From Halonatronum saccharophilum DSM 13868 (lineage in GTDB: Bacteria; Bacillota; Halanaerobiia; Halobacteroidales; Halobacteroidaceae), in contig NZ_KI912097.1 in assembly GCF_000517025.1 (NCBI RefSeq), forward strand, positions 316,820 to 373,462: 56,643 bases of DNA. The letters are read 5' to 3'. Below are positions 1 to 56,643 of this stretch, one piece after another. The notes under the pieces are model-generated. The model was not told the DNA's origin. It saw nothing but the letters and a program-made list of their open reading frames with translations, and made no database searches. How positions within the stretch are numbered: the stretch's first letter is position 1; each line of letters opens with the position of its first letter. The translations under genes and the position numbers were made by a program.

Positions 1-1
1 T

Positions 2-649
2 ATTCAAGAATTAATTGATTTCTTAGTTGAAAAAGGTAAAAATAGATTTTCTGATCCCGAAGGCTACGCTAAAGAAATCAAAAGAATTGCACGTAATTGC
101 TATAATATTGACCGTGATATTCAAGATGCTGTTAATCTAACTTTAGAGACATCTTTAGATACAATTAAAGCTTTAAAAAGTAGTTTAAAACGTGTCAATA
201 AAGCTATTGAGCGTGAAGTCTCTAAGTTTCAACAGACTCTAGATTCTATACCTGGTATTGGACCAATCTTCACTTCCGGTATAATTGCTGAAATTGGCAA
301 TATATCGAATTTTACTGATGAAGCTAAACTAGCTAAATACGCTGGCTTAGTTTGGAATCATAAGCAATCTAATGACTACAAAAGTGATGAAACTGGTATG
401 AGTAAATATGGTAATAAATATCTCAGATATTACTTGATACAAGCTGCCAATTCAGTTAAAAACTATTGCCCTGAATATAAAGACTATTATTCTAAAAAGC
501 ACAAAGAGTCAACTAAACATAAACACAAGCGAGCATTAGTTTTGAGTGCTAGAAAGTTAGTACGGCTTATTTTCGTTCTGCTGCGCGATAATGTGCTTTA
601 TGATCCTTCCCAGTACCTCAATTCATCTGGAGGTGATTATCAGACCTAA
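2..649 (+). CDS. IS110-family transposase, C-terminal part (cut by window edge)
   Basis: Open from base 2 without an internal stop; the start is outside the window. The visible ~215 residues include a coiled-coil-like segment, then the helix-hairpin-helix region of the Transposase_20 (IS116/IS110/IS902) domain: SIPGIGPIFTSGIIAEIG near residue 80, followed by AKLAKYAGL. The C-terminus has the expected basic stretch. In this family the missing N-terminus carries the RuvC-like DEDD domain, and the conserved serine lies in the C-terminal domain. It probably catalyses RNA-guided circular-intermediate transposition. The ATG at 398 is an internal methionine, not a start. Confidence 0.9.
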   Translation: MQELIDFLVEKGKNRFSDPEGYAKEIKRIARNCYNIDRDIQDAVNLTLETSLDTIKALKSSLKRVNKAIEREVSKFQQTLDSIPGIGPIFTSGIIAEIGNISNFTDEAKLAKYAGLVWNHKQSNDYKSDETGMSKYGNKYLRYYLIQAANSVKNYCPEYKDYYSKKHKESTKHKHKRALVLSARKLVRLIFVLLRDNVLYDPSQYLNSSGGDYQT

Positions 650-850
650 AACCTCTAGACTTTTAGAGAATAGTCTATAAAGAATCTCTCTAAAATTAAG
701 TTATTTAAGTTTACACCCAGATTTAATAACTTATTTTTAGTAATGTTATAACTAGCTATAGCTCTGTTAAATTTAACCATTTATACAGGGTATGGGTGTG
801 CTATGCCTAATTTTAGGCAATTAACTGGGTAATTTTTGTTTAAATTTTCT
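650..850 (+). ncRNA. candidate bridge RNA / structured IS end
   Basis: Non-coding stretch between the transposase stop and the presumed element end. It contains a 7-bp hairpin (TGCCTAA at 804-810 with TTAGGCA at 813-819), an AT palindrome near 766-777, and a longer-range pairing of ACCCAG (715-720) with CTGGGT (825-830) that would enclose about 100 nt. IS1111-type members of IS110 keep their bridge RNA downstream of the transposase. Assignment here is inference from position and fold potential only. Confidence 0.35.
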
Positions 851-1018
851 CTTGACATATTACCCTACCACTTTCTCCTAGATATCAATATAGTATATTC
901 GTAATAGCTACATTAGTTACTAATGAAAGTAATAAAATTTCACCTTATTACTACTTTCTAACCTGTGAATACTTTTTCTAATTTCAACCAGAATAATGAC
1001 TAATAAGAAGGTGAAAAG

Positions 1019-1370
1019 GTGAAAACATCATTAACATTAACCGTTAAGTTTATAGCTACTTTTGTAGCCTTAGTAATGACCTTGTATCTTATAGATAATA
1101 ACCCACTAGGTTGGATATTATGGGTTTCTATCTTAAGTACAGCCCTAAATTATATAATAGGTGACCTTATTATCTTCCCTTCCTATGGTAATATAACTGC
1201 TTCTATTGTAGATGGGATTACAATAGCTTTAGTAGCCTACTTCTTCTCTCTTTTTAATACCAAACTTTCTAATAAGCTCTACTGCAGTCTTTATTCTAGG
1301 ATTAATTGTGGCAGCTTTTGAGTACTTCTTCCATAAATACCTAACTCGTTCTGAAGAGCTAGCACCATAG
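1019..1370 (+). pseudogene. DUF2512 (YndM-like) membrane protein, frameshifted
   Basis: A GTG start with AAGAAGGTG just upstream opens a small hydrophobic protein of the DUF2512 family. The first ~80 residues read in one frame with three membrane segments (ending ...ALVAYFFSLFNT). The expected C-terminus, with AAFEYFFHKYLTRSEELAP, lies in the +1 frame and ends at 1370. The switch falls between about 1255 and 1285. Joined, the product would be about 116 residues, the normal family length, so a single indel (or a sequencing error) has broken an otherwise intact gene. Function of the family is unknown. It sits directly beside the insertion sequence. Confidence 0.75.
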
Positions 1371-1454
1371 AATATGACAGTGTAGAATTTAAGAACAAAA
1401 CTATCTATAATAGAGATAGGAGTTTCGTACCACTTAGTAATCCTATTAGGATAG

Positions 1455-1482
1455 TTGTCGTATAAATTAAATAGTGTATAAT
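1455..1482 (+). promoter_or_regulatory. possible promoter TTGTCG-16-TATAAT
   Basis: TTGTCG at 1455 and TATAAT at 1477 are spaced by 16 bases. The same bases form an inverted repeat (TTGTCGTA... with TACGACAA, 1455-1495). No convincing gene follows on the plus strand before 2189, so this may be fortuitous or drive a short transcript ending near the 1527-1573 hairpin. Confidence 0.25.
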
Positions 1483-1518
1483 ATAATTACGACAATAAAC
1501 CTAAGGAATAGTGATCTG

Positions 1519-1573
1519 AAAAAACATACCCTATAAGTGGCACTCTTTTTTCCAGTGTCCATCTTATAGGGTA
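1519..1573 (-). terminator. strong hairpin terminator
   Basis: TACCCTATAAG (1527-1537) pairs with CTTATAGGGTA (1563-1573), and the stem extends inward through TGGCACT/AGTGTCC. Read on the minus strand the stem is followed by TGTTTTTT, so it fits termination of transcription coming from the truncated transporter gene at 1685-1957. Confidence 0.6.
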
Positions 1574-1684
1574 CATTATATATGGCCATCTTCTCTTTTA
1601 TTCTTTATTCTTTTTGCTCTTAACTATATTACCCACCATAGTTAAGTAGGTATTAAATAAGAACGAAAGGGCTGATGCAATTAA

Positions 1685-2012
1685 TCAACCAATTACTGAA
1701 ATTAAAATTACAATCCTGTGAATAAATACTGACACTACCTCCCTTACTGGGGCAATAGGTATAAAGGTAGTTACTGCTATAGGAACAAAAGCAGTAATTG
1801 CAACAGCTATGTAAGCGCTAGTCCACCAAAAGACCATCCACAACAATATTCCCAAACCACCTCTGGCTTGCCAAGTCAAACCAAGGGTAGGTATCAGCAT
1901 AAGAAGCAAAAATAAAAAAGGTCCTATTAAGATATACCCTATCTTACCCTTAGCCATACCAAACTTGTCTACTATCTCCCTTGAATTTAACCTAGTCTTT
2001 TCACTAATCTTA
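1685..2012 (-). pseudogene. SLC13/DASS-type sodium:dicarboxylate/sulfate symporter, truncated remnant
   Basis: The reading frame encodes the N-terminus typical of DASS (ArsB/NhaD superfamily) transporters: a basic start, one membrane segment, then LLWMVFWWTSAYIAVAITA, matching the family's WWxTEAxPIxxTAL pattern. It stops after about 110 codons, while members have 450-500 residues. The last residues (FIHRIVILISVIG) resemble a point farther along the family, so an internal deletion is likely. The open frame reaches upstream past the ATG at 1957 to about 2012, where AGGAGGG is followed by ATT rather than ATG. Remnant; not expected to transport. Confidence 0.6.
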
Positions 2013-2188
2013 ACCCTCCTACTATTCTTTTCTCCCTTATTTATATTCTATAAAAGTAGAATTAAGCATACTTTACAGAAAAAATCTAATTTTCATAGAA
2101 ATTATCAAGAATAACAAGGTAATTTGGCAGGTGAATTCAAATTTTAGGAGAAATCTATATATATAAATATTTCAAAGGGGGCTTATCT

Positions 2189-2827
2189 ATGGAGAATAAA
2201 AAATTAAAGATCGGAAAATTAGCAAGTATCAGTAAGTTTAATATATCTGAGGTTGATTATTTAAGAGGAGTTAATGAATTTGAAGGGCTTATTATAGGAG
2301 TAGATAGTAACAGAATTGAGTTAGAGATAATTCACCCTAACCTTGACCTTAAAGAAATTGCTTTTATTAAGCTTAAAACACTATTAACCCTATCCTTTAA
2401 AGAAGATGATGGCTTATACCAACTTCCAGTTGAAGTAGATGGATTTAAAGGAGCTACTGTATTAATAATAATTCAAAAAGGACCCTTAAATAAGATACAA
2501 AGAAGAAAAGCAATTAGAATACCTATAAAACAACATATTAAATATAAAAAAAGCCAACAAGAAGAATTTAAAGATGGAAAGCTACAAGATATAAGTTTCA
2601 TTGGTGCTAAAATACAAGTAGACAGCTTAAAGAAGATTAAAACGGGGGATCATATTAATCTACAATTAGACCTTCCATGCTTTAAAGAAAAAACATCTCT
2701 AAAAGGAAAAGTAGTCAGAATTGAGACTACTAAAGAAGGTCTTTACAACCTAGGTCTTCAATTTGTCGATTTATCTAATAACATAAAACAAAAGTTAGCA
2801 AGATGGATAATCCAAAAGCAAGGTTGA
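2189..2827 (+). CDS. PilZ-domain c-di-GMP receptor (YcgR-like)
   Basis: A 212-residue soluble protein with an N-terminal YcgR/PilZN-like beta domain (~1-100) and a C-terminal PilZ domain (~105-210). The c-di-GMP binding motifs are both present: RRKAIR (RxxxR) and DISFIG (D/NxSxxG). Such two-domain proteins act as flagellar brakes or c-di-GMP effectors in the cytoplasm. The start is set by AAAGGGGG upstream of the ATG. A second PilZ protein of the same size lies at 3732-4355 on the other strand, and a chemotaxis-type protein between them, so a role in motility control is likely. Confidence 0.85.
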   Translation: MENKKLKIGKLASISKFNISEVDYLRGVNEFEGLIIGVDSNRIELEIIHPNLDLKEIAFIKLKTLLTLSFKEDDGLYQLPVEVDGFKGATVLIIIQKGPLNKIQRRKAIRIPIKQHIKYKKSQQEEFKDGKLQDISFIGAKIQVDSLKKIKTGDHINLQLDLPCFKEKTSLKGKVVRIETTKEGLYNLGLQFVDLSNNIKQKLARWIIQKQG

Positions 2828-2840
2828 AAAATATAAAAAT

Positions 2841-2895
2841 AGTGTCAGTGCTTCTAAATAAGATTGTAAATACCAAATTTAATCCCGCTGACACT
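2841..2895. terminator. possible bidirectional terminator
   Basis: AGTGTCAG (2841-2848) and CTGACACT (2888-2895) form an 8-bp stem around a long loop between convergent genes. There is no clear T-run, so efficiency is uncertain. Confidence 0.35.
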
Positions 2896-2908
2896 TTATG
2901 ATTAATTA

Positions 2909-3559
2909 TTAATTACTAAGCTCATCTACTATATCAGTTATATTTCCATTTAAATTGATAATATTTTTATTTACCTCTTCAATATCCTGTACTAAAATAT
3001 TAGATTGATTTGAAAGCTTCTTTACCTCATTAGCTACTACTGAAAAGCCTTTACCCCTATCGCCTGCCTTTACTGCTTCAATAGAAGCATTTAAAGCCAA
3101 CATATTTAAACTTTTAGTTATCTTTTCAATCTGAGCTAGCAAAGTATTCACCCTCTGAGAATCACCTTCAATCTCTTGGTGAATATCATTTAAGTGTTTG
3201 ATTACTTCATTAAGTATTTGGCCCTTCATTTGATTATATTCTTCTATTATATTAAAAACTAAAAAAGACCCTTCACCACTAATAAACTCTGTATTTTGGC
3301 CCTTATTTTCTTCTATTTTCTCTAACACTTCAGCTACCCCTGTCACTTCTAAAATTAAATCTAAACTTCTATCTTCAATAACCTCCATCATATTTAAGGT
3401 CCATTCTATTCCACAATCACGGGCCAACTCCATAGCCGGAGCCCCTTCATCTATATCAGCTACATATTTTACCTTAATTGAATCCATCTTTAAAAATATC
3501 TCTAATAGACTCTTTCCTATCTCGCCCCCACCTATAATTCCTAATTTTATCTCTTTCAT
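2909..3559 (-). CDS. soluble mini chemotaxis transducer with Rossmann-like N-terminus
   Basis: A 216-residue protein with two unlike halves. Residues 1-105 look like a dinucleotide-binding Rossmann fold: KLGIIGGGEIGKSLL carries GxGxxG at 10-15, and a second strand ends in an acidic residue (VADID, ~35), as in homoserine- or aspartate-dehydrogenase-like NAD domains. Residues 110-216 are the cytoplasmic hairpin tip of a methyl-accepting chemotaxis protein (MLALNASIEAVKAGDRGKGF, then VVANEVKKLSNQS). There is no membrane segment or HAMP, and the coiled coil is short. A cytoplasmic redox or metabolite sensor for CheA/CheW is the natural inference. The gene follows a long hairpin (3587-3646). Confidence 0.75.
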   Translation of the reverse strand: MKEIKLGIIGGGEIGKSLLEIFLKMDSIKVKYVADIDEGAPAMELARDCGIEWTLNMMEVIEDRSLDLILEVTGVAEVLEKIEENKGQNTEFISGEGSFLVFNIIEEYNQMKGQILNEVIKHLNDIHQEIEGDSQRVNTLLAQIEKITKSLNMLALNASIEAVKAGDRGKGFSVVANEVKKLSNQSNILVQDIEEVNKNIINLNGNITDIVDELSN

Positions 3560-3586
3560 CTCTTTATACCTCCATTTTTAAAAATC

Positions 3587-3646
3587 AAAAATAAAAAGCA
3601 TTAAAATTTAAGCTAATTAACTTAAATTTTAATGCTTTTTATTTTT
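3587..3646 (-). terminator. 26-bp perfect inverted repeat, terminator
   Basis: Arms 3587-3612 and 3621-3646 match perfectly over 26 bases around an 8-base loop. Both ends are A/T-rich, so it could terminate in either direction. It lies downstream of the minus-strand PilZ gene and immediately upstream of the ribosome site of the next minus-strand gene. That downstream gene therefore either depends on read-through or has its promoter in very little space. Confidence 0.75.
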
Positions 3647-3731
3647 CTATATAATTTTAATTTATTTATCTTTTTTGTCAAAAAACAATAGCAACTCTTA
3701 GAGCTTATTCTTATATGCTAAAAGTATATTT

Positions 3732-4355
3732 TTAGTATATAAATTCACTAATCTCCTTTTGTTGACAGATATCTTCAAATTCAAAGTTAAGACCATATTT
3801 ATAGCCATCATTATCATCCTTAGCCCAGATTACTTTAGCCATTAAAGAGGTAAATGATAGTCCAGCAAAACTAATATCGATTACTACCTTATCCTCTCTA
3901 ATCCTATCCTTGCTATAAATCTTAGCACCAACAGTACTTATATCTTCAATAAAGCCTAAATAATCCTTTGACCCTTTTGAGATATTTACCTCCTTGTTAA
4001 ACTTTACCCTTTTATAAGCCCTTCTTTCTATATATAAAGCTTTTCCAGCTAAATTTGCTGAACAAATAGATTCTCCACCTACTAATTCTTGCTCCTTAAT
4101 ATTAATTGGAATATGATATATTCCCTTATCTAACCTAAAGATTAATATCATATCTTTATCTATAGGTAAAGGTTCCATCTCCTCACCATCCAAGAGAGAA
4201 AATCTAATCTTAAGAGTCTTTCCTTCTATAACATCTTCAACCTTAACCAAATACTTTGTTTCTCCTATTGTTAATTCAAATCCAGACCCTTCTACATCAG
4301 TATCCTTTAATAATTTATTAATATCAAACCCCTTTACTATTTTAGCAAATGACAT
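3732..4355 (-). CDS. PilZ-domain c-di-GMP receptor
   Basis: About 207 residues starting at the ATG at 4355, which has GGAGG nine bases upstream; the ATG at 4379 overlaps that site and is unlikely. The N-terminal half is a beta-rich YcgR-like domain. The C-terminal half is PilZ, with ERRAYKR (RxxxR) and DISTVG (DxSxxG) for c-di-GMP. It resembles the PilZ protein at 2189-2827 in length and layout, so the two are paralogues placed head-to-head around the Rossmann-MCP gene. Cytoplasmic; probable motility or surface-attachment effector. Confidence 0.85.
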   Translation of the reverse strand: MSFAKIVKGFDINKLLKDTDVEGSGFELTIGETKYLVKVEDVIEGKTLKIRFSLLDGEEMEPLPIDKDMILIFRLDKGIYHIPINIKEQELVGGESICSANLAGKALYIERRAYKRVKFNKEVNISKGSKDYLGFIEDISTVGAKIYSKDRIREDKVVIDISFAGLSFTSLMAKVIWAKDDNDGYKYGLNFEFEDICQQKEISEFIY

Positions 4356-4605
4356 TATAATTCGCCTCCATATAATCAAATTCTATATGTAGATATAAAA
4401 ATTAATTAAAACATTACGTCAATTCTAACTTTATCTATCATAATATTTATTTCTACAATTATCAATGTTTTCCTTCATAGAATATTACTTTTTAAAAAAA
4501 GTAAAGGTAGATAAAATATAGTTTGTCTTTAACCTTAATTTTCACCTTGATATATGTTAAAATTAATATACTTATTACTACAATACTTAAAACAAGGTGA
4601 TATCT

Positions 4606-5361
4606 ATGATTAACCAAAAACAAATCCTAAATATTTCAGCTTATGCTGGAGAGATTATCTTAAGTAATGGTGGAGAGATATATCGTACTGAAGATACAAT
4701 ATCTAGAATATGCAAAGCATATGGTATTAAATATGTAAATAGCTTAGTCACACCTACTGGAATCTTTATATCAGTAGATAATGGCGATGGTGATTCTGAA
4801 ACTGTAGTTAGAAGAATACATAATAGGAGGATCAACTTAAATAAAATCAGCTTAGTCAATAACTTTTCCCGTAAATTAGAGAATGAACTTTTAAATTATC
4901 AAAAGGCTATGGAGGAGTTAGGGGCAATTGAATATGGAAGCCCTGAAACTAATCTAAAGGCTGGTGTCCTCCTTACTTCTTTAGGGGTATCTACAAATGT
5001 TATTATTATGAAAGAAAGTTATAACAACATCTTACCTGCCTTCTTAGCAACTTTAGCCTCTCAAATTGTGATTAAAAAGATTGGTTTTCTAAAAGATGTT
5101 AACTTCATCCCTGAAATAGCAGCAGGATTTATAGGTACTATAGTGTCACTTATTGCTTTTAATAATGGTTTAGGTGATAATCTGAGTATAATGATAGTAA
5201 CTGCTATTCTACCTTTTGTACCAGGTGTCTCTTTAACCAATTCAATTCGTGATGCTATAAGTGGAGATCTAATCTCTGCAACAAGTCGAGGAATGGAAGC
5301 CTTTTTAATTGCTATTAGTTTAGCAGTTGGAGTAGCGTTAGCTTTGGGGGTGCTTAGATAA
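4606..5361 (+). CDS. ThrE-type exporter, large subunit (DUF1212, YjjP-like)
   Basis: The start is the ATG at 4606, preceded by AAGGTGAT. The protein is about 251 residues. A soluble N-terminal domain has the ThrE hallmark (GEIILSNGGEIYRTEDT, later TPTGIFISVDNG) and is followed by five membrane segments. In Corynebacterium ThrE both halves are one protein that exports threonine/serine. Here, as with E. coli YjjP/YjjB, the second half is a separate gene overlapping by one base (5361). The substrate could be small amino or organic acids; the sequence does not say which. Confidence 0.85.
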   Translation: MINQKQILNISAYAGEIILSNGGEIYRTEDTISRICKAYGIKYVNSLVTPTGIFISVDNGDGDSETVVRRIHNRRINLNKISLVNNFSRKLENELLNYQKAMEELGAIEYGSPETNLKAGVLLTSLGVSTNVIIMKESYNNILPAFLATLASQIVIKKIGFLKDVNFIPEIAAGFIGTIVSLIAFNNGLGDNLSIMIVTAILPFVPGVSLTNSIRDAISGDLISATSRGMEAFLIAISLAVGVALALGVLR

Positions 5362-5801
5362 TGAATATAATTTTTGAATTAATATCAGCCTTTATTATTG
5401 TCTTAACATTTGGGGCTATATTTGAATCTCCAAAAAGGAGTTTATGGCTTTTAGGTTTAACAGGTGCTATTAGTTGGGGGGGCTTCCTCCTCTCTCAACT
5501 TCTTATTAATCAGGTAGTTATATCTGCATTTATAGCTTCCATAATCGTTGGTATCTGCGGAGAGATCTTCGCTCGAGTTATGAAGTTACCAGTTACTGTC
5601 TTTGTAGTATGTGGCATAATCCCCTTAGTTCCTGGAGTCCCAGCCTATGATACTATGCTTCACTTAATAAATGGAGATTATATTAAAGGCGTTGAGAGAG
5701 GGGTTACTACCCTGCTCATTGCTGGTTCTATTGCTTTTGCTGTAGCTATTGTTGGAGCCTTTTCAAAATATTTTACAGAGATTAGAATGACAAAAAACTA
5801 A
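5361..5801 (+). CDS. ThrE-type exporter, small subunit (DUF3815, YjjB-like)
   Basis: A 146-residue membrane protein with about five helices and the ThrE_2 pattern (PVTVFVVCGIIPLVPGVPAY). Its ATG overlaps the TAA of the upstream partner, so the two are translationally coupled and should form one transporter. Its last four bases overlap the end of the convergent Lon-like gene. Confidence 0.85.
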   Translation: MNIIFELISAFIIVLTFGAIFESPKRSLWLLGLTGAISWGGFLLSQLLINQVVISAFIASIIVGICGEIFARVMKLPVTVFVVCGIIPLVPGVPAYDTMLHLINGDYIKGVERGVTTLLIAGSIAFAVAIVGAFSKYFTEIRMTKN

Positions 5802-8173
5802 TCCTTCTGGGCCAACTCTTCAATCCTACTTTGAACTAAATGATTGATAGTCCCTGGGGGATAACTACCATCCTCCAGTTTTTCTCCAGCTTCTTTACCC
5901 ATCAATAATTTAATTCCTTCCTCTAGCTTAGTTATTGCCCAAATATTAAATTTACCTTCACTTACAGCCTGAATAACTTCATCTTTAAGCATAAGATTAT
6001 CAACATTTTGAATCGGAATTATTACACCTTCATCTCCATTTAATCCTCTTCTATTACAGAGATCAAAGAAACCTTCTATCTTCTGATTTATACCGCCAAC
6101 TGGCTGAATAAGACCTTTTTGATTAATAGACCCTGTCACAGCTATAGACTGCTTGATTGGTACTTTGGCTAAAGAAGAAAGGAGAACATATAGTTCAGCA
6201 CTAGAAGCACTATCACCATCAATTGATGAATAGAGTTGTTCAAAGGATAAACTAGCTGATAGGGATAAAGGTACCTTTTGAGCATACCTTTCACCTAAAT
6301 ATCCAATTAAGGTCATAACACCTTTATTGTGGATCTTTCCACTCATCTTTGTCTCAGATTCGATATTAACTACACCTTTATTACCCTTATATACTGCTGA
6401 TGTTATCTTAGTTGGGCGTCCAAAGGAATAGTCTCCTATCTCTAAGACTGACAAGCCATTTATCTCACCTATCTTCTCGCCCTCTGTGTCTACAAGTATC
6501 TTTCCTTCATCATACATCTTCTTTAATTTATCTTCATAGAAACTAGCCCGCTCTTCTCTCTCTTTGATCGCCTTCTTTATCTCTACTTCTGTGATTAGAT
6601 CTTTTCCAGCTTTGTTGGCCCAAAGGTTAGCTTCTGTTAATATCTGTACAATAGAATTTAAAGAAGTTGATAACATAGTCTTACTTCCAGACCTTCTAGA
6701 TGCATATTCAATCACTTTAGCAACACTACCTTTATCAAGAGCTAATATATCTTCATCCTTGCACTCTCTTTTTATAAATTCTATTAACCCAAAAACATTC
6801 TCCTTAGATCGTTCTACCTCCTTATCAAAATAAGCCTGAACCTTGAATAACTCTTTAAAGTCATTATCATAATAATAAAGAAGATTATAAAAGTTTAAAT
6901 CACCTAAAATTATAACCTTTAGATCAACTTCAACTTCTTCAGCTTCTAAGGTAGCTAGAGGTATCTTATCAAAATCTTCACCTAAATTTCCTATTCTTAA
7001 TTTTTTAGACTTTAATACCTTCTTTAATAAATGCCAAGATTTAAAGTTAGTCAATAGATCTTTAGCTTTTAAGATTAGATATCCTCCGTTTGCCTTATGG
7101 ATAGCTCCTCCTTTTATATTATCAAAAATACTTACTAAATTGCCATCCTCACTTATATATTCTATCTTCCCACATAAATTGTAGTAGGTAGGATCATCTA
7201 CAAAGACTACTGGTCCGCCTTCTACACCACTATTATCTACAATCAAATTAACCTTATAATTTTTAAGCAGATCTCTATCACCCTTCTCCTCAAAAGAGAA
7301 TAATGAGCCACCTTCATCTTCCTCACCTATAAATAACTTTAATTTACTAAAAATATCATCACGAATCTGCTTTAATTGTTCTACTATACCATCAAATTGA
7401 GAATATTTTTCATAAAGGTGACCAAAATTATCTTTGAAAACTTCTACCAAAAAAACCCAATTTAATCTACCTATCTTCTTTTCTGCTTCTTCTTGTAGTA
7501 ATTCAACTTTATATAAGGTCTCATCTAACATATTTTGTATCTCTTCAGTATCAGAATTTATATTATCTTGCTCTTCTTTAGGAAGGTTAAGATAATAATC
7601 TTCACTCATAGGCTCACCATCTTCTAAATAAGGTATTATCGAAAAACCTGCTCTTTCTTTCTCTAAGGAATACCCCATAGCTTCAACTCTAGATTTAAGA
7701 TTATCTATCATCTCTTTTCTCTTATTATGTAATTTATCCTTTATCCTTCTTTTTTCCTTTAAATAATCATCTGAAGAGAATACCCTTTTTAAATCCTCTT
7801 TAACCTTCAACAGAGATTCTTCTAATTCACCTTTAAACTTCCTACCCAATCCACCTGGTAACTTTAATAATTTAGCCTGGCGATGATTATTAAAATCATA
7901 AGCATATAATAGATCATAAGCTTTTTCTCTTTTTCTAGCCTTCTTCTTTATCAAAGAGACTAGATATTCTAACTCTTTCTTTTCAGCAAAATTAACAACA
8001 AATATATTGTAACCCTCTTTATGAATATTTAAGCCTAAGTCCATAGCCTTAAGTCCTCTTTTCTGACCAATTATCTCTCTATAACCTTTAAGCTCTTCAT
8101 CAATAATACAAGAGAAATCATCTAAGCTACATCTCTTAATTAAATCAGAAGGTACTAATCTATAATCCTTCAT
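5798..8173 (-). CDS. Lon-like S16 protease with degenerate AAA domain (LonB/LonH type)
   Basis: 791 residues, soluble. The C-terminal S16 protease domain is complete: IDGDSASSAE gives the catalytic serine at 655 and VGGINQKIEG the lysine at 698, the same 43-residue spacing as in E. coli Lon. The N-terminal part matches the AAA_32/YcbZ type (HKANGGYLILKAKDLL for the Walker B strand, a long coiled-coil insertion ~140-290). Where Walker A should be, after GYNIFV near residue 50, the sequence is VNFAEKKELEYLV with no GxxGxGK[ST]. ATP hydrolysis may therefore be lost and the enzyme may act as an ATP-independent or regulated peptidase. Confidence 0.85.
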   Translation of the reverse strand: MKDYRLVPSDLIKRCSLDDFSCIIDEELKGYREIIGQKRGLKAMDLGLNIHKEGYNIFVVNFAEKKELEYLVSLIKKKARKREKAYDLLYAYDFNNHRQAKLLKLPGGLGRKFKGELEESLLKVKEDLKRVFSSDDYLKEKRRIKDKLHNKRKEMIDNLKSRVEAMGYSLEKERAGFSIIPYLEDGEPMSEDYYLNLPKEEQDNINSDTEEIQNMLDETLYKVELLQEEAEKKIGRLNWVFLVEVFKDNFGHLYEKYSQFDGIVEQLKQIRDDIFSKLKLFIGEEDEGGSLFSFEEKGDRDLLKNYKVNLIVDNSGVEGGPVVFVDDPTYYNLCGKIEYISEDGNLVSIFDNIKGGAIHKANGGYLILKAKDLLTNFKSWHLLKKVLKSKKLRIGNLGEDFDKIPLATLEAEEVEVDLKVIILGDLNFYNLLYYYDNDFKELFKVQAYFDKEVERSKENVFGLIEFIKRECKDEDILALDKGSVAKVIEYASRRSGSKTMLSTSLNSIVQILTEANLWANKAGKDLITEVEIKKAIKEREERASFYEDKLKKMYDEGKILVDTEGEKIGEINGLSVLEIGDYSFGRPTKITSAVYKGNKGVVNIESETKMSGKIHNKGVMTLIGYLGERYAQKVPLSLSASLSFEQLYSSIDGDSASSAELYVLLSSLAKVPIKQSIAVTGSINQKGLIQPVGGINQKIEGFFDLCNRRGLNGDEGVIIPIQNVDNLMLKDEVIQAVSEGKFNIWAITKLEEGIKLLMGKEAGEKLEDGSYPPGTINHLVQSRIEELAQKD

Positions 8174-8269
8174 CTACTCCCCTCCTTTCACTAATAGTAT
8201 ATTTTAACATAACCTTTTTTGATAATAATTTTTATGAATTTTTCTCCCTTTTCTTGAATTTAATCTTCT

Positions 8270-8285
8270 TATATTGTGCAATATA
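8270..8285. promoter_or_regulatory. possible operator palindrome upstream of MFS gene
   Basis: TATATTG-TG-CAATATA is a near-perfect palindrome about 30 bases before the MFS start codon. Its position fits a repressor site over the promoter or 5' leader. No regulator gene lies beside it. Confidence 0.3.
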
Positions 8286-8315
8286 AAATAAGGATAAAGG
8301 AGGAATTTAAAAGTT

Positions 8316-9545
8316 ATGGATAAAAAAAATAAAATAATGGTTGCTGCTTTTGCTACAGTACCTTTGTTAATGGTTTTAGGAAATTCAATGCTAATACCAG
8401 AATTTCCTAAAATAAAATCAGCTTTAAATATTAATCAATTTCAAGTCGGTCTATTTATCACTCTATTCTCCATCTCTGCAGCCATTGCAATTCCTATCCT
8501 AGGTTATTTATCAGATAATTATGGAAGAAAGAAGGTAATAATTCCTTCTTTAGTTACTTATGGTTTAGGAGGGGCAATATCAGGTTTTTCAGCAGCTCTA
8601 TTACAAGAAAATGCTTATTATCTAATACTTTTTGGTAGGGTTGTACAAGGAATAGGAGCAGCAGGAACCTACCCAATTGTAATTGCCTTGGTTGGTGATA
8701 TATTCCAATCTAACGAAAGGAGTGAAGCTCTAGGGATAATAGAAGCTGCCAATGGACTAGGAAAGGTTCTAAGTCCTTTCTTAGGTGCTGCAGTTGCTTT
8801 AATAGTCTGGTATGCAATATTCTTTTCTTATGCTATATTAACAATACCTGTAACCCTAGGAATCTACTTTTTAGTAAAGGAACCTGAGGATAATACTAAA
8901 GACCAAAAGATAAAAGATTATCTAACAGAGATAAAAGAGATCTTTGAAAAAAAGGGCGTCTCTTTGGCTTTTAGCCTTTTAGCTGGAGTAACTGTACTAT
9001 TCTTACTATTTGGAATACTATCTTATATCTCTGACATCTTTGAAACTGAATACAACTTAGTAGGATTAAAAAAAGGAGCTATAATCGCACTACCTATCTT
9101 ATTAATGTCAATCAGCTCTTACCTTTCTGGTTTTTATCTTAAAAAGAAAGGAAAGCATTTTAAGAAAGTTATGGCTTTAGGTTTATTTATCGATGCTATA
9201 TCTTTAGCAGTATTACCTTTTCTAGATGGACTAATATTATACCTAGTACTAATTGGACTACTAGGAATTGGCAATGGATTGGTCTTACCAGCTTTAAATA
9301 CCTTGGTTACCAGTGCTGCAGAAAGTAGTCAACGTGGTGGAATTACCTCAATCTATGGTAGTGTAAGGTTTATCGGTGTAGCATTAGGGCCACCTACCTT
9401 TAGCTTACTAAATCGCATCAGCTCAACAGTTATGTTCTTAACAGCAGCAGCAATTGCTCTAACAGTCTCATTATTAACCTATATTTTTATTAAAGAGAAT
9501 GTACTAGTACCCGACGACATAAAGAAGAAAGACCAAGATAATTAA
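8316..9545 (+). CDS. MFS efflux transporter
   Basis: 409 residues with 12 predicted membrane helices in two halves of six and a central basic loop (~185-215). The MFS motif A is clear after helix 2: GYLSDNYGRKKVIIPSL. The motif-C-like GVVQGIGAAGTYP equivalent in helix 4-5 suggests the drug:H+ antiporter group (TetA/Bmr-like), so export of a toxic compound is likely. The substrate cannot be read. AAAGGAGG precedes the ATG. Its 3' end overlaps by four bases the convergent small membrane protein gene, and the shared hairpin covers both stop codons. Confidence 0.8.
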   Translation: MDKKNKIMVAAFATVPLLMVLGNSMLIPEFPKIKSALNINQFQVGLFITLFSISAAIAIPILGYLSDNYGRKKVIIPSLVTYGLGGAISGFSAALLQENAYYLILFGRVVQGIGAAGTYPIVIALVGDIFQSNERSEALGIIEAANGLGKVLSPFLGAAVALIVWYAIFFSYAILTIPVTLGIYFLVKEPEDNTKDQKIKDYLTEIKEIFEKKGVSLAFSLLAGVTVLFLLFGILSYISDIFETEYNLVGLKKGAIIALPILLMSISSYLSGFYLKKKGKHFKKVMALGLFIDAISLAVLPFLDGLILYLVLIGLLGIGNGLVLPALNTLVTSAAESSQRGGITSIYGSVRFIGVALGPPTFSLLNRISSTVMFLTAAAIALTVSLLTYIFIKENVLVPDDIKKKDQDN

Positions 9546-9565
9546 TTATCTTGGTCTTTCTTCTT
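9522..9565. terminator. bidirectional terminator inside two 3' coding ends
   Basis: A 22-bp perfect palindrome centred at 9543/9544, with A-rich left and T-rich right flanks. It overlaps the last ~8 codons of the MFS gene and the last ~8 codons of the convergent small gene. Each gene's C-terminal codons therefore form the stem, and both products end in the same KKKDQDN. Confidence 0.7.
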
Positions 9566-9691
9566 ATTAACATCCAAATATTTACTTATATAGTGGCTGT
9601 AATTATCAAATATCTTGAAATTAGACTTTACTGGATGTTTTCTGATTAACCAGATCAAGATTAAAATTAAAATAATCCAAAACCAATACAT
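9542..9691 (-). CDS. 49-residue single-pass membrane protein
   Basis: A short gene easily missed. ATG at 9691 is preceded by AAAGGGTGAAGAT. The product begins MYWFWIILILILIWLIRKHP, one strongly hydrophobic helix with N-out/C-in charge bias, followed by a polar tail of about 30 residues ending KKKDQDN. Sequence alone gives no function. It is convergent with the MFS gene and could be an accessory peptide or simply a stand-alone small membrane protein. Confidence 0.6.
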   Translation of the reverse strand: MYWFWIILILILIWLIRKHPVKSNFKIFDNYSHYISKYLDVNKKKDQDN

Positions 9692-9726
9692 ATCTTCACC
9701 CTTTCACTATTTTTTAAAAGTAACAC

Positions 9727-9900
9727 ATTGTAGTGATACAGTGTAGCTTTATTACTGGTGATGAGTAATCAGTAATGAGTAATGGGTAAAACCTTAAGAA
9801 AACAGAAACCCCTTTGTTACCTAAGACTTATAAGAGGTTTTGAGATTTTGACTTTACTCATTACTCTTCACTCATTACCCATTACTAGTGGCACGAAAGT
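9727..9900. repeat. intergenic inverted heptamer repeat, family A copy 1
   Basis: Left arm: 7-nt steps GATGAGT-AATCAGT-AATGAGT-AATGGGT. Right arm: the mirror set CATTACT-CTTCACT-CATTACC-CATTACT. Between them lies a core shared with two other copies (28.6 kb, 54.1 kb) including CCTTAA, TTACC, TATAAGAG and TTTTGA. The right edge has a GGCACGAAAGTGAC hairpin and TTACTATAA. No protein coding seen. Confidence 0.75.
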
Positions 9901-9912
9901 GACACTTTATTA

Positions 9913-10374
9913 CTATAATAAAAGAAAGCTATACAACCTATAAAAGAGTGCAGTAAGACCAGCGGCAAATAAAGGGCCAACAGGAACACCATCTAAAAAT
10001 ACAATACCAATAATTGACCCAAATAACATAGCTACTATAAGTTCGGGATTGCTATCTAGTAAAACCAAGCCTACACCTACCACCTTAGTTGCTATAAGAC
10101 CACTTATCAAAGCAAATATACCTAAAACTGATTTATAACTACTAAATATGTCCCTAAGCGATAAGCTCCCATCGACCATAGGAACCATTACAGATATTAA
10201 CAGAAATAAAAGACCAAGTTTTATTCCCTTCTCTTCTAAAGAAATTAATAAAAAGTCAAAACCACTAATTTTAATCAAAGCTAAAATAATACTTGCTAAA
10301 ACTAAAAGCCCCGATTTAGCCAACAAACCTATAGATAAGATAACAAATAAGAAGATGTAACCTAAATCCACCAA
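9913..10374 (-). CDS. UPF0756 / DUF441 membrane protein
   Basis: 153 residues, four or five membrane segments. The C-terminal DGVPVGPLFAAGLTAL and the internal P-M-x-D-G pattern fit the UPF0756 (B. subtilis YtwI-like) family, whose function is unknown. GAGGGG precedes overlapping TTG (10374) and GTG (10371) start candidates; the GTG has the better spacing. It reads toward the family A repeat. Confidence 0.8.
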   Translation of the reverse strand: MVDLGYIFLFVILSIGLLAKSGLLVLASIILALIKISGFDFLLISLEEKGIKLGLLFLLISVMVPMVDGSLSLRDIFSSYKSVLGIFALISGLIATKVVGVGLVLLDSNPELIVAMLFGSIIGIVFLDGVPVGPLFAAGLTALFYRLYSFLLL

Positions 10375-10589
10375 ACCAACCCCTCATAATACAATTAGTA
10401 AATGGAAAACCCTTTTAACTATCAGATCTAAATTAAAGTTCTTATTACTCTTAACCACTATTTATTAATTATAATATATGTTTAAAGAGAAAATAATAGA
10501 ATATTAAAAAGCAAATTAATCTAAAGCTATCAGCAGTCTGAAATCTAAAAATCTAAACTTCTAAAGATCTAAATCAATTACCAATAACC

Positions 10590-10637
10590 AATAAAGCAAG
10601 AAGGATGAATCTTAAGATTCATCCTTCTTGCTTTATT
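10590..10637 (-). terminator. 24-bp perfect palindromic terminator overlapping comB stop
   Basis: Perfect inverted repeat centred at 10613/10614. The right arm contains the last codons and stop of comB, and the left arm is A-rich, giving T's on the minus transcript. Just upstream (10520-10585) is a degenerate run of AATCTAA-like heptamers. Confidence 0.75.
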
Positions 10638-11332
10638 ATACTTCCATCTTTATAAAGGGGAAGCAACTTAATTTCAGTTTCATTATAGATATAATCTATA
10701 TCTGCCTCTTTACCTAATTTAATTAAGTTTTGACCACTTCTAGAGCACTTCAAAAGATCTAATAAATCATTCTTATGTTGAAGGTAAAAGGATTTAGCTA
10801 CTAATGCCTCATCACTAAGATTAAGATCTCTTTCTTTAAGCCTTGAGATTATTGCACCTGCAGTTATAAAATCATCTAAAGCAAAGTCACCTCGGATCCC
10901 TGCACAACAAAATAAAATTTCTTCTTTCTCTTTAATATAATCAATTATAGCTTTTATATTTAATAGTGAAGCTACCAAGACTTCTTGGGCATTGGCTAAT
11001 CTAGAAAAACACCTTGTTCCATTAGTAGTAGTAAGTACAACTACCTTTGAACTCAATACCTCAGGTAGATAACTTCTAGGAGAATTCCCCAAATCAAATC
11101 CATCTACCTTAATACCTCCACGTTCTCCACAGATCAAATAATTTTGCCCTAGAGAAGATCTATGCTTTTTTGCTTCCTTAATACTTAAAACAGGAATCAC
11201 CCGCTCTGCTCCACTATCTAAAGCCTTTATAATAGTACTAGTAGCCCTTAAAGTATCTATTACTATAGCTGTCTTCCCTTCACTAACCTCTTCATTAATC
11301 ATATCTGCTGAAAATACTAAATCAACCTTCAC
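10619..11332 (-). CDS. comB: 2-phosphosulfolactate phosphatase (ComB)
   Basis: 237 residues matching the ComB family. Conserved stretches include AIVIDTLRATSTIIKAL near the N-terminus, CGERGG at ~68, NSPRSY at ~83, LTTTNGTR at ~100 and a C-terminal CCAGIRGDFALDDFITAG. It dephosphorylates 2-phosphosulfolactate to sulfolactate, the second step after ComA, which lies 200 bases upstream on the same strand (11532-12371). In methanogens this leads to coenzyme M; in B. subtilis (YitC/YitD) sulfolactate accumulates in spores. The later CoM enzymes are not in this window, so spore or osmotic sulfolactate is the likelier end product. Confidence 0.9.
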   Translation of the reverse strand: MKVDLVFSADMINEEVSEGKTAIVIDTLRATSTIIKALDSGAERVIPVLSIKEAKKHRSSLGQNYLICGERGGIKVDGFDLGNSPRSYLPEVLSSKVVVLTTTNGTRCFSRLANAQEVLVASLLNIKAIIDYIKEKEEILFCCAGIRGDFALDDFITAGAIISRLKERDLNLSDEALVAKSFYLQHKNDLLDLLKCSRSGQNLIKLGKEADIDYIYNETEIKLLPLYKDGSIIKQEG

Positions 11333-11394
11333 TACAACTCCTCCTATCTTTATAACAGTTAATAATTAGTTATTATATCATAGAACTTAATAGC

Positions 11395-11530
11395 AATCTA
11401 GTCTCACTTTCGCGCTACTCTACTTCTTAATAGTTCCTAGCTATTAGCCAAACCTTCACCTTTGAAGTAAAATTCAAAGTTCTTGAGCTAAAATCCAGTA
11501 GCTAGAAGCTAATAAAGCTATGCTTTATTC
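11395..11530. repeat. degenerate intergenic repeat with inverted arms
   Basis: Between comA and comB. TTCCTAGCTATTAGCC and GCTAGAAGCTAAT arms face each other around a short CTTTGAAGTAAAATTCAAAG palindrome, then AAAGCTATGCTTT. It has the same AGCTAAT-like heptamer texture as other gaps in this window. Confidence 0.45.
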
Positions 11531-11531
11531 C

Positions 11532-12371
11532 TTACAAGTCCATCTCTAATATAGTATCCCTATCTTCACCAATATTTAAAGCCATCTTTAAGGTGTCTCC
11601 ACGAAGACCATTTCTTAAAGATTCTAAAGCCAATATCTCTTCCACATTGATATTCCCTAGATTAACATTATTTCCAAGCATCTCAATAAAATAGACCTGT
11701 TGTTTCTTAAGTGGTGCCTCCCAAATAATATCCATAGGGTGGGGAGCCTCTAATAATATCTTCTTTAACTTAAATTCATCAGCTTTTCCTTCCTCATCAT
11801 AAATAGAAACACCTTTTCCTGATTCTCTAGCCTCTATAATTACCTTATATGCTCCATCACTTAAATCCCTTTTTAACTGCTTAATCATCTGACTAACCTT
11901 AAATTCACTCTTCCCATCCTTTTTTCCAATCTCAGATAAGACCTTAAAGCCCATACTTTTAGCTTTTTTAATAATCATAGACCTTAAGTTACTAGTTAAA
12001 TTGATAGTACCATCAGAAACCTCAACTGCAGTAAAACCTAAATCTTTGGCCCTCTTAAGATACTCTTCAAATTTATTTTGTACTATAGCAACCTCTAAGA
12101 AGGTACCTCCAGGATAAATATCAATACCATAACTCTTTACTAATTCTATCTTCTCCCTTAAAAGATCATCTGGATATAAGGCAGAGGTTCCAAAACTTAA
12201 CTTTAAAAACTCTATATATTCAGCTCCAACCTCTAATAAATCCTTGGTCTGATTAAGACCCAAACCCTTATCAATAACCATAGTTAAACCATTTCTCCTT
12301 GGCTTCTCTTCCCTCCCTACCAAAGGAAACTCAATATCTAAACCCCAACCATTATTTGAAATTTTACTCAT
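11532..12371 (-). CDS. comA: phosphosulfolactate synthase (ComA)
   Basis: About 279 residues starting at ATG 12371 (AGAGGTG eight bases before); the GTG three codons upstream lies inside the ribosome site. A TIM-barrel of the ComA family: LTMVIDKGLGL with the early lysine, YIEFLKLSFGTSALYP, DIYPGGTFLE, AVEVSDGTI, LSEIGKKDG, IIEARESGKGVSIYD and IIWEAPLKKQQ follow the family order. It adds sulfite to phosphoenolpyruvate to form 2-phosphosulfolactate, Mg2+-dependent. It is paired with comB downstream. Confidence 0.9.
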   Translation of the reverse strand: MSKISNNGWGLDIEFPLVGREEKPRRNGLTMVIDKGLGLNQTKDLLEVGAEYIEFLKLSFGTSALYPDDLLREKIELVKSYGIDIYPGGTFLEVAIVQNKFEEYLKRAKDLGFTAVEVSDGTINLTSNLRSMIIKKAKSMGFKVLSEIGKKDGKSEFKVSQMIKQLKRDLSDGAYKVIIEARESGKGVSIYDEEGKADEFKLKKILLEAPHPMDIIWEAPLKKQQVYFIEMLGNNVNLGNINVEEILALESLRNGLRGDTLKMALNIGEDRDTILEMDL

Positions 12372-12459
12372 TTTATACACCTCTAATCTTAATTATTATA
12401 CTAAACAACAAAAAAGAAATTCAAGAAAAAATCCCATTTACTCTCTTAAACTTTAAATA

Positions 12460-12732
12460 TCATAACTTCATACCTATAAATATTAGAGCTACTCCAGTCA
12501 TAATGACTACCATCTGCAAAAGAGAAAATTTACCTGCCAAACCTATCAAACCTAATGTTGTCACTAAGATCATTATAGTTGGGCCAACCAAAGCTAAGAT
12601 CGAATTAATTTGGAAAGCAATCTCCTTAGAATTATATTTAAACATTAAAAAAGCAGCTAGTAATTCTATACTTCCTGATATAACTCTCAACATTGACATC
12701 CCTAATACTATCCGATCTCTTATAATAAACAT
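12460..12732 (-). CDS. yqhV: YqhV-family (DUF2619) membrane protein
   Basis: 90 residues from ATG 12732, which has GGAGG seven bases upstream; the longer open frame to 12837 is not needed. Three membrane segments, with SMLRVISGSIELLAAFLMFK and ALVGPTIMILVTTLGLIGL typical of B. subtilis YqhV, which sits in the spore-related yqhV-spoIIIA region there. Here it follows comA at a distance. Function unknown. Confidence 0.8.
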   Translation of the reverse strand: MFIIRDRIVLGMSMLRVISGSIELLAAFLMFKYNSKEIAFQINSILALVGPTIMILVTTLGLIGLAGKFSLLQMVVIMTGVALIFIGMKL

Positions 12733-12844
12733 ATTATTCCTCCATATCTCTTTTCTCTTCTCTTTATACTTTGAATACTTATTAACAATATCATCTATAT
12801 ATCTATACTCAAAGAAAATATAAAATATGAAAATCAATAAATAT

Positions 12845-12888
12845 AAAAGAGGTAAGGAAGTTGTCTTTGCAACTTTCTTACCTCTTTT
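12845..12888 (-). terminator. hairpin terminator
   Basis: 19-base arms (12845-12863 and 12870-12888, one mismatch) around a 6-base loop, directly after the Hsp20-like gene on the minus strand. A-rich left flank gives the T-tract. Confidence 0.75.
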
Positions 12889-12894
12889 TTATAT

Positions 12895-13215
12895 TTATCT
12901 CTTATAATTTGCTTCAAACTTTAGCCTAGCCTCACTAAATTCAATCTTTGCATCTGGATTTACCTCACAAGGAAGAGCAATGCTTTTTATAATTCTATCA
13001 CCCTTACCTTTAACAAGAATGCTCTCTTCACTTAATAAAACCTCTGCTTCTTCTAAGTCTTTAGAATCTAATTTCATATCTACTTTTAAACTATTATCAC
13101 CCTCTTTTATCTTCACAGTAGATTCCATACCCTCACTATCTAAGTTAAACTTAGCTAATTGACCTTTTAACTTATCAATTTCACTAAAAGGAGCCCAAGA
13201 ATGATCTTTTCCCAT
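12895..13215 (-). CDS. Hsp20/alpha-crystallin-like protein
   Basis: 106 residues; GGGAGG precedes the ATG. The last 80 residues look like an alpha-crystallin beta sandwich: a strand with SEESILVKGKGDRIIKSIALPCEVNPDAKIEF followed by ARLKFEANYKR, echoing the R-x-LP-x-x-V-x-x-x-x-I-x-A...G-x-L pattern of small heat shock proteins. It lacks the IxI tail and is short for the family. It might be a chaperone or a spore-coat CotP-like protein. Divergence makes this moderate. Confidence 0.5.
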   Translation of the reverse strand: MGKDHSWAPFSEIDKLKGQLAKFNLDSEGMESTVKIKEGDNSLKVDMKLDSKDLEEAEVLLSEESILVKGKGDRIIKSIALPCEVNPDAKIEFSEARLKFEANYKR

Positions 13216-13235
13216 TTTAAGACCTCCCTAATATA

Positions 13236-13580
13236 TTATCTTCTCATCTCCACCATAATACATTCATCAATTATAGCCTTTAAACCTTTTTTCTTACAGT
13301 ACTCCCTTGCACCTTCAAAGTCAGATCCTGGTTGCACCCAAATATAATCAATCTCTAAATTTTGAACTTGATCTACAATCTTTTTTGTAATCTTTGGTGG
13401 TACAACAATTATAACCTCTTTAATAGCTAAAACTATAAATACAGAGATCATCATCAACTTATCTGTCAATGGATCTAACAACCTACCTAATTTAGAAAAT
13501 TGATTATACTTTCTTGCTATATACCCATCGAAGACATCAGTAAGACCCAAAATAGAGAATATTATCCCTGCTATTAGCAA
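13236..13580 (-). pseudogene. chimeric remnant: PgsA core joined to a CoA-binding-domain C-terminus
   Basis: The first ~55 residues contain the full CDP-alcohol phosphatidyltransferase signature DGx2ARx8Gx3Dx3D (DGYIARKYNQFSKLGRLLDPLTD), as in phosphatidylglycerophosphate synthase. After VLAIKEVIIV the sequence becomes the C-terminal half of a CoA_binding_2 (YccU-like) domain: VPPKITKKIVDQVQ, IDYIWVQPGSDFEGA, ECIMVE. Both parents are incomplete: PgsA lacks its first and last membrane helices, and the CoA-binding domain lacks its Rossmann start. An internal deletion joining two neighbouring genes in frame is the simplest reading. The TTG start has no good ribosome site. Confidence 0.65.
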
Positions 13581-13717
13581 ATTATATTCTACTTAACTAA
13601 ATAAAAAGAATAAAAATACGGGTTAAAACAATTCAACTCAGGGTTAAGATATTTGCAATACTCATATAAATTTCTCTTCATATTACATATTCTGTTATTA
13701 TAGCTTATTTGCAAAAC

Positions 13718-13754
13718 AAAATAAAATTACACAAAACAAGTGTAATTTTATTTT
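13718..13754 (-). terminator. hairpin terminator
   Basis: 15-base perfect arms (13718-13732, 13740-13754) with a 7-base loop, immediately downstream of the zinc-ribbon gene on the minus strand. Confidence 0.75.
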
Positions 13755-13758
13755 AATT

Positions 13759-14052
13759 CTATTCTTTAATAATTTTCCCCTTTGTTACTTCTTTACTAAT
13801 CTGCCTAAAACCCTTATCTAATTCCACTCGCAAACTCACCTTATTATAACAACCTGGACAAACTAGTTTCTTATTTATTAAGTAAGCATAATCTTCATTT
13901 CCATAAGAACGCTGCAGATCATAGCTCTTTCTAAAGACGGAATCTATCTTCTGGCTGCACTTATCACATTCTACTTTCAACTTTATTATATCTTTCCCTT
14001 CAGAAGTTGAAGTATTAGCTAGTATTTTCTTTAATTTAGAGAGTAAACCCAT
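13759..14052 (-). CDS. hypothetical zinc-ribbon protein
   Basis: 97 residues with two CxxC pairs, ECDKCSQKI (~30) and VCPGCYNKV (~67), which should bind one zinc. The spacer contains an aromatic-rich YGNEDYAYLI segment, and the N-terminus is basic and amphipathic. I do not recognise a named family. It follows the acylphosphatase gene by 19 bases on the same strand and is followed by a terminator, so the two are probably co-transcribed. Confidence 0.6.
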   Translation of the reverse strand: MGLLSKLKKILANTSTSEGKDIIKLKVECDKCSQKIDSVFRKSYDLQRSYGNEDYAYLINKKLVCPGCYNKVSLRVELDKGFRQISKEVTKGKIIKE

Positions 14053-14071
14053 TTAGAAACACCTCACCAAG

Positions 14072-14359
14072 CTAATATTTTATAGCAAATCTAATATGAT
14101 CTCCTGTTGCTTCTATCCACTCTACATCAATCTCTTCTATCTCGGCACCAGAAGGACCTACTTTAAGATAATCAACCAGCTTATTTAAAGACTCTTCTTC
14201 ACCTTCACCTACAAGCTCAATTGTACTTCCAGTAGTATTTCTTATATATCCTGTTATCCCCAATTGAGTAGCTTTTTGATGGGTGTTAGCTCTATAACCC
14301 ACTCCTTGAATCTTACCTTTAATCAAAACCTTAATCGCCTTATTAGACTTATTAGACAT
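14072..14359 (-). CDS. acyP: acylphosphatase
   Basis: 95 residues, the usual length. The signature GKIQGVGYRANTHQKATQLG...GYIRN contains the catalytic Arg23 and Asn41. It hydrolyses acyl phosphates such as acetyl phosphate or carbamoyl phosphate in the cytosol. A good AGGAGG lies before the ATG. Confidence 0.92.
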   Translation of the reverse strand: MSNKSNKAIKVLIKGKIQGVGYRANTHQKATQLGITGYIRNTTGSTIELVGEGEEESLNKLVDYLKVGPSGAEIEEIDVEWIEATGDHIRFAIKY

Positions 14360-14522
14360 AAAATTCCTCCTAATTTTTTATTATAATCTACATTATTACA
14401 TCTAGTAAAAGACTCTAAATACACTCTTCTATAGAAAGAAGAAATATCCTCCCTTATGTTAAAAAAGGCTTCACTCTCTTATAATAGCATAAAACAACCA
14501 TTATAGCTATATCATAAATTAA

Positions 14523-14569
14523 AAAATATAACCAGCTCATCATTTTAATAGATAACCTGGTTATATTTT
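14523..14569 (-). terminator. hairpin terminator after cheY
   Basis: AAAATATAACCAG (14523-14535) pairs with CTGGTTATATTTT (14557-14569). Confidence 0.7.
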
Positions 14570-14606
14570 GATTTAAATCCTAAATTTCTTTTCCTTTTCA
14601 AAGAGA

Positions 14607-14969
14607 TTACCCTAATAATTTACCAAGAGTTTCTTTAACTTTCTCAGGTTTAATTGGCTTTACTATAAAATCTTTAGCACCTGCTTCGATAGCTTCTAAA
14701 ACCATAGGCTTTTGGCCCATAGCACTACAAACAACTATTTTAGCATTAGGATCAAAATCCATAATTCCTCTAGTCGCTTCAATACCATCCATACCAGGCA
14801 TAGTAATATCCATAGTTACTAGGTCAGGCTTTAACTCCTTATATCTTTCTATAGCTACCTCTCCATTTTCTGCAGTTCCTACAACCTCATACCCATTCTC
14901 CTCAACTATCTTCGTCAGCATTGTTCTCATAAAATTAGCATCATCAGTAATTAATATTCTTTTAGCCAT
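14607..14969 (-). CDS. cheY: CheY-type response regulator
   Basis: A single 120-residue receiver domain: acidic pair D9/D10, phosphoacceptor D54 (TMDITMPGMDG), S82 and K104 (VKPIKP). No output domain. Closest in style to the clostridial/Thermotoga CheY that binds the flagellar switch. It is alone here, not in a che operon, but the window has a transducer, a mini transducer and PilZ proteins. Flanked by its own terminator. Confidence 0.88.
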   Translation of the reverse strand: MAKRILITDDANFMRTMLTKIVEENGYEVVGTAENGEVAIERYKELKPDLVTMDITMPGMDGIEATRGIMDFDPNAKIVVCSAMGQKPMVLEAIEAGAKDFIVKPIKPEKVKETLGKLLG

Positions 14970-15126
14970 TCTTTACCCCTCCCATAATATATAAAAAATT
15001 TCATAGTTTTAACCCTTTTAAACATTGTATGTAGACATATATATTTTATTATAATTAGTAGAAAAAATCAAGAAAATAAAAAATCTTTAATGATCATAAT
15101 TATTAATTATTGGTTCATTTCTATTT

Positions 15127-15660
15127 TTAGGTCTTATCCTCTCCTAATTTAATTCTTTTAACTATATCTAAATAATCTAATAATATCAATCCACGCCCAT
15201 TTATTCTATACCTTTCTTCAGCAATATTCTTATATTTAATACTCTTACGACCTCCCTTCAAACTACTTTCCCAAGAAGACCTTAACTTACTAAAAGGTAA
15301 ATAGTATGTCTCATTTAAAGTTATAAAATGAATTATTAAAAAAGAAATACCTCCATTCCTATCCCAATTATCTAGAAAATAATATTGATGCTCTTTTACA
15401 TTACTTAAATCAAAACGAGTTTCTACCTTTGTCTCCTTGGCATCAAAAGCAATAGATACCCCATTAAAAATTCCTATATAATCAACTGTAGATTTTTTCT
15501 CATAAAAAGCACTTTTGATCTTACCAGTTCTTTGGTTGATATCAAGAACTTTTACTGGGGTAGGTATCTTTTGAATCAATGCTTCTCCCTGAAAGGAGTA
15601 CTGCTTATTACTAACCTCTATCATATTTTCTAATCCATAACCTCTTCCTCCATAATACAT
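15127..15660 (-). CDS. recU: Holliday junction resolvase RecU
   Basis: About 177 residues from ATG 15660 (AGGGAG eight bases upstream). RecU landmarks in order: GGRGYGLENMIEVSN, ALIQKIPTPVKVL, STVDYIGIFNGVSIAFDAKE (the catalytic D...E-x-K-like metal site), EHQYYFLDNW and FLIIHF. It cleaves four-way junctions during recombination in Bacillota, in place of RuvC. In many Bacillota recU sits next to a penicillin-binding protein gene; here the neighbour is a lipoprotein. Confidence 0.9.
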   Translation of the reverse strand: MYYGGRGYGLENMIEVSNKQYSFQGEALIQKIPTPVKVLDINQRTGKIKSAFYEKKSTVDYIGIFNGVSIAFDAKETKVETRFDLSNVKEHQYYFLDNWDRNGGISFLIIHFITLNETYYLPFSKLRSSWESSLKGGRKSIKYKNIAEERYRINGRGLILLDYLDIVKRIKLGEDKT

Positions 15661-15725
15661 CAAATACACTCCCTAAAACGAACCACTTCTCTATTTGGTT
15701 TCATCTCTTACCATCAATATCTAGA

Positions 15726-17285
15726 CTATTCTCCTAAAAGAATTTCTAAATCAAAAGCTAATAGATTATACTCTAAAAAATCATTCCGTGAAGCTAAAAG
15801 ATACACTATACCTCCCTGATCATCAAAGATTATTTGATGAATATACTTATTGAAATAAAACCTATCTTTTAATTTATAATCATCTAAAGAAAATACTTTG
15901 AATTGTTTATCTTCATATGCAACCAATACAATTCCTTTATCTTTAACTAATAAAAAATCACTCGGATAGATGTTTCCGTTAAAAACCCCTTTTGGTTTTA
16001 ACTCTTTAGAATTTAATTCAAATAAATTAATACCAAAAGGAGATTCATTAGTCAACAACAAATAACTACCTTTATCAAAACTCCATTCCTTTATGATATC
16101 TATAAACTGCATATCAAGTTTATAGATAGGATCATTAATATCATCAAATTTATAAACTAAAGGTTCTCCTAAATAAGGATCAACTATTAAATAATCCTCT
16201 CCCAATGCCTTTATTTTTTCTCCTATTAATCTGGATTCCCCTTCTTTGAACTCCCATTTTCTGTCAATCGCCCACTTAGAGACATTAAACTTCAGCAAAC
16301 TATCCAAATTATCTAATAGTACATATATATTCCCTTCTCTAAAATCAATATCCTTAATAGAGTCACCAAAGTTATATTCAATAATATTATCAGTTGAAAT
16401 ATCTAATACTCTAATACTTTCGCTCCCACCTTGTGCTAATACTAAATAATCATCTCCTAAAAATAACCTATCTACATTAAATCCTAAAGAAATCTTATCT
16501 ATTAAATCCTGTTCCTCAGTATTTAAAATTAATAGTTCTTCTTTTTCATTAACTAGATAGATTTTTTTACCTTGAGAGTCTATAACTAAATCCACAATCC
16601 TATCTCCTACTGGGGTTCTCTTAACACCCTCTAAGAGAGTATATAGAGTTTTTTGGTTACTTAAAGAGAAATAACCTTGTTCATTTATCACCATTATTTG
16701 GTATGTGTAAAATTTTTCTTCCTCTATCTCTTTATCAATAAAATAAGGCTCTTGGCTTTCTTTTACTTCTCCTACTACTACAGTACTCTCATCTATATAC
16801 CTATTCTCACTCCTAAATATCATATAGCTATAGAACCCTTCACCTTTATATTCACTCCACTCTAATTCAACTCCACTATCTAAAGAAGTAGTAGCAACCT
16901 CTTTGAGAATGACACTATCTGGGGGATTGCCTATAACTGAAAAAGAAAATTCATAAGAAACCTCATCACCTCTTCTATTACTTACTAATAGATTTATTGT
17001 ATAATCTCCTGGCTCTTGAGGTGTCAAATAAATGACTTCACTCTCACCTTGTGTTATAAAATCTCCGCCATCACTACTCCAATAATAATCCAATTCTCCA
17101 TTGTAATAATCAGATAACTCAACTTCAAATGAAACCTCACTATTTCCTAAAAAATGCCCACTCCTTAGATAAAAGGGTGAATCGACTCTAAAGTCCTTAA
17201 TCACCAAAGATTCATTACAACCTGATAAAAATAAGAAAATTAAGAGAACCATAAAAATATATGCTTTAGTAGATTTAAACATCAT
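15726..17285 (-). CDS. large beta-rich lipoprotein (PKD/FnIII-like plus propeller)
   Basis: 519 residues. The signal peptide ends in a lipobox, FLFLSGC (~Cys23), so it should be anchored on the outer face of the membrane. Residues ~25-120 resemble a PKD/Ig-like domain (YYWSSDGGDFITQGES, PGDYTINLLVSN). Residues ~125-215 look FnIII-like (GVELEWSEYKGEGFYSYMIFRS). The rest is a run of ~40-residue repeats of the beta-propeller type (KIYLVNEKEELLILNTE, NIYVLLDNLDSLLKFN). No enzyme motif. It may bind carbohydrate or protein, or be a surface sensor. Confidence 0.65.
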   Translation of the reverse strand: MMFKSTKAYIFMVLLIFLFLSGCNESLVIKDFRVDSPFYLRSGHFLGNSEVSFEVELSDYYNGELDYYWSSDGGDFITQGESEVIYLTPQEPGDYTINLLVSNRRGDEVSYEFSFSVIGNPPDSVILKEVATTSLDSGVELEWSEYKGEGFYSYMIFRSENRYIDESTVVVGEVKESQEPYFIDKEIEEEKFYTYQIMVINEQGYFSLSNQKTLYTLLEGVKRTPVGDRIVDLVIDSQGKKIYLVNEKEELLILNTEEQDLIDKISLGFNVDRLFLGDDYLVLAQGGSESIRVLDISTDNIIEYNFGDSIKDIDFREGNIYVLLDNLDSLLKFNVSKWAIDRKWEFKEGESRLIGEKIKALGEDYLIVDPYLGEPLVYKFDDINDPIYKLDMQFIDIIKEWSFDKGSYLLLTNESPFGINLFELNSKELKPKGVFNGNIYPSDFLLVKDKGIVLVAYEDKQFKVFSLDDYKLKDRFYFNKYIHQIIFDDQGGIVYLLASRNDFLEYNLLAFDLEILLGE

Positions 17286-17443
17286 ATTACCTTCCTTATA
17301 GATAGCCTGTTATAGAATTTCATAAAGCTTATACTTATATTTTAATTTAAACTATTTATACCCTAAAAAAATTGCAACACACTAAAAATAATTTTTACTA
17401 ATATATAATTTCTAGATTCTTATCTATTTACCTTCACCACAAC

Positions 17444-18328
17444 TCAATTATTTCTATAAACTATCTCTGGATCTATATGAACTAGAATCTCTTCGACATT
17501 AGGATTTAATTTTTTTATCTTTTCTTTAACCAAAACAGCTACTTTATGCCCTTCAATAACAGTTAAATCATCTTCTACAACAACAGCTAAATCTATATAA
17601 AGATGAGGTCCATAAGCTCTCAGCTTTATATCTCCAACTTCAATTACATTCTCTAAGCTTTTAACCTGTCTAATTATATCCTCACGTTTCTCTTGATTTG
17701 GAACAGCATCCATAAGTTCATCAATTGCTTCTAGTAAAATCTCAACACCTACTTTAATAATAAATAAAGCAACAACCAAACTAGCAATTGAATCGGCTAT
17801 TGGATAACCTATCATAGCTCCACCAATACCTACCATAGCTGCTACTGAAGATAAAGCATCTGAACGATGGTGATAAGCATCAGCAATTAATGTCTTATTG
17901 TTGGTCCTCCTCCCTATACTGACAATATAGTGATATAATATTTCTTTAATTGCAATGGATAAAACGGCAACTACCAAAGCTGCATTTGTAGGTATTGAAA
18001 TCTCTCTATATAATATATTTGTTACCGACCCTCTAGCAAGACCTAATCCTGTTAATATCAATATTATACCCAATAGTTTGGTAGCAATAGATTCAGCCTT
18101 CCCATGTCCATAAGGATGTTCTTTATCAGGAGGTTGACTGGATATCTTCACACTAACTATTACTATAACCGTAGAAATAACATCAGAAACTGAATGGAAT
18201 CCATCAGCAACCAAAGCCCTACTACCTGATATATATCCTACTACAATCTTTATAATAGATAGGAATATATTCAATGTTAAACTTATATACCCTACCTTCT
18301 TAGCCATATCATACCTTTTTTTATCCAT
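17444..18328 (-). CDS. cation diffusion facilitator (CDF) metal exporter
   Basis: 294 residues: six membrane helices (~10-205) and a C-terminal ferredoxin-like cytoplasmic domain (~210-294). The metal site motifs are present in helix 2 (ALVADGFHSVSDV) and helix 5 (LIADAYHHRSDALSS), the HxxxD pattern shared by FieF/MntE-like proteins. It should exchange Zn2+, Fe2+ or Mn2+ for protons. It has its own upstream promoter and a leader hairpin (18429-18474), suggesting control at the transcript level. Confidence 0.88.
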   Translation of the reverse strand: MDKKRYDMAKKVGYISLTLNIFLSIIKIVVGYISGSRALVADGFHSVSDVISTVIVIVSVKISSQPPDKEHPYGHGKAESIATKLLGIILILTGLGLARGSVTNILYREISIPTNAALVVAVLSIAIKEILYHYIVSIGRRTNNKTLIADAYHHRSDALSSVAAMVGIGGAMIGYPIADSIASLVVALFIIKVGVEILLEAIDELMDAVPNQEKREDIIRQVKSLENVIEVGDIKLRAYGPHLYIDLAVVVEDDLTVIEGHKVAVLVKEKIKKLNPNVEEILVHIDPEIVYRNN

Positions 18329-18428
18329 TATTACTTCACCCCTCTATATCTTTCCCCATATATTATTCTCTTATTAATAAATTTAGAGTTTTAGATTTAT
18401 CTTTATAAATGGATGAACCCTAGAAAAA

Positions 18429-18474
18429 GAATAAGATTCTAGGGCCAACATCTTAAAGCTAAAATCTTATTAAA
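18429..18474 (-). promoter_or_regulatory. leader hairpin upstream of CDF exporter
   Basis: On the minus strand AATAAGATTTTAG pairs with CTAGAATCTTATT and is followed by CTTTTTC, the look of an intrinsic terminator within the ~160-nt leader of the CDF gene. A second AAATTTATTAA run lies after it. An attenuator is possible, but I see no known metal riboswitch core. Confidence 0.35.
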
Positions 18475-18496
18475 TTTAGAAAAATAATCTATCATT

Positions 18497-18525
18497 AAGA
18501 TATCATAACAATTATTTTTTGTCAA
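18497..18525 (-). promoter_or_regulatory. promoter for CDF exporter
   Basis: Minus strand TTGACA (18520-18525), 17-base spacer, TATCTT (18497-18502). Good sigma-A match in the gap between divergent genes. Confidence 0.5.
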
Positions 18526-18766
18526 TATCTACTCAGACTTACACCTTAAGTTTAAGAATAATTACACATAAATGATTTGTATTAAAAAGATACTATTATT
18601 AATGAAAAAATAGTTTACAACGTTCCTAACTTAATAGAAATTAGAATAATTTTATTCTTTTTCAACTAACTAAGTACTGATTTATTCTTAAATAATCATA
18701 TTTGGGTATATAATATAAATATGATAGAATAAATTAGTAATATAATCTTCCAAAAGGAGGGGAAAG

Positions 18767-19687
18767 ATGACTAAAACAAATAACCATATCAAAGAAAAAT
18801 TAAAGGAGCAAGTTTCATTAGATATACGCTTTGATGAACCTTTAAAGAAGCATACCACCTTTAAAATAGGTGGTCCAGCCGATATATTTATAACTCCAAA
18901 TAACATATCAGAATTACAAAAATCACTTAAACTCATCAAAGATTTTAAATTACCTCTATTCATCTTAGGAAAAGGGAGTAATATAATTGTTAGTGATAAA
19001 GGAGTTCGTGGAATCGTCCTCAATACAGAAAATTTAAATAAGATCTGGATTGAAGGTGAGGATATAATCTCAGAGACAGGAATACTTTTAGCAGATGTAG
19101 CTCAAAAATCCTTAGAAGCCAGCTTAACAGGCCTAGAGTTTGCTAGTGGTATTCCAGGAAGCTTAGGAGGAGCTATCTATATGAATGCTGGTGCCTATGG
19201 TGGAATGATAAAAGATGTAATCAAAGAAGCAAAATGCTTAGATTATGAAGGAAATGAGATCACCCTCTCTAAAAACCAATTAAAGCTCTCTTATCGTCAT
19301 AGTATACTCCAAGAAGAACCTTTAATCGCTACTCAAGTAAGAATCGGCTTAAAAAAAGGTGACGCAAAAGAAATTAAAGCTAAAATTGATGATCTAACCG
19401 ATAAAAGATGGACTAAACAACCAATGGAGATGCCAAGTGCGGGAAGTATTTTTAAAAGGCCTGAGGGTTATTATGCTAGTGCTTTAATAGATGAAGCAGG
19501 ATTAAAAGGGTTAAAAGTTGGAGATGCTCAAGTCTCTAAAAAACACGCCGGATTTATCGTTAACTTAGGCAACGCTACTGCAGAAGATGTATGTAATCTA
19601 ATTAAAAAAGTTCAAAATATTATTTATAAAGAAAAAAGGGTTAAATTAGAAGTAGAGCCTAGGTTCATTGGAGACTTTAGTGGTTGA
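18767..19687 (+). CDS. murB: UDP-N-acetylenolpyruvoylglucosamine reductase
   Basis: 306 residues, type IIa MurB. FAD-binding region KHTTFKIGGPADIF and LGKGSNIIVSDKGVRG; then GLEFASGIPGSLGGAIYMNAGAYG; SAGSIFKRPEGYYA with the catalytic Ser; and GFIVNLGNATAEDV near the C-terminus. It reduces enolpyruvyl-UDP-GlcNAc to UDP-MurNAc in peptidoglycan precursor synthesis. AAAAGGAGGGG precedes the ATG. It is the only plus-strand gene between the MFS gene and the deacetylase. Confidence 0.95.
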   Translation: MTKTNNHIKEKLKEQVSLDIRFDEPLKKHTTFKIGGPADIFITPNNISELQKSLKLIKDFKLPLFILGKGSNIIVSDKGVRGIVLNTENLNKIWIEGEDIISETGILLADVAQKSLEASLTGLEFASGIPGSLGGAIYMNAGAYGGMIKDVIKEAKCLDYEGNEITLSKNQLKLSYRHSILQEEPLIATQVRIGLKKGDAKEIKAKIDDLTDKRWTKQPMEMPSAGSIFKRPEGYYASALIDEAGLKGLKVGDAQVSKKHAGFIVNLGNATAEDVCNLIKKVQNIIYKEKRVKLEVEPRFIGDFSG

Positions 19688-19721
19688 TAATATACCACTT
19701 TAATACCACTAGTTATAAATT

Positions 19722-19777
19722 AGAGTAAAGAAAAAGAGTTGATTGACTTAAGTCAATCAACTCTTTTTCTTTACTCT
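19722..19777. terminator. 28-bp perfect palindrome, shared terminator of murB and htrA
   Basis: Perfect inverted repeat centred at 19749/19750, no loop beyond the turn. It serves both converging genes; the right arm contains the stop and last codons of htrA. Confidence 0.85.
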
Positions 19778-20895
19778 TCTACCTCCAACTCTTTTAGTTC
19801 AACTCTAGCTGTCTTTAGATCTCCAGCAGTATCCATTAACAAGAGCTTTAACTCTCCTCCAATGCCAACCTCGTTTATTATTTTTCTTAATTTATTCATA
19901 TCTCCAACTTCTTCCCGATTGGCTTCAAGTATTATATCATTTCTCTTTAAACCACCTTCAGCAGCTGGACTATCACCTACTACTCTAGCAATTATAACCC
20001 CTTTATCTACAGGTAAGTTATAGTAATTAATCACATCTTGGTTAATTGGACTCCCATATATTCCTAACCATGGTCTCTTTACTCGACCGTAATTAATCAG
20101 ATCATCGATAACCTCTTTGGCCCTGTTTATAGGTATAGAAAACCCAATCCCTTGAGCATCACCAATAATAGCCGTATTAATCCCAATAACTCTTCCTTGA
20201 CTATCTAAGAGGGGACCTCCACTATTACCAGGGTTAATAGATGCATCTGTTTGTATTAAACCATCTAATACCCCAACCTGCCTAGAATTACGAGATTGAG
20301 GTCTAATTTCACGGTCCAAAGCGCTAACAACCCCTGTTGTTACTGTATTTTGAAACTGAAGATCATAAGGGCTCCCAATAGCAATAGCCAGTTGGCCCGC
20401 TACTAGATCATCAGAGTCTCCTAATGGTGCTATAGGTAGATCACTTCCATTCACCTTAATAACTGCTAAATCATTTCTTGGATCTGAACCGATAAATTCA
20501 GCATCATAATCTCTTCCATCAGATAAAAAGACCCTTATCTCATCAGCATTACTTATTACATGATTATTGGTCAATATATAACCTTCTTTATCGATTATAA
20601 CACCTGACCCAAGCCCTTCGCGCTCCCTTGGGATAGGATTAAAGAAGAAATCTCTAACTATCTCAGTATCCACAGTTACAATACTAACAACAGCAGGGCC
20701 AACATCCTTGACTGCCTTTTTAACTGCTTCCTCTTGAGAAATTACAATCTTATTGATAACCTCTTCTCTATCACTCTCAAACCCCTTACTACCCCAAAAA
20801 GCATCAACTTCACTTAGATTAATAAAGAAAATCCCTCCCAAAACCAACAAAACAAAACAAGATAAATAAGCTAACTTCTTCTTTAATATCAGCAT
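19771..20895 (-). CDS. htrA: HtrA/DegP-family serine protease with PDZ domain
   Basis: 374 residues: an N-terminal membrane anchor (~9-28), trypsin-like domain with triad His112 (TNNHV), Asp142 (NDLAVIK) and Ser225 (GNSGGP), and one PDZ domain (~270-360, with RPWLGIYG and GDSPAAEGGLKRNDII). It degrades or refolds damaged exported proteins at the outer membrane face. The gene lies 137 bases after a histidine kinase/response regulator pair on the same strand, an arrangement like B. subtilis CssRS-HtrA. Confidence 0.93.
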   Translation of the reverse strand: MLILKKKLAYLSCFVLLVLGGIFFINLSEVDAFWGSKGFESDREEVINKIVISQEEAVKKAVKDVGPAVVSIVTVDTEIVRDFFFNPIPREREGLGSGVIIDKEGYILTNNHVISNADEIRVFLSDGRDYDAEFIGSDPRNDLAVIKVNGSDLPIAPLGDSDDLVAGQLAIAIGSPYDLQFQNTVTTGVVSALDREIRPQSRNSRQVGVLDGLIQTDASINPGNSGGPLLDSQGRVIGINTAIIGDAQGIGFSIPINRAKEVIDDLINYGRVKRPWLGIYGSPINQDVINYYNLPVDKGVIIARVVGDSPAAEGGLKRNDIILEANREEVGDMNKLRKIINEVGIGGELKLLLMDTAGDLKTARVELKELEVEE

Positions 20896-21032
20896 CTAAA
20901 CTCAACTCCCCTTTTTCATAAAAGTTAAAGATTAATGCTAGCTCAACCACTTTAGCTAAAAGCAATTAAGACTTTGCTATTATATATTTTATTGGATAAT
21001 CTTTACGAAATTATGACGATAAGAAAAAATAA

Positions 21033-22463
21033 TTATTCATCAAATTCTTCTTTAAGTAAGGCAAAAGTAAATTTGGCCCCTTGACCAACTACACTTTCAA
21101 CCCAAACCTCTCCTTTATGTTGACGAATTATCTCCCTAACTATAGATAAACCTAATCCTGTACCTCCCCTATCACGGGTTCTTGCTTTATCAACCTTGTG
21201 GAACCTATTCCAGATGCCTTCTAATTCTTTTTTAGGTATACCTGGGCCAAAGTCTTTAATACTTACCAAAACCCTATCGACATCCTCCTGAACAGATATC
21301 TGAATTTGATCACCTGAAGGACTAAAATCAATAGCATTACTTGTTAAATTAATCAATACCTGTTCAACTCTATCCCTATCAGCTATCACATTAGATAAAA
21401 CTTTAGGAATATCTATCTTAATCTTTAAATCCTTCTCCCTTATTTTAGGCATCAGATTCCTAATAGAATTTTTAATAATAACACCTAAATCTATAGGTGT
21501 TAAATCCATATTAATCTGTTCTAACTCAATCTGAGATAGATCTAATAGATCTTTAACTAATCTAATAAGCCTTCTTACTTCACCTAATATAATCTCATAA
21601 TACTCTTCTTTATCCTCTTTACTCTCATAAACTCCATCCCTTAAAGCCTTTACAAAACCTTGAATTGAAGTTAAAGGAGTCCTTAGTTCATGAGATACAT
21701 CTGCTACAAACCTTCTTTGCAATTCCTCTTTTTTCTGTAAAGAATGGATTGTATTCTTTAACCTCTCGGCTAGATAGTTAAACGAATTAGCAAGTTGTCC
21801 TACTTCATCAGAAGAACTAACCCCTATTCTTTCATCAAATTCACCATGAGCCATATTCACTGCAATCCTCTTCATATTCTTTAACGGTTTAGAAAAACTT
21901 CTAGATAAAGTAAAACTCAAAATCGAGGTTAGAACTATAGCAATTAATGCTGCATATAAGATAAGCTTCTTAACATCATCTAATGTTTCACTTATACCAG
22001 CCAAAGGTGCATAAACAAACACAGCACCAATTACACTATCTTCAAAGTCAATTGGCACAGCAACTAATAATACAGGCTCATCAAAATAATCTGAAAAACC
22101 CCTTTTCTTAATTGTCTCCCCCTTTAAGACCTTCTCAACCTCTTCTTTTTTTAATTTAACTCCCTGCAACTCTCTTCTCTGAGTAGCAGCTAAGATCAAA
22201 CCTTTAGAATCAACAATCCAAGCATTTCCTTCAAAAAAACGCTGTGAATTCTTCAAAAACTCAATGGTTTCTTCATAATTTCCCTCATGCAAGGAGCTTT
22301 GAACCAATTTAGCTATCTCTTCTCCTTGATTTATAAAAGTCTCCTCATTACTATCATAATAATACTCTTGGAATAGATAAGATAAAGATATCCCCAAGAT
22401 AAATAATGTAAAGATTATAATTACTGTGAATCTAATCATCAACTTAGTAGATATACTATTCAT
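21033..22463 (-). CDS. membrane sensor histidine kinase (CssS/ResE/PhoR type)
   Basis: I place the start at ATG 22463 (476 residues), overlapping the regulator's stop by 8 bases; the longer frame to 22526 lies inside the regulator gene. Layout: helix 1 (~10-32), an extracytoplasmic PAS/Cache-like domain (~33-165), helix 2 (~167-187), HAMP (~188-240), HisKA with ADVSHELRTPLTSI (His258), and HATPase_c with N, G1 and G2 boxes (NLTSNAIDFSP, KDFGPGIP, GGTGLGLSIV). It should phosphorylate the OmpR-type regulator just upstream. The neighbouring htrA suggests it senses secretion stress. Confidence 0.88.
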   Translation of the reverse strand: MNSISTKLMIRFTVIIIFTLFILGISLSYLFQEYYYDSNEETFINQGEEIAKLVQSSLHEGNYEETIEFLKNSQRFFEGNAWIVDSKGLILAATQRRELQGVKLKKEEVEKVLKGETIKKRGFSDYFDEPVLLVAVPIDFEDSVIGAVFVYAPLAGISETLDDVKKLILYAALIAIVLTSILSFTLSRSFSKPLKNMKRIAVNMAHGEFDERIGVSSSDEVGQLANSFNYLAERLKNTIHSLQKKEELQRRFVADVSHELRTPLTSIQGFVKALRDGVYESKEDKEEYYEIILGEVRRLIRLVKDLLDLSQIELEQINMDLTPIDLGVIIKNSIRNLMPKIREKDLKIKIDIPKVLSNVIADRDRVEQVLINLTSNAIDFSPSGDQIQISVQEDVDRVLVSIKDFGPGIPKKELEGIWNRFHKVDKARTRDRGGTGLGLSIVREIIRQHKGEVWVESVVGQGAKFTFALLKEEFDE

Positions 22464-23145
22464 TTTCTTTACTCGTTTCAAATTTATAACCCACTCCCCA
22501 AACTGTATGAAAGTATTTATAATCATCTAATTTCTCATCTATCTTCTTTCTTAACCTTTTAATATGAGTATCAACAGTCCTAATATCACCGATAAAATCA
22601 AAGCCCCAAACCTGATTTAAAAGTTGCTCTCTACTAAAGACCTGCTTCTCATTCTTTGCTAAAAAAGAGAGAAGATCATACTCTTTAGGGGCCAAATCTA
22701 AGACTTTACCTTTGAGTATAACTTGGTGTTTTTTATTATTTATCTTTAGATTAGGAAAAGTTAAAATATCACCTCGAATAGATTGAGTGGCAGATCTTCT
22801 TAAGATAGCCTTAACCCTTGCCACCAATTCATCAGGGTCAAAGGGCTTTGTCACATAATCATCAGCGCCTAACTCTAATCCTTTGAGTTTATCTGCTTTC
22901 TCACCCTTAGCAGTAAGCATCAAAATAGGAATATCAGCCTTCTTTCTAATCGCTTTACAGATATCCCACCCATCCATTTTAGGTAACATAATATCTAATA
23001 TTATTAGATCTGGATTCTCTTCATAATACTTATCTATTGCTCCTTGACCCTCATTTGCTAAAACAACCTTATACCCTTCTTTTTTTAAATAAACCTCCAT
23101 CAACCTACAGAGATTCTTATCATCATCAACTACCAAAATCCTCAT
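22456..23145 (-). CDS. OmpR/PhoB-family response regulator
   Basis: 229 residues: receiver domain with D8/D9, phosphoacceptor Asp51 (LILDIMLPKMDG), Thr78 and Lys100 (VTKPF), then a winged-helix DNA-binding domain (~130-225, with LDLAPKEYDLLSFLAKN and DIRTVDTHIKRLRKKI). Translationally coupled to the kinase gene. Probable target: the downstream htrA and possibly trkHA upstream. Confidence 0.92.
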   Translation of the reverse strand: MRILVVDDDKNLCRLMEVYLKKEGYKVVLANEGQGAIDKYYEENPDLIILDIMLPKMDGWDICKAIRKKADIPILMLTAKGEKADKLKGLELGADDYVTKPFDPDELVARVKAILRRSATQSIRGDILTFPNLKINNKKHQVILKGKVLDLAPKEYDLLSFLAKNEKQVFSREQLLNQVWGFDFIGDIRTVDTHIKRLRKKIDEKLDDYKYFHTVWGVGYKFETSKENE

Positions 23146-23235
23146 TGTAAACCTTCCTCCTTATATCATCTCTCATTATTATTATACACACCTCTTAGCC
23201 TCCAATGCAAACTTTTAAATTAAGATTTAATACTT

Positions 23236-24675
23236 CTATTTTCTCCAAAAACCTGACAAAAGAAAGACCAAGACTGTATATATCTCTAAACGCCCTAAAA
23301 TCATACAAAAGCTTAATAGAAGCTTTGCAACTACAGGCAAAGGTACATAGGTGTTAAGAGGGCCAATCAACCCAAGTCCTGGGCCAATATTTCCTAAAGT
23401 GGCTGCTACAGCCGATATTGAACTTATTAAATCTATTCCAAAGGAGGTTAATACTAAGGTTGATATTACAAATACAATAATATATAAAAAGAAAAAACCT
23501 AAAATACTAGTCGAGACTTCATTTGAGACTGCCTTATTTCCTATCTTTAATGAGGTTACAGCCCTAGGGTGGATCAGTTTATACAACTCTTGAAAGCCTT
23601 TCTTCATTAAAGCATAAATTCTAATCACCTTAATTCCACCTGCTGTAGAACCAGCACATCCTCCAATAAACATTAATATTAATAATAAAGCTCTAGAAAA
23701 AGAGGGCCAAATATCATAATCTACTGTAGCAAAACCAGCAGTACTGATAATTGAAGTCACTTGAAAGGCTGCATACTTCAATGAATCAACAAAGCTATTA
23801 TACACTTGAAATCTAAGGTTAATAGTAATTAACACTATAGCTGAAGTAACTATTAAAGTATAAAAGCGAAATTCCTTATCCTTAAATAAAGCCTTAAAGT
23901 TACCTGTTAAAACTTGATAGTGTAAAATCAAATTGACCCCTGCCAAAAACATAAATAAGGTCATAATCCCTTCAATTACAACACTATCATAAGCCTTTAC
24001 ACTTAAGGTTCGAGATGAAAATCCCCCTGTTGAAATCGTACCAAAAGAATGGATCAAAGCATCAAATAAGGGCATATGATTTATCCAAAGTAAAAATACT
24101 TGTAAGAAAGTTAAAACCACATAAACAACCCATAAAGTTTTAGCAGTCTCCCTAATTCGAGGCTTTAACCTTTCATGAACTGGACCTGGCGCTTCAGCCT
24201 TAAATAACTGCATAGAGCCTGCTAGCTCTGGTAACACCGCAATAGACATTACAATTATACCCATCCCCCCAAGCCAGTGCATTAAACTCCTCCAAAAGAG
24301 AATTGTATGGGATAGACTCTCTAAAGACATAATCACTGTTGCTCCAGTAGTTGTAACTGCACTCACGCTCTCAAAGAAAGCATCAACAAAGTTATCAAAT
24401 ACATTGGCAAGCATAAAAGGAATAGCACCAAAGATAGATATCAATACCCATCCTAAGGTTACTACAGCAAAACCTTCTCTATTTCTAATCTCTTCATTAC
24501 TATAAGTAAAGTGTCTCAATATCTTCCCAACACTAATAGTAAAACCCATCGTTACAATAAAAGCTACACCATCAACCTCTCTATAGTATAAGGATATAAA
24601 TATAGGTAAAGCCATACTTATGCCAAAAAAAATCAACATTCCACCCAACATATTAAAAACAATCTTTAATCTCAT
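23236..24675 (-). CDS. trkH: Trk/Ktr-type potassium uptake channel subunit TrkH
   Basis: 479 residues with four repeated M1-P-M2 units. Selectivity-filter segments are visible: AVTTTGATV, GTISTGGFS, IISTAGFAT and ATLGNIGPG. This is the TrkH/TrkG K+-translocating subunit. The partner trkA starts upstream and ends 13 bases before it, so the two form an operon. K+ uptake suits a salt-adapted organism. Confidence 0.92.
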   Translation of the reverse strand: MRLKIVFNMLGGMLIFFGISMALPIFISLYYREVDGVAFIVTMGFTISVGKILRHFTYSNEEIRNREGFAVVTLGWVLISIFGAIPFMLANVFDNFVDAFFESVSAVTTTGATVIMSLESLSHTILFWRSLMHWLGGMGIIVMSIAVLPELAGSMQLFKAEAPGPVHERLKPRIRETAKTLWVVYVVLTFLQVFLLWINHMPLFDALIHSFGTISTGGFSSRTLSVKAYDSVVIEGIMTLFMFLAGVNLILHYQVLTGNFKALFKDKEFRFYTLIVTSAIVLITINLRFQVYNSFVDSLKYAAFQVTSIISTAGFATVDYDIWPSFSRALLLILMFIGGCAGSTAGGIKVIRIYALMKKGFQELYKLIHPRAVTSLKIGNKAVSNEVSTSILGFFFLYIIVFVISTLVLTSFGIDLISSISAVAATLGNIGPGLGLIGPLNTYVPLPVVAKLLLSFCMILGRLEIYTVLVFLLSGFWRK

Positions 24676-24688
24676 CTATAACTGCCTC

Positions 24689-26056
24689 CTACTCGAAATA
24701 TCCTTTAACTTCACCTTTATTCAACAAAGAAAAGATCACTAATTTATCACCACTCAAAATCCTACTTTCTCCATTAGCAATTACAGACTTACTTCCCCTC
24801 TTAATTAAAACTATAGTTAAGTTATCAGGAAGATTAAGCCCTTTAATACTCTTGGCTTTTTTAATTTTATTCTTCACCTCAAAGACCTTTATCTGCCCAT
24901 CAAAGAGGGTGTTATCTTCAACTTGTCCTTGATAGAAATAATCCAAAATAGTATCTACTGCTATAGCAGAGGGGCTGATTATATTATCAACAGGCAAAAG
25001 ATCACTTAAGTATGTATAACTTATATCGTTAACTACTGCTATCGAATTCTTAACCCCTAGACTCTTAGCCACCTCAGCTATCAAAATATTTGACTCATCA
25101 CTAGAAGTAGTAGCTATGAAAGCATTCGCTTTCTCTACCCCTTCTTCTTTCAATAAATCAACATCTATACCCCTACCTTCTAAAATAAGAGTATTGGACA
25201 ACTCCTCTGCTAACTCTTCACACCTTCCTTTATCTTCTTCTATGATTGTAACTATAGAACTTTTGGATAACTCCTTAGCTACCCTATAACTTATCTCTCC
25301 ACCTCCTACTAAGACCACCTTTTCCTTTTGATCTGGAGAATTGTTGATAAAACTACCTATCATACCTTTAAAACCCCTTCTAGAGATGATAAAGACTATA
25401 TCACCAGGATAAACCTTATCCCTACCTCTAGGAAGAATTGCTCTACCTTTTCTTAAAATACAGACCAATAGTGAATCTTCTGGTAAACTCAACTTATCTA
25501 TCCGACTATAAGCAAAGCTACTCTGATGTGAAATTCTAAATTTAGAAATCTGAACCCCCTTGCCTAAAAGTCCATCTATAGCCAGCTCTATTCCTGGTCT
25601 AATTAACCCTTTTACCCTATCAACTACTCTATTAAATGGATTAACTACTAATGAGACCCCACACTCTTTACTTTGCATCTTATAATCTAGATTCTTCTCT
25701 TCTTTTACCTGTACCACTACATTATCTAAACCTAACTTCTTAGCATAAATTCCTGTTAAAAGGTTCTCATAATCGTTATCTCCTACAGCTACTAAGAGGT
25801 TACTGTTTTCAATTCCTGCTCTTTTTAAAGCGCTAACATCAGTACCTTTCCCCTTTAAAGCCAATACATCTACTCGCTCTTCAATCTGTTTTCTAAAGGT
25901 ATCATCATCTTCAACTATAACTATATCTTGATTGCTCTGTATCAACCCTTCAGCTAATTTAATACCTACCTCATTTCCTCCTACAATAATTATCTGCCCT
26001 TTAGAAGTAGTAAAACCATCCTTCACCTTCTTTACCTTACTTACTACTTCCCTCAT
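24689..26056 (-). CDS. trkA: Trk potassium system NAD-binding regulator TrkA
   Basis: About 455 residues from ATG 26056 (AAGGATAGG upstream; the TTG at 26101 has no ribosome site). Two tandem units, each an RCK_N NAD-binding fold (IIIVGGNEVGIKLAEGL; VVLVGGGEISYRVAKEL) followed by an RCK_C domain. It gates TrkH through NAD(H)/ATP binding on the cytoplasmic side. Co-transcribed with trkH. Confidence 0.92.
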   Translation of the reverse strand: MREVVSKVKKVKDGFTTSKGQIIIVGGNEVGIKLAEGLIQSNQDIVIVEDDDTFRKQIEERVDVLALKGKGTDVSALKRAGIENSNLLVAVGDNDYENLLTGIYAKKLGLDNVVVQVKEEKNLDYKMQSKECGVSLVVNPFNRVVDRVKGLIRPGIELAIDGLLGKGVQISKFRISHQSSFAYSRIDKLSLPEDSLLVCILRKGRAILPRGRDKVYPGDIVFIISRRGFKGMIGSFINNSPDQKEKVVLVGGGEISYRVAKELSKSSIVTIIEEDKGRCEELAEELSNTLILEGRGIDVDLLKEEGVEKANAFIATTSSDESNILIAEVAKSLGVKNSIAVVNDISYTYLSDLLPVDNIISPSAIAVDTILDYFYQGQVEDNTLFDGQIKVFEVKNKIKKAKSIKGLNLPDNLTIVLIKRGSKSVIANGESRILSGDKLVIFSLLNKGEVKGYFE

Positions 26057-26210
26057 AATATAACCTATCCTTTCTATACTTATTAATATCAATTTATGCA
26101 ATAGAGGCTCTAAAAATAACCACCCTTTTCCACTACCTCTTAAATTAAATCTTTATAGCCAATTAAAGGTTTAATAATATTGGTCATTACTAAGATAATA
26201 CTATAATTAA

Positions 26211-26254
26211 AGATAAGAAGGAGTTTAGATTTAAATCTAAACTCCTTCTTATCT
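26211..26254 (-). terminator. 22-bp perfect palindromic terminator
   Basis: AGATAAGAAGGAGTTTAGATTT and its exact complement meet at 26232/26233, downstream of the SRPBCC gene on the minus strand. Confidence 0.8.
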
Positions 26255-26306
26255 GCTAATAAATCTATTGATTTTAACTGTTAAATACTACAATACAAAT
26301 AAATTT

Positions 26307-26759
26307 TTATGAACATTGAAGTTTTTCATCTTCTAATTGTTTCTTAATTGCTTCTAGCATATTTCTGCTATTCTTTTTAACCTTTTTCTCTAAGATCGGA
26401 TTAAGTAATGGGGCCAACATCGGAATACCGAAATCAAAATCAACTACCAAAGTTATTTTAGTGCCCCCATTTACCTCCTTAAGATCCCATTGTCCATCAA
26501 ATTTCTTGAGATCACCACTTATTTGCTTATAAATTATCTGATACTCATCATCATTAAAATAATCTCTTTCTTTCCAGCATATCTTCCTGCCATCAATATC
26601 TGTTATCCAACTGCTGACAGTAGTATTCTTGTTTCTTTCTAAAACCTGAACACTTACAACATTTTTCATAAACTTAGGGTAAGACTCCATGTCTTTTGCA
26701 ATCTTGTAAGCACCCTCTATACTTCCATTAACAATTATACTTTCTTCTACACAAGGCAT
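26307..26759 (-). CDS. SRPBCC/START-like (polyketide cyclase family) protein
   Basis: 150 residues with the helix-grip pattern of Polyketide_cyc/Coq10 proteins: SIIVNGSIEGAYKIAKDMESYPKFM at the start, then beta strands (KFDGQWDLKEVNGGTKITLVVDF) and a long C-terminal helix (LEKKVKKNSRNMLEAIKKQLE). It should bind a hydrophobic small molecule; no catalytic residue can be assigned. It follows the aminotransferase gene by 14 bases, so the two belong to one operon and probably one pathway. Confidence 0.75.
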   Translation of the reverse strand: MPCVEESIIVNGSIEGAYKIAKDMESYPKFMKNVVSVQVLERNKNTTVSSWITDIDGRKICWKERDYFNDDEYQIIYKQISGDLKKFDGQWDLKEVNGGTKITLVVDFDFGIPMLAPLLNPILEKKVKKNSRNMLEAIKKQLEDEKLQCS

Positions 26760-26773
26760 CTTATTCTCCTCCT

Positions 26774-28015
26774 TTAACTAGCTAACTCTATTACCTTATC
26801 TAATGATCTATCAAAACTCTCTAATATCTTATCAATTTCTTCCTTCCTGATTATCAATGGTGGTTCTAGTCTAATTACCTTTTGCTTATTTAGAGTGTAA
26901 GCTGCCAATATTCCCTCTTCGACCAAATAAGATATTAAAGCTCCCCCATAGCTTTCGTGAATAAATTCAACTCCAATCATTAACCCTTTCCCTCTAACAT
27001 CCTCTATTATATCAGGATACTTATAAGCCAACCCTGTAAGACCTTCTAATAAGTAATTTCCCATCTCTTTGGCCCTATCAATTAAATTATCGTCCTCAAT
27101 CTTTTTTATTGTAGCTAAAGCTGCTCTACAAGCTAAAGGGTTTCCCCCAAAGGTCGATGTATGTATGAAAGGATTTTCATTAAAGACCTCCCAAAGCTCC
27201 TCAGTTGCGGTAAAGGCTCCTATAGGCATTACTCCACCACCTAAAGCCTTAGCCGTAACAAGTATATCTGGACTAATACCATAGTGTTCACAGGCAAACA
27301 TCTTCCCAGTTCTTCCTAGACCAGTCTGCACTTCATCTAGAATCAAGGCTACACCATAAATGTCACAAGCTTCTCTTACACTCCTTAAATAGTCTTTAGG
27401 GGGTAAATTAATCCCTCCCTCCCCTTGAATCGGCTCTAAAATAACAGCAGCTGTATTGTGGTTTATAGTGCTTAATAGCGCGGCAACATCTCCAAAAGGT
27501 ACATGCTCCACATCTGGAAGCAAAGGCTTAAAAGGTTTTCTAAAAGGATCTCTTCCTGTTACACTTAAAGCACCTAAAGATTTACCATGAAATGAATTTA
27601 CCGTTGAGATTATATGTGACCTCCCTTTCCACATCCGGGCCAACTTTATAGCTCCTTCAACTGCCTCTGTACCACTGTTACAGATAAAGGAATACTTCAA
27701 ATCACCAGGACTTATCTGAGCTAATCTCTTCGCTAAACCACCTAATGCTTGATTAAATAATATCTTTGAAGATAGGGGCATTAAATCTAACTGCTCTTTT
27801 ACTGCTTCTACTACCTCTTTGGGTCTGTGTCCTAAAGAGAAGGTCCCATATCCTCCTAAACAATCGATATAGTTCTTTCCTTCAATATCCTGGACATAAA
27901 CGCCTTCACCCTTCCACTCTAGAGTGTCAAGTCCCATAAACTTAAATAACTTAGCCATCCCTGAATTAAGATGATTCTCATAATTTGAAATAGTTTCTTC
28001 TATTACCCTTCCCAT
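26774..28015 (-). CDS. class III PLP-dependent aminotransferase
   Basis: About 413 residues from ATG 28015 (AAAGGAGG eight bases upstream). Fold-type I class III landmarks: YIDCLGGYGTFSLGHRPKEV, ICNSGTEAVEGAIKLAR, NSFHGKSLGALS, EPIQGEGGI, LILDEVQTGLGRTGK, the Schiff-base lysine in VTAKALGGG, and HTSTFGGNPLACRAAL. It resembles putrescine/ornithine/4-aminobutyrate aminotransferases, most like putrescine aminotransferase, but substrate is not certain. The SRPBCC partner hints at a hydrophobic or cyclising substrate. Confidence 0.85.
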   Translation of the reverse strand: MGRVIEETISNYENHLNSGMAKLFKFMGLDTLEWKGEGVYVQDIEGKNYIDCLGGYGTFSLGHRPKEVVEAVKEQLDLMPLSSKILFNQALGGLAKRLAQISPGDLKYSFICNSGTEAVEGAIKLARMWKGRSHIISTVNSFHGKSLGALSVTGRDPFRKPFKPLLPDVEHVPFGDVAALLSTINHNTAAVILEPIQGEGGINLPPKDYLRSVREACDIYGVALILDEVQTGLGRTGKMFACEHYGISPDILVTAKALGGGVMPIGAFTATEELWEVFNENPFIHTSTFGGNPLACRAALATIKKIEDDNLIDRAKEMGNYLLEGLTGLAYKYPDIIEDVRGKGLMIGVEFIHESYGGALISYLVEEGILAAYTLNKQKVIRLEPPLIIRKEEIDKILESFDRSLDKVIELAS

Positions 28016-28123
28016 TTCAAAACCTCCTTTTTCCATCATTAGTTATTATGATGTTTTTTACCTTCTTTTATTCATTTAAATAAGTTTTTTCTAAGCTGTG
28101 ATATATGTTAACTCATCCAATAC

Positions 28124-28162
28124 AAAAACCAACATCCTACAAATAAGGAATGTTGGCTTTTT
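28124..28162 (-). terminator. hairpin terminator
   Basis: AAAAACCAACAT and ATGTTGGCTTTTT pair with one bulge, downstream of the DUF2721 gene. Confidence 0.55.
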
Positions 28163-28195
28163 AAATCTACTTATTTTAAAATATAATACATTATT

Positions 28196-28603
28196 CTAAA
28201 CCTCTCTACTTATCCCACTGTCACTAAGTTGAATATTTAAAGCATTTACAGATATGTTAATCTCAATGGCTGAAAGTATCAAAGAAGCCATCAAGAATAC
28301 TAAAGCTACAGCAAAAGTAATCTGCCCTCCTAAGTCCCTTTTAAAGAATAGTAAAAACATAGAAAAGACACAGAAAAATAAAGATAAGATAGCTAAAAAT
28401 TGCATATTTCTAATAAGCTTAACCCTCTTTCTAAGAGAACTTATCTGACCTGTTATTACTTTATCCTCTTCTTCTTTCTCCTTAGCTTTCCCATGTAAAT
28501 CCCTAATCAAACCAGCCAAGACCAAAAATCTATTGGTATAAGCTAGAAGTAACAAAGAGATTGTAGAAAAGATAAGAGCAGGAGTTGTTAAATCAAGACT
28601 CAT
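28196..28603 (-). CDS. DUF2721 membrane protein
   Basis: About 135 residues from ATG 28603 with GAGGTGATTTTA before it; the longer upstream frame has no ribosome site. DUF2721 hallmarks: LTTPALIFSTISLLLLAYTNRF at the N-terminus, a central charged helix, then two C-terminal membrane helices. Function unknown. Bounded by a terminator and a family A repeat. Confidence 0.78.
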   Translation of the reverse strand: MSLDLTTPALIFSTISLLLLAYTNRFLVLAGLIRDLHGKAKEKEEEDKVITGQISSLRKRVKLIRNMQFLAILSLFFCVFSMFLLFFKRDLGGQITFAVALVFLMASLILSAIEINISVNALNIQLSDSGISREV

Positions 28604-28624
28604 TAAAATCACCTCGTTTTTTAT

Positions 28625-28770
28625 TATATAGTAATGTAGTTGCACTTTGTGCAACTAGTAATGAGTGATTAGTAAGATTAAAATCTCAAGAGCTCTTATA
28701 AACCCTTGAGAACAAATGGGTATCTATTTTTTAAGGTTTCGCCCATTACTGATTACTCATCACTTATAAC
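28625..28770. repeat. intergenic inverted heptamer repeat, family A copy 2
   Basis: Same element as at 9.7 kb but in the opposite orientation. A TTGCACTTTGTGCAA hairpin sits at the left edge, AATGAGTGATTAGTAA heptamers form one arm and CCCATTACTGATTACTCATCACT the other. The core read in reverse shares CCTTAA, TTTATAAGAG and TTGAGATTTT with copy 1. Confidence 0.7.
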
Positions 28771-28774
28771 AAAA

Positions 28775-28815
28775 ATAATATAGTAAATGATAATAATTAT
28801 CATTTACTATATTAT
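28775..28815 (-). terminator. 20-bp perfect AT-rich palindrome
   Basis: Arms 28775-28794 and 28796-28815 with a 1-base centre, just after the DUF3298 gene; A-run on the left gives a T-tract on the minus transcript. Confidence 0.6.
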
Positions 28816-28850
28816 AACCAATACTTCCCTTTATGTCAACTAGTTTTTTC

Positions 28851-29459
28851 CTAATATATATAAGCACCTATCATCCTTTGTAACAAACCATCTTCAGGAA
28901 TGATACCTTCAATACCATAGACTGATATAGGAAAATCAAGGATTCCATATACATAAGGGGCCAACTGATAAAGCTGGAAAAATAGAACCAAAGCCTTATC
29001 ACCTATATAAAAGTCTTGGTTGGCCCTTATAAGCTCAAAGTCTTCAATTAAAGGAATCTCTCGCACTTCAATCTGTTGTCTAACCTCCTCAGATAATACT
29101 TCACGATAGGGACTACCAACTTGAAATAAATCTGCCAAAGTATATAGATCACCGGTCTTAAGGTCAAAAGTCAGCCCCCTTACAATGGTATTACCATGAG
29201 CTCCACCAGCAAAGGCATAGTTGGTCAGGGTTAAGCTTAATATATCTCTTTGGTTGGTCTTAATCTCATAATTCCCTACCATCTCTAGATATTCACCTTG
29301 GTCTCTTATCATATCTCTAACAGTCTTATAAATTTCTCTATTAATCCTTTCTCTAACTCTTCTATCCCCCACATCTACAACCTGAGGATAGATAATATCT
29401 AAACCCTTTCCACGAATCCTCCTTGTTCTAATATCTACATGAGTCCTTTTCATCCCCAT
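28851..29459 (-). CDS. DUF4163/DUF3298 domain protein
   Basis: 202 residues. The first half (TRRIRGKGLDIIYPQVV ... INREIYKTVRDMI) and second half (LTNYAFAGGAHGNTIVRGLTFDLKTGDLYTLADLF) match the DUF4163 plus DUF3298 pair found in B. subtilis RsiV and PdaC. Those are extracytoplasmic, but this one has no signal peptide or membrane helix, so it is either cytoplasmic or has lost its export signal. RsiV uses this domain to bind lysozyme; here no such role is shown. Confidence 0.75.
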   Translation of the reverse strand: MGMKRTHVDIRTRRIRGKGLDIIYPQVVDVGDRRVRERINREIYKTVRDMIRDQGEYLEMVGNYEIKTNQRDILSLTLTNYAFAGGAHGNTIVRGLTFDLKTGDLYTLADLFQVGSPYREVLSEEVRQQIEVREIPLIEDFELIRANQDFYIGDKALVLFFQLYQLAPYVYGILDFPISVYGIEGIIPEDGLLQRMIGAYIY

Positions 29460-29529
29460 AAAATCACCTCTCTTTGTTAAGTTTCTTCTTATAGGGTATT
29501 CATCTTCTATAGACTTAGTTCTTTATATA

Positions 29530-29552
29530 TTAATAAAGCTAAGCTTTATTAA
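29530..29552. repeat. short palindrome in treR-DUF3298 gap
   Basis: 11-base perfect arms TTAATAAAGCT/AGCTTTATTAA with a single A centre. The adjoining AATAGCTGTGAGCCGTGTGC belongs to the same texture of heptamer-like spacer as at 43.9 kb. Confidence 0.5.
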
Positions 29553-29649
29553 TAGCTGTGAGCCGTGTGCAAATACTCTTTATTACGGAGAGTTTTTGGC
29601 TTTTTTAAAAACTCGAATATAATTAAAATTAAAAATTTTCCAAAATAAT

Positions 29650-29689
29650 AAAAAGACAGGTGATAGCTACAGCCATCACCTGTCTTTTT
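29650..29689 (-). terminator. terminator of the trehalose operon
   Basis: AAAAAGACAGGTGAT (29650-29664) pairs with ATCACCTGTCTTTTT (29675-29689), directly after treR. Confidence 0.85.
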
Positions 29690-29700
29690 GTTATTAAATT

Positions 29701-30414
29701 CTAATGGTTTCTTCTAGCAAAATCGACAAACTTAAACTTATCTGGCCTATGCTTAGATTCGGTATATTGAAACAATGTAGCATCTTCTAAATAAACGTAG
29801 GACTTAACTACTACAACTACATCATATCCATCTAAATCTAGTAACTCTCTATCCTCATCACTAGGGGTCTCAACAGAGATCTCCTTTTTGGCAAAACTAA
29901 TAGTTAAACCCAACTTAGATTCAATATATTCATAGATCGAATCAGAACATATATCTTCTGTTAAAGATGGTACAAGATCTCTCTTTAGATAGTCCTTATC
30001 TAGGATTATCCTATGACCCCCTATCTCTCTTACCCGAAGAACCCTCCAAGCTTTCTCATCTTTAGCAAGACCAAACTCCTCATTATCATAGTCTTCACCT
30101 TTAATCAATTCAAAATCTGCTACTATAGTCTTGGCCCCTTGGCCCATCTTTTTAGAGAGTTCCTTAAAACTGACTAGACCAGAAATAGGGAAGTCGAACT
30201 TATTAATATCAAGAACAATTGAACCTTTGCCTTGAATTTTTTGAATATACCCATTTTGGGCCAACAAATTTAAGGCTTTTCTAATTGTTCCTCGTGAAGA
30301 TTTATAATCCTTGCTGAGAGTGTTCTCTGATGGCAAATGAGTATTGGACTTAATTTCGCCACTTTCAATCTTTTTAACTATCTCATTGTATATCTTTAAA
30401 TACTTATTATTCAT
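29701..30414 (-). CDS. treR: trehalose operon repressor TreR (GntR family)
   Basis: 237 residues: GntR winged helix (~1-70: LPSENTLSKDYKSSRGTIRKALNLLAQNGYIQKIQGKGS) and a UTRA effector domain (~95-235). It is last in treP-treC-treR. The B. subtilis homologue binds a TTGTATATACAA operator and is released by trehalose-6-phosphate; two copies of such an operator are present upstream of treP (33905-33951), so the operon is probably autoregulated. Confidence 0.9.
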   Translation of the reverse strand: MNNKYLKIYNEIVKKIESGEIKSNTHLPSENTLSKDYKSSRGTIRKALNLLAQNGYIQKIQGKGSIVLDINKFDFPISGLVSFKELSKKMGQGAKTIVADFELIKGEDYDNEEFGLAKDEKAWRVLRVREIGGHRIILDKDYLKRDLVPSLTEDICSDSIYEYIESKLGLTISFAKKEISVETPSDEDRELLDLDGYDVVVVVKSYVYLEDATLFQYTESKHRPDKFKFVDFARRNH

Positions 30415-30449
30415 AATTTATCACCCACACCATTTTATCATTTCAATAG

Positions 30450-32117
30450 CTATTTGACAAGGTGATAGACTATAGATTCATAGGGTCTTAACTCAATATT
30501 TACAAAATTTTGTGCTGAATCCTTGTAATTAGAGATTAATATCTTAGAATTAAACTCAGTCAAATCTCTATATCCTTTAGGGAGGTAAAACTCTGCCTTT
30601 TGACCATAGAAATTATTTATTACTAATAATCTCTCTTCCCCATAGCTTCTAAGATAAGCAAATATCTTATCATCATCTTTTAAAAGTAACTTATAATCAC
30701 CATAGGCTATAATATCATAATCTTTTCTTAAATCTATTAGCTTTTTGTAATGATAAAAAATAGAATCTTTATCCTCCAAACTATTCTCTACATTGATATC
30801 TTTGTAATTATCACTTAAATTAATCCAAGGCTCTCCTTTACTAAATCCACCATTAGCTTCTGAGTTCCATTGCATAGGCGTCCTTGAATTATCACGAGAC
30901 TTTCTTTTGATAATATCTAAGATATCTTCCTCATCCATACCTTCATCCTTTTTAATCTGGAAGATATTCTTTGCTTCTACATCTCTATAATCATCTATAG
31001 AATCAAAGTTAGGGTTGGTCATCCCAATCTCTTCACCTTGGTAGATATAAGGAGTCCCTTTCATCATATGAATAGTAGTGGCGAGCATCTTAGCAGACTC
31101 TTTATGATACTTTTTATCATCACCAAATCTACTTACAACCCTTGGCTGATCATGGTTACACCAAAATAAAGCATTCCAACCCCCGCCTTTATGCATCTCT
31201 ACTTGCCAAGTTGAAAAGAGATCCTTTAATTTATGAAAATCAAAATCCGTCATTGTCCACTTATCTCCACCCTTATAATCAACCTTTAAGTGATGAAAGT
31301 TAAATACCATAGATAGCTCTTTCTCTTCCGGATTAGAGTATTTAATACAATTTTCAATATCTGTAGAGGACATCTCACCTACAGTAACTATATCCTCATA
31401 CTTTCCAAAAGTCTTATTATTTAATTCCTTTAAATACTGATGAATCTTTGGCCCATCGGTATAGAAACGACGACCATCACCTTGGTGGTCATCCTTATAC
31501 TCATCAGGCTTTGAGATTAGATTGATAACATCTAAACGAAAGCCCTTAACTCCCTTATCTAACCAAAAATTAGCTACCTTAAATATCTCTTCTCTAACTT
31601 CTTTATTCTCCCAATTCAAATCAGCTTGAGTTACATCAAAAAGATGCAAATAATACTGATCAAATTCTTCTACATACTCCCAAGCAGAACCACCAAATTT
31701 AGACTCCCAATTAGTTGGTTCCTTTCCATCCTTACCTTCTTTAAATATATAAAAATCCTTATACTTCTCTTCACCCTCCATTGCTCTTTTAAACCATCGG
31801 TGCTCGGTAGATGTATGGTTAAAGACCATATCTAACATAACATCGATGCCTCGTTCATTAGCCTCTTTGAGCATTTCTTCAAAGTCTTCCATACTCCCAA
31901 AGCGAGGATCTATCTTACAATAATTGGCAACATCATAGCCATTGTCCTTCTGTGGTGATATATAAAAGGGAGTAAGCCAAATATAATCAACTCCTAATTT
32001 CTTTAAATAATCAAGCTTTTGAGTAACACCCTTTAAATCCCCAAACCCATCTCCATTAAAATCATTAAAAGACTTAGGATATATCTGATAAATCACACTC
32101 TTTTTAAATTCCTTCAT
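30450..32117 (-). CDS. treC: trehalose-6-phosphate hydrolase
   Basis: About 555 residues starting at ATG 32117 (AAGGAG nine bases upstream; the TTG at 32126 touches the ribosome site). GH13 subfamily 29 alpha-glucosidase: VIYQIYPKSFNDFNGDGFGDL, DVMLDMVFNHTSTEH, nucleophile region GFRLDVINLISK, acid/base VGEMSST and WCNHDQPR. It splits trehalose-6-P into glucose and glucose-6-P in the cytosol. Between treP and treR. Confidence 0.93.
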   Translation of the reverse strand: MKEFKKSVIYQIYPKSFNDFNGDGFGDLKGVTQKLDYLKKLGVDYIWLTPFYISPQKDNGYDVANYCKIDPRFGSMEDFEEMLKEANERGIDVMLDMVFNHTSTEHRWFKRAMEGEEKYKDFYIFKEGKDGKEPTNWESKFGGSAWEYVEEFDQYYLHLFDVTQADLNWENKEVREEIFKVANFWLDKGVKGFRLDVINLISKPDEYKDDHQGDGRRFYTDGPKIHQYLKELNNKTFGKYEDIVTVGEMSSTDIENCIKYSNPEEKELSMVFNFHHLKVDYKGGDKWTMTDFDFHKLKDLFSTWQVEMHKGGGWNALFWCNHDQPRVVSRFGDDKKYHKESAKMLATTIHMMKGTPYIYQGEEIGMTNPNFDSIDDYRDVEAKNIFQIKKDEGMDEEDILDIIKRKSRDNSRTPMQWNSEANGGFSKGEPWINLSDNYKDINVENSLEDKDSIFYHYKKLIDLRKDYDIIAYGDYKLLLKDDDKIFAYLRSYGEERLLVINNFYGQKAEFYLPKGYRDLTEFNSKILISNYKDSAQNFVNIELRPYESIVYHLVK

Positions 32118-32149
32118 AATAATCAACTCCTTCTACTTTATATAGTAAT

Positions 32150-32255
32150 AAGACTTAGCCTTACTACTATATCTATCAACAATCAGCCCTCAGATATCAG
32201 CTAATATTTAGGACTAAAAGCTGAAAACTGAGAGCTAAGAACTGACAGCTAACTA
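32150..32255. repeat. degenerate heptamer repeat between treP and treC
   Basis: About 110 bases with AGCTGAA-AACTGAG-AGCTAAG-AACTGAC-AGCTAAC (7-nt period) facing TCAGCCCTCAGATATCAGCTAATA, so the two halves can fold on each other. It lies inside the treP-treC transcript and might set relative expression. No coding. Confidence 0.6.
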
Positions 32256-32259
32256 AAAA

Positions 32260-33708
32260 CTATATTTCTACCGCTTCTTTACTTTCTACCGTCTCTTTAC
32301 CTTGAGCAATCTTGTGCTTAGCAAAGAAGATTGTTAATACAATAGGTACTATTATTGCAATTAACATTGCTATAGCAAAGCTTATCATATATTGTGGTTG
32401 AATTGATAAAATACCTGGCAGCCCTCCAACCCCAATTGAGTTAGCCATAACACCTGTACTAACTGAAAATAAACCAGCAATAGCTGAACCGATCATAGCA
32501 GCTAAGAATGGAAATATATACTTAAGGTTTATACCAAACATAGCCGGCTCCGTTACCCCTAAATAACATGAGATAGCTGCTGGAATTGATACCTGCTTCT
32601 CCTCTTCATCATCTCTATTTAAATAAATTATCGCCATTACAGCAGATCCTTGGGCAATATTTGATAAAGCAATCATCGGCCAAAGGTTCGTTCCACCAAA
32701 TTCACTCATAAGCTGTAAATCAATAGCATTTGTCATATGATGCAAGCCAGTTATAACAAGTGGTGCATAAACGAAGCCAAATACCGCTGCAAATAACCAA
32801 CCAAAGGCTGATGTTAACCCAACATAAACAACATTTGAAATATAAGCGCCAATTGCCCAACCAACTGGCCCTAAAACAATATGGGCCAACAAAACAGTTG
32901 GCACTAACGCAAAGAATGGAATAACTATCATTGAGATATACTCAGGGACTATCTTCCTAAGATTAAGCTCTAAGCTAGCTAAAACAAATCCTGCCAAAAT
33001 AGCTGGAATAACCTGAGCCTGATAACCGATCATATTAATTTGGGCAAAACCAAAATCCCACACTGGAGCCTCTGCACCTCCAGGTACTCCATAAGCATTT
33101 AATAGCTGCGGTGATACCAGAGTAAGGCCTAAGATAATACCTAGAATTTGAGTTCCACCCATCTTCTTAGTGATAGACCACGTAATACCAACAGGTAAGA
33201 AGTGGAATATAGCCTCACCAATCAACCATAGAAAATGGTGAGTTCCTGCCCAGAACTGCGAAGTCTCTACCAAAGTCTTAGTTCCACCTTCTAGCAATTT
33301 TATATCACCAATTACATTACGAAATCCTAAAATTAAACCACCGACTACCAAAGCTGGGATCAAAGGTGTAAAGATCTCTGCTAGGTGAGATATCATTCTC
33401 TGTAGCCAATTAAGATTATCCCTAGCACTCTTTTTAGCATCGTCCTTACTTACACCATCTACTCCTGATACTTTTACAAATTCATTATAAAAGCTTGAAA
33501 CCTCATTTCCAACGATGACCTGAAATTGGCCCGCTTGAGCAAAAGTACCTTTAACACTTTTAATACCTTCAATCTTATTCATATCTGCTTTCTTATTATC
33601 CTGTAGGACAAAACGCATCCTTGTAGCACAATGTGAAACTGCTGAAATATTCTCTTTCCCACCAATATACTCCAATAACTCTTGAGCCTCTTTAGTAAAT
33701 TTACTCAT
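32260..33708 (-). CDS. treP: PTS trehalose-specific EIIBC component
   Basis: 482 residues. EIIB domain (~1-85) with the phosphocysteine Cys27 in ISAVSHCATRMRF, then the EIIC domain (~105-465) of the glucose superfamily (HHFLWLIGEAIFHFLPVGITWS, GLHHMTNAIDLQL, GVTEPAMFGINLKY). No EIIA domain is fused, so it must borrow EIIA from another glucose-class system, as TreP of B. subtilis does. Imports trehalose as trehalose-6-P. Confidence 0.93.
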   Translation of the reverse strand: MSKFTKEAQELLEYIGGKENISAVSHCATRMRFVLQDNKKADMNKIEGIKSVKGTFAQAGQFQVIVGNEVSSFYNEFVKVSGVDGVSKDDAKKSARDNLNWLQRMISHLAEIFTPLIPALVVGGLILGFRNVIGDIKLLEGGTKTLVETSQFWAGTHHFLWLIGEAIFHFLPVGITWSITKKMGGTQILGIILGLTLVSPQLLNAYGVPGGAEAPVWDFGFAQINMIGYQAQVIPAILAGFVLASLELNLRKIVPEYISMIVIPFFALVPTVLLAHIVLGPVGWAIGAYISNVVYVGLTSAFGWLFAAVFGFVYAPLVITGLHHMTNAIDLQLMSEFGGTNLWPMIALSNIAQGSAVMAIIYLNRDDEEEKQVSIPAAISCYLGVTEPAMFGINLKYIFPFLAAMIGSAIAGLFSVSTGVMANSIGVGGLPGILSIQPQYMISFAIAMLIAIIVPIVLTIFFAKHKIAQGKETVESKEAVEI

Positions 33709-33904
33709 CTTTAAAACCCTCCTCTATTTTTTTACAAGCTTAATTTTAAAATTAAGCCTTAGCGATATTAGATTTAAGATAAAGAATGAGCAAGAATAAT
33801 TATCACTTCATATTATTCCTTTTTATCCCAATCTTAAACTAATATTTAAAATAAAGCTTACCTGCTTGTAATATACAATCTTATAGAGGTTATAATCTTA
33901 TAAC

Positions 33905-33916
33905 TTGTATATACAA
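33905..33916. promoter_or_regulatory. TreR operator 2 (downstream of -10)
   Basis: TTGTATATACAA, identical to the B. subtilis operator as I know it, centred 35 bases from operator 1 and just past the transcription start. A half-like CTTGTATTTA lies between, and TTGTAATATACAA (33866-33878) farther down. Confidence 0.75.
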
Positions 33917-33931
33917 CTAACTTGTATTTAT

Positions 33932-33960
33932 ATTCTAACTTGTACATACAAGTTTGTCAA
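33932..33960 (-). promoter_or_regulatory. tre operon promoter
   Basis: Minus strand TTGACA (33955-33960), 17-base spacer, TAGAAT (33932-33937). The spacer is almost wholly filled by a TreR-type palindrome. Confidence 0.8.
33940..33951. promoter_or_regulatory. TreR operator 1 (within promoter spacer)
   Basis: TTGTACATACAA, one base from the B. subtilis TreR operator TTGTATATACAA, flanked by C/G to give ACTTGTACATACAAGT. Bound repressor would block RNA polymerase directly. Confidence 0.75.
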
Positions 33961-33982
33961 GGATTTTATATCTTTATCAAAA

Positions 33983-34024
33983 AAATAAGTAAGAGGGCTA
34001 TTTAAATAGCCCTCTTACTTATTT
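33983..34024 (-). terminator. 21-bp perfect palindromic terminator
   Basis: AAATAAGTAAGAGGGCTATTT and its complement meet at 34003/34004, downstream of the transducer gene and upstream of the tre promoter. Confidence 0.85.
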
Positions 34025-34049
34025 AATCTTTTATATCCATTATTTAAAG

Positions 34050-35960
34050 TTAAACCTCAAACTCACCTATTAAATTTTGTAAATTCTGGGCCATTTGGGC
34101 CAACTCTTGAGCAGAATGAGTTATCTCATGGGACATACTACTTATATCATCAGTAGCACTCATTACTCTATCACCATTCTCAGCCAGCTCCCCTGTAGCT
34201 CGAGCAGTCTGTTCAATCTGAGTAGATGTCTCTTCAACAGAAACCTGAATATCTCTAAAAACATTACCAGTCTTTTGAACAACCTCTTTGCCTTCTTTAG
34301 CCTCTTCAGATACTTTCTCTATACTATTTAAAACCTTGTTCGATTGATTTTGAGTCTTATTAATCAACCCAGCAATCTGATCAGTCGCCTTTGAAGTCTC
34401 ACTGGCTAACTCCCTAATCTCATCTGCTACAACTGCAAAACCTCTACCATGCTCACCTGCCCTAGCTGCTTCAATAGCTGCATTTAAAGCAAGAAGGTTT
34501 GTCTGCTCAGCTATATTAGTAATCAATTCAACTATTTGACCGATCTCTTGTGAGTTATTATCCAGTTCTTTTATAACCTCTACAGTTACTTCAATAGACC
34601 TATTAATACGCTCTATACTATCTAATGTCTCTTCAATATTATCATTACCTATACCAGTCTGACCACTAGCCTCTTGAGAAAAACTAGCAACCTCTTGAGC
34701 ACTAGCTGATATCTCTTCAATACCAGCCGACATATTCTCTATCAAGCCTTTGGTAGTCTCTATACTTGCATTTCCTTCCTCTGATGAAGCAGATAATTCT
34801 TCACTGTAGGCTGATAAACCTTCAATATTGTCTATTATATTTTTGAGTATCCCTTTCATTGCATAGCTTATCCTATTAAAGCCCTTGGCCAACCTTCCAA
34901 TCTCATCTTCTCTTTTAGTCCACTCCTCTGATAACTCATCTCTAAAATCACCCTTAGCCATCTTTTCACATTGATCTACTGTCAGCTCTAAGGGCTTAGT
35001 AATACTATTAGATATTCTATACAGAAGTGTTCCAAGAATAATAAATAAGAATATTGCTATAACAATTATTATTCTTCCAGTTTGAGCAATCACTGAATGA
35101 ACTCCATCCATAGAAAGTCCTATATTAATAGCACCAATATGCTCTCCATCTAATACAACAGGTGTCAAGACATCATAAACATTGATACCTTCTACTTCGT
35201 AATAGAACTCATCGGCATAAGTTTGACCATCTGCTGCAGCAGCCCTGCTACCTTCATCGGTCAACTCCATTCCTACTCTATCTCGATTACTATGTGCAAC
35301 TGCTTCTAGTTCATTGCTGATAAAAAGAGCATAAACAACATCTTCATTTTGAGCAACCCTATCTACCAAATTCTGATAGCTAAACCTCTGTGTCAAATCA
35401 TTAATGATATCGGCACTTATACCAACCTGTGCCAAATAATTACCTTCACTTCTTGTATAACCATACTTTAAGTAGCTATCTGACTGAACGTCTTGTCTTA
35501 TATCCTCTATAAAGTGTCTTTCGCTACTTGAAATAAATTCTAAGGCCAAATGCCCCTCTGGAAGATCAATACCATCATACCCATGGGTAGAATATAAGAT
35601 CTTACCTTCACTATCAATCCAATTTATCTCAGTAATATCTAAATCATCTGCCAAATCTTTTAAGTATTCATTACTTAAATTTTCTCGGTTAGATACGATT
35701 AAATTCCCTGTATCTCTTATCTTATCTTCTATCAACTCATTTACCGTATCTAAGGAATTATTATTATCTTCAATCTGACTTATAATTTGATTACTAAGGT
35801 TATAACCCTCTTCTCTCATTTGATCTAGTAATGAAGCTCTCATAAAAAATAATGATACAAGACTAACAACTAGGATACCAACCAATAATAAAATTATCGG
35901 TATCACTACAATTTTAAACTTGATGGACTTCGCAGCTTGAAACTTATTTTTTAAAATCAT
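34050..35960 (-). CDS. methyl-accepting chemotaxis protein with large extracellular sensor
   Basis: 636 residues. Helix 1 (~17-40), extracytoplasmic domain of about 250 residues (dCache-like; ends [22 protein letters not shown]), helix 2 (~293-315), HAMP (~316-370), then the signalling domain with the tip [35 protein letters not shown]. It should form arrays with CheW/CheA at the membrane. The ligand cannot be read. Its stop is 25 bases from a strong terminator. Two relics with similar C-termini lie at 36.5 kb and 55 kb. Confidence 0.92.
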
Positions 35961-36479
35961 CTCCTACTCCCTCCTTGTGTTTCAATAATTTTAATATTTA
36001 AACAAAATTAACAATAGAAAAACTTATTCATAGTGGTAATTAATACTATTGTTAAAGTTATTATAACTTATTTTTCGACATTTTTCAACCTATTTAGATA
36101 AAAAACAGACTAACTCTAGTGATTGAATTTTAATGATTTTATGTAGTAAACAAAGATAGAATTATCTTTAATACTATTACTTCTAATTTCCAAATCCTTT
36201 CCCTATTATATATAATTCTTTATAAATTATCAAAAACCTATTGGGAATTAATGCTTATTTTCAATTATAACTCCTCCAAAACAACTAAAGATTTACTACA
36301 TTAATATAGTAAACCTTTAATTTGAAATTTTAATTTCTATATAGTATTTACTATTTATTACTTCCTTTGCGGTTAAAGGTCTTAGATCTCTTGATTTTTA
36401 ACTAAACTTTCCCTTCTTTAAAAATTCACTACTTAACCTTAGCACCTCTCTATTATGATAAATCTCCTTATACCCATTT

Positions 36480-36610
36480 GAACATCTTTTGTATATCAAA
36501 AGTTGCATTTTTCACCTCATCACTATTTTCTGCTAATTAAATACTAGCCTTAACAGTCTGTTCTACTTGATTTGAAGTTTATTCTACCCACTTTTTAATC
36601 CCATCAAATG
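36480..36610 (-). pseudogene. relic of a chemotaxis transducer
   Basis: On the minus strand one frame reads TSNQVEQTVKASI, stop, LAENSDEVKNATFDIQKMF, closely matching the end of the neighbouring transducer ([32 protein letters not shown]). Stops interrupt it on both sides and no start is visible. It is probably the residue of a tandem duplicate. The rest of the 35961-36697 gap is AT-rich and shows no gene. Confidence 0.6.
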
Positions 36611-36633
36611 AAAAGGTACTAGACGTAAAGTAA

Positions 36634-36684
36634 CTAAAAGTAAAAGTACTAAATTTAAGTTTGACTAAGTACTTTTACTTTTAG
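36634..36684 (-). terminator. hairpin terminator
   Basis: 17-base perfect arms CTAAAAGTAAAAGTACT (36634-36650) and AGTACTTTTACTTTTAG (36668-36684), downstream of the fumarase/aspartase gene. Confidence 0.7.
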
Positions 36685-36697
36685 TAGTAATAAATGC

Positions 36698-38074
36698 TTA
36701 TACCATTTCTTTAGGGTCGATAGCTTGCAATAGTTCATCTGTAAGCATTCCTTTTTCTTCTAAAACCTGTTTTAATTTTTTATCTTGCTCATCTGCTGTT
36801 AACCCGATCTGTGATGCCATATCATAGCCTAGTTTAGGACTTAACCCTGTAACTAAGGATAGACTCTCATTCATCCATTGCTTACAGATTTTCTCATCTG
36901 CTTGAATACCTGTGATACATTTTTGAACAAGTGTATCTATTGCATTACTCATTAATTTAATCGAATGAAGGAATGTATGGGCTATGAGAGGCATCATCAC
37001 ATTAATTTCTAATTGACTGCCCATAATAGCCGTTGAAATGGCTGTTTCGTACCCTATTACTTGGCAACAGACCATATGGGTCATCTCTAAAATAGCGGGA
37101 TTTACTTTACCTGGCATAACTGTTGATCCAGGCTGAACAGGTGGTAATGTAATCTCAGCTAGTCCTGTCCTTGGCCCTGAACTTAGTAATCTTAAATCAC
37201 TAGTTATCTTTATTAAATGAAGGGCTAACTCTTTTAATATTAACATACAGTCTAATGGCTCACTCATATTTTGCATAAAGGCAAATATATTCTTTGGCTG
37301 TCTAAAACTTAAGTTAGTACGATTATTAATTTCCCCAATTACTTTTGGCACATAACCTGGTTTTAAGTTAATATTTGTTCCTACAGCATTCCCTCCTAAA
37401 CCAATCTCATATAACCCTTCAACACCTTCTTTAATTTGTTGCTTCATTTTTTGGATGGTCTGTGCATAACCTGAAAATTCTTGTCCTAACCGCATAGGAA
37501 CACCGTCATGTAAATGGGTGCGACTAGCTTTTAATACTGGCATAAATTGTTCAGCTTTCTTTTGTAGTTCTTGTTCTAGGTTGGTCAGAGCTGGACTTAG
37601 CTTTTGTTTTATTGATTCAACAGCAGCAATATTTAATGCAGAAGGAAATGTGTCATTAGTAGACTGTGACATATTAACATGGTCATTGGGGTGAACTTCT
37701 TGTACACCGGCCATAATTTCAGTTGCACGCCTAGCAATGACTTCATTTGCATTCATATTCTGTGATGTCCCTGCACCTGCTTGATAAACATCTACAGCAA
37801 ATTGTTCATCCCATTTACCATCAATCACTTCTTGAGAGGCTTGTATAATGGCTTGACCGATATCAGGCGAGAGTGAACCTAATTCTACATTTACAGATGC
37901 ACTAGCAGCTTTAATAATTCCTTGTGCCCTTATAAAAGCACGAGGTAATCGAATGCCACTGATTGGGAAATTATTAATTGCACGCTGTGTTTGTGCCCCA
38001 TAGTAGGCTGTTTTAGGAATCATAATATTACCTAATGTATCATTTTCCATTCGATATTGTGTGTGTTTATCCAT
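36698..38074 (-). CDS. fumarase/aspartase superfamily lyase
   Basis: 458 residues, the usual length. Conserved blocks: GAGTSQNMNANEV, HPNDHVNMSQSTNDTFPSA, RTHLHDGVPMRLGQEFSGYA, and the signature GSTVMPGKVNPA carrying the catalytic serine. The signature proline-glycine (MPGKVNP) favours class II fumarase, while GSQLEINVMMPLIA and SDLRLLSSGPRTGLAEI resemble aspartase, so fumarate hydratase versus aspartate ammonia-lyase is undecided. Arginine is mostly written CGN here, unlike the AGA/AGG habit of neighbouring genes, and the sequence looks Bacillus-like, suggesting transfer. AAAGGAGAG precedes the ATG. Confidence 0.85.
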   Translation of the reverse strand: MDKHTQYRMENDTLGNIMIPKTAYYGAQTQRAINNFPISGIRLPRAFIRAQGIIKAASASVNVELGSLSPDIGQAIIQASQEVIDGKWDEQFAVDVYQAGAGTSQNMNANEVIARRATEIMAGVQEVHPNDHVNMSQSTNDTFPSALNIAAVESIKQKLSPALTNLEQELQKKAEQFMPVLKASRTHLHDGVPMRLGQEFSGYAQTIQKMKQQIKEGVEGLYEIGLGGNAVGTNINLKPGYVPKVIGEINNRTNLSFRQPKNIFAFMQNMSEPLDCMLILKELALHLIKITSDLRLLSSGPRTGLAEITLPPVQPGSTVMPGKVNPAILEMTHMVCCQVIGYETAISTAIMGSQLEINVMMPLIAHTFLHSIKLMSNAIDTLVQKCITGIQADEKICKQWMNESLSLVTGLSPKLGYDMASQIGLTADEQDKKLKQVLEEKGMLTDELLQAIDPKEMV

Positions 38075-38325
38075 CGCTTCTCTCCTTTAATCAATTTATA
38101 ATAAAGTTTGTTATTATCATACCCTGTCTATATATTAATTAAAATATGAATTATAAATAATTATTTTTCTACTTATAAAACCTTTATATCTTATCTCCTC
38201 TTTTTCTAAGCCCCCCAAAAAAGATAATTATCTATAAATTCAATCTATAAACCTACCTCCTTTGTGATAAACTAAAATATAAGTACTAAAAAAACTAATA
38301 ACAACTCTTTTGAAAGGAGAAGAAA

Positions 38326-39177
38326 ATGAGATCAAAATATTTTATTGGATTAACTATACTATTAGTAATTCTTGTCTTTGGCTTTGCTTTAGGGGACTTA
38401 GGATTTATTACACTTCCAGATAATAATGAGCTTAGAGATGAAGCAGATAATTTAGAAGCTAGCCCTAAATTATCTGCTGAAAATTCAAATAATAATGATG
38501 AAGGTGAAGGAATGGATGAGGAATTAGAAGATTTCAAAGAAACTATTCAACGACAAGCTAAGAAGTATCCACAAACCTTCTTTTTAAGTAAAGAAACTGA
38601 AGAAAAGCTAATTGCTCTCACCTTTGATGATGGACCTGAACATATTAACACACCACAAATGCTAGATATATTAAAGGAAAGAGAGATTAAAGCTACCTTC
38701 TTTTTATTAGGAGAAAATGTAGAGTTATTTCCTGAAATTGCTCAAAGAATGGTAGAAGAAGGGCACCAAGTTGCTAATCACTCTTGGAACCATGATAACT
38801 TCACTGATTTAAGTAATGAGGAAGTATTATATAATCAGATAATACCAACTTCTGAAGAGATTGAAAAAGCTACAGGTATTTATCCTACCATTATCAGACC
38901 ACCTTTTGGCGCTATTAATGACGAAACTATTGAATCTTTAGGCTATGGAGGTTGGAAGATAGTCAACTGGTCTATTGATAGCTTTGATTGGCATTATGCC
39001 CAGGACACCCACGAAGAAATAGTAGGTCAAGTAAAAAGACATCACCATCCTGGGGGAATTGTATTACTCCATAATGGTATTATTAATAAAGAAACTGTTG
39101 AAGCTTTGCCAGAAATAATCGATCTATTAGAAGAAGAGGGATATGAATTCAAAACTATTGATCAGCTACTATTTTAA
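38326..39177 (+). CDS. polysaccharide deacetylase (CE4/NodB domain), membrane-anchored
   Basis: 283 residues: N-terminal membrane anchor (~5-24), acidic linker (~30-70), then a NodB domain with metal/catalytic motifs TFDDGPE (Asp101/102), HSWNHDN (His152, His156), RPPFGA (Arg191), DSFDWHY and VLLHNG. It deacetylates peptidoglycan or another cell-surface glycan, outside the membrane. GAAAGGAGAAG precedes the ATG. Single gene with its own terminator (39231-39260). Confidence 0.92.
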   Translation: MRSKYFIGLTILLVILVFGFALGDLGFITLPDNNELRDEADNLEASPKLSAENSNNNDEGEGMDEELEDFKETIQRQAKKYPQTFFLSKETEEKLIALTFDDGPEHINTPQMLDILKEREIKATFFLLGENVELFPEIAQRMVEEGHQVANHSWNHDNFTDLSNEEVLYNQIIPTSEEIEKATGIYPTIIRPPFGAINDETIESLGYGGWKIVNWSIDSFDWHYAQDTHEEIVGQVKRHHHPGGIVLLHNGIINKETVEALPEIIDLLEEEGYEFKTIDQLLF

Positions 39178-39230
39178 ATTCGATCTATTGTTGAAATTAA
39201 TTGAAGATAGCTAAATGTTGGTCTAAAACT

Positions 39231-39260
39231 ATAAGCCACCCAGTTTAATAGGTGGCTTAT
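39231..39260 (+). terminator. hairpin terminator after deacetylase
   Basis: ATAAGCCACC pairs with GGTGGCTTAT around a 10-base loop, followed by TTATAAT. Confidence 0.7.
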
Positions 39261-39264
39261 TTAT

Positions 39265-39429
39265 AATATTATCACAGTTATTGCATACTAAATTTTCTTA
39301 TCTAATCTCCCCATAAAGATTCTTAATCTTAGATTCCCAGCACTTTAAGATCCTTCCTTTTCCTACCTTTTTATATTTCATAATCTTAGTTTTACACTTA
39401 GCACATTTAATCGTTAAGATTTCTATCAC
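39265..39429 (-). pseudogene. 5' half of a duplicated zinc-ribbon gene
   Basis: Nearly identical to the start and first ~55 codons of the intact gene at 42828-43082, including the upstream GTTGGCC and CAGGAGTG. An in-frame TAA interrupts it (after LYGEIR), and similarity ends at TATAATATTATC (39263-39274), next to the deacetylase terminator. The missing 3' half is found at 41.7 kb. Confidence 0.8.
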
Positions 39430-39530
39430 TCCTGAATATAAAATATAGTTGGCCTTTTTTAGAATTATTCAAACCTTTTTCTTTCTTAGCTAATTAAATC
39501 ATCTATAATTATTGAATTATTGTTGAATAC

Positions 39531-39559
39531 TTGCATAGGTTAATAAGTAATAATATAAT
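39531..39559 (+). promoter_or_regulatory. promoter of TspO-like gene
   Basis: TTGCAT (39531-39536), 17-base spacer, consensus TATAAT (39554-39559), about 45 bases before the TspO start. Confidence 0.55.
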
Positions 39560-39601
39560 AACTAAAAGCCTTAATAAGAAGTTATGAAGGAGGTGAAAAA
39601 A

Positions 39602-40390
39602 TTGTCTGTCAATACCAATAGAAGAATATTACAATTGTTAAACCTTCTTGCCTTCATTTTAGTAGTTGTCATTAATGCTCTAGCAAATATTTTACCTATT
39701 AACGATTATACAACAGGTGAAGTAGCTGGATTATATCCTAACTTATTTACTCCAGCACCGATTACCTTCTCTATCTGGGGGCTGATTTATCTTTCATTAG
39801 CATTCTTTACCTTATATCAGCTTAGAGGTTTACTTTCTATACCAGATTCTCAAGTTGACTTCTTAGATAGAATAGGTTACTTATTTTTTATTTCATCTTT
39901 AGCCAATGCAAGTTGGATCTTTGCTTGGCATTACCTTAAAATTGGTCTATCTTTTATAATAATGCTTGTGTTGTTAACTTCTTTAATATTAATCTATAAT
40001 CGCTTAGAAATTGGACTAAGAAGAGTAAGTAGATCCGAAAAATTATTTGTCCATCTTCCCTTTAGCATCTATACAGGATGGATTACAGTAGCAACTTTAG
40101 CTAACTTAACTACATTACTGGTTGATCTCAACCTTTATGATAATATAATTCCAGCAATCCCTTGGACTATTGGAATGATTGCCATTGCAGTTATAGTTGG
40201 AAGATATATTTATATTAAAAGAAGAGATCTGTATTATAATTTAGTAATAGTCTGGGCATTATTAGGCATTATAATTAAACGCCTTTTTATAGCTGAAGAA
40301 TTAATAATTAGCGTAGTTATAGCTGCTATTATAGGTATTATAATTATCACAGGAATAGTTGTGAAGAATTTCAAATTTGATCTTTCATAA
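39602..40390 (+). CDS. TspO/MBR-related membrane protein
   Basis: The start is probably TTG 39602, since AAGGAGGTG sits just before it; the ATG at 39584 precedes this site. About 262 residues, eight or so membrane helices, longer than the five-helix TspO. The N-terminal half has the TspO-type motif LFTPAPITFSIWGLIYLSLAFFTLYQ and NASWIFAWHY. This long subfamily is common in Bacillota; a role in tetrapyrrole or stress signalling is inferred from TspO and not shown. Confidence 0.75.
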   Translation: MSVNTNRRILQLLNLLAFILVVVINALANILPINDYTTGEVAGLYPNLFTPAPITFSIWGLIYLSLAFFTLYQLRGLLSIPDSQVDFLDRIGYLFFISSLANASWIFAWHYLKIGLSFIIMLVLLTSLILIYNRLEIGLRRVSRSEKLFVHLPFSIYTGWITVATLANLTTLLVDLNLYDNIIPAIPWTIGMIAIAVIVGRYIYIKRRDLYYNLVIVWALLGIIIKRLFIAEELIISVVIAAIIGIIIITGIVVKNFKFDLS

Positions 40391-40441
40391 GATAAAGAGA
40401 TTAAAAAAGAAATCGGTTTCTATGTTTAATTTTGGGTAATT

Positions 40442-41572
40442 CTAAGAAATCAGAAAAAGAACAATAGTTCCAGCTGCCAAAATACCCCACAAAGTGCGGT
40501 TATAATCCCATACTCGCCTTCCGTTGTAAGATTCGAAAGGAAATAAAGGAAGAAGCACCTCATATATTAGCAATGAATAGGCCAAAAAGAATGAAGTTCG
40601 CAATAGATTACTTATCATCTCAGGTGCGATATTACTAATTGCTAATGCCTGGTAGGCAAAAATAAGCCAAGCAAGAATAAGCACCGAAAGCGCACCAAAA
40701 AATGATATGATTGCAAGCTGTGATAACTTTTTGCGATAGCTCCACCGAACTTGCTTAGGATAATAGCAGCCTGGAGACGGAAAAACTCCACCTAAGAAAA
40801 CAGCAATAATTGCCGAGAGCGTAAGTCCAGTTTCCCAAATTCTATACTCTAACTCACATCCAATCCAATTTGCAACTAATTTCATTGTCAGAGAACGTAC
40901 TCCAAATACCAAGGCAACTGCAATCGGTAGTTGCCACATAAGTTCAGTTGATGACCCGACACGAAAGCATTGAAGCATTAAAATAACTGACATAATCAAC
41001 ACATTAGCCCACCAAGCTAAGGCACCTCCACCTACAAACTGGCGAGTATCCTCTAAATTTTCAGACCCTTTTGAACTCTGGGAGATATCCCCAGATCTAG
41101 CCCACAGAAAATGGCCAATATCTATTGTATGAAATGTCTTTGGCCCTATTTTTAGTAAACTAAGACCATACCGGCGTATCTGCTGCATAGCACTAAGGGG
41201 CATAAAGCCTTGATCAGCAAAACGATTACTCGAATCAGTATTATAACCCTCAACTGTTGTAAACATCTCGTCACAACCGAGTTCTTGTAATTTTCTAACC
41301 GAATGCTCAATTAATGCACTAGCTACACCCCGACCACGTGCTTTCTGATCAGTAAATAGCCACTTTACCACACCACCAAGCCGATTTCTCTGGAAAGCAA
41401 AAGTTTCAAGTACAACAACTCCTACAATCTCTTCTGAAAGTTCATACACATAGGTATGTTCAGTTGTTTTAACTAAGCTGCCATGTAAAAAACCAAAAGA
41501 GCTTTTAGCAAGGCTTTTTACCTTAGCTTCTTCTTCCTCTCGCATTAGGCGAATTGCTTCCAACACTATCAT
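40442..41572 (-). CDS. GNAT acetyltransferase fused to a site-2-protease-like membrane domain lacking catalytic residues
   Basis: 376 residues. Residues ~1-135 are a GNAT domain with the acetyl-CoA loop DQKARGRGVASALI and GYNTDSSNRFADQGF. Residues ~185-376 are six or so membrane helices aligning by eye with archaeal-type M50 proteases: NWIGCELEYRIWETGL...FPSPGCYYP for the family's A-x-x-x-G-x-x-x-EFRxWxxGL...FxAPGAVYI, and LPLFPFESYNGRRVWDYNRTLWG for NxxPxxPxDGxKVxxWNxxxW. The HExxH position reads VRSLTMK (~225-231) and the DG aspartate is Asn350, so it should be proteolytically dead. G+C is visibly higher than around it. Start could be ATG 41572 or GTG 41566, the latter better spaced. Confidence 0.65.
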   Translation of the reverse strand: MIVLEAIRLMREEEEAKVKSLAKSSFGFLHGSLVKTTEHTYVYELSEEIVGVVVLETFAFQRNRLGGVVKWLFTDQKARGRGVASALIEHSVRKLQELGCDEMFTTVEGYNTDSSNRFADQGFMPLSAMQQIRRYGLSLLKIGPKTFHTIDIGHFLWARSGDISQSSKGSENLEDTRQFVGGGALAWWANVLIMSVILMLQCFRVGSSTELMWQLPIAVALVFGVRSLTMKLVANWIGCELEYRIWETGLTLSAIIAVFLGGVFPSPGCYYPKQVRWSYRKKLSQLAIISFFGALSVLILAWLIFAYQALAISNIAPEMISNLLRTSFFLAYSLLIYEVLLPLFPFESYNGRRVWDYNRTLWGILAAGTIVLFLIS

Positions 41573-41631
41573 CTCCTCCTTATTATTTAGGGATCAATCT
41601 TTTAAACTTTATTAATATTAATTACTTCCCA

Positions 41632-41839
41632 GGCCAATATACAACCTCGTCAAGGCATAACAACTACAGAAACCAACACCACCAGCCTCCGTTAGTTTTT
41701 TAACTCTTCGAGGGTGTGAATGTTGGCCCGTAAAAATATTACTTTCTAATTTTCCTTCCGTTATATGTAAATCCTTCTCTATTCACCTTGCATAATTTCT
41801 TTTACCCTTAGACTCAATCTCTTCTATAATATTATCTTT
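41632..41839 (-). pseudogene. 3' half of a duplicated zinc-ribbon gene plus its downstream hairpin
   Basis: Matches 42708-42935: the last ~35 codons of the intact zinc-ribbon gene (one-base deletion near NYxxMNRE causes a frameshift), its stop (41739-41741) and the downstream hairpin region. Similarity ends at TATAATATTATC (41828-41839), the same point where the 5' half at 39.3 kb begins. Confidence 0.75.
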
Positions 41840-41843
41840 GTTA

Positions 41844-42146
41844 CTATGATTTATAAATAGCTTTTCCTTCTTCCTCGATATTATCAACCAACCTTTCCTT
41901 GCTCAAACCATAAACATCAACCACATCAATCTTATAAATAATATCTAACTGCTCTAGCTCATCTCTTAATAGATTAAAATCTTTACTATCCATACCCTTT
42001 GCATAAATTCCAATATCAATATCAGAACCTTTTCTCCAATCACCCCTAGCTCTGGAGCCAAAGATTACAGCTTTCTCTATCTTCTCCTCCTGACCTATAA
42101 CCCTTACTATCTCCTCTACGACCTCTTCCTTTAATCCAAACCTCAT
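41844..42146 (-). CDS. mntA: MntA-type minimal nucleotidyltransferase (antitoxin)
   Basis: 100 residues of the MNT/HI0073 family. The motif GSRARGDWRKGSDID is the GSx10DxD AMPylation signature, with a further Asp in IDVVDVY. In MntA/HepT systems it adds AMP to the HEPN toxin and silences it. Its ATG overlaps the TAA of the HEPN gene by one base. It reads toward the broken zinc-ribbon half. Confidence 0.82.
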   Translation of the reverse strand: MRFGLKEEVVEEIVRVIGQEEKIEKAVIFGSRARGDWRKGSDIDIGIYAKGMDSKDFNLLRDELEQLDIIYKIDVVDVYGLSKERLVDNIEEEGKAIYKS

Positions 42147-42547
42147 TACTCTACTTCCTCTTCCTTCAACCTATCATAAACAGCCTTAAGGTTATCAAAA
42201 TGTTTTTCTTTAACTTTTTCATAGATACTCCTAGCCCTCTCTTCATCATAGGTATGACTAGTTAAATTCCTATCCTTTAACATATCAATCCAAGCCTCAC
42301 CATCTTCTATCAAACCAATAGCATAAGCCTCTCTAAAGGTACTCCTTGGACTTTTGGCCCCTTCGATTCCTTGATACTCAAGGAAATATTTCATGACCTT
42401 CCAAGCTAATTCATAATTAAATTCAAATCTTTGAATCACACCATCTATCATCAAAGGATTTATATCCTTTTCTTTCAATCCTTCCTCTAATCTATCCAAA
42501 GCACTCTTAAAATCCCCTAACTTCTCTTCCCAGCGTAATGAATTCAT
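42146..42547 (-). CDS. hepT: HepT-like HEPN protein (HI0074 family, putative toxin)
   Basis: About 133 residues from ATG 42547 (AAGGTGGT upstream; a GTG six bases earlier is less likely). All-helical; the HEPN nuclease motif R-x4-H-x-Y is complete: RNLTSHTY, Arg93/His98/Tyr100. The HI0074 branch was first annotated as nucleotidyltransferase substrate-binding protein; related HepT toxins are RNases neutralised by polyAMPylation of the tyrosine. It is upstream of mntA in a coupled pair. Confidence 0.8.
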   Translation of the reverse strand: MNSLRWEEKLGDFKSALDRLEEGLKEKDINPLMIDGVIQRFEFNYELAWKVMKYFLEYQGIEGAKSPRSTFREAYAIGLIEDGEAWIDMLKDRNLTSHTYDEERARSIYEKVKEKHFDNLKAVYDRLKEEEVE

Positions 42548-42704
42548 AACCACACCACCTTTTTAAATTATAAATTATTGAAAACATATTTATATTATAG
42601 TTTAAACACATCACTACCCTCTCTATACCTACCTCATCTACTTTATTATTTATCCAAAACTAATAATTATCCTTTTATGTATTTTCATTTTCAAAATAAT
42701 ATAA

Positions 42705-42822
42705 GACCAATATGCAACCTCGTCAAAGCATAACAACTTATAGAAGCCAACACCATCACACACCCTCCGTTAGTTTTTTAACTCTTAGAGGGCGGGAGCG
42801 TTGGCTTGATAATTGAAGATTA
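42705..42822 (-). repeat. conserved hairpin element downstream of zinc-ribbon gene
   Basis: On the minus strand AAGCCAACGC...CCCTC and GAGGGTG...GTGTTGGCTT form an interrupted stem around TAAGAGTTAAAAAACTAACG, followed by a conserved GTTGTTATGCTTTGACGAGG. The copy at 41.64-41.74 kb keeps the loop exactly but varies in the stem. It may be a terminator or a small structured RNA. Confidence 0.5.
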
Positions 42823-42827
42823 AAATA

Positions 42828-43082
42828 TTACTTCCTTATCTTCCTTCCGCTATATGTAAATTCTTCTCTATTCATCTTGACATAATTTCTTTTACCCTTA
42901 GACTCAATCTCTCCTATGATATTATCACAGTTATTGCATACTAACTTTTCTTCTTTAATCTCCCCATAAAGATTCTTAATCTTAGACTCCCAGCACCTTA
43001 AGATCCTTCCTTTTCCTATCTTCTTATATTTCATAATCTTAGTTTTACACTTAGCACATTTAATAGTTAAGATTTCTATCAC
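42828..43082 (-). CDS. small zinc-ribbon protein (intact copy)
   Basis: Up to 84 residues with IKCAKCKTKI, a third cysteine in LRCWESKI and LVCNNCDNIIG, a probable zinc ribbon that may bind nucleic acid; basic C-terminus (FTYSGRKIRK). I know no named family. The start is doubtful: GTG 43082 overlaps AGGAG, so the real start may be a rare codon a little downstream, or the protein may begin close to IKCAKC. Two split halves of a paralogous copy lie at 39.3 and 41.7 kb. Confidence 0.6.
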   Translation of the reverse strand: MIEILTIKCAKCKTKIMKYKKIGKGRILRCWESKIKNLYGEIKEEKLVCNNCDNIIGEIESKGKRNYVKMNREEFTYSGRKIRK

Positions 43083-43128
43083 TCCTGAGTATTAAATATA
43101 GTTGGCCTGAAGGGGATGACTTTAATTA

Positions 43129-43422
43129 TTAAAAAAGTATCTCTTCACCTTTTTTTAATGCTATTAAAATATCTTCTTTAGTCCACATCTTGTCCAATGG
43201 TGAGCTTGACTCTTTAGTCTCTTCATTACCGTACTTATCTATTATCTCTTCTGCCTCTAAATCTTTTATACCTAAATCTTCTATATCCTTACTTCCAACC
43301 CTATACCCTTTTTCTCCTGTACAGATATCTAGTAGATCATAACTCAAATTTTCACCTGCAAAGACACCACTAAAATAATATCCCTCTTTAATTTTACAGT
43401 AAAAGTATTCAATCAGTTTCAT
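43129..43422 (-). CDS. hypothetical protein
   Basis: About 97 residues from ATG 43422 (GGGAGAG upstream). Acidic, soluble; contains LIEYFYCKIKEGYYFSGVFAGENLSYDLLDI and ends DILIALKKGEEILF. No family recognised. It lies between the zinc-ribbon and HIT genes on the same strand. Confidence 0.5.
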   Translation of the reverse strand: MKLIEYFYCKIKEGYYFSGVFAGENLSYDLLDICTGEKGYRVGSKDIEDLGIKDLEAEEIIDKYGNEETKESSSPLDKMWTKEDILIALKKGEEILF

Positions 43423-43505
43423 AAAGTTGCACTCTCCCATTAAATTCAATGGGATTTATCCTACCCGTTTTATCTTAAATTATGTATTTGAATCTAATAT
43501 AAGTA

Positions 43506-43874
43506 CTAATACTCTACCAGATTAGGCATAAGATTTCTAATCCCACCTCTAGGATTATCAATGTCACCTTTATATCTAGGGATCAGGTGTATGTGAAGGT
43601 GCATAATAGTTTGACCGGCATCTTCACATACATTAATTCCTATGTTATACCCATCTGGGTTATGGAGGCTATCTAACTTTTCTTTGGCCTTTATAATTAA
43701 GTTCTGTACCTCAGCCATCTCCTCTGGGGTTATATTAAAAAAGTTACTGAAGTGTCTTTTAGTTATTATGAGCATATGACCTTCATTGACAGGATACTTA
43801 TCAAAGATTGCAAAGGCTAGGTTGCTTTCTAGTTTGATGTCTAGTTCTTTTCTATTACAAAATATGCACGACAT
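43506..43874 (-). CDS. HIT-family nucleotide hydrolase/transferase
   Basis: 122 residues from ATG 43874 (GAGGTGAAG upstream). The N-terminal SCIFCNRKE is a Cys pair (zinc half-site), and the histidine triad MHLHIHLIP gives His92, 94 and 96 with the active His94. HIT proteins of this size cleave adenosine nucleotides linked to phosphate or amines (HINT-like) or diadenosine polyphosphates. It lies downstream of the NTP-pyrophosphohydrolase/helicase pair, separated by a repeat. Confidence 0.88.
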   Translation of the reverse strand: MSCIFCNRKELDIKLESNLAFAIFDKYPVNEGHMLIITKRHFSNFFNITPEEMAEVQNLIIKAKEKLDSLHNPDGYNIGINVCEDAGQTIMHLHIHLIPRYKGDIDNPRGGIRNLMPNLVEY

Positions 43875-43889
43875 AATCTTCACCTCGAT

Positions 43890-44035
43890 TTTCAATAGTT
43901 AGCTGTGAGCTATGTGCCGTGAGCTACAGTCAAAACCTTAAATGCAAAAGGCTTGGCACAGATTAAGTTCTGATAAGAGCTGATTAAATCTGATTTAAAG
44001 GTTTTTTAATTTAAAGTTTTTAAAAGTCCTTAACT
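43890..44035. repeat. degenerate intergenic repeat, family B
   Basis: GTTAGCTGTGAGCTATGTGCCGTGAGCTAC (7-nt texture), then CAGATTAAGTTCTGATAAGAGCTGATTAAATCTGATTTAAAGG. The TCTGATAAGAGC unit recurs at 46.97 kb and, more divergent, 52.28 kb. Confidence 0.5.
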
Positions 44036-44040
44036 GTAAA

Positions 44041-44352
44041 CTAACTATATACCTTCAAGAGCTTTAGTCTTTTTTTGAAGGCTCCTCGGTCTTGAGCTTT
44101 CTTTTTTCTGATTCTTTCTACTTCTTCTAAGTCTATACCTTTTAAATCTATGATAGCATAAATCACTTCCAAAATATCAGCTAGCTCTTCAACCTCTTCA
44201 GATTCTATATACTCATCGACCTCTTCTAGGAGTTTCTTCTTTAGATAAGATTTATACTCCCGCTCTCCCATAACCTCTGCATTATAATTCTTCCCTGCTT
44301 CTTCTATTATCTTTGGAATTTTATCTCTTATTAATTTATCATACTCTTTCAT
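44041..44352 (-). CDS. MazG-like NTP pyrophosphohydrolase
   Basis: 103 residues, all helical. KLIRDKIPKIIEE at the start and the metal-binding LLEEVDEYIE...EELADILEVI pattern (EExxE...ExxD) are typical of the phosphoribosyl-ATP pyrophosphohydrolase-like/MazG-like group. It should hydrolyse NTPs or dNTPs to NMP and PPi. It starts six bases after the helicase stop, so the two are one operon. Confidence 0.82.
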   Translation of the reverse strand: MKEYDKLIRDKIPKIIEEAGKNYNAEVMGEREYKSYLKKKLLEEVDEYIESEEVEELADILEVIYAIIDLKGIDLEEVERIRKKKAQDRGAFKKRLKLLKVYS

Positions 44353-44358
44353 ATTCTC

Positions 44359-46743
44359 TCACTCCTTAAATCTCCTTCTAAAATAATATGTCTTCCTATA
44401 CTTTAGGATATCTAAAAAATGCTCTGCTAAATCTTTATTTAAATATGGCTCTAACTCTTCCACTAACATAAACTTCTTATTTATCTCGTCATAAATAAAA
44501 TAATCCCTTTTACTTAGATACTTTATCGGATTTCTAACTGCTTCTTTAATAAATTTATCCTTGGCCCAATCCTTCCAATTCTTATGCCTTTTATTATTTA
44601 GATCCTTTTGATGTACCTTATATTCTTTATAAAAATTCATATAGATCTCGCCTACTCGCCCAATACTGACTTCTCTTTTTAACTTATTATCATCATCTAA
44701 CAATGACAGCAATGTAGGTATCTTATAGGACTTACTCATACTGGTTTTTTCTAATTCAAGTAAAAATTGTTCAACAATAGTATCAAGCCATATCTTCTCA
44801 TTCTCATTTAATTCTCCAATCGAATCTAAAAATCTTAAATACCCTTTATATTTTCCTCTAGTGTATTCTTTGATATCGATATCTACACCCTCATAGATAT
44901 CCTTTCTCAATGGCCTTCTTCCTAAACTATTCTTTAACCTAAAGTATTCATCCCTCATTCGCTCCCTTAAAGGATCATTAGCTGCCATCTCTTTGAATAA
45001 ATCAATCACTTTAAAATCAAAAGAGACCTTACAATCATCTGGATATTCAAACTCTTCAATCTCTCTAATATCCATCTTCTTAGACTCCATTGGGTTCTTA
45101 CCTGATAAAAGCAATGGGATATAATGTGCCCGCTTATAATTCCCTATAAAATCTAGCACCTTTAGATGCTCTTTTTCTGAATCTTCATCTTTTCTTAACC
45201 CTCTACCCAATTGTTGTAAGAAGAGCACATAAGATTCTGTAGGTCGTAGAAATAATACTGTATCTAGCGAAGGAATATCGATCCCTTCATTAAAGATATC
45301 TACTGCAAAGATAATATCTATATCTCCTTTAGAAAGATTAGCGATTACTTGATCTCTTTCCATAAAGTGTTGGCCCTTGTCCTTTGAGCTATGTACAGAA
45401 ACAGCTTTAATGTTATTATCATTAAAATATTGGGCCATATAATTAGCATGGCTAATAGAAGCACAAAAGCCTATCGTTCTCTTCCCAGCTAAACTATTAT
45501 AGTGCTTTAAAATCAAATCTGCTCTTTGATGAGTAGATAAATTTTTCTCTAAATCCTTAGTATTATATTGGCTATTCGAAAACTGTACTTGATTATAATC
45601 AACCTCTGAATCATAGATCCCATAGTACTTAAAAGGAACCAATAGCTGGCGATTAATGGCATCCTTTAAATTAATTTCATAGATTATATTATCATCACAT
45701 AACTGATTAATATCCTTATTATCCATCCGATAAGGTGTTGCAGTCAATCCCAATAAGAAATTTGGTTCAAAATAATCAATAGCTCTCTTGTATGTATCTG
45801 CAGCTGCATGATGAAATTCATCGACTATAATATACTCAAATTCTTCTTTTTTAAAGTAATTATCATTTAAATATTCTTCTTTCCCTAATGTCTGGACACT
45901 AGCAAATACAGCTTTACCACTTTTATCTTTTTCTTCACCATTAAAGAATGAGGTTTTTAAGTTAGGACTTATAGTCTTATATGAAGCTTCTGCTTGTTTT
46001 AAAATCTCTTCTCGATGAGCTATAAATAACACCTTAGTAAAATTAATCGAATCAAAAGCAGCCAAATAAGTCTTACCAATACCTGTTGCAGCTACAACCA
46101 TCCCCTTATTATAACCTTCTTCTCTAGCTAGCTTCAACTCACATAAAGCTTCAATCTGAGCACCTCTTGGCTCTGGAACCTTAGTTTGACTATATCCTTC
46201 TTCTACCTCTTCTATATACTTTCTTGGTTTTCTCCAATTACTTGCATAATTATTTAATACCTTCTTATCTATTACAATCGATTCCTCATTATAGATTCTA
46301 TTAAATTCTTCCTCAAATTTATCATAAGCTTCTTTATCAGTCTCCTTGACTAACCTATAATTCCACTCTACCCCTGATATCAATGCGGAGTAAGAAAGGT
46401 TAGAAGAACCTATAAAGAGAACCTTCTCCTTCTCATTTTTAAAAAAGTAGCTTTTTGGGTGAAATGAGATATCCTCTTGACTAAAGAACCTTAAATCCAC
46501 CATATCTCCTAATTCATATTTTAATAAACTTAAAGCTGATGGCTCAGTTATATTCATATATCTGCTGGTAATAATCTTTATATCGGCTCCCTTTAATGCT
46601 TGCTTCTTCAACTCTTTAAGAATCAACTTAACTCCAGACTCTCGAAGAAAAGAGACTAGTATCTTTATATCTTTAGCCTTTCTTATCTCTTCAATTAAAT
46701 GAGAGTATAATGATACTCCTCTTCCTGTTATAGAATTTTGCAT
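44359..46743 (-). CDS. PLD-domain SF2 DEAD/DEAH-type helicase
   Basis: 794 residues. Residues ~10-155 are a phospholipase-D-like domain with HxK (His95, Lys97) and IGSSNLSYSAL. Residues ~185-560 are a superfamily 2 motor: AATGIGKT (Lys224), DEFHH (~308-312), GLTATPYRMD, and QQLGRGLRK. The C-terminal ~230 residues include a REEMR-x-FxRLKNSLGRRPLRKDIY helical segment of unknown role. The domain order matches SSL2-type helicases with N-terminal PLD nuclease found in defence islands. Coupled with a MazG-like enzyme. Probable role in phage defence or DNA repair; inference. Confidence 0.85.
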   Translation of the reverse strand: MQNSITGRGVSLYSHLIEEIRKAKDIKILVSFLRESGVKLILKELKKQALKGADIKIITSRYMNITEPSALSLLKYELGDMVDLRFFSQEDISFHPKSYFFKNEKEKVLFIGSSNLSYSALISGVEWNYRLVKETDKEAYDKFEEEFNRIYNEESIVIDKKVLNNYASNWRKPRKYIEEVEEGYSQTKVPEPRGAQIEALCELKLAREEGYNKGMVVAATGIGKTYLAAFDSINFTKVLFIAHREEILKQAEASYKTISPNLKTSFFNGEEKDKSGKAVFASVQTLGKEEYLNDNYFKKEEFEYIIVDEFHHAAADTYKRAIDYFEPNFLLGLTATPYRMDNKDINQLCDDNIIYEINLKDAINRQLLVPFKYYGIYDSEVDYNQVQFSNSQYNTKDLEKNLSTHQRADLILKHYNSLAGKRTIGFCASISHANYMAQYFNDNNIKAVSVHSSKDKGQHFMERDQVIANLSKGDIDIIFAVDIFNEGIDIPSLDTVLFLRPTESYVLFLQQLGRGLRKDEDSEKEHLKVLDFIGNYKRAHYIPLLLSGKNPMESKKMDIREIEEFEYPDDCKVSFDFKVIDLFKEMAANDPLRERMRDEYFRLKNSLGRRPLRKDIYEGVDIDIKEYTRGKYKGYLRFLDSIGELNENEKIWLDTIVEQFLLELEKTSMSKSYKIPTLLSLLDDDNKLKREVSIGRVGEIYMNFYKEYKVHQKDLNNKRHKNWKDWAKDKFIKEAVRNPIKYLSKRDYFIYDEINKKFMLVEELEPYLNKDLAEHFLDILKYRKTYYFRRRFKE

Positions 46744-46859
46744 AACTCACCCCACCTATCAAAAATTTATATAATTTGTTTTTAATGCAAATTATACTTA
46801 ATTTGTTTCTATAAAGACTTCTTTTTTCCTTCTTTATTAGTAAATAATTGAAAAAACTA

Positions 46860-47086
46860 ATAAATACCCCTTACCACTCATCCCTTACCCCTTGATTTTA
46901 ACCCTTATCCTTAATTCGTGGTTCCAATGCTTTTGATTTTTATAATAATTAATATATCTTTTATGCTCTTGTCAGACATTAATCGGCTCTTATCAGATTT
47001 TAGTCACCCCAAGAGTACTTCCTCAGGAAAAGCACCTTCGGGGCGCTGCGTATAAGACTTTGATTTTGATCTTTAACTCTTAACTC
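46860..47086. repeat. degenerate intergenic repeats (family B and TTAACTC heptamers)
   Basis: Contains CTCTTGTCAGACATTAATCGGCTCTTATCAGATTTTAG, the reverse of family B, and a TTAACTC-TTAACTC-TTAATCC-TTAATTC run with exact 7-nt period reaching into the next pseudogene's end. In between, AAGAGTACTTCCTCAGG and CACCTTCGGGGCGC are unusually G+C-rich. The 46744-46859 part shows nothing else. Confidence 0.55.
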
Positions 47087-47485
47087 TTAATCCTTAATTC
47101 TTAATTGATCTAAAACCTCTCCTTTCCCAATACTTTCCAACTCTCTAACCCCTCTTTCAGAAAGCACCTCACTAACTTTCTCTATAAGCTCTTCCTTATT
47201 CAATCCACTAACACCACTCATCTCCAACAACTTGGCTACCTACTCCAAATCAGCCACCTTAAACTTCTTGCCATTCAATAACTCCTTAGAATCATCAACT
47301 TCCTCATTATCTCCCTTCATCTCACCCGGGCCAACAGCCTTATCTTCTTCTGGGCCAAAAACCTCCTCAGCCAATTTCCTCCTCTTTAAAACCTTGGCCC
47401 TTCTCTCACTAGTCTCAAACTCACTCCCTCTAACTACAAAACCCTCAATACCTTTAAAGGTACCAAGGGCCCTCATCCTAATCAT
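47087..47485 (-). pseudogene. phage-type small protein interrupted by an amber codon
   Basis: From ATG 47485 (GAGGTGAT upstream) the frame reads MIRMRALGTFKGIEGFVVRGSEFETSERRAKVL..., a KOW/SH3-like start typical of small prophage structural-module proteins. It meets TAG at 47240 after FKVADLE. The same frame continues VAKLLEMSGVSGLNKEELIEKVSEVLSERG, which looks like the expected C-terminal HeH/SAP-like helix pair, to TAA at 47087. So a single nonsense change splits a ~132-residue protein. No other phage gene lies beside it. The C-terminal end runs into heptamer repeats. Confidence 0.55.
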
Positions 47486-47612
47486 AATAACATCACCTCT
47501 ACTTTCATAAACCTTTAGCTCTTTAATCACTCTATTCTTGCTCTTGGCCTTTAATTCTTAATTTTTAACTCTTAATTGAATTTTCTCTTCACCTTAAATT
47601 ATATCAATTATA

Positions 47613-47658
47613 TTAATTATTTAACTATCATTTTCTTAATTATTTAACTATCATTTTC
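47613..47658. repeat. 2 x 23-bp direct tandem repeat
   Basis: TTAATTATTTAACTATCATTTTC occurs twice in immediate succession (47613-47635, 47636-47658), ten bases beyond the next gene's stop. Confidence 0.8.
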
Positions 47659-47667
47659 ATCTCAATA

Positions 47668-48156
47668 TTAATTCAATTCCTCCTTAACTCTTAACTTCTT
47701 TTTTTCTTTCTCAATCTTACTCTCTATTAACTCCAATAAATCCTTCTCCCTTTTTACCTCACCAAAATCAATTAAACCAAGCCAACTATCCTTGGGTTTA
47801 ATTTGAACCCTACCATCTAGCTTTCTAACAAAATCAATATTACTCCAGGCAGTAAATTTGCCACTATAAAATATCCCATTTTTATATACAGTTATCTTTA
47901 TCAAATCTTGAATTAGTAGACCTATTAATAATAATTGGAATAATACCTTATTAATTATATTAGAATCAAACATCAAAAAAAGGTTAAAAAACGAAAGAAC
48001 TACAAAAAACCCTATCATAAAAGACTTAGTTCCTGATTTATTATTAAAACAATCTACTTTTTCGCCACCACATCTCTTTAAATTATAATAATTCTTTGCA
48101 AATTTAATTAAATCATAAAATATAATAGCTAATAGATATAAATCTAAAAATTCCAT
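47668..48156 (-). CDS. hypothetical two-to-three-pass membrane protein
   Basis: About 162 residues from ATG 48156 (AGGAG nine bases upstream). Helices at ~3-20, ~48-67 and ~72-90, then a C-terminal cytoplasmic domain of the DUF5673-like type (GIFYSGKFTAWSNIDFVRKLD, LLELIESKIEKEKKKL). In that kind of protein the C-terminal domain resembles a PH fold. Function unknown. First of four consecutive minus-strand envelope genes. Confidence 0.55.
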   Translation of the reverse strand: MEFLDLYLLAIIFYDLIKFAKNYYNLKRCGGEKVDCFNNKSGTKSFMIGFFVVLSFFNLFLMFDSNIINKVLFQLLLIGLLIQDLIKITVYKNGIFYSGKFTAWSNIDFVRKLDGRVQIKPKDSWLGLIDFGEVKREKDLLELIESKIEKEKKKLRVKEELN

Positions 48157-48298
48157 TACTATCATCTCCTAGCCAATAGTACTCTTTATATAAGATTAAA
48201 ATATTAACCCTTCATTACTTTTATCTTTTGCAACAAAGATTATCAAATCATTTATTTTATCTGATTTATAACCTTTTAATAAGCTTAGAAAAAACCAA

Positions 48299-48628
48299 CT
48301 AATTACTTTTAATATCATCTATTTTTTCAAGCTTTTCTTTCATCATTTTAATATCCTTTTCCAACTCATCAATTTTTTTAATCCTATCATACTGTTTTGG
48401 TAATTTAAACATATGTGCAACAATATATATAACACCTGCTATTGTTAAACTTTTAACTATGATGGATATTCCAAACCTAACTAGCAGCATTGTAACATCA
48501 ATTAAGGACCACGGGAAAATAGGGAAATGATATTCAACTACTGATGACGATATAAAGTAATAACATCCAAATATTATAAATGCCATTAGTACCAAGACTA
48601 AAACAACAATCCACTGTTTCTTTTTCAT
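48299..48628 (-). CDS. hypothetical membrane protein with coiled-coil tail
   Basis: 109 residues: two membrane helices (~6-28 and ~50-72), then a basic-acidic coiled coil (KKIDELEKDIKMMKEKLEKID). A small membrane-tethered coiled coil; no family recognised. Confidence 0.55.
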   Translation of the reverse strand: MKKKQWIVVLVLVLMAFIIFGCYYFISSSVVEYHFPIFPWSLIDVTMLLVRFGISIIVKSLTIAGVIYIVAHMFKLPKQYDRIKKIDELEKDIKMMKEKLEKIDDIKSN

Positions 48629-48709
48629 AATTACTCTCCTCCTTTCTTTATCGACATAGATTCATATTTATTATGCTGATGTTATCTTAATTTCAGCAAT
48701 TATTAATTC

Positions 48710-49438
48710 TTAAACAACCCCAACATTATCTTTTAAATAAGTGCTTATCTTCTTTACATTATTATAATTCTTATTATAATCAACCTTAGTCTCTTCCCAA
48801 CTAGGCTTACTACTAATATTAATTTCTACTCTATTAGAATTAACATTCTTTATGCTTATCTTGATTTGCTCTCCAAAACTTTCCCAACTTAGACCTACCT
48901 TGGCTTTGATAACTCCTTTTTTCTTATTTGCTTCTATAATCTTGGATTTCTTTATTTGCTCTAAAGAATTTAAAGATAGCTGAAAAGCTTCTTTTAAGTT
49001 ATTATCCACCTTAAGCTTTTCTGAATAATTAACTTCACTTTCATTATTCTTTAGAAATAATCTTTGTATTGGATAAAATCCTAATGTAAAGAAAATAGCA
49101 GTACTTATTGAACCCAAAAATCCTCGATAAAGACTAGTAAAAAAAGCTTCCTTAAAAATAAATCTTATAGTATCTAAGATGGTAAATAATAAAAGAAATT
49201 CTAAAAACATATTTATTAGATTAATTCTTTTATCATTTATACTTTTGAATGAGCTTTTTAAATTTATCATAGCTAGCTTTAATAATTTTTTTCCACCAAA
49301 ATACATAATGCTCCCTAATAATCCTGCTAATAAAACATTATAGATATTGCCAATTATATTGCTTTCTGAAAAAATAAGATTTCCTAGTGCATAATATAAA
49401 CTAAAGATAATGAAAAATACAAAATAACGTTTCTTAAT
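48710..49438 (-). CDS. hypothetical membrane protein, possible ATT start
   Basis: An ATG at 49306 gives 198 residues, but the same frame runs upstream for 44 more codons (KKRYFVFFIIFSLYYALGNL...) encoding a convincing membrane hairpin. That extension begins at ATT 49436-49438, preceded by a stop codon and by a well-placed GAGGTG. No ATG, GTG or TTG lies in the extension. The product has about four membrane helices, then a ~110-residue soluble domain with alternating polar strands (VGLSWESFGEQIKISIKNV). Function unknown. Confidence 0.5.
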   Translation of the reverse strand: MKKRYFVFFIIFSLYYALGNLIFSESNIIGNIYNVLLAGLLGSIMYFGGKKLLKLAMINLKSSFKSINDKRINLINMFLEFLLLFTILDTIRFIFKEAFFTSLYRGFLGSISTAIFFTLGFYPIQRLFLKNNESEVNYSEKLKVDNNLKEAFQLSLNSLEQIKKSKIIEANKKKGVIKAKVGLSWESFGEQIKISIKNVNSNRVEINISSKPSWEETKVDYNKNYNNVKKISTYLKDNVGVV

Positions 49439-49523
49439 TTAAATCACCTCTCATTTTTATATTTTTTAATTAATTATGTGACCTTTCTACTATTCTAATC
49501 GACAATTTATTTAACTTAAATTC

Positions 49524-50294
49524 TTAATCAACTAATTTAATAGTATCAAGCACCTGTTGAACAGCTTCAATTTTATTGTCATATTCTACTTTATTACCAG
49601 AAAAAACCATTCGGAACTTAACCTCTTCTTTATTAACAACTATATATTTTTCTTTAAATCTCCCTTCTTTACTAGATTCCAACTCATATTTAACCCCTTC
49701 AACAACTGCAAAAGTAAGTAATTCTTCTTTATCAATGTAATAATTATTGTTATTAATACTCGGCAAAATGGCTTCTATTTCATCTAATTTAGTTGCCTCA
49801 TTTTTAATCTCTTTTATAAAGTCACTTACTGATCCTACACCTTTTAGATATTGATCTATTTCTTCATAAGAGTTTCTTATTTTTTCTAGTTGATAATATA
49901 AATTTTCAATTTTTCCATCAGGAATTTTAACTTCTAATTCTAACTTCTCCCCTATCTCACCATCAATCTCTACTTGCCCCAAATCTATTATATTCATACT
50001 CTTAAATTTTTCTGCTATTTTAAATGTTTCTTGCCAATGATTTTCTTTTACTTCACTATCTGTTATTTCTCTAACATCTATAATAAATTGAAAGTCTAAC
50101 CCTTCTTCTTGCCAAATAATGAATTTATTTATCCCGCTACCCTTAACTTCTTTCTCCCACTCCCTTGGATAATTTAAAGAAAAATAATCATTACTATATT
50201 CTTTGCTGACAACAAATTCATCTTCTATTGCAAAACAAGAATTTAGAGTTAATATTAAAACAAAGGCTAAAATCAAACCAACTATTTTTTTCAA
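49524..50294 (-). CDS. secreted lipoprotein, PsbP-like N-terminal domain
   Basis: 256 residues with a signal peptide and a lipobox LTLNSC (~Cys20). The mature N-terminus VSKEYSNDYFSLNYPREWEKE is the strand-turn pattern of PsbP/DUF1795-like domains, followed by a helical insertion (~125-175) and more strands. It should be anchored outside the membrane. GAGGTGATTTAA precedes the ATG. No catalytic motif. Confidence 0.6.
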   Translation of the reverse strand: MKKIVGLILAFVLILTLNSCFAIEDEFVVSKEYSNDYFSLNYPREWEKEVKGSGINKFIIWQEEGLDFQFIIDVREITDSEVKENHWQETFKIAEKFKSMNIIDLGQVEIDGEIGEKLELEVKIPDGKIENLYYQLEKIRNSYEEIDQYLKGVGSVSDFIKEIKNEATKLDEIEAILPSINNNNYYIDKEELLTFAVVEGVKYELESSKEGRFKEKYIVVNKEEVKFRMVFSGNKVEYDNKIEAVQQVLDTIKLVD

Positions 50295-50440
50295 TTAAAT
50301 CACCTCACAAACTTGTTATTTTTGACTTTGACTATTTACCTTTTCTAAAATTTATTCAATACTTTGTACCTATAAACCAAATTTACAAATTAATACTTAC
50401 CTTAATTGAGTCATAATTTCACTTTATAAAATAGCCTTTA

Positions 50441-50599
50441 TTATTTCAGAAATATAGTTTGCAATAATTGAAATATGACTCCAAAAATAAATGCTAAAAA
50501 TAACCCTACTACTATATCTATTCTTTTAGAATTGAAATTTATTTTCTCCCAAAAATCATCATACCCTTGATTGATTAATTCTTCCTGTACAGCTAAATC
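50441..50599 (-). pseudogene. start-less remnant of a small membrane protein
   Basis: A 52-codon open frame (LAVQEELINQGYDDFWEKINFNSKRIDIVVGLFLAFIFG...) with one clear membrane helix near the C-terminus. It is bounded upstream by TAA and has no ATG/GTG/TTG near its beginning, so it is a truncated remnant or uses a rare start. Confidence 0.35.
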
Positions 50600-50714
50600 T
50601 TAATAAAAATATTAACAAGTACACCTTTTTCTTTCTAGATAAAAGAATATATCCCTCCAAGATTATCCATAAATATAAAATTTCTTAACCTTAAAAACAA
50701 TCACGCAATACTAT

Positions 50715-50897
50715 ATGATATCTGACCTACACACAGCAGAGGACTACATAAATAAGACTAACAGAATGATGAAAAAAGTAGATAAAGATATCAGACAACA
50801 CCCCGCAGGATCACTAAAAACAATTCCTCTCTACTTTGAAAAACGAAGACTCCTCAGAATTAAACAACGAATAGAAAAAGAGGGTATTTACATCTAA
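50715..50897 (+). CDS. hypothetical 60-residue basic protein
   Basis: MISDLHTAEDYINKTNRMMKKVDKDIRQHP..., a helical, very basic peptide ending RIKQRIEKEGIYI. No clear ribosome site before the first ATG. A perfect 16-bp terminator stem (50880-50918) begins in its final codons, as in several real genes of this window, which supports it being transcribed. Family unknown. Confidence 0.4.
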   Translation: MISDLHTAEDYINKTNRMMKKVDKDIRQHPAGSLKTIPLYFEKRRLLRIKQRIEKEGIYI

Positions 50898-50918
50898 CCA
50901 TCAGATGTAAATACCCTC
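50880..50918. terminator. 16-bp perfect hairpin
   Basis: GAGGGTATTTACATCT (50880-50895) pairs with AGATGTAAATACCCTC (50903-50918), covering the end of the small plus-strand gene and lying just after the DUF4397 gene on the minus strand. Confidence 0.6.
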
Positions 50919-50955
50919 CCTGTTCTAATTTTTACCATAGCCTTATCCTTATCCC

Positions 50956-51576
50956 TTAAGAGATAAACCTATATAATCCATCAATAGATGTTATAGTTTG
51001 CAATGGAGGTTCTTCATCCACTAACCCCAATGCAAAAGTAGTATAATAGAATCCCGGCTGCAATACAACATTTGGAATTTCAAGAACTCTAGTATCAGTA
51101 CCAGCTATATAAATACTTAGGTTATAAGTTCCTGGACTAACAGAAAAGTGTCTAGTTACATCTCTATATGATAGATTTCTAAAAACTCTACGACCATTTA
51201 GTTCAATATCTACAGCAGGAGCATTTGGCGACAAGTGAGCTGCTCTAATATATGCAATATCTCTTGTCGGATTTTCTTTAGGGTCTTCTATAGCAAGTAA
51301 ATTTAGATTTCTTACCCTCCCAATAACCGAAGCAGTAGAAATAGAACCTGACCTTATAACAATATTCTCTTGTAATACCGGATTCATTCTCCTACCAGCT
51401 GGAAATACCTCAATATTATACCTACCAGATCTAAGCCTTAGATAGCCTGTTAAATCCTTAAAACTAAGGTTAGATGCTACCTTCATATTATTTGCATAAA
51501 CATCTACAGCTGGTGCATCAGGAGAAGAATGTAATAACCGTATAAAACCAGGAGATCTAAACCAATTACTAGCCAA
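50956..51576 (-). CDS. DUF4397 two-repeat protein
   Basis: 206 residues with two DUF4397 units: FIRLLHSSPDAPAVDVYANN (~12) and YIRAAHLSPNAPAVDIELNG (~108), each followed by L-x-Y-x-D-x-x-x-x-x-x-x-P/SG-x-YN. TTG start with GAGGTG seven bases upstream. Most DUF4397 proteins are secreted; this has no signal peptide, so it may be cytoplasmic, spore-associated or exported otherwise. Beta-sandwich fold expected; function unknown. Confidence 0.8.
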   Translation of the reverse strand: MASNWFRSPGFIRLLHSSPDAPAVDVYANNMKVASNLSFKDLTGYLRLRSGRYNIEVFPAGRRMNPVLQENIVIRSGSISTASVIGRVRNLNLLAIEDPKENPTRDIAYIRAAHLSPNAPAVDIELNGRRVFRNLSYRDVTRHFSVSPGTYNLSIYIAGTDTRVLEIPNVVLQPGFYYTTFALGLVDEEPPLQTITSIDGLYRFIS

Positions 51577-51702
51577 AATTAATCACCTCATTCCCTTTTT
51601 ATTTTCAACTGTAATACTAACATAATATGAATTTATACTATATCTTGTGCTTTTAAAACTTTCAAAAGGTATGTTGGCTCTTGACTTCATTTTTAATCAT
51701 AT

Positions 51703-51858
51703 TCAGCAATTTAGGATTGAACTTATCTTAATCTTATCTAACCTTTGGTAGTAAACCTCTCTAAAGAACTCATCCTCTAGCCACCTATATAACTGCCTCC
51801 TACTAATGTCACACTTCTTACCGCTATATTTAATGACCTTAGTCTCTTTATCATTCAT
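51703..51858 (-). CDS. small helix-turn-helix protein (phage terminase small-subunit-like fragment)
   Basis: A 51-residue gene too short to be noticed easily. ATG 51858 is preceded by AAGGAGGTG. The product contains KKCDISRRQLYRWLEDEFFREVYYQRLDKI, a HTH of the type found in terminase small subunits and transposon-borne regulators (ISRxTxYRWLxDxxFRE). It lacks the rest of such proteins, so it is a fragment or a minimal DNA-binding protein. Confidence 0.5.
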   Translation of the reverse strand: MNDKETKVIKYSGKKCDISRRQLYRWLEDEFFREVYYQRLDKIKISSILNC

Positions 51859-51895
51859 TTACTGACAACACCTCCTTATTTTTAATCTATAACTA

Positions 51896-51925
51896 AAAAA
51901 GTCAAAGGCGTTGGCCCTTGACTCC
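51896..51925. terminator. short hairpin containing TTGGCCC
   Basis: AAAGTCAAAGG and CCTTGACTCCTTT flank a CGTTGG loop, making a small stem just upstream of the HTH gene. The abundant heptamer TTGGCCC forms part of it. Confidence 0.3.
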
Positions 51926-52385
51926 TTTATTATTAATCTTATTTCCTGACTCTTATTTTTCTCTCATATATTGTATCAATTACTCTTTATTATTTTGTAC
52001 CTTCATAAATTTAAGCATAAAAAACCAAATAATATAAAGTTTATGTTTATAGAGCACAATTATCATACTTCAATTATATTCATTCTGGAAAATAGATACT
52101 ATCCCTCCAATGAATTCTATATTAATTTAAAAAGCATATCCATATTGGATATACACTCTCCATATTCAAATTAGATGTCCTATGCTTACCTCTAACTTGC
52201 CCAGGGCCAACTTACTATCCGTTCTTCACCACCAAAACACTATTTCCAATTTTAATTTTATTTTTTAATCTCTTGTAAGGATCTTATCGGCTCTTGTCTG
52301 AACTCATTCAGCATCTAATCCTTTGGCTTTATCTTTTTAAATTCAAAACCAACACTTCAATACCAGAAATGTCGGCAATTCACCA
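51926..52385. other. AT-rich gap without a recognisable gene
   Basis: No open frame with a ribosome site. It holds one GGGCCAA (52203) and a divergent family B repeat (CTCTTGTAAGGATCTTATCGGCTCTTGTCTGA, ~52272-52303). Confidence 0.5.
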
Positions 52386-52387
52386 AA

Positions 52388-52425
52388 AAATAAAAAAAGA
52401 GCGCTCCTCTCGGAACCCTCTCCAC
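52388..52425 (-). terminator. terminator downstream of tRNA-Pro
   Basis: On the minus strand a GAGAGGAGCGCTCT hairpin is followed by TTTTTTTATTTTTT. Confidence 0.5.
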
Positions 52426-52449
52426 CCTCAATATATCAAGCTTTTCAAT

Positions 52450-52526
52450 TGGTCGGGCTGATTGGATTTGAACCAACGACCCCTGCGCCCCCAGCACAGT
52501 GCGCTACCAAACTGCGCCACAGCCCG
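52450..52526 (-). tRNA. tRNA-Pro (anticodon GGG)
   Basis: Read on the minus strand: acceptor stem CGGGCTG/CAGCCCG, D arm GGCGCAGTTTGGTAGCGC, anticodon stem CTGTG/CGCAG with loop CTGGGGG giving anticodon GGG, T arm with GTTCAAATC, discriminator A and an encoded CCA. All arms pair. It reads CCC/CCU proline codons. Confidence 0.95.
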
Positions 52527-52669
52527 AAACTTCAACCTTTTACCTAAATTAGTATACTATCTCTATGAAAAATTGTCAAGGGGTCTTAAGTGTCAGTATC
52601 AGTCAAAAACCTTAAAATAGCTAAAAAAACTTTGAATCCTCTGACACTTGCACCCACACAGATACTATT
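52527..52669. other. spacer with long-range inverted repeat
   Basis: AAGTGTCAG (~52587-52595) and CTGACACTT (~52640-52648) face each other. This AGTGTCAG/CTGACACT pair also brackets the gap at 2841-2895, so it may be a recurring element. No gene. Confidence 0.4.
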
Positions 52670-53195
52670 CAAAGACCACTATCGCCTCTGGCTAGTTTAC
52701 CTTTGGAGATATCCTCACCGAGAATTAACTCATAATCATCCCCCCTGCTAGATAATAATACCCCTTTATCATCTAAATCAGGTGCAGAAATACCCCCCCT
52801 TCAATCAGCTCCTCTATCCTTCTCTTGGTTGGATAACCTAGATCATCTAAAAAGTAAAGAGTTGGCCCTAACAATAAAGTATAAGCTACATCAACACCCT
52901 CTCAAATCATATTCTTTACTCCTTTTGCTACTGCAAAAACTAGACCTTCATCATTTACCTCTACTAACTCCTGTTCAATCTCCTATAGCAACCCTCTTAT
53001 CTCTCCTTCTTCCACACCATAAAATATAGCTTCATCCTCTGCTCTAGCAATCTTCTCTGCGCCTTCAACTAAAGCATCTATATCAATATCCTCAGCACCA
53101 CCAATAAGAGCTTCAACCTCTTTAAAACTAAGCTTAAAGGGAATCTCTAACTCTATTAATGGTTTAATTCTGAATCATCCTATGAAAGCCCTTAA
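52670..53195 (-). pseudogene. family 1 encapsulin shell protein, decayed
   Basis: The minus-strand frame reads IKPLIELEIPFKLSFKEVEA, GGAEDIDIDALVEGAEKIA, EDEAIFYGVEEGEIRGLL, stop, VFAVAKGVKNMI, stop, YTLLLGPTLYFL, YPTKRRIEELIEGG, then after a frameshift in a run of six G's ISAPDLDDKGVLLSSRGDDY and LILGEDISKGKLARGDSG. The order matches linocin M18-type encapsulins (E-loop, P-domain, A-domain). The first ~85 residues and the C-terminus are missing. A nanocompartment was once encoded here; no cargo gene is nearby. It lies between map and tRNA-Pro. Confidence 0.8.
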
Positions 53196-53226
53196 CATCC
53201 TCTGTCCTCTATTTTCTATCCTCTGC
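53193..53226. repeat. short heptamer run at map 3' end
   Basis: CATCCTCTGTCCTCTATTTTCTATCCTCTGCC steps by 7 nt (ATCCTCT, GTCCTCT, ATTTTCT, ATCCTCT), between map and the encapsulin relic. Confidence 0.5.
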
Positions 53227-53227
53227 C

Positions 53228-53974
53228 TTAAAGCTTTGTCAACAACTTCGGCCCTTCAGCAGTAACGGCCACTGTATGTTCAAAATGAGCCGATAACTTC
53301 TTATCCTTAGTTATTACAGTCCAATCATCATCTAAAGTAAGAACCTTATGGGTCCCCTCGTTGATCATCGGTTCAATGGCTAAGACCATACCCTCTTTAA
53401 GTCTTGGCCCACGACCTGCTGGCCCAAAGTTTGGTAACTGTGGATCTTCATGAAGATTCTTACCTATTCCATGGCCAACAAACTTACGAACTACTCCATA
53501 ACCATAAGATTCAGCATACTTCTGAACAGCATAGGATATATCTGAAAGTCTATTACCCAATACAGCTTGCTCTATCCCCTTATGTAGAGACTCCTCTGTT
53601 ACATCTAAGAGTTTTTGAGCCTCCTTAGATATCTCACCTACTCCTAAAGTTGTAGCAGCATCTCCATGATAACCTTCTATAATAGCACCAATATCAATAG
53701 AGATAATATCACCCTCATTTAAGACCCTTGGCCCTGGTATCCCATGAACAACCTCCTCATTAACAGAAGCACATACAGTAGCAGGAAAGCCATGATAACC
53801 TTTAAAGGAGGGGGTGGCCCCTTGGCTTTGAATAAACTCTTCAGCAATCCTATCTATCTCTCCAGTAGTAATACCTGGCTTTATCTCCTCTCTTAAAAGC
53901 TGGTGAGTTCTAGCAACTATATACCCAGCCTTTCTCATAATATCCAACTCACGATTAGATTTTCTAATAATCAT
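53228..53974 (-). CDS. map: methionine aminopeptidase, type I
   Basis: About 248 residues from ATG 53974 (GAGGTG upstream). The five metal ligands are in place: Asp in SIDIGA, Asp in YHGDAATT, His in [10 protein letters not shown], Glu in AIEPM and Glu in FEHTVAV; the substrate histidine is in GYHGFP. It removes N-terminal methionine. The usual partner genes (adk, infA) are absent, so this is probably an extra or stand-alone map. Confidence 0.93.
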
Positions 53975-54081
53975 AAACATCATCACCTCTTATCTATTTT
54001 ACCTTATTCCTTAAATTATAATTCACTCTTATAAAGAATAAGGTTAATCCTCTCTAATCAGATCTATTCTTTTTCATTATG

Positions 54082-54240
54082 TATTGTTATTACTAATGAT
54101 GAGTAAGCAGTAATACCTTAAAACCCCATAAAACACTTTATTACCTAATTTTAATAAGAGGTTTTGACCTTACTCATTACTCGTCACTCATCACCCACAA
54201 CTAATGGCACAAAGTGCCTCTTAATTACTATAAAGTTCTA
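54082..54240. repeat. intergenic inverted heptamer repeat, family A copy 3
   Basis: Same orientation as copy 1: AATGATGAGTAAGCAGTAA left arm, core with CCTTAAAACCCC, TTATTACCTAA, AATAAGAGGTTTTGA, right arm CTTACTCATTACTCGTCACTCATCACC, and a GGCACAAAGTGCC hairpin with TTACTATAA at the right edge. Rest of the 53975-54380 gap has no gene. Confidence 0.75.
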
Positions 54241-54380
54241 CTCTCAATTATAAAACAGTTCCCTTCTCCTGTCAATTAATTACCAGCCTTTAAAGGAGAT
54301 TTGATATAACCCTATAAATATAGTAAAATATAAATAATAAACAATAGTATGACCACACTATTTTCTGGAGGAGTTTAAAG

Positions 54381-54953
54381 ATGATAAAAAAGGCTAATTT
54401 AGATAAAGAGTTATTCATAGTCCTAACATTAGATGATGAAGGGATAAGACCTGCCTTAAATATACAAAAGAAGATAATAGAAAATTATAACCTCTATGAA
54501 GATGAACCTTATCCTCAGCTCCATATTACTTTAGATAGAATCTATAAGGACTCTCTTGAAGAAGCTAAAGAGATAATTGAACTGATAGTCTCTAAAAGCC
54601 CTAAAATAGATGTCCAAATTAATAACTTCAAATGCTTCTTTGTAAAGGATAAATTTTTAGTATTGGATGTAGCTAAAACCCCTAGCTTAAACCAGTTAGC
54701 TACTAAGATACATCAAAAACTAATAGATAAAGGAGTTTCTTCTATAGAAAAATATGAAGAGTGGGACTTTCATATGACAATATTAAACAATCGTTTCTCT
54801 CAAAACCCCATGCCTAATAAAGATTATGAGAAATTATGCTTGGCTTTAGATGGGGTACCTAAGAAACTTTCAACTAAAGCTAAAGCTCTTGAGATTTGGC
54901 GACCTAGTTTAAGAGCTGATGAAAAGATCTTGGTTGCTTATCAATTAAAATAA
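54381..54953 (+). CDS. 2H phosphoesterase (LigT / 2'-5' RNA ligase-like)
   Basis: 190 residues with two HxT motifs at the expected distance: PQLHITLDR (His48/Thr50) and WDFHMTILN (His131/Thr133). These form the bilobal active site of LigT/YjcG-type 2H phosphoesterases, which act on 2',5' or cyclic phosphodiesters of RNA or small molecules. TGGAGGAG precedes the ATG. Single gene with its own terminator. Confidence 0.85.
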   Translation: MIKKANLDKELFIVLTLDDEGIRPALNIQKKIIENYNLYEDEPYPQLHITLDRIYKDSLEEAKEIIELIVSKSPKIDVQINNFKCFFVKDKFLVLDVAKTPSLNQLATKIHQKLIDKGVSSIEKYEEWDFHMTILNNRFSQNPMPNKDYEKLCLALDGVPKKLSTKAKALEIWRPSLRADEKILVAYQLK

Positions 54954-54984
54954 AGGACTACTCAATTGAGTAGTCCTTTATTTT
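54947..54984 (+). terminator. 19-bp perfect palindromic terminator
   Basis: AAAATAAAGGACTACTCAA meets its complement at 54965/54966; it covers the stop codon of the 2H phosphoesterase and ends in TTTATTTT. Confidence 0.85.
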
Positions 54985-54997
54985 ATATTCTAGAACT

Positions 54998-55385
54998 TTA
55001 AAACCTTTCAAAATCATCCTCATTTATACTTAACTCAATATCTTCTTCTAACTGATCTAAACTTGATCGCTCTTCTTTTCTTTGATTGTTATAATTATTT
55101 TCAACTGATGTTGAATTACTTTTACTATTTAATCTAAACTCTCCAACTATATTAGACATTACCCTTGCCTCGTCATTTAAAGATTCACTAGAGCTAACTA
55201 TCTCCTCAACCATAGAAGCATTCTGTTAGGTTACTTCATTTAATTCCTCTACAGCCCCTTGAATCTGACTAGATGCTGAAGACTGCTGATCAATAGCCGC
55301 TGCAATCCCCTCTATAGCTTGAGCAGTTTGATTGCTATTGTCTATAATTTCGCTTAAAGATTCAAAGGTTAAATTATTTAAACAA
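54998..55385 (-). pseudogene. C-terminal remnant of a methyl-accepting chemotaxis protein
   Basis: Minus-strand frame: LTFESLSEIIDNSNQTAQAI, EGIAAAIDQQSSASSQIQGA, VEELNEVT, a TAA where CAG/CAA is expected, then QNASMVEEIVSSSESLNDEA and a polar tail with DDFERF. This is the last third of a transducer, beyond the signalling tip. The upstream part is gone and no start is present, so it is dead. The ATG at 55213 is an internal methionine. Confidence 0.75.
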
Positions 55386-55560
55386 AACCATATTTCTTAT
55401 AAAAATATAATCTACTTATTAATTTAGATGAAAAATAAAAATCCTCTTCATTGTTAACCTTTTTATTTAGAATTTATATAAAAGGGTTGTTTTATTTACA
55501 AAAATAAACTTATTTTGTTATTTGTTTTATGAAACTGTTTTTCAATCATCATCTTAATTT

Positions 55561-56391
55561 TTACTCAGCCTGTTCATTTCTTTTATGGTTATACTTTACT
55601 ATCATATCATCTATCTCTATACTTAATTTCATAATCTTATCAGTTAATAAATCACTTCTATCCTTCACTTCTTCACTTAATCTCCTTTTCTTTTCCTTTA
55701 TCTTCATATATAACTCAATTTGGCTTTCATCATAATTTATATTTAATTGCTCCTTCTTAACTATAGCAATTAAATTCCTCAATACTTTCAAAAAAACTTC
55801 AACTATTTCAGGGTCAAATTGAGTCCCTGAGCACCTAATAAGCTCATTAATTCCTTTATCAATACTTTGGGCCTTTTTATAACACCTATCACTTGTGATA
55901 GTATCAAAAGCATCAATTATAGATAAAATCCTAGCCCCTATAGGAATGTTATCACCACTTAATCCTTCAGGATAACCAAGCCCATCATAGTACTCATGAT
56001 GATATTTAACAATTCCTTCTATAGCTTTAAACCTCTCATTCCCACTTAATATCTCTGATCCAATTTTTGAATGCTCTTTAATTAACCTATACTCTGCTTC
56101 CATCAATCTACCCTTCTTTTTCAAAATACTATCTGGTATATAAATCTTACCGATATCATGTAAAAGAGCTGCAGAAGCTAAATTTTCTAGTTTTTCCTCT
56201 GAGAACTCCATCTCTTTAGCAATAGCTATTGTATAATAACACACATTACAGCTATGATTATAAGTACATATATCCTTATCCTTTAATATCCTTAACCAGC
56301 CTTCTATTACATCAACAGCTTTGATCTTTCCATAATAATATCTATACTCTTTTTTAAGTGATTTCAATATATCTACTTTACCTATTTCCAT
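55561..56391 (-). CDS. HD-GYP domain protein (c-di-GMP phosphodiesterase)
   Basis: About 276 residues from ATG 56391 (AGGAGAG eight bases upstream). The HD-GYP domain (~30-195) has LLHDIGKIYIPDSILKK, EHSKIGSEIL, YHHEYYDGLGYPEGLSG and IDAFDTIT. The third GYP residue is present, so c-di-GMP hydrolysis is likely. The C-terminal ~80 residues are a basic/acidic coiled coil. No receiver domain. It may oppose the PilZ effectors elsewhere in the window by removing their ligand. Confidence 0.88.
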   Translation of the reverse strand: MEIGKVDILKSLKKEYRYYYGKIKAVDVIEGWLRILKDKDICTYNHSCNVCYYTIAIAKEMEFSEEKLENLASAALLHDIGKIYIPDSILKKKGRLMEAEYRLIKEHSKIGSEILSGNERFKAIEGIVKYHHEYYDGLGYPEGLSGDNIPIGARILSIIDAFDTITSDRCYKKAQSIDKGINELIRCSGTQFDPEIVEVFLKVLRNLIAIVKKEQLNINYDESQIELYMKIKEKKRRLSEEVKDRSDLLTDKIMKLSIEIDDMIVKYNHKRNEQAE

Positions 56392-56413
56392 AATCATCTC
56401 TCCTTATTAACCA

Positions 56414-56622
56414 AAGTGAAGTTTTGTTAATTAAAATACTAAAATAAACTACAAAAATACATTTTATTTCATTTTATTATACTATTTCGTTAAATAAAAA
56501 GGATAATTTGTTTAAATATACAATTATATATTAAGGTATATAGACTTTATATATATAACGATATTAATATAAATAACTCGTTTTCATTTATTTGTAAATA
56601 AGAAGTTAACAAAACTTCACTT
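56414..56622. repeat. ~209-bp element bounded by 16-bp inverted repeats
   Basis: AAGTGAAGTTTTGTTA (56414-56429) and TAACAAAACTTCACTT (56607-56622) are exact inverted copies enclosing very AT-rich non-coding DNA upstream of the HD-GYP gene. MITE-like, or a regulatory pair. A second stem AGAAGTTAAC/GTTGACTTCT (56601-56634) overlaps the right copy. Confidence 0.5.
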
Positions 56623-56643
56623 CTGTTGACTTCTTATTAATTT

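Follow-up and report, generated by a model that had tools for sequence, protein, structure and literature searches.

A gene of Halonatronum saccharophilum encodes a GNAT acetyltransferase joined to a C-terminal membrane domain that is shown, by sequence profiles and a predicted fold, to be a degenerate site-2-protease (S2P, M50) domain. The same fusion occurs in 19 distinct proteins. With moderate confidence, from the sequences, the models and known analogues, we read the protein as a membrane-tethered acetyltransferase, in which the dead S2P domain would both anchor the enzyme and hold its substrate. The window, that is the whole stretch of DNA analysed, is 56,643 nucleotides long, and the open reading frame of the GNAT/pseudo-site-2-protease fusion has exactly the coordinates first given for it. 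Its features are as follows:

40442..41572, reverse strand: fusion gene, 376 amino acids from the ATG at 41572 or 374 amino acids from the GTG at 41566
41575..41580, reverse strand: Shine-Dalgarno sequence AGGAGG, read from the sequence, 2 nt before the ATG and 8 nt before the GTG at 41566
41093..41572, reverse strand: GNAT acetyltransferase domain, residues 1-160 (Pfam PF00583, AlphaFold2, Foldseek)
41321..41338, reverse strand: acetyl-CoA-binding motif R79-x-x-G-x-A84 (RGRGVA), from alignment and conservation
41024..41092, reverse strand: linker of low confidence, residues 161-183, variable in length between homologues
40445..41023, reverse strand: pseudo-site-2-protease membrane domain, residues 184-376, five helices and a re-entrant strand segment
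40883..40897, reverse strand: RSLTM in place of HExxH, residues 226-230, with Arg226 conserved in 13/17 (joint alignment)
40826..40849, reverse strand: EYRIWETG, residues 242-249, equivalent of AEFRxWxxG in archaeal M50
40757..40783, reverse strand: FPSPGCYYP, residues 264-272, equivalent of FAAPGAVY in archaeal M50
40514..40531, reverse strand: SYNGRR, residues 348-353, equivalent of PLDGxK, with Asn350 for the zinc-ligand Asp

The GTG at 41566 is in frame, two codons after the ATG, and is the better spaced from the Shine-Dalgarno sequence, so that a product of 374 amino acids is likely. The full-length AlphaFold2 model was of good quality (pLDDT 86.7, pTM 0.84), with pLDDT below 50 in the linker at residues 164-172 and 174-181, a region that is gapped in the homologue alignment.

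The N-terminal part behaved as expected for a GNAT, in agreement with the initial annotation. Residues 28-123 matched Pfam PF00583 (Acetyltransf_1) above cut-off (E 4.9e-10), the pLDDT of this part was mostly 83-95, and the R/Q-x-x-G-x-G/A acetyl-CoA-binding motif was present, with G80 and G82 conserved in 16 of the 17 aligned sequences. The best Foldseek matches were Ard1, Naa30/NatC and Naa50; the closest solved relatives are protein N-terminal acetyltransferases, although such structural matches do not discriminate between protein substrates and small molecules. NCBIfam gave weak matches to MshD, ArsN1 and AAC models, and GNAT families include many small-molecule enzymes. At a position where many GNATs have a Tyr, which is often the general acid, 16 of 17 homologues have a Phe (Phe118). 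From the sequence, the enzyme could use another mechanism, or the domain could sense acetyl-CoA without being catalytic.

Direct look-up would miss the relationship of the C-terminal part to S2Ps, because the Pfam, NCBIfam and PDB profile searches were all negative. No Pfam family recognised this part, and relaxing the limit to E 10 brought no Peptidase_M50 match to the window domain or its relatives; an NCBIfam search gave no M50 match, and a PDB profile search was empty. The relationship emerged from a profile (A2) built from fused membrane domains only, with no intact protease. In 115 genomes from the phylum to which a Thermococci MAG belongs, A2 matched not only the fused protein of that MAG but also stand-alone proteins, mostly of 190-220 residues, with per-genome E-values down to 1e-16. 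It found 29 archaeal stand-alone M50s (E 1e-13 to 1e-17), all of which read HELAH, HEIAH or HELSH together with (L/M)DG, and 13 intact stand-alone M50s of Chloroflexota, the phylum of an Anaerolineales MAG (E 1e-7 to 1e-13). Pfam Peptidase_M50 (PF02163) recognised the intact relatives tested, above cut-off (4/4 archaeal and 2/2 Chloroflexota proteins), but no fused member at the limits used. Conversely, a profile of the intact M50s alone matched the window protein over the whole domain (E 8.7e-11). The similarity to M50 thus extends across the core in both directions (E 1e-11 to 1e-17), and the motifs stay in register. Shallow M50 alignments of the RseP, YwhC and SpoIVFB types gave weak matches by hhalign, the best being to the SpoIVFB type (7.7e-5). 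On these sequence comparisons, the archaeal M50 type is the missing bridge from the fused domain to the S2Ps.

These closest intact relatives, stand-alone archaeal and Chloroflexota M50s of about 190-240 residues with a PGAV motif, have the same membrane domain and the same order of blocks (HExxHK/R, AEFRxW, AAPGAVY, AGPxxN, FNLLPxPPLDGxKV). They differ from the fused protein in keeping HExxH and the Asp and in lacking a GNAT domain. The flanking blocks that the initial annotation took to be of M50 type were all found in the window protein and aligned with those of the stand-alone archaeal M50s: EYRIWETGL with AEFRxWxxGL, FPSPGCYYP with FAAPGAVY, and FPFESYNGRRVWDYNRTLWG with FNLLPxPPLDGxKVxxW.

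The predicted fold points the same way. As the GNAT domain fills the Foldseek list of the full-length model (only GNAT proteins were among the matches listed), the membrane part was modelled alone, from an alignment of 14 fused sequences and no intact protease. AlphaFold2 gave a confident model (pLDDT 90.5, pTM 0.87), for which the five best VIA-align matches were all S2Ps, with rmsd 4.1-4.8 over 129-145 residues: 3b4r (mjS2P, Z 8.4), 8vjl (SpoIVFB, 7.7), 9j82 (RseP, 7.6), 7w6x (RseP, 7.0) and 8vjm (SpoIVFB, 6.7). Z scores of 7-8 are possible by chance for helical proteins, and the top Foldseek match, again mjS2P (3b4r; E 0.76, probability 0.63), is not significant when taken alone. A viral structure library gave nothing significant. 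The S2P assignment therefore rests on the sequence profiles together with the finding that all five top matches of a predicted, rather than solved, structure are S2Ps. Neither outcome that the initial annotation named as refuting, a C-terminal fold unrelated to S2P or homologues with no M50 similarity, was observed, and the annotation is supported both in what it saw and in its principal interpretation. Those best structural matches (mjS2P, SpoIVFB and RseP) are themselves active zinc proteases with no GNAT domain, and share 12-16% identity with the window protein over the aligned part.

What has become of the catalytic site? We addressed this with a joint alignment of 68 sequences, 18 of them fused. 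HExxH was kept in none of the 18 fused proteins, and in the window protein its place is taken by RSLTM. The zinc-ligand Asp is replaced by Asn in most fused proteins (Asn350 of SYNG in the window), with the surrounding Pro and Gly in register with PLDGxK, and the Asn of GPxxN is absent from all of them. The loss of HExxH and of the catalytic Asp read from the first sequence is thus a property of the fused clade as a whole for HExxH, and of most of its members for the Asp. The sole fused member with an Asp (SYDGRR) is that of the Thermococci MAG (L014, 3144-4220, forward strand), in which HExxH is absent; its SYDGRR is a partial remnant of a zinc site. Because the zinc ligands and the catalytic Glu are missing, peptide cleavage by an S2P mechanism is not expected of the fused protein.

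The old active site has nevertheless not been left to drift evenly. Among 193 membrane-domain columns, Arg226, at the place of the first His, ranked 15th in conservation and Asn350, at the place of the Asp, 30th, compared with rank 153 for the column of the old catalytic Glu. Trp246, Tyr271, Pro345 and Gly268 were also among the top conserved columns, and Trp246 and Glu247 are conserved in or around the old active site. A GNAT domain and HExxH never occurred together: the 68 profile hits, which are related rather than independent sequences, comprised 19 with a GNAT domain and no HExxH, 44 with HExxH and no GNAT domain, 5 with neither and none with both. A search for homologues of the fusion with an intact HExxH, as the initial annotation had suggested, accordingly came up empty among these hits.

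A further group of membrane proteins came to light beside this family. The window domain has a weak match (0.001) to the NCBIfam family NF041501, FGLLP motif-containing membrane protein; these are large proteins that lack HExxH and a GNAT domain and have other N-terminal parts. FGLLP seems to occupy the place of the S2P FNLLP, and by sequence NF041501 is possibly a second pseudo-S2P family. Its members in the phylum of the Anaerolineales MAG include:

L122, 1333-3333, reverse strand: matched by the fused-domain profile (1.7e-8) and by the intact-M50 profile (1.1e-5)
L128, 1-1905, forward strand: matched by the fused-domain profile (3.2e-4)
L129, 1330-2283, reverse strand: matched by the intact-M50 profile (9e-4)
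L132, 76-1905, forward strand: NF041501 member

The fusion is widespread but rare and patchy. It was found in Halanaerobiia, Clostridia-type MAGs, Spirochaetes, Chloroflexota, a cyanobacterial plasmid (Acaryochloris marina), a haloarchaeal plasmid (Natronorubrum bangense) and the Thermococci MAG. The homologue of Natroniella acetigena is 86% identical to the window protein and that of a Spirochaetaceae MAG 59-60%; the same two parts are joined in the Thermococci MAG, the Anaerolineales MAG and a Clostridia MAG. More fusions came from other members of the window's class, from a single additional genome of its phylum, and from one more genome each in the phyla of the Spirochaetaceae and Anaerolineales MAGs. 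Overall, the gene was present in 2 of 8 genomes of the window's family, 10 of 59 of its class and 2 of 398 sampled from its phylum, the window's own included. Phage and viral collections gave no relative of the fusion, and plasmids searched with a query consensus gave no match. In a tree that has long branches, a branch supported at 99/98 had the fused domains together on one side, a topology consistent with one founding event of fusion and catalytic loss.

The sequence has also been held under constraint. Compared with its Natroniella orthologue, the whole gene had dN 0.068 and dS 0.235, a ratio of 0.29 (0.24 by YN00). The GNAT part changed more slowly (dN 0.026, dS 0.138, ratio 0.19) than the membrane part (dN 0.094, dS 0.325, ratio 0.29), and the dead membrane domain is itself under purifying selection. 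Recurrence in 19 distinct proteins and a dN/dS of about 0.24-0.29 show that the fusion is not a chance joining.

The initial annotation had also noted a deviating base composition and suggested transfer. The GC content of the gene is 0.402, whereas 40 long open frames of the window average 0.331 (SD 0.034). This gives a z of about 2, and one frame is higher; the difference is thus real but modest. The Natroniella copy lies in a different gene context, next to a transposase-like open reading frame, and the dS between the genera was 0.24 for the fusion gene compared to 0.60 for one other gene, tested against a congener of Natroniella in a single comparison. Together, the patchy distribution, the differing contexts and the GC content make horizontal transfer plausible; it is suggested rather than proven.

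Gene context names no substrate, as no neighbouring gene, biosynthetic or other, was common to the homologue loci read. In the window, a Polbeta nucleotidyltransferase and NTase_sub_bind (HEPN-like) pair of the MNT/HEPN toxin-antitoxin type lies directly upstream (41844-42553, reverse strand). A protein of 794 amino acids with a PLD-like start and a helicase (44359-46743, reverse strand) matched a type IV restriction enzyme in PADLOC (6.5e-87). A defence role, prompted by these two loci, was considered for the fusion protein and rejected, as it had no PADLOC match itself. Convergent with the fusion gene is a membrane protein of 268 amino acids (39584-40390, forward strand) that had no Pfam match above cut-off and by eye looks TspO/MBR-like. 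Elsewhere, in an aspartase/fumarase-like relative of window 36698-38074 (L151, in genome G004), a TAG stop falls inside the matched region, and an N-terminal piece of 45 residues lies apart on a different contig; perhaps the gene is disrupted, or the assembly is broken there.

How might the two halves work together? Acetyl-CoA is cytosolic, which would place the GNAT domain in the cytosol, and the charge pattern agrees weakly with this. The dead domain, having kept the S2P fold and flanking motifs, would anchor the enzyme at the membrane and hold the substrate, most likely the cytosol-facing end or a lysine of a membrane protein. Arg226 and Asn350 appear to be the centre of a rebuilt pocket at the former catalytic site, which probably has a role in binding rather than catalysis. 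The acetyl group would then be added at the membrane surface, much as happens with Naa60/NatF and its amphipathic anchor. Naa60/NatF is a membrane-associated GNAT that is held by its C-terminal part and acetylates transmembrane proteins (PMC4993997). It would be the nearest functional analogue of the fusion protein, the structural similarity being that of GNATs in general, although it is eukaryotic, associates through an amphipathic helix and has no S2P domain. We put forward more tentatively, as a possibility somewhat short of even, that an intramembrane protease lost its catalytic centre on joining an acetyltransferase, and that the rebuilt site, with Arg in place of His and Asn in place of Asp, now captures membrane proteins or amphiphiles so that the fused enzyme can acetylate them.

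One rival reading is a regulatory pseudoprotease, in which the S2P domain, though dead, would engage the transmembrane substrates of active site-2 proteases, or partners of these proteases, much as iRhoms bind the substrates of rhomboids, and the GNAT domain would be a sensor that reads acetyl-CoA or gates the binding. Catalysis has been lost while the fold is retained under purifying selection, three M50 proteases of the active type are encoded in the host genome as possible targets, and nearly all members carry Phe118 instead of the usual GNAT Tyr. There are precedents as well. EGY3 of Arabidopsis, an S2P homologue, has no HExxH and is classed as a pseudoprotease, yet it is important in vivo (PMC10978774); by description it is the nearest analogue of the dead half, and differs in being a plastid protein that is not described as a GNAT fusion. 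The iRhoms likewise retain the fold of a membrane protease but not its catalytic residues and serve a role other than proteolysis (PMC3149277), but theirs is a rhomboid and not an S2P fold and they carry no acetyltransferase. Against a regulator speak the slower GNAT domain (dN 0.026, compared to 0.094), which looks like the working part, the intact acetyl-CoA motif and the lack of a conserved neighbour in the loci read, and we regard it as unlikely. A tethered or scaffolded acetyltransferase would fit at least as well as the pseudo-rhomboid-like regulator inferred in the initial annotation.

We find it similarly improbable that the membrane domain has become a pocket in which an amphiphile, such as a lipid or polyamine, is acetylated by the GNAT domain. 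The conserved Arg226, Asn350, Trp246 and Glu247 at the old active site would suit a polar head group, and small-molecule enzymes are common among GNATs, including those of the weak NCBIfam matches; yet a biosynthetic neighbour common to the loci read was not found. A plain anchor, fixing the GNAT domain to the membrane with no binding role, would account for the roughly three- to four-fold greater amino-acid change that the membrane part takes compared with the GNAT part, but would have no need of Arg226, Trp246, Gly268, Tyr271, Pro345 and Asn350, which are among the better conserved residues; its probability is low. Far less credible still is a C-terminal part unrelated to S2Ps, its likeness arising by chance. 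The silence of Pfam Peptidase_M50 at E 10 and the empty PDB search would be expected of such a protein, but two-way profile matches with motifs in register and five S2Ps at the top of the structural comparison would not. The tethered acetyltransferase thus remains our preferred reading.

Pseudo-S2Ps (EGY3, in plants) and membrane GNATs were already known; a conserved prokaryotic family uniting both was not found in the literature searched. That search, of open-licence papers with most subscription journals outside it, found no description of a GNAT/dead-S2P fusion. In eukaryotes, rhomboids without catalytic activity have become important regulators, and dead site-2 proteases are known mainly from plants.

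Here, every member found of a prokaryotic family that spans several bacterial phyla and archaea combines a dead S2P with an acetyltransferase, and S2P ancestry explains a domain left unnamed by current family libraries. In bacteria and archaea alike, the family is a candidate for acetylation localised at the membrane, and it offers a compact, testable case of a membrane protease turned into a targeting device. If the capture of membrane proteins or amphiphiles by the rebuilt site is true, protease substrate recognition would have been turned into targeting for another enzyme.
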